36,305 nucleotides of DNA from Ardenticatenaceae bacterium (GTDB lineage Bacteria; Chloroflexota; Anaerolineae; Ardenticatenales; Ardenticatenaceae). Location: assembly GCA_015491235.1 (NCBI GenBank), contig WFWG01000274.1, positions 1 to 36,305 of the forward strand. Reading direction: 5' to 3'. Numbering within the stretch: position 1 is the stretch's first letter; each line of letters opens with the position of its first letter. The notes under the pieces were generated by a model. That model had not been told where the DNA came from and made no database searches. It saw nothing but the letters and a program-made list of their open reading frames with translations. Positions 1 to 36,305 of the stretch are shown piece by piece. The position numbers were made by a program, and so were the translations under genes.

Positions 1-56
1 GCAGTGCCGAGCCGTATCTCTGTTCAAGCCGCTGGAATGGCACGCCGTCGTCCCAC

Positions 57-83
57 GTTTCAGGAAAACACCAGGATTGAAAC
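57..83. repeat. Orphan CRISPR-like repeat unit
   Basis: This 27-nt stretch begins GTTTCA and ends GGATTGAAAC, so its ends are inverted copies (GTTTCA/TGAAAC). The ATTGAAAC end is typical of many CRISPR repeats. Only one copy exists in the window. The 56 nt upstream and the sequence downstream hold no second copy at a normal spacer distance. It could be a degenerate terminal repeat of an array left of the window, or a chance match. Confidence 0.2.
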
Positions 84-134
84 ATGGTGTTCGAGAAAGC
101 AATTGGTATGAAAATAAGCGTTTGAGGAAGAACC

Positions 135-1097
135 ATGGCACAGGCCCAACTGGTGCAACGCGCATACGTGGACGTGCTCCCGCCCCGCCGCCATCCGCTG
201 GTAGAGTTCTGGCGGCGCTATCGGCGAAACTCCCTGGCCGTGGTGGGGTTAGGGATTGCCGTGCTCTTCTTCATCACGGGCATTGGGGCCCCCTGGATTG
301 CCCCCTATAGCTACACAGAGCAGAACCTGGACGCCGTGGAGCTTCCTCCGTCGCTGGCCCACCCGTTGGGCACCGACAACTTGGGGCGTGACCAGTTCAG
401 CCGTCTGGTGTGGGCGGCCCGCACGGCCCTGATCGTGGCACCGTCGGCCACAGTGGTGGGCATCACGTTAGGGGTGATCTTTGGGCTGTTGGCTGGCTAC
501 TTCGGCGGCTGGGTGGACCGCCTAATCATGCGCCTCAGCGACGTCTTGTTTGCCTTCCCCGGCCTGCTCTTCGCCCTGTTGATTGCGGCCACGCTCCAGC
601 CCCGCTTTGAGAAATGGCTGCTTCAGTTCGAGTTCACCAAGCCTTGGGTGAAGAGCGGCTACGTGGAGTTCCTGGTGGTCATCACGGCCCTGAGCGCCGT
701 GGGGTGGCCTGGCTTGGCCCGCCTCGTGCGCGGCCAGATTCTCAGCCTGCGCGAGGAACCCTTCATCGAAGCGGCCGAAGCCTTGGGGGTGCCGGCGCAC
801 CGTATTCTCCTCCGGCACCTGTTGCCCAATGCCCTGCCACCAGTCATTGTGGCCATCAGCATGGGCATGGGCGGGGCCATTCTGGCCGAAGCTTCCCTCA
901 GCTTCCTGGGCATCGGCATTCAACCGCCCACGCCCAGCTTTGGGGCCATGATCATCAACAACTTTCAGTACTGGCGCAAACCATCGGCTCCCTGGATGCT
1001 GTGGGCGCCGGGCTTCGTGGTGGCCATGCTGGTCTTCGCCTTCAACTTCATCGGCGATGGCCTGAACGAGGCCCTGAATCCACGTGACCGACGGTAG
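135..1097 (+). CDS. Peptide-type ABC transporter permease (DppC/OppC family)
   Basis: This is an inner-membrane permease of a family-5 peptide/nickel-type importer, 320 residues, the normal length for the DppC subfamily. A first membrane helix follows the basic N-terminus at about residues 33-53. Next come the conserved loop HPLGTDNLGRDQFSRL, typical of the OppC N-terminal region, and several further helices. The cytoplasmic EAA loop that docks the ATPase reads EAAEALGVPAHRILLRHLLP. The C-terminus ends in the usual FNFIGDGLNEALNPR motif. ATG 135 follows a GAGGAAG ribosome site. A partner DppB would be expected immediately upstream but lies outside the window; the 134 nt before it show no recognisable coding end. 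It converges on the HEPN/MNT pair with only 6 nt between stop codons. Confidence 0.93.
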   Translation: MAQAQLVQRAYVDVLPPRRHPLVEFWRRYRRNSLAVVGLGIAVLFFITGIGAPWIAPYSYTEQNLDAVELPPSLAHPLGTDNLGRDQFSRLVWAARTALIVAPSATVVGITLGVIFGLLAGYFGGWVDRLIMRLSDVLFAFPGLLFALLIAATLQPRFEKWLLQFEFTKPWVKSGYVEFLVVITALSAVGWPGLARLVRGQILSLREEPFIEAAEALGVPAHRILLRHLLPNALPPVIVAISMGMGGAILAEASLSFLGIGIQPPTPSFGAMIINNFQYWRKPSAPWMLWAPGFVVAMLVFAFNFIGDGLNEALNPRDRR

Positions 1098-1103
1098 CAA
1101 CGT

Positions 1104-1547
1104 CTACTCTTGCTCTTCCTGTTCCGCCTCGAACGCTTCAAACAGGCGTTTGCAAACGTCTAGGACGAAAGAAGCGTTCTCGATGGCCCGCTCGGCGTCG
1201 AATTTGGAGAAGATGTGCTCGGGAGGCAAGGCCAACTCCTCGTCGCCGTAGATGCTCATTTCCCGGTCTTTGCGCAATCCCCTGGAAATGTGGGCAAGGC
1301 GGTCAATGTGCTGCCGGAACCACTCGGGGAATTCGTCTTCCCGCTCTTTGAGAAAGGCGCCCACATCATGTACGCGGGGAACTTCTACGCCCAAAAGTCG
1401 CAGGATGCCCTTCAAGGCCAGTTCTACACTTTCTTGGCACCGGCGGACGGCCAGATGCCACACTTCATCGGCGAAGGCTACCTGCGCCTGTCTAAGGGAG
1501 TATCCCGCCGTTTTCAAGTAACTTTGTGCCATTTCACCGTTTGTCAT
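1104..1547 (-). CDS. HEPN-domain protein (partner of MNT nucleotidyltransferase)
   Basis: This 147-residue all-helical protein resembles the HEPN family (PF05168 type). Helix 2 is Cys/Glu rich (RRCQESVELALKGILRLLG) and a later segment reads RKDREMSIYGDEE, matching the R..YG region of that family. The ATG at 1547 overlaps the stop codon of the upstream MNT gene (ATGA), implying translational coupling. HEPN/MNT pairs are known as type VII toxin-antitoxin modules, with HEPN as an RNase toxin. No canonical RX4-6H RNase motif is visible here, so it may belong to a non-RNase HEPN subfamily. An upstream start at 1568 would lie inside the MNT gene and is unlikely. Confidence 0.8.
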   Translation of the reverse strand: MTNGEMAQSYLKTAGYSLRQAQVAFADEVWHLAVRRCQESVELALKGILRLLGVEVPRVHDVGAFLKEREDEFPEWFRQHIDRLAHISRGLRKDREMSIYGDEELALPPEHIFSKFDAERAIENASFVLDVCKRLFEAFEAEQEEQE

Positions 1548-2044
1548 AGCTCGAACGTCTCTCCCCACTTGAGATCGGGTTTGATCTCCCAGTACCAGAC
1601 TTTGCCCCTCCAGATGCGACGGGCGCCAAGCTCCTGCAACCGCTTCTTGAAGCGCTCCAACACCTTCTCGAAGAAACGGTCCCGATCGTAAAGGATGACG
1701 GCATCCTCGGTGAGGTCCAGATAAAAAGGTGTAAACCGTTGGGCCTCTTCCGGTGTCTTGATTTTGGTCGAGAAGTCCGTATAAATTCCCTGCCGATGCA
1801 ACTTCCGCAGAACGTGGGAGAACTCGCGCTCCTCGATGTCCACCAGAATGCGGTTGCGCTCCCGCCGCGATTCGGGCAGCCCCTCGGCCACGATGAGCAG
1901 ATCAATGTCCGACGTGTTCGTGTAATCGCCCCGCGCCACCGAACCGTACAGGACAACAGAAACCAGCCGGTCACCGAAGTGGCGCTTGAGGGCCTCCGTG
2001 TACTGCCTGGCGAGTTCGACCGGGTCAAACGATTCCGGTTTCAT
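1544..2044 (-). CDS. MNT-family minimal nucleotidyltransferase (MntA-like antitoxin candidate)
   Basis: This is a 166-residue nucleotidyltransferase-fold protein. The signature is complete: GS at residues 34-35, ten residues, then D46 and D48 (GS-X10-DXD), which bind metal and ATP in the polymerase-beta superfamily. In characterised HepT/MntA pairs the MNT protein AMPylates and silences the HEPN toxin. That is established for the family and inferred here. The C-terminus is basic with several Trp (RRIWRGKVWYWEIKPDLKW). It overlaps the HEPN gene by 4 nt. The pair lies antisense to, and between, transporter genes and is divergent from oppD, which suggests insertion of a mobile two-gene cassette. 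A TATACT at 2109-2114 on the minus strand could be its -10 box. Confidence 0.85.
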   Translation of the reverse strand: MKPESFDPVELARQYTEALKRHFGDRLVSVVLYGSVARGDYTNTSDIDLLIVAEGLPESRRERNRILVDIEEREFSHVLRKLHRQGIYTDFSTKIKTPEEAQRFTPFYLDLTEDAVILYDRDRFFEKVLERFKKRLQELGARRIWRGKVWYWEIKPDLKWGETFEL

Positions 2045-2147
2045 TGTTCACTCCAACCGTTCTCGACGAGCCGAAAGAGCCGGTGGATTTGCCCGAAGTC
2101 CAATTGTAAGTATAGCACGGACTTTTCGAAAATACGAAGGTGGTTTT

Positions 2148-2177
2148 TTGCGTAGCTCAAAGATATGGTATTATAAA
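2148..2177 (+). promoter_or_regulatory. Candidate sigma70 promoter for oppD
   Basis: TTGCGT (2148-2153) and TATAAA (2172-2177) are separated by 18 nt and lie about 60 nt before the oppD start. They sit in the divergent region between oppD and the MNT gene. The -35 box is imperfect. Confidence 0.45.
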
Positions 2178-2237
2178 ACGCACGGTGAAGGAGGCGACAC
2201 CTCATCTGGCTTCCGAGAACTCGAAGAGGAGTCACGC

Positions 2238-3254
2238 ATGGCCCGACTGCTCGAAGTGCGCAACTTGGAAACCCGCTTCTACACCCAGGATGGCGTTGTG
2301 CACGCAGTCAACGGGGTTTCGTTCCACGTAGATGAGGGTGAAACGCTCGGAATTGTGGGCGAGTCCGGGTCCGGCAAGAGTGTGACTGTTCTCTCCGTCA
2401 TGCGCCTTATCCCCTCTCCACCCGGCAAGATCACCAACGGCGAGGTCATCTTCGAGGGGCGTGACTTGCTGAAGATTGACGAAGAAGAGATGCGGGAAGT
2501 GCGAGGCAACCGCATTTCCATCATCTTTCAGGACCCCATGACCTCGCTGAATCCCGTGCTGACCATTGAAAAGCAAATCACGGAGGCGCTGGAGCTCCAC
2601 CTGGGGATGAATCACCAGCAAGCGCGCCAGCGGGCCATCGAGTTGCTCAAGATGGTGGGCATTCCGGCAGCCGCCCAGCGCATTGATGACTATCCCCACC
2701 AGTTCTCCGGCGGCATGCGCCAGCGCGTGATGATTGCCATGGGGCTGGCCTGCAACCCGCGCCTCCTCATCGCCGACGAGCCCACCACTGCCCTCGACGT
2801 GACCATCCAGGCCCAAATCGTGGAGTTGATTAAGCGCTTGCGGGATGAAATTGGCATGGCCATCATCTGGATCACCCACGACCTCTCCTTGCTGGCGGGC
2901 CTGGCCGACCGCATTATGGTCATGTATGCCGGGCAGGTGGTAGAGAGTGCGCCCACCCGGGAAATCTACAAGAACCCCCGCCATCCCTATACCATTGGTC
3001 TTTTGCAGAGCATCCCCCGCCTGGACGAAAAGCGACGCGAGCGGCTGACGCCCATCGAAGGGTTGCCGCCCGACTTGATTGACTATCCCAAGGGGTGCCC
3101 CTTTGCGCTGCGCTGCCGTTTCGCCGAAGACCGCTGTTTTGAGGAAGATCCGCCGCTGGAGCGGGTAGGGTTGGGCCACGAGGTGGCCTGCTGGGTCAAG
3201 CCGGCGGGCGAAGAAGTGCTGGCTGCTTGGCGAGCAGCCGCATTGGAGTCATGA
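2238..3254 (+). CDS. oppD: Peptide ABC transporter ATP-binding protein (OppD/DppD)
   Basis: This is a cytoplasmic ATPase subunit of a family-5 importer, 338 residues from ATG 2238, which follows GAAGAGGA. It has Walker [10 protein letters not shown]-loop FQDPM, signature FSGGMRQR, Walker [13 protein letters not shown] and switch His in WITHDL. The C-terminal OppD/DppD extension carries spaced cysteines (GCPFALRC..., RCFEEDPP, then VACW). In studied homologues these bind a [4Fe-4S] cluster; all four appear present. An upstream in-frame start would include non-homologous residues and is rejected. It overlaps oppF by ATGA and leads the D-F-A-B-C operon. Confidence 0.95.
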
Positions 3255-4282
3255 GTGAGTGGGAGCGTGTCATGAACGCTGGACAGCCCACAGGAAACGG
3301 GAAAGAACAGACCTTGGTCCGCGTTGAAGACCTGCGCGTGTACTTTCCCATCACGAAGGGCATTATCTTCCAACGCCACGTTGGAGACGTGAAAGCCGTT
3401 GATGGACTTACGTTCGAGATCAAGCGCGGGGAAACCCTCGGGCTGGTGGGGGAGTCGGGCTGCGGGAAGAGCACGACTGGCCGCGCCATTTTGCAACTCT
3501 ATCGCCCGACAGGAGGGCGAGTGTACTTCGAGGACGTTGACTTGACCACCCTCAAGGGCGAAGCGTTGCGCCGCATGAGGAGGCGCATGCAAATTATTTT
3601 CCAGGACCCTTACGCTTCGCTCAACCCACGCATGACGGTAGGGGGAATCATCGGCGAACCCCTGGAGGTCCACGGGCTGGCCAAGGGGAAGGAGAAGGAA
3701 GAGCGTGTTCAGGAATTGTTGCGCGTCGTGGGGTTGAACCCCTACTTCATCAACCGCTACCCCCACGAGTTCTCCGGCGGCCAGCGCCAGCGCATCGGCA
3801 TTGCTCGTGCCTTGGCGGTCAACCCGGACTTCATCGTCTGCGACGAGCCTATCTCGGCGTTGGACGTTTCCATCCAAGCGCAGATTATCAACCTGCTGGA
3901 GGACTTGCAGGATCAGTTTGGCCTCACGTACCTCTTCATTGCCCACGACCTGAGCGTGGTGCGCCACATCTCCGACCGCGTGGCGGTAATGTACTTGGGC
4001 AAGATTGTGGAGCTGGCCGATCGCGTGGAATTGTACGACAATCCCCTTCACCCGTACACGCAAGCGCTCCTTTCGGCTGTGCCTATCCCCGACCCAGAAG
4101 TCGAAGCCAAGCGCAAGCGCATTATTCTGGAAGGGGACGTGCCCAGCCCGGTCAACCCGCCGCGTGGGTGCCGCTTCCACACCCGCTGCCCGCTGGCAAT
4201 GGACGTGTGCCGCGAGGACCCGGAACCAGCATTCAAGGACGCTGGCGGAGGTCACTACGTGGCCTGTCACTTGATTCACTAG
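3251..4282 (+). CDS. oppF: Peptide ABC transporter ATP-binding protein (OppF/DppF)
   Basis: This is the second ATPase subunit, forming a heterodimer with OppD under the two permeases. It is 343 residues from ATG 3251, which overlaps the oppD stop; an alternative start is ATG 3272. Motifs are Walker [11 protein letters not shown]-loop [10 protein letters not shown], signature FSGGQRQR, Walker [13 protein letters not shown] and H-loop IAHDL. The C-terminal region GCRFHTRCP...C...C matches the oligopeptide-transporter extension. YLGKIVELA is the usual OppF C-terminal strand. It lies directly upstream of a 250-nt leader and the SBP gene. Confidence 0.95.
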
Positions 4283-4430
4283 TGCTCGGCCACACTGCAC
4301 CTGAAAGGCCAAGGGGCTTCTTGAGGGACAAGAAAGGCTCCCTTGAAAGGGCGCACATAACGGAGCCAAAGGGGGCTTGAACCGGCGAGAAGGAAAACGT
4401 GTATTGCATAAGGGGAACATAAAGCGTGGC

Positions 4431-4444
4431 GAAAGGAGGTGAGA
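4431..4444 (+). promoter_or_regulatory. Isolated strong Shine-Dalgarno (STAB-SD-like) in the SBP leader
   Basis: GAAAGGAGGTGAGA is a near-perfect anti-16S match but has no proper gene behind it; the oppA-type start is 89 nt further on. The identical 14-mer occurs at 8637-8650, before the second SBP gene. In Bacillus cry3A leaders, such orphan SD elements (STAB-SD) recruit 30S subunits and stabilise the mRNA 5' end. That role is inferred here. Confidence 0.45.
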
Positions 4445-4532
4445 AACTGAGAGGAAGCGAAGTCAACTGAGTGGTTGCACTTGTACCACGGATGTAACAG
4501 CAAACGACGGGCAAGTTAAGGAGGAGGAGAAG

Positions 4533-6434
4533 ATGAAACGCTTGTTTGTGCTTGTCGGCTTGTTAGCTCTGGCGCTGCTGCTGGTGGCCTGTCCTGGCCA
4601 GCAGGCAACGCCGCAGGTAACCAAGATCGTCGAGACGCAGGTGGTGGAGGTGACCCGCATTGTTGAGGGTACACCGGTCGTTGAGCAGATCATCGTGACG
4701 GCCACGCCCCCGCCAGCCGCACCTGAACCGGTGACACTCAACATCAACTGGGGCACTGAACCGCCCACGTTGGATCCGTCCCTGGCGACCGACACCACGT
4801 CCGTGGGATTGATTGAGGAAATGTTCCTCGGCCTGACCGACTTGGACGACGAGACGATGGAGCCCGTTCCCGAACTGGCCACTGAATGGTCGGCCAACGA
4901 GGACAACACCGTCTGGACGTTCAAGATGCGCGACGACGTGGTGTGGGTGAAATACAACCCCTCCACGGGCGAAGTGGAACAAGAGCTCGACGAGAACGGT
5001 AACCCGCGCATTGTCACGGCCAACGATGTGGTGTACGGTGTCAAGCGCACCTGTGATCCCACCACTGGCTCTGACTACGCTTACGTGCTCTACATCGTCA
5101 AAGGGTGCAAGGACTTGAACACTACTGAGGCTGACCCCGACAGCGACGAGTTCAAGGCCCTGTACGACGCTGTGGGTGTGCGCGCGGTGGACGATTTCAC
5201 CGTGGAGTTTACGCTGGAGTACGGTGCTGGCTTCTTCCCGCAGATTGCCAGCATGTGGATCGCTCGCCCGCAGCCCCGATGGATCATTGAGGAGAAGCAA
5301 GAGCGCTGGATCGAAGCTGGCTTCATTGTTACCAATGGTCCTTACACGCTCAGTGAGTGGGTCCACGGTGACTCGATCGTACTGGTCAAGAATCCCCACT
5401 GGTACGGCTGGAAGGAGTTTGCCGACGAGGCCGGTAACATCGAGCGCATCTTCGGCTTAATGATCGAGGAGGCTTCCACCGAGTTTGCCCTCTATGAAGC
5501 CAACGAGCTGGACACCGCTGGTGTGCCGCTCGAGCAGATGGAGCGGGTGAAGACCGATCCGGTCTTGAGCAAGGAGTACGTCAACCAGCCCATCAACTGC
5601 ACCTACTACTACGGTTTCATCACCAAGAAGCCACCCACGGATGACGTGCGCGTGCGCCGGGCCCTCTCCATGGCCATTGACCGCAAGACGCTGGTGGAAG
5701 AGGTGCTGAAGGGCGGCCAAATTCCGGCCAACACCTTCACCAACCCGCTCAACTTTGGCTCGCCAGCCGGTGACCCCGAAGTGGCCCCGTGGGCATTGCC
5801 CGAGGACATGGGCGGCTGGGGCTACGAGAAGGCCGTCGAAGAAGGTCGCAAGCTGCTCGAGGAGGCCGGTTACCCCGATGGCGCCGGGCTGGACATTCTG
5901 CTCATGCACAACGTGAGCGAGGCCCACGCCCGCATCGCTGAGGCCATTCAGGCCATGTGGAAGTCGGCCTACCCCGAGATGAACGTGACCATTGAAACCC
6001 AAGAGTGGCGCGTCTACCTCAAGACCATTGACATTGACAGCCCACTGGAGGACAAGCCCAACGTTTACCGCCTGGGTTGGTGCGCCGACTACCCGCACGC
6101 TAACAACTGGGTCCACGAGGTCTTCAACCCCACCGAAGGGGCCAACGAGCCCATGCTGACCACCGACGACCCGCAGGTGGGTGACTTGGTGGCCGAGTTC
6201 GACCAGACCACTAAGCAGGCGCAGACGGCCAGCCAGGAAGAGCAACTGGAGCTCTACAAGCGCGCCGAGCAACTCTTGGTGGACGAGATCGCCGCCATCG
6301 CACCGATTTATTACTACACCCGCAACGGCTTGGCCAAGCCGTGGCTGAAGCGCGTGTGGGGTGACCCGGGCCGACTCCACATCTGGAAGTGGTCCATTGA
6401 CGTGGAAGCTCGTAACGCAGCGATGGGCAAGTAA
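4533..6434 (+). CDS. Extracellular solute-binding lipoprotein, family 5 (OppA/DppA-like)
   Basis: This is the 633-residue substrate receptor for the adjacent OppBCDF importer. The signal peptide ends in lipobox LVAC with lipidated Cys20. A spacer rich in Val-Glu and Thr-Pro follows (KIVETQVVEVTRIVEG), common in Chloroflexota lipoproteins. The fold is in canonical order: an N-terminal lobe starting LNINWGTEPPTLDP; the GPYTLSEW and LVKNPHWYGW strands at about residues 270-290; then the second lobe with VRVRRALSMAIDRKTLVEEV at about 380-400. A strong AAGGAGGAGGAG ribosome site precedes ATG 4533. Substrate is not readable from sequence, but peptides are most likely. It is followed by a palindromic hairpin before oppB. 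Confidence 0.93.
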   Translation: MKRLFVLVGLLALALLLVACPGQQATPQVTKIVETQVVEVTRIVEGTPVVEQIIVTATPPPAAPEPVTLNINWGTEPPTLDPSLATDTTSVGLIEEMFLGLTDLDDETMEPVPELATEWSANEDNTVWTFKMRDDVVWVKYNPSTGEVEQELDENGNPRIVTANDVVYGVKRTCDPTTGSDYAYVLYIVKGCKDLNTTEADPDSDEFKALYDAVGVRAVDDFTVEFTLEYGAGFFPQIASMWIARPQPRWIIEEKQERWIEAGFIVTNGPYTLSEWVHGDSIVLVKNPHWYGWKEFADEAGNIERIFGLMIEEASTEFALYEANELDTAGVPLEQMERVKTDPVLSKEYVNQPINCTYYYGFITKKPPTDDVRVRRALSMAIDRKTLVEEVLKGGQIPANTFTNPLNFGSPAGDPEVAPWALPEDMGGWGYEKAVEEGRKLLEEAGYPDGAGLDILLMHNVSEAHARIAEAIQAMWKSAYPEMNVTIETQEWRVYLKTIDIDSPLEDKPNVYRLGWCADYPHANNWVHEVFNPTEGANEPMLTTDDPQVGDLVAEFDQTTKQAQTASQEEQLELYKRAEQLLVDEIAAIAPIYYYTRNGLAKPWLKRVWGDPGRLHIWKWSIDVEARNAAMGK

Positions 6435-6447
6435 CAGGCATAAGCAG

Positions 6448-6483
6448 CGCGTGTCCCTGCGGCAATTGCCGCAGGGACACGCG
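6448..6483. promoter_or_regulatory. Perfect 36-nt palindrome between SBP and permease genes
   Basis: An 18-bp inverted repeat is centred on AATT (6464-6467), with arms beginning CGCGTGTCCCTGCGG. It has no T tract, so it is not a classic terminator. It lies after the SBP stop and before oppB. Such hairpins (as between malE and malF) often block 3' decay and keep SBP mRNA in excess over permease mRNA. It may also be a REP-type element. Confidence 0.7.
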
Positions 6484-6505
6484 GCTCTAGGGGTGAGGTG
6501 GGAGA

Positions 6506-7480
6506 ATGACCCAATACATCATCCGTCGGCTCTTGTGGGCAATCCCCGTTTTATTTGCAGTAGGCACAATTACCTTTTTCCTCGCGCGCGCTTTGCCAGG
6601 TGGCCCATTCGACTTCGCGGGAGATCGCAGCTTGCCTGAATCCGTCGTGAAGAATTTGGAGCGCAAGTATCACCTGGATTGGCCCCTCTGGAAACAGTTT
6701 GCTGCCTATTGGTGGGATTTGCTGCGTGGTGATTTGGGTCCCTCGTTTCGCAGTCGGTCGCTGACGGTGAACGACATCATCAAGCAAACGTTCCCCGTTT
6801 CGTTTCAGTTGGGCATGTTGTCGTTGTTGCTTGGATTGGCCATCGGGTTACCGGCGGGCATCCTCGCAGCGTTGAACCACAACACATGGATTGACTACAC
6901 CAGTTCGTTTGTAGCTATCCTCGGGGTTTCTGTGCCAAATATCGTCTTGGGGCCCTTCCTCATCTGGCTCTTTGGCGTGAAACTGGGCTGGCTGCCCGTG
7001 GCCCGCTGGGGAGCCGACTACACCGACTTTTACCTGGGATTCATCCCCCCTATGACGCTTAAATTTTGGAAACATGCTATTTTGCCAACCATCACGCTGG
7101 GAACGGCCCTTTCAGCCAGCATCGCCCGCTTGACGCGAGCAAGCTTGTTGCAGGTCATTCGGGAGGATTACATTCGCACGGCGCGAGCCAAAGGGCTCCG
7201 AGAGCGCACCATCATCTTGGTCCATGCGCTCAAGAACGCTCTGATACCGGTAGTGACCATTCTGGGGCCGCTCTTTGCGGCTGTGGTCACGGGCTCTTTC
7301 ATCACCGAGCAGATTTTTGGCATCAACGGGCTGGGGAAGCACTTTGTACAAAGTGTGACCAATCGTGACTATCCGGTCATCATGGGAACAGCTCTGCTCT
7401 ACGCGGTGCTGCTGATACTGGCCAACCTGGTTGTTGACATCGCCTATGCCTGGCTAGATCCCCGCATTCGGTACGAGTGA
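6506..7480 (+). CDS. oppB: Peptide-type ABC transporter permease (OppB/DppB)
   Basis: This 324-residue integral membrane protein starts YIIRRLLWAIPVLFAVGTITFFLARALPGGPFD, the family's N-terminal helix and PGxP motif (shown here as landmarks at residues 4-36). A long periplasmic loop and five further helices follow. The EAA loop is RTARAKGLRERTIILVHALK and the C-terminus is DPRIRYE. The ribosome site is GAGGTGGGAG before ATG 6506. It pairs with the permease at 7535 to form the channel for the OppDF ATPases. Confidence 0.95.
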   Translation: MTQYIIRRLLWAIPVLFAVGTITFFLARALPGGPFDFAGDRSLPESVVKNLERKYHLDWPLWKQFAAYWWDLLRGDLGPSFRSRSLTVNDIIKQTFPVSFQLGMLSLLLGLAIGLPAGILAALNHNTWIDYTSSFVAILGVSVPNIVLGPFLIWLFGVKLGWLPVARWGADYTDFYLGFIPPMTLKFWKHAILPTITLGTALSASIARLTRASLLQVIREDYIRTARAKGLRERTIILVHALKNALIPVVTILGPLFAAVVTGSFITEQIFGINGLGKHFVQSVTNRDYPVIMGTALLYAVLLILANLVVDIAYAWLDPRIRYE

Positions 7481-7534
7481 AATAAAACCAAAGCATGTTG
7501 AAGTGAGAAGGCGCAGCCGTATTGAGGGAGATAC

Positions 7535-8557
7535 ATGACTGTCCAGACGCGAACTGCTCGACTCCTGGAGGCTCAGCCAGAGCGGCGCGGACGAAGTCCG
7601 CTGGCTGATGCGTTTCGGCAACTGTTGAAGAACCGCCTTGCTGTGGTGAGTGGAATCTTTATCATTGTCCTTCTCCTCGTAGCGCTGTTCGCCGACACGG
7701 CTATTTTCACCCTCTTTACCGGCGGGGAAGCTCGCCAACTGTTGGCTCCCTATCCTTACGATGAAACGAACTTCAAGTACCATGACCTTGGCATTATGGA
7801 GCGAGCCGAGGACGGGCGCCTCTTCATCCTCGGCACCGATGCCCTGGGACGTGATCTGTTGAGCCGCACGCTCTACGGGGCGCGCGTTTCGCTTGCCGTG
7901 GCCATTGTGGCTTCCCTGGTAAGCCTGGTGGTAGGGCTCGCGTATGGCCTCATTTCGGGATATTCGAGCACTCGTGTTGACAACCTGATGATGCGCTTCG
8001 TCGACTTCTTGTACGGATTTCCTTTTATTATCTTTGTGATTCTTATGCAGGTTTACTTCAAAGCGCTCTCTCGGCGTGGTGGGGCTGGCTTTGCCCAGTT
8101 TCTGGTTGACTTGGACAAGTCTATGGGAGGCCTCCTCTTTATCTTTATCGCGATTGGGCTGATCAACTGGATTGGTATGGCCCGCATCGCCAGAGGACAG
8201 ACGCTCTCGGTGAAGGAAAAGGAGTTCATCGAGGCGGCGCGGGCCATTGGCGCCAGCAACCGCCGAATTATCTTTCGCCACGTGTTGCCTAATATTCTAG
8301 GCCCCTGTATCGTCGCTGAAACGTTGGCTATTCCGGGTTACATCTTCTTGGAGGCATTTCTGAGCTTTATTGGTCTTGGCGTCAACCCGCCAACCCCAAG
8401 CTGGGGCCTGATGATTTCCGACTCGTTTCGCGCGTTGACAGTGCGCCCTCACCAAGTCTTTGTGCCTTCCCTGGCACTCACGCTGACAACGTTGGCCTTC
8501 AACTTTCTCGGCGACGGACTAAGGGACGCCTTCGACCCACGCTTGCGAGGCGAATAA
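7535..8557 (+). CDS. oppC: Peptide-type ABC transporter permease (OppC/DppC)
   Basis: This 340-residue permease is the partner of the 6506 gene. The first helix is at about residues 40-58. The conserved segment LGTDALGRDLLSRTLYGARVSL follows at about 105-125. The EAA loop reads EAARAIGASNRRIIFRHVLP, and the end is FNFLGDGLRDAFDPRLRGE. A GGGAG ribosome site lies before ATG 7535. It completes a full five-gene importer in the order D-F-A-B-C. No obvious terminator follows before the next SBP leader. Confidence 0.94.
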   Translation: MTVQTRTARLLEAQPERRGRSPLADAFRQLLKNRLAVVSGIFIIVLLLVALFADTAIFTLFTGGEARQLLAPYPYDETNFKYHDLGIMERAEDGRLFILGTDALGRDLLSRTLYGARVSLAVAIVASLVSLVVGLAYGLISGYSSTRVDNLMMRFVDFLYGFPFIIFVILMQVYFKALSRRGGAGFAQFLVDLDKSMGGLLFIFIAIGLINWIGMARIARGQTLSVKEKEFIEAARAIGASNRRIIFRHVLPNILGPCIVAETLAIPGYIFLEAFLSFIGLGVNPPTPSWGLMISDSFRALTVRPHQVFVPSLALTLTTLAFNFLGDGLRDAFDPRLRGE

Positions 8558-8636
8558 CCCTGAAGTGCCTCGCGTTCGCTCGTTTTGTCGTGCGTGAAGC
8601 CTCGTAATCTGGTGTGAGAACACGTAAACCGACGAA

Positions 8637-8650
8637 GAAAGGAGGTGAGA
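8637..8650 (+). promoter_or_regulatory. Isolated strong Shine-Dalgarno (STAB-SD-like), second copy
   Basis: GAAAGGAGGTGAGA is identical over 14 nt to 4431-4444 and lies 80 nt before the SBP start at 8731. No gene starts behind it: the only overlapping GTG frame closes after 9 codons. Both leaders also carry an ATGTAA start-stop (4492-4497 and 8705-8710) between the element and the gene. Confidence 0.45.
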
Positions 8651-8730
8651 GCCGCAAACGATAAGCCGTGAACGGTTTTTGAGAAGCCGAATTGTATAAC
8701 TAGAATGTAAACAAGTAAGGAGGAGAACAG

Positions 8731-11337
8731 ATGCCTCGTAACCGGTTGTTTTGGAGTGTTATAGCCTTACTGCTGGTCGTGGCGCTGGTGACAACGGCGT
8801 GCCCACGGCAAACAACACCGACACCAGCACCTGAAGCAACGCAACCACCGGCGCCGACGCCAACAGAGGCAGCAGCCGTTCAGCCCACGAAACCGCCCGC
8901 GCCGACACCCACGGAGGCTCCGCCTGAGCCGACGGCGACGCCTACCGTTTCGCCTGAAGAGCGCACGGGCGCGTGGGTGGATCAGGTGGTCTTCTCGCAG
9001 TTGGAGTCGGGTGAGCAGGCCATCCCGCGCCTGGAAGCCGGTGACATTGACATCTACGGAAGTGGCCTGAGTGATCCTGAAGTGTTCGCCCAGGTCAAGG
9101 ACAATCCGGATCTTACTTACGTGGAGAGCTTCGGCATCTACACGGAGCTCACGTTCAACCCGGTCCTGAACTTCAACGATGGCCGCCTCAATCCCTTCGG
9201 CGATCCCCAGATCCGTGAGGCCATCAACTGGGCTGTGGACCGCGACTACATCGTCCAAGAAATCTACGGCGGTCTGGCCACGGCCAAGTACCTGCCCATT
9301 ACGTCGGCTTTCCCCGACTACGCCCGCTACGTGGACAAGGTGCGCGCTTTGGAAGCCAAGTACGCCTATGACCTGGAGAAGGCTCGCCAGGTCATCACCG
9401 AGCGCATGGAAGCGCTGGGCGCCGAGATGGTGGACGGCAAGTGGACCTACAACGGCGAGCCGATTACCATCATCTTCCTCATCCGCACGGAGGACGAGCG
9501 CACCCAGATCGGCGACTACGTGGCCAACCAGCTCGAGGAATTAGGCTTCACCGTGGATCGCCAGTACAAGAACCGCACAGAGGCCAGCCCCATCTGGTAC
9601 AGCTCCGAACCGGCTGAGGGTCAATGGCACGTGTACACGGGCGGCTGGATCACCACGGCAGTTGACCGTGACCAGGGCGGTAACTTCGCCTTTTTCTACA
9701 CCAACTTGGGCCTTCCTGGTCCACTTTGGCAGGCTTACGAGAACGTGCCCGAGTTCTACGACATCGCCAAGCGGCTGGCCAACAACGAGTTCACCTCAAT
9801 GGAGGAGCGTGACGAACTCTTCCGCCAGGCCATGGATTACGCCCTGCAAGACTCGGTGCGCGTCTGGCTGGCCGACACGGTCTCCTTTACGCCCTTCTCC
9901 GCCAAGCTGGAGGTGGCTTACGACTTGGCCGGCGGTGTGCAAGGCTCGGCCCTGTGGCCCTTCACGCTGCGCTGGAAGGACCAGGTGGGCGGCACGGTCC
10001 GCTGGGGGCAGCCTGGCGTGCTCATCGAGCCGTGGAACCCGCTGGGCGGCTCCAACTGGATCTACGACACCGACGTGCAGCGGGCCACGGGTGAGTTCGC
10101 CGTTGTGACCAACCCGTACACCGGTTTGGGCTTGCCCAACCGCGTCGAGCGGGCCGAAGTGGTGGCCGAGACTGGCCTGCCCATCCGCCGCACGCTCGAC
10201 TGGGTGACCCTGGAGTTCCAGGACGAGATCACCGTCCCCGAGGATGCGTGGGCCGACTGGGATGCGGCCGAGCAGCGTTTCATCACCGTGGGCGAGAAGT
10301 TCCCGGACGGCGCCACGGCCAAGGTCAAGACGGTGGTCTACTACGAGGAGGACATGTTCGACAAAGTCAAGTGGCATGACGGTAGCCCGCTCACCGTGGC
10401 CGACTTCGTCATGAACATGATCCTGACCTTCGACCGCGGCAAGGAAGAGAGCCAGATCTATGACGAAGCGGTCGTGCCCAGCCTGGAATCCTTCCTGAGC
10501 GTCTTCAAGGGCGTGCGCATCGTCTCCACGGACCCGCTGGTCATTGAAACCTACTCCGACAGCTACAGCCTGGACGCCGAGAACACGGTCTCCACCTGGT
10601 GGCCCTACTACGACTTCGGTCAATCGCCGTGGCATTCCCTTGCCGTGGGCTGGTTGGCCGAAACCAACGGCGAGTTGGCCTTTACTTCCGACAAGTCCGA
10701 GGCGGCCGGCGTGGAGTGGATGAACTTCATCTCCGGTCCCAGCCTGGAAATCCTCAAGAAGTACCTGGACCAGGCGGCCGAGGAAGGCTTCATCCCCTAC
10801 GAGCCCACGCTGGGCGAGTACGTCACGGCTGATGAGGCCAAGGCTCGCTACGAGAACCTGGCCAAGTGGTACGATGAAATGGGCCACTTCTGGGTCGGCA
10901 CGGGACCCTTCTACCTGAGCCGCGTGGACACCACGGCCCAAGTGGTGGTCATTGATCGAAACCCCGACTATCCCGACCCGGCCACCAAGTGGGCTGGCTT
11001 TGGCACACCCAAGATTGCTGATGTCGAGGTAGACGGTCCCGGCCAAGTGACTGCCGGCCAGGAGGCAACCTTTGACGTCTACGTGACATACCAGGATGAG
11101 CCGTATCCAGCCGACGACATTGAGGCTGTCAAGTACTTGGTCTTTGACGACGCTGGGAACTTGGTGACCAGCGGTGATGCTGAGTTGGTGGAGGATGGTA
11201 CGTATCAGGTCGTCCTCAGCGGCGACGTGACGCAGAACATCCCCGCCGGCCCGGCCAAGATCGAGGTTGCCGTGACTTCCAAGCTGGTCAGCATTCCCAG
11301 CTTTGGCAGCCTCGAGTTCGTCGCCGTTGCGCCGTAA
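8731..11337 (+). CDS. Family-5 solute-binding lipoprotein with apparently circularly permuted fold and C-terminal beta domain
   Basis: This is an 868-residue lipoprotein (lipobox VTTAC, Cys24) with a Pro/Thr-rich tether at about residues 25-75. Residues about 82-415 match the half that normally comes last in SBP family 5: RLEAGDIDIY, then PFGDPQIREAINWAVDRDYIV at about 155-175, then the C-terminal lobe. Residues about 420-765 match the half that normally comes first: GGTVRWGQPG, KWHDGSPLTVADFVMNM at 548-564, then GTGPFYLSRVD and IDRNPDYPDP at 723-750, which usually sit mid-protein. The join is therefore circularly permuted relative to the neighbour at 4533. Residues about 766-868 form an Ig-like beta domain (QVTAGQEATFDVYV...). 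The ribosome site is AAGGAGGAG. It is the receptor for the permeases that follow; substrate unknown. Confidence 0.9.
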   Translation: MPRNRLFWSVIALLLVVALVTTACPRQTTPTPAPEATQPPAPTPTEAAAVQPTKPPAPTPTEAPPEPTATPTVSPEERTGAWVDQVVFSQLESGEQAIPRLEAGDIDIYGSGLSDPEVFAQVKDNPDLTYVESFGIYTELTFNPVLNFNDGRLNPFGDPQIREAINWAVDRDYIVQEIYGGLATAKYLPITSAFPDYARYVDKVRALEAKYAYDLEKARQVITERMEALGAEMVDGKWTYNGEPITIIFLIRTEDERTQIGDYVANQLEELGFTVDRQYKNRTEASPIWYSSEPAEGQWHVYTGGWITTAVDRDQGGNFAFFYTNLGLPGPLWQAYENVPEFYDIAKRLANNEFTSMEERDELFRQAMDYALQDSVRVWLADTVSFTPFSAKLEVAYDLAGGVQGSALWPFTLRWKDQVGGTVRWGQPGVLIEPWNPLGGSNWIYDTDVQRATGEFAVVTNPYTGLGLPNRVERAEVVAETGLPIRRTLDWVTLEFQDEITVPEDAWADWDAAEQRFITVGEKFPDGATAKVKTVVYYEEDMFDKVKWHDGSPLTVADFVMNMILTFDRGKEESQIYDEAVVPSLESFLSVFKGVRIVSTDPLVIETYSDSYSLDAENTVSTWWPYYDFGQSPWHSLAVGWLAETNGELAFTSDKSEAAGVEWMNFISGPSLEILKKYLDQAAEEGFIPYEPTLGEYVTADEAKARYENLAKWYDEMGHFWVGTGPFYLSRVDTTAQVVVIDRNPDYPDPATKWAGFGTPKIADVEVDGPGQVTAGQEATFDVYVTYQDEPYPADDIEAVKYLVFDDAGNLVTSGDAELVEDGTYQVVLSGDVTQNIPAGPAKIEVAVTSKLVSIPSFGSLEFVAVAP

Positions 11338-11350
11338 GCTCGTTTCGAGT

Positions 11351-11377
11351 AGGGGGCGACCTCGGGAGTCGCCCCCT
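11351..11377 (+). terminator. Hairpin after the permuted SBP gene (terminator or attenuator)
   Basis: A perfect 10-bp stem (AGGGGGCGAC / GTCGCCCCCT) with a 7-nt loop starts 14 nt after the stop codon and is followed by TTCC. The T tract is short, so partial termination is likelier than complete. Confidence 0.65.
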
Positions 11378-11403
11378 TTCCGTCCGACTCGAGACCTGAA
11401 GCG

Positions 11404-11434
11404 GGTACGGCGGGCGCAACGTGCCCGCCGTACC
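11404..11434. repeat. REP-like palindrome in the SBP-permease gap
   Basis: A 12-bp perfect inverted repeat (GGTACGGCGGGC / GCCCGCCGTACC) has a 7-nt loop and no T tract. With the hairpin at 11351 it gives two stable structures between SBP and permease genes, like the single palindrome in the first transporter operon. Confidence 0.6.
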
Positions 11435-11515
11435 TGTTCCCAAGGCTTTCGTACAAATGGGAAAACCTCACCTGATCTCTGAGGCGGTTGGGCTGTTGGA
11501 AGGAGGTTTGTGAAC

Positions 11516-12643
11516 ATGGCCGAACAAGCTTTGCCTGTCGAGAAAGGGGTGACCGCACCGGCAGGTGAAAGCACCTTCATGCGCCTGGCCAAGTACACGC
11601 TTATGCGCACGGTGGTGCTCTTCTTCACCGTCGTTGCGGGCGTTTATGTGACCGTAATCATTGCCAACATGGGGGGATACGTGGACGAAATCCGCCGGGG
11701 TGAGATCCGGGAAAACATCTCCATAGCCGTTATGAACAACCCGGCTTACAAAAGCTACACCCTGGAACAGAAGCGAGAGCTCATCGAGGAACTCTCACGA
11801 CTGGAGGAAAAACGTTTGGGCCTTGACAAGCCCTTTTTGGTGCGCAGTTTCTTCTTCCTCCGCAACGCCCTCACCCTGCGCCTCGGGTTTGCTCAGCGCA
11901 TGGTGAGCGACGCCGGATCGCGCCAGGTGCGACTGATTATCTTGGAACGTTTGCCCACGACGCTGCTGCTTTTTGGAACAGCCGATTTGCTCCTCTTCTT
12001 TTCAAGTGTGTTTATTGCGCTCATCTTGTCCCGTCAGTATGGAAGCTTCTGGGACCGCGTCTTCGTGGCCCTTTCACCCACGTCAGCCGCGCCAGGTTGG
12101 TTCTACGGCATTTTCCTCATCCTCGTCTTCGCCTCCTGGTTGCGCATTCTCCCGTTCGGCGACTTGGTGGACGTGCCGCCGCCGGAGACGCCTGTCCTCT
12201 ACGCACTCAGCGTGCTCAAACACTTGATTTTGCCCACCATGGCTATAATTATTGGCGCCATCTTCGTCAGCGTCTACAGTTGGCGCACATTTTTCCTGAT
12301 TTACTCCAGTGAGGATTACGTGGAGCTGGCACGGGCAAAGGGCCTCTCCGACCGGACCATCGAGCGGCGTTACATCCTGCGCCCAACGTTGCCCACTATT
12401 ATCACGAACTTTGCCTTGCTGGTCATTAGCCTGTGGACCGGTGCCCCCATTTTGGAGACGGTCTTCAACTGGCCCGGACTGGGGCGCACCCTCTTCCAGG
12501 CCATTGGCCTCTTCGACGTGCCGGTGATCGTCGGCTCCACGGTCATTTTTGCCTATCTGCTGGCTATCACTGTCTTCCTGCTCGACATCTTGTACGCCAT
12601 CGTGGATCCGCGCGTGCGGATTGGCGGGGGCGGCGGAAGGTAA
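11516..12643 (+). CDS. ABC transporter permease, DppB-type with enlarged first loop
   Basis: This 375-residue permease belongs to the binding-protein-dependent family. Helix 1 (RTVVLFFTVVAGVYVTVIIA) is followed by an extracytoplasmic, charged, probably helical stretch of about 100 residues (LEQKRELIEELSRLEEKR) before helix 2. The EAA loop reads ELARAKGLSDRTIERRYILR, and the end is IVDPRVRIG. A frame-open GTG at 11510 sits only 3 nt after the AAGGAGG ribosome site, so ATG 11516 with a 9-nt gap is preferred. It works with the 12659 permease, the permuted SBP and the ATPases at 14027 and 15763. Confidence 0.9.
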   Translation: MAEQALPVEKGVTAPAGESTFMRLAKYTLMRTVVLFFTVVAGVYVTVIIANMGGYVDEIRRGEIRENISIAVMNNPAYKSYTLEQKRELIEELSRLEEKRLGLDKPFLVRSFFFLRNALTLRLGFAQRMVSDAGSRQVRLIILERLPTTLLLFGTADLLLFFSSVFIALILSRQYGSFWDRVFVALSPTSAAPGWFYGIFLILVFASWLRILPFGDLVDVPPPETPVLYALSVLKHLILPTMAIIIGAIFVSVYSWRTFFLIYSSEDYVELARAKGLSDRTIERRYILRPTLPTIITNFALLVISLWTGAPILETVFNWPGLGRTLFQAIGLFDVPVIVGSTVIFAYLLAITVFLLDILYAIVDPRVRIGGGGGR

Positions 12644-12658
12644 AGGAGTAGGGTGAAA

Positions 12659-14023
12659 ATGGGATTGCTGCGGGACACACTGCGTGAACTGCGTTACTAT
12701 CCGTCTGCTATCGTTGGGCTGGTGATTATCTCGTTGCTGGTTCTCTTTTCCATTTACACGGTAATTGCCATCCCGTATGAGGAGGCCATTACCCTCTGGC
12801 GGGGCGGCGAAACCGTCTGGTATCGTTTGCCGCGCACCGTTCCGCCAGCCTGGACGAACCTGTTTCGCTCCAAGAAGCTGCCGGAGAGCCTCATCCTGGA
12901 CTCGCGGGAGGGAGCGGCCGAGCGCACGGAAGAGTCGCTTTCCAAAGGTGAAGGGAAGCAGATTCGACTGGTCTACACCTTCAACTTCTCCTACGACGAG
13001 TTTCCTGAAGATCTGTCGCTCTACTTTTATCCAACCTACACGGAAAAGCCGCCTTTCGTCTCGGTCCTGTGGGTGACGCCAGATGGTCGCGAAATCCGAA
13101 TTACGGATCAGGCTGTAAAACGCGGGGCCTTCCGCTTCATTCAGGACAAGAAACTTCAGCGACGCCTGCGGCGCAAAGTGGGTGATTTCCCCGCCAACGT
13201 GGCCCTTTTTGCTGATCCAGCCTCCACAGAGGCCGACGAGCCGGTGCCGTTGAAAGGAACCTACCGGCTGGAAGTGCTGGCCACCACGTTCGACCAGGAG
13301 TCGAACCTGGAGGCCGAACTGATCGTGTACGGCAAAGTGTACGGCATTGCCGGAACGGATCACCTGCGACGTGACCTGAAAGTTGCCCTCATGTGGGGAG
13401 CGCCCGTGGCACTGGCTTTCGGATTGCTGGCGGCTGTGGGTACCACGGTAACGACCATGATCATTGCGGCCATTGGCGTTTGGTTCAGTGGCATTGTGGA
13501 CGGCATCATCCAGCGCATCACTGAGGTCAACTTGATGTTGCCCCTCTTGCCCATTCTCATCATGATTGGCACCTTCTACTCGCGGAGCATCTGGGTTATT
13601 CTCGGAGCCACAATCCTGTTTAGCATTTTTGGCGCGAGCATCAAGACGTACCGGGCTATCTTCCTGCAAATCCGCGAGTCTCCCTACATTGAGGCCGCGC
13701 GGGCCTACGGAGCCAGTGACTTTCGCATCATTTTCCGATACCTCATTCCGCGCATTCTGCCGATTCTGATTCCGAACCTGGTCACCCTGATTCCCTCTTT
13801 CGTGTTTCTGGAGGCCTCGCTGGCTGTCCTGGGATTGGGCGATCCTATTCTGCCGACCTGGGGCAAGTTGATTCAGGACTCCCTGTCCAACGGGGCGCTC
13901 TACAAAGGGCTTTACTACTGGGTGTTGGAACCGTCGGCTTTGCTGATGATCACTGGTCTGGGGTTTGCCATGCTGGGCTTCACGCTAGACCGAGTCTTCA
14001 ATCCACGCTTGCGAGAGATATAG
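12659..14023 (+). CDS. ABC transporter permease, DppC-type with about 200-residue extracytoplasmic insert
   Basis: This 454-residue protein is about 150 longer than ordinary DppC proteins. Helix 1 (SAIVGLVIISLLVLFSIYTV) is followed by about 200 soluble residues rich in beta-forming segments (RLVYTFNFSYDEFPEDLSLYFY, SVLWVTPDGREIRI, TYRLEVLATTF) that should lie outside the membrane. The canonical DppC core then begins at GTDHLRRDLKVALMWG. The EAA loop is EAARAYGASDFRIIFRYLIP and the end is FTLDRVFNPRLREI. A GTG at 12653 is too near the AAAGGAG ribosome site, so ATG 12659 is chosen. The insert may contact the SBP's extra domain; that is inference. Confidence 0.9.
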   Translation: MGLLRDTLRELRYYPSAIVGLVIISLLVLFSIYTVIAIPYEEAITLWRGGETVWYRLPRTVPPAWTNLFRSKKLPESLILDSREGAAERTEESLSKGEGKQIRLVYTFNFSYDEFPEDLSLYFYPTYTEKPPFVSVLWVTPDGREIRITDQAVKRGAFRFIQDKKLQRRLRRKVGDFPANVALFADPASTEADEPVPLKGTYRLEVLATTFDQESNLEAELIVYGKVYGIAGTDHLRRDLKVALMWGAPVALAFGLLAAVGTTVTTMIIAAIGVWFSGIVDGIIQRITEVNLMLPLLPILIMIGTFYSRSIWVILGATILFSIFGASIKTYRAIFLQIRESPYIEAARAYGASDFRIIFRYLIPRILPILIPNLVTLIPSFVFLEASLAVLGLGDPILPTWGKLIQDSLSNGALYKGLYYWVLEPSALLMITGLGFAMLGFTLDRVFNPRLREI

Positions 14024-14026
14024 ACC

Positions 14027-15043
14027 ATGAAGAACGGCAACGTATTGCAAGTCGAAGACCTCTATCTGTACTTCGCTACGAAGAGGGGTGTCGTACAGGC
14101 CGTTGACGGGGTGAACCTAGCCCTGCCACGCAGTTCGGCCATGGTCATTCTGGGCGAGTCGGGGTGTGGCAAGAGTTCACTGGCTCGCGCCATTTTGCGC
14201 CTTCTTCCCCGCAATGTTCACACCTACGCTGGTCGCATCTTGCTGGACGGGCAGGATGTCATGGCCCTTGACGAGGATTCCTTCCGAGAAAATGTGCGCT
14301 GGGTGCGCGTCTCCATGGTTCCTCAAGCGGCCATGAACGCGCTGAACCCTGTCATCCGTGTGGGCGACCAAGTAGCTGAGCCAGCTATCGTGCACTTGGG
14401 CGTAACGAAGGAGGAGGCGTGGGAGATGGCCCGGCGCATGTTCCGGTACGTGGGCGTGCCGGAGGGATTTCTCAACCGGTACCCCTTCGAGTTGAGCGGC
14501 GGCATGCGCCAACGTGTGGCCATCGCTATGGCTTTGGTCACTTCGCCAAGCTTGATCATTCTAGACGAGCCCACATCCGCGCTTGACGTGCTCACACAGG
14601 CCAACATCATGAATACCCTTAAGCGCATCAAACAGGAGACGGGTACCAGTTACATTCTCATCACTCACGATATCGCGACCTCGAGCGATCTGGCTGAACA
14701 CGTGGCCGTCATGTACGCCGGCCAGATCGTGGAAGTGAGCAACGCAGCCGCCTTCTTCTCGGAACCGCTCCACCCCTACTCTCAGAAATTGATGGCTTCG
14801 GTGCCCCGCTTGCACGGCGATAAGGAGTTGGAATTCATTCCTGGCCGGCCTCCCAGCCTGCTCAACCCGCCCACCGGTTGTCGGTTTGCCTCGCGGTGCC
14901 CCCTGCGTTTCGGGAAGTGCGACCAGGATCCACCTACCTTCCGGTTGGGAGAGCGCCTTGTCAAATGCTGGCTGTTTGAAGCAGACGCTGAACTGGCGTA
15001 TCCCGACACGACGAGTGCTCATCCGTCGGAGCAAAGGCGATGA
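14027..15043 (+). CDS. Peptide/oligosaccharide-type ABC transporter ATP-binding protein (DppD-like)
   Basis: This is a 338-residue cytoplasmic ATPase. It shows Walker [10 protein letters not shown], a Q-loop in MVPQAAMNALNP (Q preceded by P rather than F), signature LSGGMRQR, Walker B LIILDEPTSALD and H-loop LITHD. The C-terminal oligopeptide-transporter extension has GCRFASRCP, a third Cys in FGKCDQDPP and a fourth in VKCW, a possible [4Fe-4S] set. It starts 4 nt after the permease stop, without a strong ribosome site, so translation is probably coupled. It overlaps the coiled-coil gene by ATGA. Confidence 0.93.
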   Translation: MKNGNVLQVEDLYLYFATKRGVVQAVDGVNLALPRSSAMVILGESGCGKSSLARAILRLLPRNVHTYAGRILLDGQDVMALDEDSFRENVRWVRVSMVPQAAMNALNPVIRVGDQVAEPAIVHLGVTKEEAWEMARRMFRYVGVPEGFLNRYPFELSGGMRQRVAIAMALVTSPSLIILDEPTSALDVLTQANIMNTLKRIKQETGTSYILITHDIATSSDLAEHVAVMYAGQIVEVSNAAAFFSEPLHPYSQKLMASVPRLHGDKELEFIPGRPPSLLNPPTGCRFASRCPLRFGKCDQDPPTFRLGERLVKCWLFEADAELAYPDTTSAHPSEQRR

Positions 15044-15732
15044 CCGAACAAGCGTTCAAAATGCCTCCAAACCTGGAAGAACGTATACGAGCCATTGTAG
15101 ACGAAAAGTTGACGGAATTTGCCCGTAAGTACGAAGAACAGGCTCACCACATGGTGCTGGTGGACCGCCTGTTACGCGTCGAAGAGGAGCTCAAGGCCTC
15201 GCGAGAAGACTTGGTCCGCCTGCTGGAGCATTACGACCAGCGGGCTCAAGAGCGTTTCGAGATCGTCGAACAGCGCTTTGAAGTCGTCGAACGGCGCTTC
15301 GAGGTCTTGGTGCAGGAGATGAACACGCGCTTTGAGGCGATGGACAAACGCTTCGAGGCGCTGATGCGGGAGATGGACAAGCGCTTCGGAGCCGTGGACA
15401 AACGCTTTGAAGCGTTGGTACGAGAGATGAACACGCGCTTCGAGGCGGTGGATCAACGCTTCGAGGCGATGGACAAGCGTTTCGAGACATTGGTACGGGA
15501 GATGAACGCGCGCTTTGAAGCGGTAGATCAACGCTTCGAGATGCTCATCCGGCAGATGGACAAACGCTTTGAGGCTGTAGACCAGCGCTTCGAGGCGCTG
15601 ATGCGGGAGATGGACAAGCGCTTCGAGGCCGTGGACCGGCGCATGACCGTGCTGTTTCGCTTGATGGGCTTGGGATTTACGGTGCTCGCCTTGCTGATTG
15701 CTTGGCTGGGATATTTGGCGCAGACGCCGTGA
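15040..15732 (+). CDS. Tail-anchored coiled-coil protein with alternating 7/11-residue repeats
   Basis: This 230-residue protein of unknown function overlaps the preceding ATPase gene by 4 nt and is followed by the second ATPase gene, so it belongs to the transporter operon. Residues 1-71 are helical and charged. Residues 72-200 carry 15 RF(E/G)-type units spaced 7 or 11 residues apart in near-regular alternation (18 residues per two units), a mixed heptad/hendecad coiled coil. Residues about 207-226 form one membrane helix (GLGFTVLALLIAWLGYLA), placing the coil in the cytoplasm if tail-anchored. Similar MDKRFEAVDKRF proteins occur in many bacteria without known function. Here it might hold the ATPases or permeases in oligomers; this is inference. 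Confidence 0.85.
   Translation: MTEQAFKMPPNLEERIRAIVDEKLTEFARKYEEQAHHMVLVDRLLRVEEELKASREDLVRLLEHYDQRAQERFEIVEQRFEVVERRFEVLVQEMNTRFEAMDKRFEALMREMDKRFGAVDKRFEALVREMNTRFEAVDQRFEAMDKRFETLVREMNARFEAVDQRFEMLIRQMDKRFEAVDQRFEALMREMDKRFEAVDRRMTVLFRLMGLGFTVLALLIAWLGYLAQTP
15253..15639 (+). repeat. In-frame tandem repeat encoding the coiled coil
   Basis: The unit of about 54 nt (18 codons, 7+11) is imperfectly repeated about six times, with extra 21-nt heptad insertions near 15253 and 15460. Near-identical pieces such as CGCTTCGAGGCG recur, so slippage or unequal recombination could change repeat number between strains. Confidence 0.8.
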
Positions 15733-15762
15733 TGGATTCACCTGGAGCAGGAGGAGAAGAGC

Positions 15763-16779
15763 GTGACATTGACGGCACCTGTTGACACCAAAGCGACCTC
15801 AACCACAGTCCTGTTGTCGGTGCGCAACTTGCGCGTCTGGTTCGAGTTGCGCAAATTCGGCTTGGGCGTGGCCGGATACGTGCGTGCCGTAGACGGCGTA
15901 AGCTTCGATCTCTATGAGGGCGAGGCTATCGCCGTGGTGGGGGAGAGTGGGTGTGGCAAGTCCAGCTTGATGCGCACCATTTTGGGGTTGCACCGTCCCC
16001 GCGAGGGCCAGATTATCTTTGATGGCCGCGACATTTCCCGCTTCACCCGCGACGAGTTGCGCTGGTATCGCACACGAGTGGGGTACGTGCAACAAGACCC
16101 CTACGGCGCCCTGCCGCCTTTCATGACGGTGCGTGGCATCCTGGAGGAGCCACTGGTCGTGGCGGGCGTCAAGGACAAGCAGGAACGACTGGAGCGTATT
16201 CGTCAGGTGATGCGCGAAGTGAAGATGACACCGGTAGACGATTTTCTGAGCAAGTTTCCCCACCAGTTGAGCGGAGGACAGCAGCAGCGCATCGTCATTG
16301 CCCGGGCCATTCTCCTCGAGCCGCGCCTGCTGGTGGCCGACGAACCGGTCTCCATGTTGGACGCCTCGGTGCGTGTGGAGATTCTGACGCTGCTCCGCCA
16401 GTTGCAGGAGCAGCACAACCTCTCGGTGATTTACATCACCCATGATCTCTCCACCGTGCGCTACTTCTCGGAGCGCATCTTTGTAATGTACGCTGGCCAG
16501 ATTATCGAAAAGGGGCCAGTAAACGAAATTCTGGAGAACCCCAAACACCCGTATACCTGGGCGTTGCTGGCGGCCACGCCGGAGCCGGACCCTCAGAACG
16601 TCCACAAATTCCGAGAAGTGCCACCGGGAGAGCCACCTAGCTTGATTACGCCGCCGTCAGGTTGTCGTTTCCATCCCCGGTGTGCTAAGATTATTCACGG
16701 CACATGTGAGCGTCAGGTGCCACCAGGGTTTGAGGTGTCCCCTGAGCACATCGTCCAATGCTGGCTATACGAGGAGTGA
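15763..16779 (+). CDS. Peptide/oligosaccharide-type ABC transporter ATP-binding protein (DppF-like)
   Basis: This is a 338-residue second ATPase of the unusual transporter. The start is GTG 15763 behind AGGAGGAG; the nearby ATG 15732 is out of frame. Motifs are Walker [11 protein letters not shown]-loop VQQDPYGALPPFM, signature LSGGQQQR, Walker B LLVADEPVSMLDAS (Met where Ala is common) and H-loop ITHDL. The C-terminal Cys-containing extension is GCRFHPRCAKIIHGTC...VQCW. It should form a heterodimer with the 14027 ATPase. Confidence 0.93.
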   Translation: MTLTAPVDTKATSTTVLLSVRNLRVWFELRKFGLGVAGYVRAVDGVSFDLYEGEAIAVVGESGCGKSSLMRTILGLHRPREGQIIFDGRDISRFTRDELRWYRTRVGYVQQDPYGALPPFMTVRGILEEPLVVAGVKDKQERLERIRQVMREVKMTPVDDFLSKFPHQLSGGQQQRIVIARAILLEPRLLVADEPVSMLDASVRVEILTLLRQLQEQHNLSVIYITHDLSTVRYFSERIFVMYAGQIIEKGPVNEILENPKHPYTWALLAATPEPDPQNVHKFREVPPGEPPSLITPPSGCRFHPRCAKIIHGTCERQVPPGFEVSPEHIVQCWLYEE

Positions 16780-16866
16780 GTATTTGCTCCAGTGCTCATT
16801 CCTGAGTCTACATCGGTCGAAGTGCTGTGGCCAGGAGAACAAGTCTCCGCAAAGAGAGGTTTCACG

Positions 16867-17076
16867 ATGATTGGTCTGAACGATGTGGGATGGAAGCCAT
16901 TGTTGCTCTTGGGGGGCGTATTGGTGGTTGCGGGTGTTGTGTTGCCATTTCTTATGGTCATTCAAGTGCTCCCCTCCACCTTTTTCCTGAACTTCTTCGC
17001 CTATATCAGCTCGGTAACCGGTATGTGGCTGGGAATGTTGGGGGCAGTCCAACTTTTCGTTGCCCGCAAGCGGTAA
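16867..17076 (+). CDS. Small two-helix membrane protein, unknown function
   Basis: This 69-residue protein has two predicted membrane helices (about residues 10-33 and 43-65) joined by a short loop, and ends in basic ARKR. ATG 16867 follows AGAGAGG; an upstream ATG at 16792 has no ribosome site. It is the last gene of the transporter operon, 87 nt after the ATPase. No family is recognised. It could be an accessory subunit or an independent gene. Confidence 0.55.
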   Translation: MIGLNDVGWKPLLLLGGVLVVAGVVLPFLMVIQVLPSTFFLNFFAYISSVTGMWLGMLGAVQLFVARKR

Positions 17077-17129
17077 AGTGGTACTACAGTTCATTGCTCT
17101 TTGCATGGCTCCAGCCATACCCCGTTAAC

Positions 17130-17165
17130 GCCCTTCTAACAAAGAGATAGTGCCCTTCTAACAAA
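17130..17165 (+). promoter_or_regulatory. Paired direct repeats, 22 bp apart, upstream of the MerR-like gene
   Basis: GCCCTTCTAACAAA occurs at 17130-17143 and again, identical, at 17152-17165. Related copies with the same 22-bp spacing precede hsp20. A -10-like TATGTA lies at 17177-17182, so the nearer copy sits about where a -35 box would be. This is a candidate regulator site for the stress module. Confidence 0.55.
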
Positions 17166-17264
17166 TTTCTGCTCATTATGTAAGAGTCGGTTGATCTGTC
17201 TTCCCTCCGACCCAGGTCCAGCGGCCAACCGGATAAACAGCGTCGCCCACAGGAGAGGAGCGCA

Positions 17265-17615
17265 ATGAACAGGCGGTGGTACTCCCTTGACGAGGCGGCC
17301 CGTGTAGCCAACCTGCCAGTGCGCCTGGTGCTGGCCCTTATCGAGGAGACCGTCATCGGCCCTGTGTACGAGAACAGGCTAACTGACGAACAGGTGCGCG
17401 AGTTGCGCCGCGCCCGGCGCCTGTTTTCTCTGGGACTGAACCGGGCGGGCGTGGCCGTGGTGTTGCGCTTGCGCCGTCGAGTGCTGGCGTTACAGCGTGA
17501 AGTCGAGATGTTGCGGGCTGAAATGGCTTCCCTGGAGGCCTACTACGAGGCCAGGCAGCAGGAACTGTACCGACGACTTGGCGAAAGCATCCTCTTCCGC
17601 GACGAGGAGGAGTAA
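17265..17615 (+). CDS. MerR/CbpM-like small regulator
   Basis: This 116-residue protein has an N-terminal winged-helix-like segment (WYSLDEAARVANLPVRLVLALIEETVIGP) typical of MerR-type or CbpM chaperone-modulator proteins. A long helix follows (about residues 60-105, LRLRRRVLALQREVEMLRAEM) that would dimerise as a coiled coil. No effector-binding domain or Cys metal site is present. It is preceded by AGGAGAGGAG. It heads the module with a PRC/BON gene and hsp20, so control of a stress response is likely, comparable in position to HspR; this is inferred. Confidence 0.7.
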   Translation: MNRRWYSLDEAARVANLPVRLVLALIEETVIGPVYENRLTDEQVRELRRARRLFSLGLNRAGVAVVLRLRRRVLALQREVEMLRAEMASLEAYYEARQQELYRRLGESILFRDEEE

Positions 17616-17646
17616 GAGGCTCGGGAACTGGTGAGGAGGTGAGAGT

Positions 17647-18675
17647 ATGATCCGCATCGGCATGGCGGTCTACACCAGCGATGGCGTCCACCTGGGCAAC
17701 GTGGTCAAGGTTGTGTTGGATCCCCACCGAAACTGGCACCTAACCGACTTCATCGTCGAACGGGGAGTGTTCTTCAAGCGCGACCGCGTGATTCCCGCCG
17801 ATCTTGTGGAACGGGTGGAAGACGACCGCATCGTTCTGCGCCTTTCGTCCGAAGAGGCTCGCTCCTTGCCCCTGTACCGTGAAATGACGGTGGAGCAGCC
17901 GGCCGAGGTGCCCTCTCTCCTGCCTTACGAGCCTGCTCGTGTGCTCATGTGGATTGACCCTTACGCGGAAGCCAAACCTGTTCTGCGACAGCGCATCCGG
18001 TTGGGGGTGGATCCAGACGAGCACATTGTTGGACGCGGTACACAGGTCTGGGCAACAGATGGCCCGGTTGGTGTTGTTGACCACGTGCTGATTGACCCGG
18101 AAACGCACAAAATTGTAGGTCTGGTTGTGCGCCAAAACCGCTGGCTGTTTTACGACATCGTCATTCCGGCGGACTGGATTACTGAGATAGGGGACGATTT
18201 CATCTGGCTCTCGCGCACTCGTGAAGAAGTGCGCGCTTTGCCAAGGGTGAAAGCCATTTTGCCCACAGATGCCGAACTGGCGGAAGCTGTGGCCGAAGCC
18301 TTGATTTCGTACGATCGGACCCGCCTTGGCGATGTGCAGGTAACTGCCTCCGGCGGCGAAGTATACCTCTGGGGTACTGTTCCCTCTTCTTCCGACCGAG
18401 AGGCGGCTGAGGCCGTGGCCGGGCGAGTTCCAGGTGTTGTGGCTGTTCACAGCGCTATCGCCACCGATGCGGGCACTGAAGCGCGCGTGCGGCGTGTTAT
18501 TCGGGAGTGGCCCGAATCCCTCAACGTTGAAGCCACTGTCTTGCGCGGGGTGGTGACGCTGAAGGGCATAGTGCCTTCCGAGGAAGTGCGCCAGGCACTG
18601 GTTGAGCACGTGAGAAATGTGCGCGGCGTGCGCGATGTGCGTGACTTGTTGGTTGTGCCTTCGCCTGTGACCTAA
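17647..18675 (+). CDS. PRC-barrel and BON domain protein
   Basis: This 342-residue protein lacks a signal peptide and membrane helices. Residues about 1-80 form a PRC-barrel-like domain (MAVYTSDGVHLGNVVKVVLD, then FFKRDRVIPADLVERV). A second such domain lies at about 115-205 (VWATDGPVGVVDHVLIDPET). Two BON domains follow: about 215-275 (VYLWGTVPSS) and 276-340 (VTLKGIVPSEEVRQALVEHV). BON domains usually bind phospholipid or protein surfaces and are linked to osmotic or envelope stress. GAGGAGGTGAG precedes ATG 17647, 31 nt after the regulator gene, so the two are co-transcribed. Confidence 0.8.
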   Translation: MIRIGMAVYTSDGVHLGNVVKVVLDPHRNWHLTDFIVERGVFFKRDRVIPADLVERVEDDRIVLRLSSEEARSLPLYREMTVEQPAEVPSLLPYEPARVLMWIDPYAEAKPVLRQRIRLGVDPDEHIVGRGTQVWATDGPVGVVDHVLIDPETHKIVGLVVRQNRWLFYDIVIPADWITEIGDDFIWLSRTREEVRALPRVKAILPTDAELAEAVAEALISYDRTRLGDVQVTASGGEVYLWGTVPSSSDREAAEAVAGRVPGVVAVHSAIATDAGTEARVRRVIREWPESLNVEATVLRGVVTLKGIVPSEEVRQALVEHVRNVRGVRDVRDLLVVPSPVT

Positions 18676-18695
18676 AGGTCCTTCTTTTCTCTAAT

Positions 18696-18731
18696 GCGCT
18701 TCTAGCAGGGTGTTAGCGGCTTTCTAACACC
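18696..18731 (+). promoter_or_regulatory. Paired CTTCTARCA-type repeats, 22 bp apart, upstream of hsp20
   Basis: GCGCTTCTAGCAGG (18696-18709) and GGCTTTCTAACACC (18718-18731) match the 17130/17152 repeats in sequence and in their exact 22-bp spacing. The second copy is also one arm of an inverted repeat, GGTGTTAG / CTAACACC. A TTTAAT at 18739-18744 could be the -10 box of an hsp20 promoter. Confidence 0.5.
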
Positions 18732-18796
18732 TGGAGAATTTAATGAGAAGCAGGAAAAAGGAAGGCAAAAGACGAAAGGCAGGGGAGGTGAGAGGT

Positions 18797-19240
18797 ATGA
18801 CGTTGAGCCGGTGGGATCCGTTCCGCGAGATGATGAGTTTGCGTGAGGCGATGGATCGCCTCTTTGAGGAGTCCTTCGTGCGGCCGACGGCGTGGCTTTC
18901 CCGCAGTGAGTATGCCGGGTTGCCCGTTGAAATGTACGAGACCGAGAAGGAAGTTGTGGTGAAGGCACCGTTGCCTGGTTTCAAGCCCGACGAAGTGGAC
19001 ATTGAGTTGCAGAACGGTGTTCTTTCCATCCGGGCTGAGCACAAGGAGGAGCGTGAAGAGAAGGGCGCCACGTACCACCTGCGGGAGTTCCGCGCTGGGC
19101 GCTTTTACCGCCAGGTAACGTTGCCGACGGAGGTGAACGCTGACAAGGCTGAAGCCACCTTTGAAGATGGCATCTTGATCTTGCGCTTCCCGAAGGCAGC
19201 GAAGGCTCAGGCGCGGAAGATCAAGGTGAAAGGGAAATAA
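18797..19240 (+). CDS. Small heat shock protein, Hsp20/alpha-crystallin family
   Basis: This 147-residue ATP-independent chaperone would hold unfolding proteins in the cytoplasm. It starts SRWDPFREMMSLREAMDRLF, the usual Hsp20 N-terminal segment. The alpha-crystallin domain spans about residues 38-135, with APLPGFKPDEVDIEL, NGVLSIRAEHKEE and the closing ATFEDGILILRFPK. The tail RKIKVKGK contains an I-x-V oligomerisation motif. ATG 18797 follows GGGGAGGTGAG; an open frame from 18743 has only a basic, non-homologous extension. It ends at a strong terminator. Confidence 0.93.
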   Translation: MTLSRWDPFREMMSLREAMDRLFEESFVRPTAWLSRSEYAGLPVEMYETEKEVVVKAPLPGFKPDEVDIELQNGVLSIRAEHKEEREEKGATYHLREFRAGRFYRQVTLPTEVNADKAEATFEDGILILRFPKAAKAQARKIKVKGK

Positions 19241-19260
19241 TTTTGCGGCCCGTACAAAGT

Positions 19261-19294
19261 ACAAAGAGCCCGGCCTCCAGGCCGGGCTCTTTGT
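19261..19294. terminator. Terminator after hsp20
   Basis: A 15-bp perfect stem (ACAAAGAGCCCGGCC / GGCCGGGCTCTTTGT) with a TCCA loop is followed by TTGTTGGG. It is A-rich on the left and T-rich on the right, a typical rho-independent terminator that could act in both directions. Confidence 0.9.
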
Positions 19295-19394
19295 TTGTTG
19301 GGTAGAACTTCTGCGTACTACCTTGGCTGTGCCCTTTCTTTGTGTGGAACGCGAATTCTCGATAAAGTGCAGTATCTTTGTGAATTATTCCCCA

Positions 19395-19423
19395 TTGACA
19401 AAATAGCCCTACTCCAGTATACT
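19395..19423 (+). promoter_or_regulatory. Strong sigma70-type promoter of the sulfur operon
   Basis: Consensus TTGACA (19395-19400) and TATACT (19418-19423) are separated by exactly 17 nt. The expected start is near 19430, giving a leader of about 133 nt before tusA. This is the best promoter match in the window. Confidence 0.85.
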
Positions 19424-19426
19424 ATA

Positions 19427-19465
19427 TGTGACATCTGTCATGGCTGAAACCTGACAGATGTCACA
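19427..19465. promoter_or_regulatory. Operator: 14-bp inverted repeat over the transcription start
   Basis: TGTGACATCTGTCA (19427-19440) and its exact reverse complement TGACAGATGTCACA (19452-19465) are separated by 11 nt. Each arm is itself a small palindrome, TGACA-N2-TGTCA, so two dimer sites about two helical turns apart are possible. The site covers the expected +1, the position for a repressor. The protein is unknown; a sulfide- or persulfide-sensing repressor is a reasonable guess from context. Confidence 0.7.
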
Positions 19466-19562
19466 GGGGTGCGCAAAAGTTTACGCCCAAAGTGCACGTT
19501 CCTCGCTTAAAGGCCACTTGAGAAGGCCAGCAACTACATTGGTGAAAAGGAGGTGTGAATCC

Positions 19563-19817
19563 ATGTCTACTCCTTCGTTTGACCAGGAGTTGGACGTTCG
19601 GGGCCTCAACTGTCCTATGCCGCTGGTCAAAGCCCGCCAGACAATTCTGAAAATGCAGCCGGGCCAAGTGCTCAAGGTGCTCGCCACGGACCGCGGCAGC
19701 GTGAAGGACTTCCAGGGGTGGGCCAGAACAGCCAAAAACGTCCAACTCGTTGCCCAAGAGGAAGTGCAGGAAAACGGAAACACTATTTTTGTCCACTATG
19801 TGAAGCGCACATCCTAA
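19563..19817 (+). CDS. tusA: TusA-family sulfur-carrier protein
   Basis: This 84-residue sulfur-transfer protein carries the family signature RGLNCPMPLVKAR, with the persulfide-carrying Cys17. Its length and beta-alpha pattern (VLKVLATDRGSVKDFQGWARTA) are typical. AAAAGGAGGTGTG precedes ATG 19563; an upstream open frame has no homologous sequence. Next to a DsrE2-like gene and a molybdenum enzyme it most likely works in dissimilatory sulfur oxidation, accepting sulfane sulfur from rhodanese, rather than in tRNA thiolation. Confidence 0.93.
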   Translation: MSTPSFDQELDVRGLNCPMPLVKARQTILKMQPGQVLKVLATDRGSVKDFQGWARTAKNVQLVAQEEVQENGNTIFVHYVKRTS

Positions 19818-19832
19818 ATGAGGAGGGAAGAA

Positions 19833-20420
19833 ATGGCCGTAACCGTTCAGGCGTTTCCCCAACCAGCCGAAGCCGACGTAGCAACCTTGCAAGCTCGCGT
19901 CGAGCAACTCGAAGCCCAACTGGCCGAGCTGGCCGAACGCGTGCCCGAGGACCGCGTGACCATTGTGGTCTTCTCCGGAGAACTGGACCGCCTCCTGGCG
20001 GCCTTCATCATCGCCACAGGGGCGCTGGCACTGGGCCAGGAAGTCTCGATGTTCTTCACCTTCTGGGGCCTCAACGCCATCCGCAAGAAGCGCTCCTTTG
20101 AAGGAAAATCCCTCATGGAAAAGATGCTGGACGTAATGACCGCCTCCCCCGTGGCACCAGCCGGCATGGGGCTCAGCCGTATGAACTTCTTCGGCATCGG
20201 GGCGGCGATGATGAAGCAGATGATGCGCCAGAAGAACGTGGAGACCCTCGACGACCTCATCACGCTGGCCGAGGAGATGGGAGCCACGATCTACAGTTGC
20301 GCCATGAGCCAGCACGTGATGGGCATTTCCCAGGAAGAGCTGCGCGACAGCGCCGAAGAGGCGGGCGTGGCTGGTTTCCTGGCTGACGCCCTCAAGAGCC
20401 GTGTGACGCTGTTCATTTAG
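19833..20420 (+). CDS. DsrE2-like sulfur-transfer protein (DsrE/F superfamily)
   Basis: This 195-residue protein has an N-terminal coiled-coil segment (about residues 14-37, ATLQARVEQLEAQLAELAERV). The DsrE/F-type Rossmann-like fold follows, with TIVVFSGELDRLLAAFIIATGALALG and VSMFFTFWGLNAIRK. A Met/Gly-rich hydrophobic centre (about 108-131) suits membrane contact, as in DsrE2. The only cysteine is Cys156 in IYSCAMSQHVMG, the usual active-site position. A tusA-dsrE2 pair is a known hallmark of sulfur oxidisers. ATG 19833 is chosen over 19818 because GAGGAGGGA lies between them. It is 15 nt after tusA. Confidence 0.85.
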   Translation: MAVTVQAFPQPAEADVATLQARVEQLEAQLAELAERVPEDRVTIVVFSGELDRLLAAFIIATGALALGQEVSMFFTFWGLNAIRKKRSFEGKSLMEKMLDVMTASPVAPAGMGLSRMNFFGIGAAMMKQMMRQKNVETLDDLITLAEEMGATIYSCAMSQHVMGISQEELRDSAEEAGVAGFLADALKSRVTLFI

Positions 20421-20518
20421 CGAAAAGGCTTTCTGCCCAAACAACAAAAGACCGGTACACGTTTCGAGGGCTTGAAAAGTTCGAAGAGGTGCATTATCCT
20501 CCCAAGGAGTGTTTGCCG

Positions 20519-22189
20519 ATGAACTACGCCTTTCTCATTGACCAGCGGAAGTGTATCGGCTGTCATGCGTGTAGCACGGCCTGCAAGTCCGAGAACCAGG
20601 TTCCCCTCGGTGTCTACCGCACATGGGTGAAGTATGTCGAAAAAGGCACTTTCCCCAACGTGCGCCGCTTCTTCCAAGTGACCCGCTGTAACCACTGCGC
20701 CAACCCACCCTGTGTGCGCATTTGCCCCGTCGAAGCCATGTACCAGCGGGACGATGGCATTGTGGAGTTCGACCCTCGCGTGTGCATCGGCTGCAAGGCC
20801 TGCCTGCAAGCTTGCCCCTACGACGCCATTTACATTGACCCCGACACCGGCACGGCGGCCAAGTGTCACTTCTGCGCCCACCGCATCGAGGTGGGCCTGG
20901 AGCCGGCCTGTGTCATCGTCTGTCCTGAACGAGCAATCATCGCCGGTGACCTGGACGACCCCGAGAGCGAAATCAGCCGCCTTATCGAGCGCTATCCCGT
21001 CAGCGTGCGCAAGCCCGAACAGGGCACGGCCCCGAAGCTCTTCTACATTGACGCCGACGAAGTGACGCTGACCCCCACGGCCTCCCACATCCCGGGCAGC
21101 TTCATGTGGGCTGAGGTGGCCAGCGACCAGGCGCGCGCCATTGACGCGACCGACGACCCCCACCCCACTGAGTCGCCCGTTCACACCCACACGCCCAGCG
21201 GTTTTACCGTGCGCGAAGCCAGCGAGCAGGGTGTGGGAACCTGGAGTGGTCCCATCGTCGTGGGCGGGCGCCAGGCCGAGCACATGGTGCAGACTGCCTA
21301 TAACGCCCAGCACAAAGTGCCGTGGCACTGGCAGGTGCCCGCTTACCTGGTCACCAAGGGCATCGGCAGCGGTACCTTCATGCTGCTGGCGCTCCTCTTC
21401 GGCCTGGGGGCGGTGGAGTTCAGTCGGCCAGTCGCGTTGGCCGGCACGCTGGTCTCGCTCCTCTTCATTGGCCTGACGACTTTGCTTCTCATCTGGGACT
21501 TGGAGCGGCCGGAACGCTTCTACACCATTTTGACCCGACCGCAGTGGAAGTCGTGGCTGACGCGAGGTGCCTTCATCCTGGTGGGCTTCTCGCTGGTGGC
21601 CGGCCTCTGGTTCTTGCTGGAAGGCGGCGCGGCAGTCGGCATTTTGCCCGATGGCCTGGCATCTGGCACGCGCCCCCTCTTTGTCTGGGGAGGCTTCTTG
21701 CTGGCCGTGCTGAGCGCTGTCTACACCGCCTTCCTGTTCGGTCAGGCCGAAGGGCGTGATTTGTGGCAAAGCTCCCTCCTGCCCGTTCACCTGGTGGTGC
21801 AGGCCCTGATGGTGGGCGCAGGAGCGTTGCTGGTGTTGGGGATAGTCGTTCCGCTGCCCGCGGCCATGCAAACGGCGCTGGCGTGGACTTTCGTGCTCTC
21901 CCTGGTGGCAGACCTCTTCGTGACGCTCTTCGGCGAGTTCGGAATGCCCCACGCTTCAGAGGTGGCGGCCCGCGCTGCGCACCAAATTCGCGCTGGCAAG
22001 TACAGTCGCCACTTCTGGTGGGGGAGCATCGGGTTGGGGCACGGCGTGGCCCTGGTGCTGGCGGTGCTGGCCGTGCAGGCGGGCCTCTCGCTGCCCCTGA
22101 TGGCCTTGGCGGCGCTGGCGGCCATCGCTGGCCTCTACCTGTTTGAACACGCTTTTGTCATGGCGCCGCAGGAGATTCCGAACTCATGA
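20519..22189 (+). CDS. Fused FeS electron-transfer and NrfD-type membrane subunit (SoeB-SoeC-like)
   Basis: This 556-residue protein merges two subunits usually encoded separately. Residues 1-180 hold four [4Fe-4S] motifs of the DmsB/PsrB type: CIGCHACSTACK, CNHCANPPCVRICP, CIGCKACLQACP, and CHFC...CVIVCP. A linker runs from about 180 to 270. Residues about 275-556 form the NrfD/PsrC quinone-reactive membrane domain with about eight helices, beginning WHWQVPAYLVTKGIGSGTFM. No signal peptide precedes the FeS part, so it should lie in the cytoplasm. ATG 20519 follows AAGGAG. It would pass electrons between the molybdenum subunit and quinone. Confidence 0.9.
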   Translation: MNYAFLIDQRKCIGCHACSTACKSENQVPLGVYRTWVKYVEKGTFPNVRRFFQVTRCNHCANPPCVRICPVEAMYQRDDGIVEFDPRVCIGCKACLQACPYDAIYIDPDTGTAAKCHFCAHRIEVGLEPACVIVCPERAIIAGDLDDPESEISRLIERYPVSVRKPEQGTAPKLFYIDADEVTLTPTASHIPGSFMWAEVASDQARAIDATDDPHPTESPVHTHTPSGFTVREASEQGVGTWSGPIVVGGRQAEHMVQTAYNAQHKVPWHWQVPAYLVTKGIGSGTFMLLALLFGLGAVEFSRPVALAGTLVSLLFIGLTTLLLIWDLERPERFYTILTRPQWKSWLTRGAFILVGFSLVAGLWFLLEGGAAVGILPDGLASGTRPLFVWGGFLLAVLSAVYTAFLFGQAEGRDLWQSSLLPVHLVVQALMVGAGALLVLGIVVPLPAAMQTALAWTFVLSLVADLFVTLFGEFGMPHASEVAARAAHQIRAGKYSRHFWWGSIGLGHGVALVLAVLAVQAGLSLPLMALAALAAIAGLYLFEHAFVMAPQEIPNS

Positions 22190-22272
22190 GCTTGTCGTAA
22201 TGCCGATAGGCCCTTCGATCTCGCAAGGAACTCGATTTTAGCACGCTAAAAACCAAAGGAGTGATGCGAGCC

Positions 22273-25133
<2,861 letters not shown>

Positions 25134-25137
<4 letters not shown>

Positions 25138-26084
25138 CCGGGGCGGAAGCGCGCGCGCTGGCCGCCCAAGTGCGGGCGCTGGCGCACGCCTGGCTGGAAG
25201 AGGTGCGCGCCGACGGCCTGGAGGTGCTGGCCGCCTCGCCGCCGCTGGAGCACGCCCTCCAGGCCGCCGGTGTCCCAGCCGAGGGAACGTTGACCGAGTT
25301 GGCCGTCGAGTACCAGCGCCTCTTTGGCTTTGGCGTGCCCCCTTACGAGAGTGTCTTCCTGGACCCTTCAGCCATGCTGATGGCGCCAGCCACGGCACGC
25401 GTGCAGGCCCTCTACCGTCGCGTCGGGTGGACGCCCCCGCCAGCGCGCGTGGGCGCCGCCGACCACGTGGGACTGGAGCTGTGGCTGCTGGCTGACTTGC
25501 TGGCAACTGGCCGCCGGAACGAAGCGGAGCGCCTGGTGCGCGACCATCTGGCCTTCTGGCTGCCGGTGTTGGTGCTCACCGTGCAACGGCTGGCGCCAGC
25601 CCCCTTCTACGCGGTCCTGGCAGAGCAGACCGTGGCCCTTGTCTTGCCCCTGCTCGGCGAAGTGCCCCCGTCGGTCCACCTTCCCCTCCTGCCGCCTCCT
25701 CCGCGCTACGAGGCTCGAGGCCTGCCAGAACCGCCGGAAGCCAACGGCCACCGCGAGGACGGGGACAGCCTGAACGAACTGGTGCGCCGCCTGCTCACCC
25801 CGCGCGAGGCGGGCTTCTACCTGACCCGCGAGGACATCGGTCGGCTCTCCCAGGGAGCGGCCCTGCCCCCCGCCATTGCGGACCGGCGGGCCATGCTCAG
25901 GCAACTCTTCCACCTGGCGGGCCAGTACGACGAAGTGGAGGGCGTGTTGGCGGCTCTTCGCGCCCTGGTGGGCGACGTAGCCCGCGCCTACGAGGGTCTG
26001 GCGCAGGCGTTTCCGGGCTGGCGACCCTACGCGGCCTGCTGGTTGGAGCGGTTGGAGGCGACGGCTGAAGTGCTGGAGGTATAA
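25134..26084 (+). CDS. TorD/DmsD-family molybdoenzyme chaperone with C-terminal extension
   Basis: This 316-residue cytoplasmic protein is all helical. Residues about 45-190 match the TorD family: AVEYQRLFGFGVPPYESVFLDP, then AADHVGLELWLLADLL. A Pro-rich linker follows (LPLLPPPPRYEARGLPEPPE), then about 90 further residues beginning LNELVRRLLTPREAGFYLTREDIGRL that ordinary TorD proteins lack. The start is GTG, overlapping the catalytic-subunit stop (GTGA) behind AAGGAGGAG. It is most likely the dedicated chaperone for cofactor insertion into the preceding enzyme. Confidence 0.85.
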
Positions 26085-26085
26085 G

Positions 26086-26125
26086 GAAAGACCTGGCCAG
26101 TTTCGATAAACCGGCCAGGTCTTTC
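26086..26125. terminator. Bidirectional terminator between the sulfur operon and rhodanese
   Basis: An 18-bp stem (GAAAGACCTGGCCAGTTT / AAACCGGCCAGGTCTTTC, one A-C mismatch) has a CGAT loop and lies 2 nt after the chaperone stop, between convergent genes. Confidence 0.85.
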
Positions 26126-26144
26126 ATGTCGCCTTCAGAAAGCG

Positions 26145-26504
26145 CTACATGCCGTATTCCGTGGGCAGGCCGGCCCGCTTCCACGCGATCATGCCGCCCG
26201 CCAAGTTCTGCACGTTGTCGTAGCCGGCGCGCGCCAGAGCCTCACACGCGGCCTGGCTGCGCCGCCCCGAGCGGCAAACCATCACCACTGGCCGGTCGCG
26301 CGGAATTTCGTAAGCCCGCTGGCTCAGTTCGGGCAGCGGAATGAGCAACGCCCCCGCGATGTGGCCGTCCTGAGCCCACTCAGCAGGCGAGCGCACGTCC
26401 ACGATGAGAGGAGCACGCCCGTTCTGGAGGGCGGACGCCACCTCGTGAGGGCGTACTTGTGGTATCGAAACAGCCGATTTTGGACGAAACAGTTTGCGAA
26501 ACAT
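26145..26504 (-). CDS. Single-domain rhodanese sulfurtransferase
   Basis: This 119-residue rhodanese has the active-site loop CRSGRRS with Cys77, six residues as in sulfur-specific rhodaneses. The fold shows LIVDVRSPAEWAQDGHIAGALLIP and ends GGMIAWKRAGLPTEYG. The start at 26504 follows GGGAGAGG; a longer open frame to 26615 has no homology. A short basic N-terminus (MFRKLFRPK) precedes the domain. It could load TusA with sulfane sulfur, matching the known rhd-tusA-dsrE2 association, although it is transcribed toward that operon. Confidence 0.9.
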   Translation of the reverse strand: MFRKLFRPKSAVSIPQVRPHEVASALQNGRAPLIVDVRSPAEWAQDGHIAGALLIPLPELSQRAYEIPRDRPVVMVCRSGRRSQAACEALARAGYDNVQNLAGGMIAWKRAGLPTEYGM

Positions 26505-26608
26505 GAGCTTACCTCTCCCTTCAGACGGCCACCGCTGTTCGTTTTTACTCTTAGAGGCGCGAGGCACCTCGGAAGCGCGTCGCGCTTTCATGCTGGTCAC
26601 ACAGAAAG

Positions 26609-26635
26609 GGGCCAAGCCCTTCGACGGCTGGGCCC
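26609..26635 (-). terminator. Probable terminator after the persulfide dioxygenase gene
   Basis: A 10-bp stem with one mismatch (GGGCCCAGCC / GGCTTGGCCC on the minus strand) and a 7-nt loop is followed by CTTTCT. It lies in the 195-nt gap before the rhodanese start, suggesting the two minus-strand genes may be separate units. Confidence 0.5.
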
Positions 26636-26699
26636 GGCCACAAATGCACCCCGGTTGCGGGAATTCCCAACCGCGCCGGCTTCTTCGAGCACTTGCGAA

Positions 26700-27896
26700 C
26701 TACTCGTAGACGTCGGCCAGCGCGCAGATGTTCTTGCCCAACTCCAACTCGCTGGCCTCCTCCTCGTCCGGCGTGGAAATGCCGATGTTGACCCGCTTAA
26801 TCTCGACGTACTGCTCGGGGAAGACCGGCAGGTTGTCGAGAATCCAGGCCACGAACTCGTCGCGGCTCATCTGGCTGGCTTCCCTGAGCGTGGTGTTGGT
26901 CTCCATCACCTGGCCGTAGGGGGCGTAGAAGTGCCCCTGGCCGTCGTCCTCGTCGAGAGAAGCGAAGTGGGCTGGCAGAATCCAGGTCTGCTCGTTGATG
27001 TAGCGGGGCAACTTCTGGAACATGCTCTCGTAGAGGATGGGCGCCCACTCCTCGCCGCGCCCTCCCAGGTCGGGCCGGCCGAACGATTGCAGGAAGATGC
27101 CGTCACCCGTGAAGAGGAAGGTCTCACCCGTGGGGGCTGTGAACAGGAAGTTGACCTGTCCCAGCGTGTGGCCCGGATACCAAATCACGCGCACCGTGAA
27201 GCGTCCCACTGCGAACGTGTCGCCGTCGGCCAACGGCGTGTACTCGTACTTGGCCGGCAACATGTCAATGGGGTGGATGCCGTCGTAGGGGTGGAAAAAG
27301 TAGGGCACGTTGTGCCGTTGTGCCAGCACTGGCCCGCCGCTGATGTGGTCGGCGTGGACGTGGGTGTCGAAGACATACTTCAGCCGCGCGTTGTAGTTCG
27401 ACAACACCTTCTCGAAGTGCTCCACGTGACGCAGGGGGTCAACGACCGCCGCCTCGCCGTCGCTGATCACCAACCACGCCAGGTCACCGCGCGCCGGGCG
27501 CGAAACCTGAACGATTTGGCCGTATTCCGCCTCGAGCACCGGCCGAACGTCGTAGAGGTTCCCCCACGTGTTGATCCCGCCCGCCAGGTAGGAGACCTCG
27601 TAGCCCCGCTGGGCCAGGATGTCGGCCACCAACTGGGCCGAGCCCTCCTTGGCACAGACGACGAGCACGGGTTGACCGGTGGGCACTTGGGCGACGCTGC
27701 CCTCCTCATCTTCCAGGAAGTCGAAGTACGGCACGTTGACGACCTGTGTGCCCTGCCGCCCTTCGATGTGCCACCGTTCGAAGTCTTCACGGTTGCGCAC
27801 GTCGAGGATGACCGGCACCTTGCCGGCCAGCAAGTCGGCGTAGAGTTCTTCGGCTGTACGAGCAGCGATCTGGACACGTGGCTGTTGGACCGCCAT
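26700..27896 (-). CDS. Rhodanese-persulfide dioxygenase fusion (ETHE1-like metallo-beta-lactamase fold)
   Basis: In this 398-residue protein, residues 1-125 are a rhodanese domain (VILDVRNREDFERWHIEG) with loop CAKEGSA and Cys81. Residues about 130-320 are a metallo-beta-lactamase fold: THVHADH (H179, H181, D183, H184), GHTLGQ (H243), TGDGIFLQSFGRPDL (D265) and H310, fitting the ETHE1/PDO family. Such enzymes oxidise GSSH-type persulfides to sulfite with O2. Known PRF/CstB fusions have the dioxygenase first; here rhodanese comes first. GGGAGGGG precedes the ATG. It would supply sulfite to the SoeA-like enzyme. Confidence 0.88.
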   Translation of the reverse strand: MAVQQPRVQIAARTAEELYADLLAGKVPVILDVRNREDFERWHIEGRQGTQVVNVPYFDFLEDEEGSVAQVPTGQPVLVVCAKEGSAQLVADILAQRGYEVSYLAGGINTWGNLYDVRPVLEAEYGQIVQVSRPARGDLAWLVISDGEAAVVDPLRHVEHFEKVLSNYNARLKYVFDTHVHADHISGGPVLAQRHNVPYFFHPYDGIHPIDMLPAKYEYTPLADGDTFAVGRFTVRVIWYPGHTLGQVNFLFTAPTGETFLFTGDGIFLQSFGRPDLGGRGEEWAPILYESMFQKLPRYINEQTWILPAHFASLDEDDGQGHFYAPYGQVMETNTTLREASQMSRDEFVAWILDNLPVFPEQYVEIKRVNIGISTPDEEEASELELGKNICALADVYE

Positions 27897-27953
27897 GATA
27901 CCCCTCCCGCTTTGTTAAAAACTTGCCTTTTTGCACCCCAAATACTGTAGGGG

Positions 27954-27981
27954 AGTATAAGTATGCTCGATGAAATGTCAA
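27954..27981 (-). promoter_or_regulatory. Promoter of the persulfide dioxygenase gene
   Basis: On the minus strand TTGACA (27981-27976) and TATACT (27959-27954) are separated by 16 nt, about 60 nt before the start codon. The -35 box overlaps an operator-like sequence. Confidence 0.7.
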
Positions 27982-27989
27982 ATCTGACG
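27976..27989. promoter_or_regulatory. Operator-like site overlapping the dioxygenase -35 box
   Basis: TGTCAAATCTGACG matches the sulfur-operon operator arm TGTGACATCTGTCA at 10 of 14 positions. It is itself an imperfect inverted repeat (GTCA/TGAC). It may link the two units to one regulator. A similar TGACAAATG lies at 28011-28019. Confidence 0.4.
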
Positions 27990-28031
27990 GCGTTCGCGCC
28001 CTGCATCACGTGACAAATGGGCTCAAACGTA

Positions 28032-28049
28032 TTCAGGCAGCAGCCTGAA
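28032..28049. promoter_or_regulatory. Small inverted repeat in the divergent region
   Basis: TTCAGGC and GCCTGAA are separated by AGCA, between the dioxygenase and ald promoters. It could be an operator or a minor hairpin. The rest of the 331-nt gap (27897-28227) holds the two promoters and no gene that I can see. Confidence 0.3.
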
Positions 28050-28086
28050 AGCAAGTGAGGTGAAGCCGATGTGGTGATGATTTCAC

Positions 28087-28115
28087 TTGTTCAACCAGCC
28101 AGAATGCGCTATGAT
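28087..28115 (+). promoter_or_regulatory. Candidate promoter of ald
   Basis: TTGTTC (28087-28092) and TATGAT (28110-28115) are separated by 17 nt, about 112 nt before the ald start. The -35 box matches only at TTG. Confidence 0.45.
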
Positions 28116-28227
28116 ACCCCCGAACGTGCTCGTCAACCGATGAGCACCACCCCGCAATTCGGCTGAAGAAAAGTTTTCTTTGTGTCCAAACACCCGATTC
28201 ACATCAACTGCATAAGGAGGATCAACG

Positions 28228-29343
28228 ATGATCGTCGGTGTGCCGAAGGAAATTAAGGACCAGGAGTACCGCGTTGCTTTGACGCCGGGCGGCGCTCACC
28301 AGCTTGTAAAGCACGGTCACCGCGTGCTGGTGGAAACGGGTGCCGGTGTGGGCAGTGGTTTCAGCGACGAACAATATCAGGCGGCCGGTGCCACCATCGT
28401 GCCGACGGCCGCCGATGCGTGGAACGCTGACCTGGTGGTCAAAGTCAAAGAGCCGCTTCCTCCAGAGTACGACTTTTTGCGCCCCGGCTTGACCCTCTTT
28501 ACCTTCCTGCACCTGGCAGCCGACGAACGCCTCACGAGAGAACTGGTCGCCAGGCGCATTATCGGCATCGCCTACGAGACGGTCGAGCTTCCCAACGGCC
28601 AGCTTCCCCTGCTCATTCCCATGAGCGAAGTGGCCGGCCGAATGGCCGTTCAGGTGGGCGCCCATTATCTCGAAAAGATGAACGGCGGGCGTGGTAAGCT
28701 GCTGAGCGGTGTGCCCGGCGTGCGCCCGGCCGACGTGGTCATCATCGGGGCTGGCACTGTGGGAACCAACGCGGCCCAGATTGCCTTGGGCATGGGAGCG
28801 CACGTCATTATGATTGACATCAACCTGGAACGGCTGCGCCAGCTCGACCGGATGTTCCGCGGTCGTTTGACGACGCTGAGTTCGTCAGCCTATAACATCG
28901 CTCAGGCCGTCATGCGGGCCGATGTGGTCATCGGCGCTGTGCTCATCAAGGGGGCCCGCGCCCCCAAGCTGGTCACGCGCGAGATGGTCAGCACCATGAA
29001 ACCTGGCAGTGTGATTGTGGACGTGGCCGTGGACCAGGGAGGGTGCGTGGAAACGTCCCGCCCAACCACTCATTCCAACCCCACCTTCGAGGTGGACGGC
29101 GTCATTCACTACGGCGTGACCAACATGCCGGGCGCGGTCCCGCGCACCAGCACCTACGCCCTCAGCAACGCCACGCTGCCCTATGTGCTCAAACTGGCCG
29201 ACATGGGCGTGGAAGCGGCCCTCCGAGCCGACAGCGCCTTGGCCAAGGGGGTCAACGTGTATCAGGGGCACATCACATATCCGGCAGTGGCCGAAACGTT
29301 TGATATGTCCTTCACCCCGCTCCGGGAACTGGTGGGGAAATAG
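28228..29343 (+). CDS. ald: Alanine dehydrogenase
   Basis: This 371-residue cytoplasmic enzyme catalyses NAD-dependent interconversion of L-alanine and pyruvate plus ammonia. It starts MIVGVPKEIKDQEYRVALTP, the family hallmark, with substrate-binding Arg and Lys in EYRVAL and VVKVKEP. The Rossmann motif is VVIIGAGTVGTNAAQIALGMGA near residue 170, followed by the Asp of MIDIN that favours NAD. Length is normal. AAGGAGG precedes ATG 28228. It appears to be a single-gene unit ending before a strong hairpin. Confidence 0.96.
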   Translation: MIVGVPKEIKDQEYRVALTPGGAHQLVKHGHRVLVETGAGVGSGFSDEQYQAAGATIVPTAADAWNADLVVKVKEPLPPEYDFLRPGLTLFTFLHLAADERLTRELVARRIIGIAYETVELPNGQLPLLIPMSEVAGRMAVQVGAHYLEKMNGGRGKLLSGVPGVRPADVVIIGAGTVGTNAAQIALGMGAHVIMIDINLERLRQLDRMFRGRLTTLSSSAYNIAQAVMRADVVIGAVLIKGARAPKLVTREMVSTMKPGSVIVDVAVDQGGCVETSRPTTHSNPTFEVDGVIHYGVTNMPGAVPRTSTYALSNATLPYVLKLADMGVEAALRADSALAKGVNVYQGHITYPAVAETFDMSFTPLRELVGK

Positions 29344-29447
29344 ACCGTGTTCTGATGGTATTCCACTTGAGCACTCGACCACGGTGAATTTTGGGTAAAA
29401 CGCTGACAGAGAATATTCTCTATTGCACCGAAGAAACCTAACGATAC

Positions 29448-29484
29448 TTCTTCCAATGGCGCGCTTCGCGCGCCATTGGAAGAA
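29448..29484. terminator. Hairpin downstream of ald
   Basis: A perfect 17-bp stem (TTCTTCCAATGGCGCGC / GCGCGCCATTGGAAGAA) has a TTC loop, followed by ATATCCCTTTTT. It lies 105 nt after the ald stop and may terminate ald; it also resembles the other palindromes in this gap. Confidence 0.65.
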
Positions 29485-29505
29485 ATATCCCTTTTTGCTG
29501 ATAAA

Positions 29506-29541
29506 CGACCACGCAGATTTACACAAAAATCTGCGTGGTCG
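29506..29541. repeat. REP-like palindrome
   Basis: A 15-bp perfect inverted repeat (CGACCACGCAGATTT / AAATCTGCGTGGTCG) has a 6-nt loop. It lacks a T tract and is one of three consecutive stable hairpins in the 417-nt gap 29344-29760, which holds no gene that I can see. Confidence 0.6.
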
Positions 29542-29553
29542 AGTACGAGGAGA

Positions 29554-29586
29554 CCAGACAGGTCTCGGAAGACTTGTCCGGTCTGG
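29554..29586. repeat. Imperfect palindrome of GACCAGACAGGTC type
   Basis: CCAGACAGGTC pairs with GAC..CCGGTCTGG with one mismatch and a small bulge. An alternative short hairpin, GAGACC / GGTCTC, overlaps it at 29550-29566. It resembles short dispersed palindromes common in some environmental bacterial genomes. Confidence 0.45.
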
Positions 29587-29608
29587 GAGTGAGCATGACA
29601 TACGCCGT

Positions 29609-29636
29609 TTGGTTCACGCTTGACCAAAAGTATAAT
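29609..29636 (+). promoter_or_regulatory. Possible promoter of the ccmH operon
   Basis: A consensus TATAAT lies at 29631-29636, with TTGGTT 16 nt upstream (29609-29614), 124 nt before ccmH. The -35 box is weak. Confidence 0.4.
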
Positions 29637-29760
29637 ACCGTTGTGCCGTTGTTGAGGGGCCCTTTTGAAGGTCGTGATGGGGGGAACCTCCCTCCAGACA
29701 TGACAACTGTGTAATACCAATTGGGCGTGAAAATGGGGAGCTAAACGTAAGGAGATCCCG

Positions 29761-30240
29761 ATGAACAGGCGTGTGTGTGTTGCCATCAGCCTGAGCGTGG
29801 GGGTGGTGCTCATCCTTCTCCTCACCGGTACGGTGAGCGCCCAAACGCCGACGCCCGACGAGGTCAACGAGGTGGCCCGCGAGTTGTACTGTCCCCTCTG
29901 TCCTGGGCTGCGGGTGGACGTGTGCTACCTGCCGGTGTGTTACGACATGCGGGAGATCATCGCGGAGAAACTGGCTGCTGGTGAGAGCAAGGAGGAGATC
30001 AAGCAGTACTTCTACGAGCTTTACGGTCCCAAGGTGTTGGGCGCTCCGGAGCGGCGTGGTTGGAAGTGGCTCACGTGGATCCTGCCGGGCAGTTTGGCCT
30101 TGCTTGCGCTGGCTGGCGGCGCGTGGTGGTTGCGCCACCGCGCCCCCCGCGCCGAAGAAGAGGTACCATCCCCCGACATTCCAGCCGAATATCAGGCTCG
30201 CCTGGAGCGTGAACTCCAACGGTTCGAGAGCGAGGTGTAA
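29761..30240 (+). CDS. ccmH: CcmH-like cytochrome c maturation thioredox protein
   Basis: This 159-residue envelope protein has a signal peptide (about residues 1-28, ending VSAQ). The CcmH redox motif is CPLC (C44, C47), followed by a second pair, C55 and C60 (VCYLPVC), a variant seen instead of the classic LRCxxCQNQS. The region IIAEKLAAGESKEEIKQYFYELYGPKVL is typical of CcmH. One membrane helix near the C-terminus (WLTWILPGSLALLALAGGAWW) is followed by a charged cytoplasmic tail. In the Ccm pathway CcmH reduces apocytochrome c thiols for haem attachment. AAGGAG precedes the ATG, and the next gene is 2 nt away. Confidence 0.85.
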   Translation: MNRRVCVAISLSVGVVLILLLTGTVSAQTPTPDEVNEVARELYCPLCPGLRVDVCYLPVCYDMREIIAEKLAAGESKEEIKQYFYELYGPKVLGAPERRGWKWLTWILPGSLALLALAGGAWWLRHRAPRAEEEVPSPDIPAEYQARLERELQRFESEV

Positions 30241-30242
30241 CG

Positions 30243-30788
30243 ATGACGGCAATCCCTCAAGAAGCGACCCGCTCACGACGGCTGCCGCTTTGGTTCCTCG
30301 CCCTGATGAGTGGCGTCATCGTGGTGTTGATCATTCTGGGAGGCGGAATGCTGGTTCGCTCTCAACAGCAGGTGAGCAAGGGGCCGGCTCCTGATTTCAC
30401 CCTGGAAACCTTTGATGGTGAGATTATCCGCCTCTCTGACTTTCGGGGCACGCCGGTGATCATCAACTTCTGGGCGTCGTGGTGCCTGGAGTGTTACCGG
30501 GAGGCTCCCATCCTGGAGGATGCCTGGAGACGGCACAAGGAGCACGTGATGTTCATCGGCGTTGACTACGTGGACACCGAACCGGCCGCGCGCGCGTACC
30601 TGCGCCGTTTCGACATCACGTATCCCAACGGCATGGACAAGGGAAATCGCATTTCGGATGCTTACCGCATTCAAGGCGTGCCGGAAACTTTCTTCATTGA
30701 CCGCAACGGCGTCTTGCAGGGGGTGAAAATCGGCCCCATAACAGCCGACGAGTTGGAGGCTTGGATTCAGAAGCTGATTAGCGAGTAG
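30243..30788 (+). CDS. TlpA/ResA/CcmG-like membrane thioredoxin
   Basis: In this 181-residue protein, an N-terminal anchor helix (about residues 17-38) is followed by an external thioredoxin fold. It has the redox motif WCLEC in INFWASWCLECYREAP, the TlpA-type start PDFTLETFDGEIIRLSDFRG, and the cis-Pro loop GVPETFFID. It would keep apocytochrome thiols reduced, working with the CcmH two nucleotides upstream. Its ribosome site (GAGGTG) lies in the end of ccmH, so the pair is coupled. Confidence 0.9.
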   Translation: MTAIPQEATRSRRLPLWFLALMSGVIVVLIILGGGMLVRSQQQVSKGPAPDFTLETFDGEIIRLSDFRGTPVIINFWASWCLECYREAPILEDAWRRHKEHVMFIGVDYVDTEPAARAYLRRFDITYPNGMDKGNRISDAYRIQGVPETFFIDRNGVLQGVKIGPITADELEAWIQKLISE

Positions 30789-30800
30789 TCAAGCACACTC

Positions 30801-32078
30801 ATGGCCCAACATTTTGACGCTTATCCGTACACGAGCGGGCCCTCCTCCGCCAGCAGAGAACGCCTGGCGTGGGCTATTTTGCTAACCGCCTTTGCTATTT
30901 TTTGCCTCCTGGCCGTTGGAATTCCCCTGACCATTCGCTGGTACATCCACAACGCCACCCGCCCTCAATTGGCCACGTTGACAGGCACGCTGGGCACGAC
31001 GCTGGTTATTGCTCCCTCCGTTCCCAGCCCGTTCGCCGTAGCTGAGGGCGTGCGCCGACCCGACGTGCGGGAGGGCAACCGCATTGAGACTGACGCGGCT
31101 TCTTCGGCCGTGGTGCGCCTGTTCGACGAAAGCAGCATCACCGTCTTTCCCAACAGCGAGTTGACCATCGAGCGCATGCGCTCTCCCCGCTTCCGGCGCA
31201 GTCCCTTGCCCAACGAGATCGTGCTCCGCGTGGCGCGCGGCACGGTGCGGGTGAACGTGGCGCCTCCTGGCACGCGCCCACTGCGGCTCATTGTCCACAC
31301 GCCCCACGCTACGGTGAGGCTGCTGGAAGAAGGGAGCTACAGCCTGGAAGTGGCCAACAACATGACACAGGTCTCCGTTCGCGCGGGGAAGGCGGAGGTT
31401 ACGGGCGCCGTCGGCCCCACAATTTTGCTTCCGGCCGGGCGGCGCAGCCAAATTCCGCTGGGCGAGGAAGCGTCCGCCCCCTTGCCGGTAGCCCAGAACC
31501 TCATTGTGAACGGTGATTTCCGCACCGCCATCTCGGCAGCGCCCATTACCCAAGGCCCCCTCGCCGAGGGCTGGGTCGTCTACAACGACCAAGGCGGCGA
31601 CGGCGGCACGGTGGACGGCACAGCCGAAATCGTGGTGGACGAGGGCCGGCGCGCTGTGCGCTTCTATCGCACGGGCAGCCAGAACAACCACGGCGAAACG
31701 GGCATCCGCCAGGCGTTGAACAAGTACATTGGCGATTACGAAACCCTGAAGTTGCGCCTGGACGTGAAGCTGAAGTATCAGTCCCTCAGCGGCGGCGGCC
31801 AACTCAACTCCGAGTTTCCCCTTATGGTGCGCATCAACTACAAGGACGTGTACGGCAACGACAACCACTGGGTGCGTGGCTTCTACTACCAGAATGACGC
31901 CGGCTTCTTCGTCAACGAGACCGGCCAGCGCATTCCCCGCGACACCTGGTTCCCCGTCGAAATCCCCGACTTGAAAGCTCAACTCCGCGATCCACTCATC
32001 ATCACGTCCGTTCAGATCTACGCCAGCGGATGGGATTACGAATCCCTGGTCAGCGAAGTGGGCTTGATCGCGGAGTGA
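30801..32078 (+). CDS. FecR-domain membrane protein with C-terminal beta-sandwich
   Basis: In this 425-residue protein, a cytoplasmic N-terminus of about 20 residues is followed by a membrane helix (about 23-46, LAWAILLTAFAIFCLLAVGI). A FecR-like domain follows at about 75-215 (VREGNRIETDAASSAVVRLFDESSITVFPNSELTI, typical of FecR repeats), then a domain at about 230-425 resembling a carbohydrate-binding beta-sandwich (NLIVNGDFRT, EGWVVYNDQGGDG, TWFPVEIPDL). FecR domains often relay signals to ECF sigma factors, but none is encoded here. ATG 30801 has no clear ribosome site and lies 12 nt after the thioredoxin gene, so coupling is likely. Confidence 0.7.
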   Translation: MAQHFDAYPYTSGPSSASRERLAWAILLTAFAIFCLLAVGIPLTIRWYIHNATRPQLATLTGTLGTTLVIAPSVPSPFAVAEGVRRPDVREGNRIETDAASSAVVRLFDESSITVFPNSELTIERMRSPRFRRSPLPNEIVLRVARGTVRVNVAPPGTRPLRLIVHTPHATVRLLEEGSYSLEVANNMTQVSVRAGKAEVTGAVGPTILLPAGRRSQIPLGEEASAPLPVAQNLIVNGDFRTAISAAPITQGPLAEGWVVYNDQGGDGGTVDGTAEIVVDEGRRAVRFYRTGSQNNHGETGIRQALNKYIGDYETLKLRLDVKLKYQSLSGGGQLNSEFPLMVRINYKDVYGNDNHWVRGFYYQNDAGFFVNETGQRIPRDTWFPVEIPDLKAQLRDPLIITSVQIYASGWDYESLVSEVGLIAE

Positions 32079-32205
32079 GGAGGCGGGAACACTTCTTCCT
32101 CCAACGACGTTCTGTGAATAGCCGTGCCGTCGTGGAAGAGACCTTGGCGGGCGCGCGTCGCCCTTCGCACGACAGGATTCGCAATCCGCTGAGAGGAGGA
32201 TTTCA

Positions 32206-33675
32206 ATGTGGAAACGCCTGTTTCTTGTGTCTCTGATTCTCCTTGTGGCCTTCGGTATCACCAGCTTGTTCTCCCGGACGCCGTCGAGCCCTTCCCCCGA
32301 CCTTGCTGCGCCTGTTTCCGTTGCCCGGGCCCAGGAGGAAGCCCTCGCCCTCACCGTCTACAACCAGAACGTGGCCCTCGTGCGCGACCGGCGCACCATC
32401 ACCCTGCGATCTGGAACGAACGAGGTGCGCTTCTCGGACGTGGCGGCCCAAATTGACCCCACCAGCGTGCTCTTCCGCTCCTTGACCGACCCGGAAGGCA
32501 CCACCGTGCTCGAACAGAACTTCGAGTACGACCTGGTAGGCAGCCAGAAACTTCTGGAGAAATACGTGGACGAAGAGGTAGCGCTTGTCACCGAGGACGG
32601 CACCGAATACGCTGGCACACTCCTCGCCGGCCGGGACGACATCATCATTCGAGATCGCGCCGGCAACATCGTGGTCGTCCGGCGCGACCAGGTGCGGGAG
32701 TTCACCTTCCCTCGCCTGCCAGAAGGGCTCATCACGCGGCCCACGCTGGTGTGGCTGCTGAACGCCCGTCGCGCCGGCACGCAGAATGTGGAAGTGACGT
32801 ACCTGACGAACGGTGTCACCTGGCAGGCGGACTACGTGATGCAGCTCAACGCGGACGACACCGCCGCTGACCTCAACGGGTGGATCACGCTCGACAACCG
32901 CAGTGGCGCCACCTACAAGGAGGCCAAACTGAAGTTGGTGGCAGGCGACGTGAACGTGGTGGCGGAAAAAGTGGTGGCTGTTGCTGAAGAGCGGGCTGTG
33001 ATGCCCACGCCGTCCCCTGGCGTGGAAGAGCGCGCCCTCTTCGAGTACCGCCTGTACGACGTGCAGCGCCCCGTCACGGTGCGCGACCAGCAGACGAAAC
33101 AAATCGAGTTCACGTCGGCGGCTGATATTCCGGTGGAGAAGATTTTCGTGTACGACGGGGCCTCAGGATTGCGGTTTTACGGCACGCCCATCACGGAGCC
33201 GAACTACGGCGTCTTCTCCGCTCCCGACGTGAACATCTACCTCCAGTTCGAGAACACGGCCGAGGCTGGCCTGGGCATCCCGCTGCCCGCCGGCCGGGTG
33301 CGGGTCTACAAGGCCGACGTGGACGGCAGCCTCCAGTTCATTGGCGAAAACCGAATTGACCACACTCCCAAGGACGAACTCGTGCGCCTGCGCCTGGGCA
33401 ACGCTTTCGACATCGTGGGCGAGCGGCGCCAGACCGACTTTCGGCGGCTGGGCAAGGACGTCATCGAGGAGAGCTACGAAATCCGCGTCCGCAACCACAA
33501 GGACGAGGCCGTCGAGGTGCGGGTGGTGGAGCACTTGTTCCGCTGGAGCGAGTGGGAGATCGTGCGCGAGAGCGCGCGCCACACGAAGCTGGACGCCGGA
33601 ACGGTGGAGTGGCGGCTGGAAGTCCCCGCCAACGGCGAGGCTGTCGTGACCTACACGGTGCGGTACACGTTCTAA
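32206..33675 (+). CDS. DUF4139 domain-containing exported protein
   Basis: This 489-residue protein has an N-terminal signal or anchor helix (residues about 4-22, RLFLVSLILLVAFGITSLF) followed by an Ala/Pro-rich spacer. The body matches the DUF4139 (mucoidy-inhibitor-A-like) family: LTVYNQNVALVRDRRTITL at the start, VTYLTNGVTWQADYVMQLN centrally, and DEAVEVRVVEHLFRWSEWEI near the end. The family has no firm biochemical function; a beta-rich surface role is usually supposed. GAGAGGAGGA precedes ATG 32206, 127 nt after the FecR-domain gene. It ends before a strong terminator. Confidence 0.85.
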   Translation: MWKRLFLVSLILLVAFGITSLFSRTPSSPSPDLAAPVSVARAQEEALALTVYNQNVALVRDRRTITLRSGTNEVRFSDVAAQIDPTSVLFRSLTDPEGTTVLEQNFEYDLVGSQKLLEKYVDEEVALVTEDGTEYAGTLLAGRDDIIIRDRAGNIVVVRRDQVREFTFPRLPEGLITRPTLVWLLNARRAGTQNVEVTYLTNGVTWQADYVMQLNADDTAADLNGWITLDNRSGATYKEAKLKLVAGDVNVVAEKVVAVAEERAVMPTPSPGVEERALFEYRLYDVQRPVTVRDQQTKQIEFTSAADIPVEKIFVYDGASGLRFYGTPITEPNYGVFSAPDVNIYLQFENTAEAGLGIPLPAGRVRVYKADVDGSLQFIGENRIDHTPKDELVRLRLGNAFDIVGERRQTDFRRLGKDVIEESYEIRVRNHKDEAVEVRVVEHLFRWSEWEIVRESARHTKLDAGTVEWRLEVPANGEAVVTYTVRYTF

Positions 33676-33682
33676 AGCGAAA

Positions 33683-33712
33683 GGGGCGCAGCGCCGCGCA
33701 GCGCTGCGCCCC
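33683..33712. terminator. Terminator between the convergent DUF4139 and gapA genes
   Basis: A perfect 11-bp stem (GGGGCGCAGCG / CGCTGCGCCCC) has an 8-nt loop. There is no long T tract, but its place between convergent stops supports the call. Confidence 0.65.
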
Positions 33713-33733
33713 CGCGTTTAGCAACAACGCCGG

Positions 33734-34807
<1,074 letters not shown>

Positions 34808-34869
34808 TCAAGGCAAGTATACGCACAAAGCACGTTCCTGGCGAATTGCACATTGGGGTGTCAAGCCCT

Positions 34870-36252
34870 TTAGCCCCGTTGTTCGGCGAGCAGGCGGTGA
34901 AAACGGATGACTGTCTCGATACCGCGGTAGAAATTGGGCAAGAAGAACTTCTCGTTGGGAGCGTGCAGGTTGTCGTCGCCCAGCCCGAAGCCCATCAGCA
35001 CGGTGTGCAGGTTAAGCCGAGTGGCGAACAGGGCCACCACTGGTATGGTGCCCCCCTCGCGCGTGAAGATAGGGCGTTTGCCCCACACCTGCTCGTAGGC
35101 CGCGGCGGCGGCGCGCATGGCGGGCAAATCTCGGGGCACCAGGGCCGGCGGGCTCCCGTAGAGGGCCTGCCCCTCCACCGTCACCGTTGGTGGCGCCAGC
35201 TTCTTCAGGTACTCCAGGGCAGCGCGAGCGATTTCGTCGGGGTCCTGGTCGGGCACGAGGCGCATGGAGATTTTGGCGTGCGCCCTGGCGGGGATGACGG
35301 TCTTGGCGCCCTGGCCGGTGAAGCCGCCCCACATGCCGTTGACGTCCAGCGTAGGGCGGGCGCCGATGCGCTCGACGACGGTGTACTCCGGCTCGCCCCA
35401 GGGCTGGGGGACACCCGTTTCGGCCAGCAGTTGGGCTTCGCCGTAGGGCACGCGGACCAGTTCGGCCCGCTCCTCGTCGCTCAGGGGGCGCACCTTGTCG
35501 TAGAAGCCGGGGATGGTGACGCGGCCCTGCTCGTCGTGCAGTTGAGCCACCAAACGGGCCAGCACGTGCAGGGGGTTTTCCACCGCGCCGCCGTACATGC
35601 CGCTGTGCAGGTCGTGGGCTGGTCCCTGTACGGTCACCTCGATGTAGCTTAACCCTCGCAGGCCGTAGACGATGCTAGGCTGGTCTGGCCCCAGGATGTG
35701 GGTGTCGGAGACGAGGGCCACGTCGGCTTGCAGGCGTTCGGCGTAGCGCTCGACAAAGGGGGCCAGGTTGGGGCTGCCGCACTCCTCTTCCCCCTCGAGG
35801 AGGAACTTGACGTTCACCGGCAGGCGTCCCTCGGTGCGCAGGTAGGCTTCCACGGCCTTGAGGTGGACGAAGAGTTGTCCCTTGTCGTCCGAGGCGCCAC
35901 GGGCGTAGAGGTTGTCGCCCTGGACGGTGGGCTCGAAGGGCGGGGTGCGCCACTCGTCCAGCGGGTCCACCGGCTGCACGTCGTAGTGGCCGTAGATGAG
36001 CACAGTGGGAGCCTCGGGGCCGGCCATCAACCACTCGCCGTAGACGACGGGGTGGCCGTCGGTGGGCACGATTTCCACGCTGGGGACGCCGATGGCCCGC
36101 AGGTGGTCGGCCAACCATTGAGCGGCCCGCTCGACGTCAGGCTTGTGTTCGGGCAGCGTGCTGATGCTGGGAATGCGCAAGAGGGCTTTCAGTTCCTCAA
36201 GGAAGCGTTCGCGGTGTGTTCGAGCGTATTCCACAGGGGTTGTGGGTGTCAT
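34870..36252 (-). CDS. M20-family dipeptidase / metallopeptidase
   Basis: This 460-residue cytoplasmic zinc peptidase of the ArgE/DapE/CNDP-like class has metal and catalytic motifs GHYDVQPVDP (His and Asp), ARGASDDKGQ (bridging Asp), GEEECGSPN (catalytic and ligand Glu) and SDTHILGP. A dimerisation lid domain follows (GPAHDLHSGMYGGAVENP). It ends HAPNEKFFLPNFYRGI with the last His ligand. It could split dipeptides brought in by the neighbouring peptide importers; this is inference. ATG 36252 behind AAAGGGA is chosen; an open frame from GTG 36297 runs through a parS-like site and is probably non-coding. Confidence 0.93.
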   Translation of the reverse strand: MTPTTPVEYARTHRERFLEELKALLRIPSISTLPEHKPDVERAAQWLADHLRAIGVPSVEIVPTDGHPVVYGEWLMAGPEAPTVLIYGHYDVQPVDPLDEWRTPPFEPTVQGDNLYARGASDDKGQLFVHLKAVEAYLRTEGRLPVNVKFLLEGEEECGSPNLAPFVERYAERLQADVALVSDTHILGPDQPSIVYGLRGLSYIEVTVQGPAHDLHSGMYGGAVENPLHVLARLVAQLHDEQGRVTIPGFYDKVRPLSDEERAELVRVPYGEAQLLAETGVPQPWGEPEYTVVERIGARPTLDVNGMWGGFTGQGAKTVIPARAHAKISMRLVPDQDPDEIARAALEYLKKLAPPTVTVEGQALYGSPPALVPRDLPAMRAAAAAYEQVWGKRPIFTREGGTIPVVALFATRLNLHTVLMGFGLGDDNLHAPNEKFFLPNFYRGIETVIRFHRLLAEQRG

Positions 36253-36274
36253 GACATTCCCTTTCGCCTTTTTG

Positions 36275-36290
36275 TGTTTCACGTGAAACG
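36275..36290. other. parS site (ParB-binding centromere)
   Basis: TGTTTCACGTGAAACG matches the bacterial parS consensus TGTTNCACGTGAAACA at 15 of 16 positions; the central 14 bp GTTTCACGTGAAAC are a perfect palindrome. It sits just upstream of the M20 gene. ParB loads at such sites, which usually cluster near the chromosome origin. Confidence 0.8.
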
Positions 36291-36305
36291 TTACCACCCA
36301 AAGGA

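Follow-up and report, generated by a model that had tools for sequence, protein, structure and literature searches.

The gene at positions 8731–11337 of the forward strand, in the 36,305-nucleotide stretch of DNA analysed here (the window), encodes a protein that we regard, with a probability of about 0.9, as a genuine, naturally occurring circular permutant of a family-5 (cluster C, OppA-type) solute-binding protein (SBP), which carries an N-terminal lipid anchor and serves its own OppB-C-D-F importer. The two parts of its fold stand in swapped order and cover the canonical fold completely and without redundancy, the arrangement is conserved across phyla, and the gene belongs to a dedicated importer cassette. 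The topology of SBPs is usually taken to be fixed, and so is the position of their tether with respect to the transporter. In the 8731 protein, the termini of a large receptor with two lobes appear to have been relocated in nature; the receptor has stayed with its own importer and has spread through a lineage.

Segment order and predicted fold of the 8731 protein

The open reading frame encodes 868 amino acids, and SBP_bac_5 (PF00496) is the only Pfam family found in it (116.6 bits against a cut-off of 32.4, E=1.9e-33). Instead of one continuous match in canonical order, the six-frame Pfam scan of the whole genome returned two stretches in swapped order. Profile positions 146–358 match at nucleotides 8971–9684, and positions 25–153 match downstream of them, at 10360–11031; the two stretches of the 368-position profile are complementary, essentially without overlap. 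The neighbouring family-5 SBP gene at 4533–6434 (forward strand), whose normal order had been proposed as an internal control, bears this out with a single match in the same scan, which covers profile positions 1–366 at residues 110–536.

The features of the 8731 gene described below are all on the forward strand. The protein begins as a bacterial lipoprotein, with the signal peptide MPRNRLFWSVIALLLVVALVTTAC (8731–8802) containing a lipobox with Cys24. The signal peptide is followed by a Pro/Thr-rich tether linker (residues 25–77, 8803–8961), the length and letters of which are poorly conserved among the relatives. Segment A (residues 78–415, 8962–9975) corresponds to the canonical second part of the SBP fold, namely lobe II and the return to lobe I, and matches positions 266–548 of a 567-position HMM of canonical SBPs. 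Segment B (residues 416–756, 9976–10998) corresponds to the canonical first part, with the GTGPF and NPDY motifs at its end. An Ig-like beta-sandwich domain (residues 757–868, 10999–11334) is added at the new C-terminus, as the original prediction had claimed; it was recognized by a FlgD_ig match (E=5e-4, below the Pfam cut-off), by confidently modelled strands and by Foldseek matches to CARDB, macroglobulin and filamin domains. On the reverse strand, a 610-aa open frame (9796–11628) runs antisense to the gene and was attributed to the high GC content of the coding sequence.

All motifs named in the original prediction are located in this frame: RLEAGDIDIY at residues 100–109, QIREAINWAVDRDYIV at 160–175, KWHDGSPLTVADFV at 547–560 (10369–10410), GTGPFYLS at 723–730 and DRNPDYPD at 742–749. 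The motif KWHDGSPLTVADFV normally lies near the N-terminus, and the last two (10897–10977) directly precede the new cut. The motifs said to have moved to the front lie where they were placed, but QIREAINWAVDRDYIV belongs to the middle of canonical SBPs and not to their end. The front-shifted segment comprises everything after NPxY, about 340 residues.

The swapped order is also evident from the comparison with PDB entry 7fi3, an archaeal oligopeptide permease A (Thermococcus kodakaraensis OppA) solved with an endogenous pentapeptide, which is the best PDB match of each half both by sequence and by structure. A profile of 11 relatives aligned with it in two reversed blocks, profile positions 16–254 matching chain residues 327–586 and positions 422–678 matching residues 63–309 (63–310 for segment B). 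Together with the reversed Pfam stretches, this places the swapped order of the landmarks far beyond chance. For segment B with the Ig-like domain, 7fi3 was the sole significant sequence match among solved structures. The cut maps to 7fi3 residues ~310–326, ahead of the 'DQVVF' strand, in agreement with the predicted break after NPxY, and this break relocates the lipid anchor, so that the tether attaches at a new place as had been anticipated. Between the old termini there is a nearly direct join of about 5 residues (ALWPFTLRW-KDQVG-GTVRWGQ, 9958–9996), and this junction is conserved in the main clade. Restoring the canonical order of the segments merged the two separate phmmer stretches into a single one, in which query residues 76–587 match 7fi3 residues 62–585 and the alignment crosses the junction without a break beyond a few residues. 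The alignments of both blocks and the continuous match of the reordered protein thus indicate that segments A and B cover the canonical fold once, with nothing duplicated or missing; the profile coverage and the clean junction are those of a complete SBP with new termini. In line with this, the HMM of canonical SBPs matches permuted family members with its positions ~260–550 at their N-terminal side; in a minority of members the divergent other part is detectable as well, as a match of positions 139–268 further towards the C-terminus.

An AlphaFold2 model of residues 73–868, built from an 11-sequence alignment, reached a pLDDT of 78.9 and a pTM of 0.72. Foldseek, which aligns sequentially, matched this model to 7fi3 over 401 columns and to other cluster-C SBPs over ~315–350 of ~500 residues. 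Such partial coverage is the expected pattern if one segment at a time is aligned, as in a permutant. The separate model of residues 416–868 matched 7fi3 over 348 columns (E=3.0e-14), ahead of the Ig-like folds. The pTM of 0.72 and the separate Foldseek matches of each half to family-5 structures are compatible with a bilobed cluster-C fold, in which the packing of A against B was deduced from the pTM and the B-half model. In the latter the first 33 residues are disordered (pLDDT 34 and 31 in the first blocks); in the whole-chain model, the strand 422–427 is ordered (82 and 74). This first strand of segment B appears to need segment A, and since it orders only with segment A present, the models argue for one joint fold.

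The importer cassette and the relatives

The permuted SBP gene heads a cassette with the order SBP-OppB-OppC-OppD-OppF, and nearly all of its relatives do likewise. It is followed by the gene of an OppB-type permease (11510–12643; Pfam BPD_transp_1), which succeeds the permuted SBP in the relatives as well, and by the genes of an OppC-type permease (12653–14023) and of the OppD-type and OppF-type ATPases (14027–15043 and 15763–16779; both ABC_tran and oligo_HPY), all on the forward strand. The OppC-type permease of 456 aa matches OppC_N at residues 5–42 and BPD_transp_1 at 270–454, and contains an extra segment of ~150 aa between TM1 and the permease core; the ordinary OppC1 has 340 aa. The extra segment looks beta-rich by eye and has no Pfam match, and similarly long OppC frames stand beside permuted SBPs elsewhere. 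As a guess, the Ig-like domain of the SBP might dock on it. Between the OppD and OppF genes (15040–15732) lies a gene for a repetitive coiled-coil protein with MDKRFEAVDQRFEALMREM repeats and a C-terminal hydrophobic segment; among the loci checked, this insert occurs otherwise only in the near relative L011.

The same linkage to permeases and ATPases is conserved in the relatives. All four importer partners are encoded downstream in each of the nine GTDB loci among L002–L012 with enough flank (L002–L005, L008, L009 and L010–L012). The cassette of the Acetothermia locus L009 has an extra OppB copy, with consecutive OppB-like frames at 8426–9587 and 9978–11112 of that locus. In a deep clade, the cassette follows the SBP in L094 and L101 and is more spread out in L095 and L096. 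That the permutant works as an SBP is indicated chiefly by this dedicated partnership.

A survey of homologues, proposed earlier as a check, found the same permuted order in 30 or more relatives from Chloroflexota and some Acetothermia. Collinearity with the query was seen in eleven GTDB loci from Chloroflexota and two Acetothermia, with a frameshift in L012. Whole-genome searches of samples that overlap in part found collinear full-length relatives in 13 of 60 genomes of the class, in 9 of 81 of the phylum and, with a permuted relative as the query, in 6 of 60 from a second class. A search of Chloroflexota with the reordered query, aimed at a close relative in canonical order, returned the permutants and otherwise no more than weak generic matches (E 1e-12 to 1e-18). 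Plasmid records gave partial weak matches only. Among the matches listed in a survey of SBP_bac_5 order, most are canonical and several start at profile positions 54–64. One normal-order family-5 SBP (L063, on contig C93 of G000) is split over two frames by a frameshift or as a pseudogene.

In the tree, the 33 members included fall into two groups, both with full support. The N-terminal lipobox is present in 24 of the 33 relatives scanned. Six of the eight members of the deep clade (L025, L036, L051, L052, L053 and L055) have none and instead carry a putative transmembrane helix at the C-terminus; in the remaining scanned relatives neither lipobox nor C-terminal helix is clear. Judging from these sequences, the anchor has switched ends in the deep clade through the putative C-terminal helix. 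Because both termini of the permuted core exit from the same loop, an anchor on either end could tether the protein at an unchanged position.

Three other explanations were weighed against the permutant. The swapped order could result from a fusion of two partial SBPs of different origins, each non-functional or with a new function. The halves do appear as separate Pfam matches, but they are complementary parts of one profile, share 7fi3 as their best solved relative and align continuously through the junction once reordered, and the conservation and dedicated cassette point to a working SBP. With nothing duplicated or missing and both halves from one subfamily, this alternative, which the original prediction had raised, is refuted in our judgement and retains very little probability. 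An error of assembly or gene calling is less probable still, and we regard an assembly artefact as excluded. The source is a fragmented draft genome of 414 contigs, yet the order recurs in dozens of independent genomes, including the single-contig genomes G033 and G101.

The domain-swapped oligomer, the second alternative raised at the outset, is improbable, although it keeps somewhat more weight than the other two. In that case, canonical clamps would arise in a dimer or larger assembly, in which each segment B is completed by segment A from a different chain. Completion within and between chains looks alike in sequence order and in a monomer prediction, and to that extent the alternative is compatible with the model. 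However, the join of ~5 residues is that expected for a direct link of the old termini within one chain, the model of the monomer is confident overall (pTM 0.72), and the B strand orders only with A in the same chain.

For a circular permutant, the chain would be expected to form the usual clamp of two lobes, since the old termini lie close together in lobe I and allow a direct join. The folded clamp would bind an oligopeptide-like ligand between its lobes, as T. kodakaraensis OppA does, and the bound ligand would be handed to OppB/OppC. With the termini relocated to the post-NPxY loop, the tether and the Ig-like domain would leave the protein from that loop. The 8731 protein is most likely the receptor of an oligopeptide-type ABC importer. 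The 'W-x-A-D' aspartate of the 4533 protein is not conserved in it and is absent at the aligned place in 7fi3 too; since both lack it, the mode of ligand recognition is probably that of the T. kodakaraensis type, not the E. coli one. The simplest origin would be a tandem duplication of an OppA-like gene with subsequent loss of the outer parts. Among the relatives no duplication intermediate (B-A-B or A-B-A) was found, the longer frames being upstream extensions or, in the family of the second permutant described below, fusions with SBP_bac_3 or LIV-type domains; the long matches of L005 and L006 represent an adjacent canonical SBP gene.

Another permuted family-5 SBP of this genome

A second SBP_bac_5 lipoprotein (L066, L097) is encoded outside the window, at 20993–22720 of contig C283, with profile positions 61–365 first and 1–57 second. 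Like the 8731 protein, it is a circular permutant and a lipoprotein with its own permeases and ATPases; its gene heads an operon with OppB, OppC and two ATPase genes alongside. In contrast to the 8731 protein, it is cut at Pfam positions 57/61, after the HDG helix region, and is closer to ordinary family-5 members. As the cut position and the subfamily differ between the two proteins, at least two permutation events in the family-5 fold are implied by these sequences.

Relatives of L066 are present in 28 of the 60 class genomes. The HMM of canonical SBPs found the swapped order in 27 of these 28 relatives; the remaining one (L081) is located at the end of a contig. Unlike the family of the 8731 protein, they are often fused to other SBP classes, and at least 11 of the 28 have a SBP_bac_3 or Peripla_BP_6 domain in front, one of them both. 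The chimeric proteins with a SBP_bac_3 (amino-acid-type) and/or Peripla_BP_6 (LIV-type) domain are L067, L068, L069, L073, L079, L085, L088–L091 and L093; L089 has three SBP domains in one frame, and L073 also contains a CxxCH cytochrome-like stretch.

The second permutant lends further weight to the main finding and may be even more striking than it. It is likely that two or more permutations have arisen among the family-5 SBPs of Chloroflexota, at two different breakpoints that both lie within the first part of the fold, and that both forms were fixed as working, widespread importer components. The freed termini would have allowed interchangeable anchoring (by an N-terminal lipid or a C-terminal transmembrane helix) and the Ig-like domain in one line, and, in the other, head-to-tail fusion of different SBP classes within a single chain.

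Comparison with known systems

The permutants make the mutual constraint of terminus position, tether attachment and SBP-transporter docking directly testable, and biosensor design could draw on the natural breakpoints in the family-5 fold. The number of permuted SBPs is probably underestimated, because collinear domain searches split or miss such proteins. The original prediction that no SBP of this kind had been described proved too strong, as the open-access literature searched yielded one natural SBP permutation, TpMglB-2 (Tp0684) of Treponema pallidum, a circular permutant of a lipid-anchored cluster B SBP of an ABC importer (PMC4990184). Nothing relevant on permutation in family 5, SBP_bac_5 or oligopeptide-binding proteins was found in that literature.

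TpMglB-2 and the 8731 protein are both natural permutants with a lipid anchor, a cut in lobe I and clade-wide conservation. TpMglB-2 is classed as 'Type Ic / Cluster Bc'; the authors of the study proposed a 'Cluster Bc' and suggested tethering as a rationale (PMC4990184). TpMglB-2 is, however, a sugar SBP of an unrelated subfamily with no Ig-like domain reported, and ~100 residues have been moved to its end (PMC4990184), whereas in the 8731 protein a segment of ~340 residues of another fold class has been shifted. The Pfam and PDB matches of the 8731 protein belong to family 5 / cluster C and not to the sugar-binding fold of cluster B. T. kodakaraensis OppA is the best solved relative of both halves of the 8731 protein by sequence and fold and has an enlarged N-terminal part in common with it, but shows the canonical order, no aligned Ig-like domain and an identity of ~20%. 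With the canonical family-5 / cluster C proteins OppA, DppA, NikA and AppA, the 8731 protein has the Pfam domain, the signature motifs and the OppBCDF-type partners in common; it differs from them in the order of its segments, the position of the tether and the Ig-like domain.
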